Origin: Candidatus Cloacimonadota bacterium | GTDB lineage: Bacteria > Cloacimonadota > Cloacimonadia > JGIOTU-2 > B8-G9 | NCBI GenBank assembly: GCA_003647765.1 | Contig: QMNM01000141.1 | Coordinates: 1-5,035 of the forward strand | DNA: 5,035 bases | Reading direction: 5' to 3' | Shown here: piece by piece, positions 1 to 5,035 of the stretch | Numbering within the stretch: the stretch's first letter is position 1 | Layout of the letters: each line of letters begins with the position of its first letter | Position numbers and translations under genes: made by a program | The notes under the pieces: generated by a model | The model's database searches: none | The model's input: the letters and a program-made list of their open reading frames with translations, nothing else | What the model was told of the DNA's origin: nothing

Positions 1-43
1 AGGGATGAAATAATTATAGCAATAATTACAATAGCAAATCATA

Positions 44-69
44 GCTCCGTAGGAGCGATATAAATCGCT
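44..69. repeat. Palindromic short dispersed-type repeat
   Basis: GCTCC-GTA-GGAGC (44-56) is a perfect 5-bp inverted repeat with a 3-base loop. It is followed immediately by AGCGAT-ATAA-ATCGCT (54-69), a second perfect 6-bp inverted repeat that shares bases 54-56 with the first, so the two hairpins cannot form together. The core GCTCCGTAGGAGCGA resembles a short interspersed repeat I recall from intergenic regions of many uncultured-bacterium genomes; that recollection is not verified here. No T-run follows, so it does not look like an intrinsic terminator. Confidence 0.6.
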
Positions 70-81
70 GTATATTATAAT

Positions 82-108
82 TTGACATTCTATTTCTATT
101 TGTATTTT
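82..108 (+). promoter_or_regulatory. Weak candidate sigma70-type promoter
   Basis: A perfect TTGACA (82-87) lies 76 bases upstream of the first small gene. The best -10 candidate is TATTTT at 103-108 with a short 15-base spacer; the surrounding sequence is T-rich. The -35 match is good, but the -10 match and spacing are poor, and the base composition makes chance matches likely. If real, it would drive the small genes at 164-464 and possibly the large gene behind them. Confidence 0.25.
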
Positions 109-163
109 TTATGTTTGATAGCGTCAGCTGGGTGAATTTAATATTTAAAGGATCTTATAAATT

Positions 164-289
164 ATGTCTAATACAGAAATTATAAAACAAATTAGAAAGA
201 TGTCATTTAAAGAAAGAATTGAACTAATTGCAATTATTGCAAATTCGCTTCAAGGAAAGACCATCTTAAATTCAAATGAATCAAATTAA
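164..289 (+). CDS. Short antitoxin-like protein, possibly truncated by frameshift
   Basis: This frame encodes 41 residues starting MSNTEIIKQIRKMSFKER. The pattern of a short helix, then a 'hxxhSFKERhELIxxIxxSL' segment (residues 10-29), resembles the N-terminal half of small addiction-module antitoxins that usually run to 60-100 residues. A plausible ribosome binding site, AAAGGAT (147-153), lies about 10 bases before the ATG. The stop at 287-289 falls 14 bases inside the next frame, which begins at ATG 276. Either these are two overlapping, coupled genes, or one gene of about 95-100 residues has been split by an indel near 260-289. No toxin partner is recognisable next to it. The family resemblance is by pattern only and is moderate at best. 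Confidence 0.4.
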   Translation: MSNTEIIKQIRKMSFKERIELIAIIANSLQGKTILNSNESN

Positions 290-464
290 ACAACCTGAAT
301 TGAAGCAGTTTGAAGTACGTAAGTTTCATTTAGGACAGGAAGTTCATATTGACTGTGATGAACTATTGAGTGTAAATATGATTAAACCAAAAGGAATATC
401 AGTAAAATCTCAATATATGACTATCGTAGGTAATCTAAAACCAAAATATATGGAGATAGATTAA
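276..464 (+). CDS. Small hypothetical protein, possibly the C-terminal half of the preceding antitoxin-like gene
   Basis: This 62-residue frame has a charged centre (FEVRKFHLGQEVHID, about residues 12-26) and no membrane segment. I do not recognise its family. It lacks a well-placed ribosome binding site: GGAAAG at 254-259 lies about 16 bases before the ATG. This fits poorly with an independent start and better with translational coupling, or with being the continuation of the preceding frame. The same frame is open upstream only to 270, after a TAA at 267-269. Its stop (462-464) is one base before the start of the large gene, and its last codons contain that gene's GGAG ribosome binding site, so the three frames are probably co-transcribed. 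It could also be non-functional remnant sequence. Confidence 0.35.
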   Translation: MNQIKQPELKQFEVRKFHLGQEVHIDCDELLSVNMIKPKGISVKSQYMTIVGNLKPKYMEID

Positions 465-465
465 A

Positions 466-3048
466 ATGAGAAAAAAAATAATTTCTTTTTTATCTTGTAC
501 TTCTAATGTCTTTTTATTATCTTGTTTTCTTGTCCTCTTGTTTTCTTGTCCTCTTGTCCTCTTGAACTCTTCTCTATTTGCTAAACAGATTGACCCGTAT
601 GAGAGTCAATTAGACATCAATCGTGCCAGTTTAGAGGACATCAAAACATTACCTATTACTGATAAACAAGCAGAAGAAATATATTATTATCGTGAATATA
701 TCAAATTCTACACCAGCATATACGAATTGAACAAGTTAGAAAGTATGGACCAAAAGACATTTGATAAGATAAAGCCGTTGATAAAGGTCTCTTTTTATAC
801 TGATTACGATGAAACTGCAAAACGAAAAGATGAGATATATTATCTAATTCGTAGATTGGCTTCTAATGAGGGTTTGCAAGAGGGCATATCTGATATTTGG
901 GAGGACTTGCTGATTACACCGATGAATATCAATAAGGTCTACTATCGCGATATTCTCAATATGCCAAATGTCTCTCCTGTTGATGCTATGGCTATTGTCA
1001 AGCAGAGGAAATTTGACCGTATTGGTAGTTATCGTGATTTACGACACTCACCAGGACTTTCTCATTACGGTGCGACAAATCTTAAACATTATATCACTTA
1101 TGAAGATAGAGAGGACAATAGATTCTATTTCAATTATCAATTCAAATATGATACTAATGCTTATCAAGATGAAATAAAGGAGATGTTTCAAGAAACGATT
1201 TATAAGAATTATTTCAACCTAAATGATAATAGTCCAGAAATGTCTCATAAAATACGCACAAGAGTAGGGGATAAATTTAGATTTCAGGCATTGATATTTA
1301 ATAAAAAAGGGGAAGAATCCATAAAGAAAATATCTGATTATAACGACTTTTCCAAAACATTTGCAGAAGTAAAATTGTCATTTGTTAAATCAAAATTTAT
1401 TTTAGGAAATTATAGAGTTGCTTATGGACAAGGGCTTGTGATGGAAAATACGGACTATTACGAATTCCGTAAAACTGGGTTTGGTTTTTCTAAAAGGATT
1501 CTTGGTATTACAGGCGATATTTCAAAAACAGAAGAATTCGCTCTAAAAGGTAGTGCGGTTGAATTTAGTAATAGATTTCTTAATACTTCTATTTTCTATT
1601 CCATAGATGACAAAGATGCAATTGTATATGACAGTAATAATAATGGCATATTAGATGCTGATGATTATGTGTTGACTTATGTTATATCTCGTCCCAGATT
1701 CAATAATGATGAGATGGAAAAAGCCGAATCCTATTATGATAATGTTGACATTGCTCCGCGCAGAGATGCAGTCAGAGAGAAATTATTAGGCGGTCATTTA
1801 GAATTTTCTCCACTTGTTGGAACTCATCTTGGTTTTACTGCCTATGAAGCACAATATAATCGGGAGTTTGTGATTCCATATAAGGACTCTTTAGATAGGT
1901 TCCTCATATACGATTCTGACGATTATAAAAAGTTAAAAATGCCAGATACTGAAATTTCATCTTTATATAGTACATATAAGTCAGGAGAGTATGACCGTAA
2001 TTATCGTCGTGTTTATGGCTTTGACTGGCAGACAGTTCTTGGTAGCACATCTTTTCAAGGAGAATATGCTGAACTTGAAATAGATGGCAAAATAAGTAAA
2101 TTAGGTGATGACCCAAAAGCCGTTATATTAAGCAATTATACTCAGTTTGAGAATTTAAACTTTTTAATTCTCTATCGTAATTATGATTTGGATTTTGATA
2201 ATCCTTATATGCGTGGGTTTTCGGAAAAAAAGAGATTTGAGGATACAATATTTGAAAGGTATACTTATGTTCTTAAAAATCCATTGTTAGGCGAATTATA
2301 TAATAATTCTGCTTCTTCTCAACCAGAAGAGGGAGTTTATTTTCAAACGCGATATCAGTTCAGCAGACACTTTACATTAACAAAAGCATATTTGGATGTA
2401 TGGGAGCGGAAATGCGACCATAGAAAAAGTGTCCGCTTTCAGGCGGAACTTGATTATCGTCCAATATATCAGGTTAGTTTGCGACTGAAACAGAAGTTGC
2501 AAACCAATCGTTATGATGATACCCAAGCAAGATCAGTTTCTAAAACCAGTGAGACCACTACAAAAGCTAGAATTTATCTTACTAATCGTGATATGTTGCA
2601 AATAGCATATTTTTACGCACAAACTTGGCAACCACCATATACTTATCTTACAAATAATGCTGAGCCAAATCAAGATTATCATGCAACTGGCAATGTATTA
2701 AGTCGCGCAGATTGTATTGTAACAAACTATACGCATAATTTCAGTGATAATCTTCGTATAGAAGGCAGTTTTCTTTTCTGGAATAGTACTGGTGGAACAA
2801 TCTGGGATTGGGAAGATACTGGAATTGACTTTATGGGAGAGAGTGGAATGAAATATTGGTTCACTATTTACAATCGTATTTCTAACAATCTTACGGTCTC
2901 CTTCAAATATAAAGTTAAGCATTATAAGGACAGAGAATTATATTATCGCAAATGGTGGAATGATGAACTTGATGAAGGAATAGATTATGTTCCGCAGACA
3001 AAAAGAAATGATAATTCATTCAGGATACAATTGGATTGGAGTTTTTGA
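466..3048 (+). CDS. Secreted helix-hairpin-helix protein with C-terminal outer-membrane beta-barrel
   Basis: An 860-residue protein. Residues 1 to about 41 form a signal peptide: MRKK, then a long hydrophobic stretch, then NSSLFAKQ. Residues 49-108 (LDINRASLEDIKTLP...) and about 155-212 (MNINKVYYRDILNMP...) are two helix-hairpin-helix regions of the ComEA type, a fold that typically binds DNA backbone without base specificity. From about 218 to the end the sequence alternates polar and aromatic residues (FYFNYQFKY, FILGNYRVAYGQG, LSFKYKVKHY) and ends in LDWSF, the aromatic C-terminus typical of outer-membrane barrels. Residues 389-400 (DSNNNGILDADD) match an EF-hand/dockerin-like calcium loop, probably in a barrel loop. 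GGAG at 452-455 supports the ATG at 466; the next in-frame Met is residue 94, which would lose the signal peptide. Cysteines at 20 and 28 follow LLS and LFS and could mimic a lipobox, but they lie within a DNA repeat. Inference: the HhH part is periplasmic and the barrel is membrane-embedded. A DNA-uptake or envelope role is possible but unproven. The architecture call is firm; the function is not. Confidence 0.88.
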   Translation: MRKKIISFLSCTSNVFLLSCFLVLLFSCPLVLLNSSLFAKQIDPYESQLDINRASLEDIKTLPITDKQAEEIYYYREYIKFYTSIYELNKLESMDQKTFDKIKPLIKVSFYTDYDETAKRKDEIYYLIRRLASNEGLQEGISDIWEDLLITPMNINKVYYRDILNMPNVSPVDAMAIVKQRKFDRIGSYRDLRHSPGLSHYGATNLKHYITYEDREDNRFYFNYQFKYDTNAYQDEIKEMFQETIYKNYFNLNDNSPEMSHKIRTRVGDKFRFQALIFNKKGEESIKKISDYNDFSKTFAEVKLSFVKSKFILGNYRVAYGQGLVMENTDYYEFRKTGFGFSKRILGITGDISKTEEFALKGSAVEFSNRFLNTSIFYSIDDKDAIVYDSNNNGILDADDYVLTYVISRPRFNNDEMEKAESYYDNVDIAPRRDAVREKLLGGHLEFSPLVGTHLGFTAYEAQYNREFVIPYKDSLDRFLIYDSDDYKKLKMPDTEISSLYSTYKSGEYDRNYRRVYGFDWQTVLGSTSFQGEYAELEIDGKISKLGDDPKAVILSNYTQFENLNFLILYRNYDLDFDNPYMRGFSEKKRFEDTIFERYTYVLKNPLLGELYNNSASSQPEEGVYFQTRYQFSRHFTLTKAYLDVWERKCDHRKSVRFQAELDYRPIYQVSLRLKQKLQTNRYDDTQARSVSKTSETTTKARIYLTNRDMLQIAYFYAQTWQPPYTYLTNNAEPNQDYHATGNVLSRADCIVTNYTHNFSDNLRIEGSFLFWNSTGGTIWDWEDTGIDFMGESGMKYWFTIYNRISNNLTVSFKYKVKHYKDRELYYRKWWNDELDEGIDYVPQTKRNDNSFRIQLDWSF
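521..564 (+). repeat. Octanucleotide tandem repeat (CTTGTYYT, 5.5 copies) inside the signal-peptide coding region
   Basis: Units read CTTGTTTT, CTTGTCCT, CTTGTTTT, CTTGTCCT, CTTGTCCT, then a final CTTG. They encode about residues 19-33 of the large gene with an eight-residue period (SCFLVLLF / SCPLVLLN). Eight is not a multiple of three, so gain or loss of one or two units shifts the frame before the mature protein; three units restore it. Confidence 0.9.
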
Positions 3049-3050
3049 AT

Positions 3051-3078
3051 GCGTAGTGCGTAGTGTGTAGTGCGTAAG
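3051..3078 (+). repeat. Heptanucleotide tandem repeat downstream of the large gene
   Basis: Four 7-base units start two bases after the stop codon of the large gene: GCGTAGT, GCGTAGT, GTGTAGT, GCGTAAG. The two G/C-containing exact copies are conspicuous in this AT-rich spacer. No hairpin or T-run of terminator type is visible. Its role is unknown; it resembles low-complexity intergenic repeats rather than a binding-site array. Confidence 0.75.
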
Positions 3079-3117
3079 GAGAATAAAATTGGAAATCTGG
3101 AATTATGAGACCGAATA

Positions 3118-3383
3118 ATGAATATAGATAAGGATATTACGATAGGAACTATTTATTTTACCAGGCATTCTAAGAATCGGATGCGAAAGTTCAAAATAGA
3201 TCGCTTCATTGTTGAGAATTGCATTAAACATGCTCAATTTTACGAATTACTGGGAGATAAAACCAATTTATGGTGTACACATATCAAGATAGATACATTC
3301 GGGTGAGTATAGTTCAAGAAGCAGATAGAATTGTCGTATTAACCGTAACTTTGAAGTCAAAATTAAAGGAGGAACTAAAATGA
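3118..3383 (+). pseudogene. DUF4258-like small protein, reading frame broken by one base
   Basis: The first frame begins MNIDKDITIGTIYFTRHSKN and has the DUF4258 pattern 'hxFTxHxxxRMxxFxI' (residues 8-27), but stops at 3304-3306 after 62 codons. The adjacent frame continues the family pattern: DRYIRVSIVQEADRIV, then VLTVTLKSKLKEELK, ending at TGA 3381-3383. Adding one A to the AAAA run at 3259-3262 joins them as ...LLGDKNQFMVYTYQDRY..., giving about 88 residues, a normal length for this family. The restored stop overlaps the next gene's start as ATGA, strong evidence that the long form is ancestral. DUF4258 proteins are small and often sit in toxin-antitoxin-like pairs, so this would be the toxin-like partner of the DUF2283 gene; that is inference. 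The break may be a real mutation or an assembly error at a homopolymer. No slippery heptamer was seen. The start has no clear ribosome binding site (AAGGAG at 3076-3081 is too far), and an in-frame TGA at 3106-3108 rules out longer starts. Confidence 0.78.
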
Positions 3384-3610
3384 AAATCAATTACGACCCT
3401 GAGGCAGATGCAATATATATTGAGTTCTTAAAACACCAGGCTGTTGACAACATTGACCTTAATAATGATGTAAGTGTAGATTTAGATAAGAATAACAAAA
3501 TAATTGGTATTGAGATATTGCGAGCAAGTGCTAATCTAAAGAAAGAATTATTTCATTTAGAATTTACCCAAATACCGAGAAGGCAATCTGTTAGAACAAT
3601 CACTTTGTAA
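3380..3610 (+). CDS. DUF2283 family protein
   Basis: A 76-residue protein opening MKINYDPEADAIYIEFLKH, the hallmark DUF2283 start (YDxEADAhYI.F). It continues with a conserved central stretch, VSVDLDKNNKIIGIEILRAS (about residues 32-51). Family members are usually 50-75 residues, so this one is complete with a slightly long basic tail (IPRRQSVRTITL). A strong ribosome binding site, AAAGGAGG (3365-3372), lies 7 bases before the ATG, within the end of the DUF4258-like frame; the ATGA overlap implies translational coupling. DUF2283 genes commonly neighbour DUF4258-type genes and are suspected to act as the antitoxin-like partner, but no biochemical function is established to my knowledge. With its partner frameshifted here, it may be an orphan half. 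Confidence 0.88.
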   Translation: MKINYDPEADAIYIEFLKHQAVDNIDLNNDVSVDLDKNNKIIGIEILRASANLKKELFHLEFTQIPRRQSVRTITL

Positions 3611-3631
3611 TTTTATCTTATAGAAGAAATA

Positions 3632-3925
3632 ATGGAAACAAAAATAGATAAATCTATAGAATATATTTACAGAAAATATATAACTTCTTCAGATACTTTC
3701 TGGCGAGACGCATTATTAAGTTTGCTTATTGATAAAAAACTAAAATATCTTATTGAGCTAAATCAATATTTACATCAATATAATGTAAGAAGTCCATACG
3801 AACTTGAAAAGAGAATTAAAGAAAGTAAAATATCTGAACATCCAGTATGGGAAGATCTAATTGATATAGAAAATTTAATAAGCGACATTAGAGAAATTGA
3901 AGATGATATCAGAAAGTTATCGTAA
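3632..3925 (+). CDS. Hypothetical helical protein
   Basis: A 97-residue protein that I do not recognise. It is rich in Lys, Glu, Ile and Leu, has no signal peptide or membrane segment, and reads as mostly alpha-helical. Its last third is very acidic with regular hydrophobic spacing (LIDIENLISDIREIEDDIRKL, about residues 76-96 read in two parts), compatible with a short coiled coil. It starts 21 bases after the DUF2283 gene, with only a weak purine-rich site (AGAAGAAAT, 3622-3630) close to the ATG, so it is probably in the same transcript. The stop lies 8 bases before the duplicated gene end at 3934. A third component of the DUF4258/DUF2283 module is possible from position alone. Confidence 0.6.
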   Translation: METKIDKSIEYIYRKYITSSDTFWRDALLSLLIDKKLKYLIELNQYLHQYNVRSPYELEKRIKESKISEHPVWEDLIDIENLISDIREIEDDIRKLS

Positions 3926-3933
3926 AATTGCCA

Positions 3934-3984
3934 ACAAAAAGAAATGATAATTCATTCAGGATACAATTGGACTGGAGCTTTTGA
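3934..3984 (+). pseudogene. Duplicated 3' end of the large outer-membrane gene (copy A)
   Basis: These 51 bases match the last 51 bases of the large gene (2998-3048) at 49 positions and retain the codons for TKRNDNSFRIQLDWSF plus the stop. The two differences (T3036/C3972 and T3042/C3978) are third-position transitions that leave Asp and Ser unchanged. Upstream, TTG-CCA (3928-3933) in the same frame may be a diverged remnant of the Val-Pro-Gln codons. It has no start or ribosome binding site and is a scar, not an expressed gene. Confidence 0.9.
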
Positions 3985-4031
3985 TTACAATAGACTGACT
4001 AGCAAATTTACATAAAAGAGGGGGAACAATC

Positions 4032-4241
4032 ATGCAAAAGAATAAGGGAAAAACTAGATATGAAGAATTTATCATAAAACTTTCAGAAGAGGAGATAGAA
4101 GATCTTAAAAAGATGTTTAAGACAAAATCTGCAAAAAGGGCTGTTGAAAAAGCTGTCAAGGATATAATCGCTGATGAAATAGCTTACGAGTCTATTAGAG
4201 ATATGCAGGGTGTAGGTGGTGTAAAAGCAATTTATGATTAA
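4032..4241 (+). CDS. VapB-like antitoxin of a type II toxin-antitoxin pair
   Basis: A 69-residue protein directly upstream of, and overlapping by 8 bases, a PIN-domain toxin, which is the standard antitoxin-toxin order. It is highly charged (MQKNKGKTRYEEFIIKLSEE...). Residues about 14-46 resemble a ribbon-helix-helix-like N-terminus: a short strand (EFIIKLS), a helix (EEEIEDLKKMF), then 'TKSAKRAVEKAVKDII', similar to the 'TkreAVexALrexI' helix of VapB antitoxins. The C-terminal tail (RDMQGVGGVKAIYD) would be the toxin-neutralising segment by analogy. A strong ribosome binding site, GAGGGGG (4018-4024), lies 7 bases before the ATG. Such antitoxins usually autorepress the operon with their toxin; no operator is clearly visible in the 47 bases between copy A and the start. 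The role rests mainly on gene order, and the fold assignment is moderate. Confidence 0.75.
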   Translation: MQKNKGKTRYEEFIIKLSEEEIEDLKKMFKTKSAKRAVEKAVKDIIADEIAYESIRDMQGVGGVKAIYD

Positions 4242-4659
4242 AAAGAAAATCGCTTTTGACACGAATATTTATATAGACATACTTAATGACAAAGCTTCTT
4301 TTTCAAACTTTATAAATGTGAACACAGAATCATTGTATCTGATAGCTGTTTTATTAGAGATTGAAATCGGAGCATTTGAGAAGAATGCTAAAAAAGTTAT
4401 AGAAAATCATAAAAATAAATTGAATAAGTTGAATAGAATTTTAGCTCCATCCAAAAATGCTTTTATAAAAGCAGGAAGAATTTTAAGTATCTTTCATGAA
4501 CAAGAACATTTTGATCTTATTGGATTATACAAAATTACGAATGATGTTTTAATAGCCACAACTTGTTTAGAGAATGGGGTAACTTTGAATACAAAGAACA
4601 AAAAAGATTTTGAAAAGAATTGCCATTATTTGAAAGGTTTTAAGAATAGAATATTTTGA
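4234..4659 (+). CDS. VapC-like PIN-domain ribonuclease toxin
   Basis: A 141-residue protein, a usual length for VapC. Family knowledge: PIN toxins are Mg2+-dependent endoribonucleases that cleave tRNA, rRNA or mRNA when released from the antitoxin. The expected acidic positions are present: D9 in AFDTNIYIDIL, E42 in LLEIEIGAF, D104 in ITNDVLIATTCL and D125 in NTKNKKDFE, with N119-T120 in the usual C-terminal motif. The active site therefore looks intact. Translation is probably coupled to the antitoxin: the ATG at 4234 lies inside the antitoxin's last codons (ATGATTAA). It is lysine-rich, like the surrounding genes. The target RNA cannot be predicted. The gene ends 18 bases before copy B of the large gene's 3' region. 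Confidence 0.9.
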   Translation: MIKKKIAFDTNIYIDILNDKASFSNFINVNTESLYLIAVLLEIEIGAFEKNAKKVIENHKNKLNKLNRILAPSKNAFIKAGRILSIFHEQEHFDLIGLYKITNDVLIATTCLENGVTLNTKNKKDFEKNCHYLKGFKNRIF

Positions 4660-4677
4660 ATAGTAGCAAGTAAATAG

Positions 4678-4717
4678 TTATATTATCGTAAATGGTGGAA
4701 TGATGAACTTGACGAAG
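4678..4717 (+). pseudogene. Fragment of the large outer-membrane gene near its 3' end (copy B)
   Basis: These 40 bases match 2938-2977 of the large gene at 38 positions and keep the codons for LYYRKWWNDELDE. Both differences (C2949/T4689 in Arg CGC/CGT, T2973/C4713 in Asp GAT/GAC) are synonymous. The frame is closed directly upstream by TAG (4675-4677) and continues only to TAA 4738-4740 with unrelated residues, so it is a non-expressed remnant. It sits just downstream of the VapC gene. Confidence 0.88.
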
Positions 4718-4839
4718 TAGGATGTGCTATTCTAAATTAAATGAATGAGTTAATTAGTCACAAACAAGCACTGGACCCTTTGTAATAATATGTGCTTATA
4801 TCTTTTGTATATGAGAAGTGCATAAATCATCAAAAAGGA

Positions 4840-4858
4840 TTCGTGTCATGTTCGTGGC
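4840..4858 (+). repeat. Short TTCGTG direct repeat in spacer
   Basis: TTCGTGTC (4840-4847) and TTCGTGGC (4851-4858) are separated by ATG, about 30 bases before the PDZ gene start. This resembles a low-complexity intergenic repeat recalled from other uncultured-bacterium genomes; the recollection is unverified. The rest of the 4718-4888 spacer shows no gene or terminator that I can support. Confidence 0.4.
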
Positions 4859-4888
4859 AAGAAAGATTAACAAAATAGGTGATAAGAT

Positions 4889-5035
4889 ATGTGTAACAAT
4901 GAATTAGAAGGATTACAAATAATAGGCTTAACAGATAATAGCCCTTTAAGAGGCATGGGTATAAAAAAGGGAGATTGGATTGTAGAATACGATGGTCATC
5001 CTGTAATAAATAGAGAAGAATTAGAGAAGTACAGA
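4889..5035 (+). CDS. PDZ-domain protein, N-terminal part (runs off window)
   Basis: This frame is open from ATG 4889 to the window end (49 codons, no stop). Residues about 8-40 carry a PDZ-like core: GLQIIGLTDNSPLRGMGI, then KKGDWIVEYDGHPVI, with the typical 'SPhxxxGhxxGDxIhxhDGxPV' pattern followed by the helix NREELEKYR. AGGTGAT (4877-4883) is a well-spaced ribosome binding site, 5 bases before the ATG, supporting this start. There is no signal peptide before the PDZ region, so the protein probably starts in the cytoplasm or lacks export. PDZ domains bind peptide C-termini or hydrophobic peptides, often regulating proteases or enzymes; which enzyme, if any, follows is outside the window. 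Confidence 0.75.
   Translation, partial: MCNNELEGLQIIGLTDNSPLRGMGIKKGDWIVEYDGHPVINREELEKYR

Follow-up and report, generated by a model that had tools for sequence, protein, structure and literature searches.

An octamer array in the leader codons of an exported 860-residue protein of a Cloacimonadota bacterium probably belongs to a lineage-specific family of dispersed (TCTTGNNN)n repeats, mostly intergenic, one member of which has lengthened a signal peptide. The window, by which we mean the whole stretch of 5,035 nucleotides that was analyzed, is a contig (C167) of a 1.97-Mb assembly in 360 contigs. Its features are collected in Table 1, together with the arrays of the same family that lie inside genes.

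Table 1. Features of the window (first five lines) and octamer arrays found inside genes of the same genome (remaining lines).
Feature	Position	Strand	Basis or remark
Exported 860-aa protein: ComEA-type helix-hairpin-helix, then strand-rich region, probable beta-barrel	466..3048	+	ORF, Pfam, relatives, model
Signal-peptide codons 1-39 (MRKKIISFL-array-NSSLFA)	466..582	+	N-termini of relatives, alignment, GRAVY; longer than the leaders of relatives, which are short
Probable upstream continuation of the array in degenerate TCTTGTAC and TCTTTTTA units	491..519	+	Sequence reading; weaker Tandem Repeats Finder period-24 call at 485-560
Octamer array TCTTGNNN	520..564	+	Tandem Repeats Finder, period 8 x 5.6 and period 16 x 2.4; units TTT, TCC, TTT, TCC, TCC, then start of an AAC unit
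HHH_3 domain, residues 47-106	604..783	+	Pfam PF12836, 49 bits (cut-off 27), E=6e-13
Array in window gene, signal peptide			Sense strand
Array in C25 peptidase, not in a leader			Sense strand
Array in YjeF_N/Carb_kinase protein, linker	L073 (contig C4) 10510-10561		In-frame insertion
Array in histidine kinase, C-terminal tail
Array in DHH protein (DHH phosphoesterase), C-terminal tail
Array in YlxR-family protein, C-terminal tail
Array in SprA-type protein			Three units only; may be chance
Array in kinase gene on contig C95	L093 5585-5668

The array of the window is made of TCTTG followed by three variable bases, and with three unit types it is imperfect: Tandem Repeats Finder scored 83% matches for it at a period of 8 and 100% at a period of 16. 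It probably continues upstream, in older and degenerate units, as far as about position 491. The original prediction had placed an octamer repeat in signal-peptide codons, read the leader as hydrophobic and the gene as presently switched on, and reckoned that changes of one or two units, unlike a change of three, would close the frame. All of this is borne out. The array lies in frame within the open reading frame, where it encodes roughly residues 18-34 of a leader with the sequence MRKKIISFLSCTSNVFLLSCFLVLLFSCPLVLLNSSLFA; a GRAVY of +2.23 was obtained for residues 5-33; and the frame is open over its 860 codons as read. When units were removed or added computationally, the reading frame remained open for 852, 860 or 868 residues at 3, 6 or 9 units, and reading ended after 27-44 residues at 2, 4, 5, 7, 8 or 10 units, so that only multiples of three among the counts tried keep the gene open.

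The host gene is widely conserved in the phylum. A search of 98 genomes gave matches to its protein in 92, a count that includes its own genome; the nearest has approximately 60% identity and comes from the same order. The protein was also considered as a ComEA and rejected as such: it scored 32 bits with TIGR01259 against a cut-off of 152, and only the helix-hairpin-helix domain (PF12836) is held in common. A low-confidence AlphaFold model (mean pLDDT 39, from an alignment of five sequences) is rich in strands after about residue 210, and on this model an outer-membrane beta-barrel is plausible. The leader of the window gene differs from those of its relatives, with an insertion of 18 columns and a further short one in the alignment (A1). 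Among 29 distinct relatives whose N-termini were inspected, a few of them incomplete or extended, we did not find the repeat peptide in the leader; most have a leader of ordinary length that ends near ...FA, ahead of a conserved (Q)LDLN motif. From the recurrence of the ...FA motif, the cleavage site of the signal peptide would lie at the corresponding place in the window protein.

The octamer is far from confined to this gene. Four TCTTG motifs at 8-base spacing matched 171 times in the genome, whereas a reversed control pattern matched nowhere, and the arrays are therefore beyond chance. The CTTGTYYT form gave 24 matches on 12 contigs; one and the same unit thus occurs at many unlinked sites. 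The four-motif pattern was matched once among 123 further genomes from the phylum. An unbiased sample of 283 kb, taken from the 20 largest contigs, held 10 arrays of at least three units, which extrapolates to approximately 70 arrays per genome. Tandem repeats as a class are dense in this sample (18.0 per 100 kb, as against 7.2 in stretches from 20 relatives, a 2.5-fold difference), and a TGCGTAR heptamer family, to which a repeat just behind the host gene also belongs, is common alongside the octamer. Separately, we observed that 9 of 24 arrays on contigs outside the 20-contig sample lie no more than 250 bases from a contig end (contigs C115, C123, C152, C166, C21 and C72), and arrays of this kind therefore probably break the assembly. 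A phage carrier of the family is not indicated: five stretches of viral contigs have the octamer pattern, in flanking DNA that is GC-richer and unrelated. The flanking sequence of the window was absent from the viral contigs searched for variant copies. In one viral contig (L114, 140-203), likewise GC-richer and of unrelated DNA, a TCTTGTCC-type octamer array adjoins another 8-base tandem repeat.

Most members of the family lie between genes. By greedy ORF calling, a rough stand-in for gene annotation, 27 of the 35 annotated arrays (25 of them from contigs picked for carrying one) were intergenic and eight lay inside a gene or at a gene end, even though coding sequence makes up approximately 89% of the sampled bases and non-coding sequence 11%. 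Before correction, 10 of the 35 had overlapped an open reading frame; arrays at the called starts of purQ and recG were then rejected as coding, because in both the homologous part, with a Pfam-supported start, begins downstream of the array. The arrays inside genes sit mostly at sites that tolerate insertions, namely linkers, protein tails and the signal peptide of the window gene. In the YjeF_N/Carb_kinase protein, for example, the alignments of most relatives break at about residues 222-248, where the array sits. Two of the eight are read in the sense direction; the other six, most of which sit in linkers or tails, are antisense. The CTTG strand of units of the TNN kind yields hydrophobic peptides (GRAVY +1.75 to +2.74) and the other strand hydrophilic ones with many K, R, Q and E residues (-1.25 to -3.5, all negative), which agrees with where the in-gene arrays sit.

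On the explanation that we favor, an array of this family either formed within the hydrophobic core of the signal peptide or moved into it, and by insertion or local expansion would have given the longer leader. It would have been tolerated, and would persist there, because in all three frames the sense strand of TCTTGTYY is free of stops and codes for a hydrophobic peptide (SCPLVLLS and SCFLVFLF, for example). Its unit number can probably drift by slippage or unequal duplication in steps of 8 or 16 bases, with a mutability that we take to be low or modest, and any such change would switch the gene off or on incidentally.

Features of the arrays themselves bear on how they have grown. Identical pairs of units within arrays numbered 376, as compared with a mean of 210 and a maximum of 284 in 3,000 shuffles of the pooled units. 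Identity between units two apart was raised as well (49 versus 38, P=0.01), and that between units one or three apart was not. The likeness within arrays and the raised identity at lag 2 together suggest that the arrays grew locally in 16-base blocks. Consistent with this, the array of the window can be written as (TTT TCC)x2 + TCC, that is, one duplication of 16 bases, which is perfect, and another of 8 bases. Steps of 16 and of 8 bases each break the frame, and to judge from the unit order the gene may therefore have been off at some time in the past. The same order could also result from point changes that turned TTT into TCC or the reverse, or from an array that had grown while still non-coding.

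Could the array instead be a dedicated switch, a contingency locus of the opa type at which slippage in the leader turns an outer-membrane protein reversibly off and on under selection for variation? The original prediction raised this possibility, and we consider it doubtful. In Neisseria opa, CTCTT repeats code for part of the leader peptide and slippage shifts the frame, with switching measured at about 1e-3 per cell per generation (PMC3960869). The window has the same architecture, a short, pyrimidine-rich tandem repeat in the 5' coding region, in the leader codons of a (here probable) outer-membrane protein, with a unit length that is not a multiple of three and a copy number that sets the frame; the steps by which the array appears to have been built, neither of which keeps the frame alone, also speak for a switch. 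On paper, then, the array would work like an opa leader repeat. However, opa has pentamers and measured switching, whereas the unit here is an imperfect octamer, present in few copies and dispersed through the genome, and switching is predicted from the frame. Frequent slippage calls for a long, largely perfect repeat, but this one has 5.6 units, 83% matches and three unit types, and we would expect it to slip rarely. A gene conserved in most genomes of the phylum is, moreover, atypical for a variable surface antigen. It also tells against a dedicated locus that the octamer occurs genome-wide and mostly between genes, and that where it does enter genes these include such housekeeping proteins as those of the YjeF_N/Carb_kinase, YlxR and DHH phosphoesterase kinds. 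One finding named in advance as refuting phase variation had two parts, homologues that lack the repeat altogether and a static insertion in the present copy; the first part is what the 29 inspected relatives present in this gene.

Another member of the family, on contig C95, offers a parallel. The array there lies at the very junction of two open reading frames, for a protein kinase (409 residues) and a TPR protein (840 residues), which are in different frames. In relatives, the kinase's closest homologues are each encoded by a single open reading frame of about 1,820-1,860 residues, and parts of the open reading frames that follow the C95 kinase match the homologous region of these in order. 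Given that the homologues are undivided and that the array sits at the split, the array may have broken the frame of the C95 gene, which would favor the opa-type reading for the window as well. But the split gene has a second break further downstream, and decay of the gene is for this reason an equal reading to switching.

A broader proposal is that the family as a whole constitutes a genome-wide source of switchable frames, of which the leader of the conserved helix-hairpin-helix outer-membrane protein would be one switch, arrived at independently of Neisseria opa; we judge this improbable. That the arrays function as DNA or RNA (in transcript stability, coupling or protein binding), with the placement in the leader incidental, is very unlikely: they are dispersed and mostly intergenic, and 19 of the 20 intergenic arrays with called neighbors on both sides lie between co-directional genes, but such gaps already make up 80% of the background, the strand of the array relative to those genes is mixed (8 same, 11 opposite), so that these 20 arrays have no clear bias of strand or gene orientation, and array length and distance to genes range widely.

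Dispersed families of short tandem repeats are known elsewhere. The heptamer families of Xanthomonas and Nostoc (GGGNATC) are spread over the genome and over-represented in non-coding DNA (PMC4692102), as are the short tandem units of the cyanobacterial STRR repeats, for which a function as DNA or RNA has been proposed (PMC2670836). The TCTTGNNN family resembles both in that one short unit of 7-8 bases recurs genome-wide and mostly in non-coding DNA. Unlike them, it is not G-rich, it has some arrays inside coding sequence, and it belongs to one of the 124 Cloacimonadota genomes searched. In Haemophilus influenzae, the octanucleotide repeats ATTATTTG and GCATCATC may take part in phase variation (PMC2651432); they share the eight-base unit with the window family but, as described, lie upstream of genes, at few loci and with no dispersed family. 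A literature search on tandem repeats and phase variation in Cloacimonadota returned nothing relevant.

What the lengthened leader means depends on whether the arrays vary. If they do, the genome of this lineage would contain a scattered reserve of frame switches, its contingency loci having come from the spread of one repeat and not from growth gene by gene. If they are static, an intergenic repeat would have been absorbed into a signal peptide, one of its strands happening to encode hydrophobic residues. In either event, a repeat in a leader is by itself no evidence of phase variation before the genome-wide background is known.

Finally, we note that the 3' end of the host gene recurs twice downstream, with positions 2998-3048 matched at 3934-3984 (96% identity) and positions 2938-2977 at 4678-4717 (95% identity). 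The copies flank two blocks of small genes, which encode a DUF4258-like protein, a DUF2283 protein and a PIN-domain protein with a small upstream partner. It is as if cassettes of small genes had been inserted downstream with duplication of the end of the host gene. Just past the stop codon, at 3050-3076, is a tandem repeat of the heptamer TGCGTAG.
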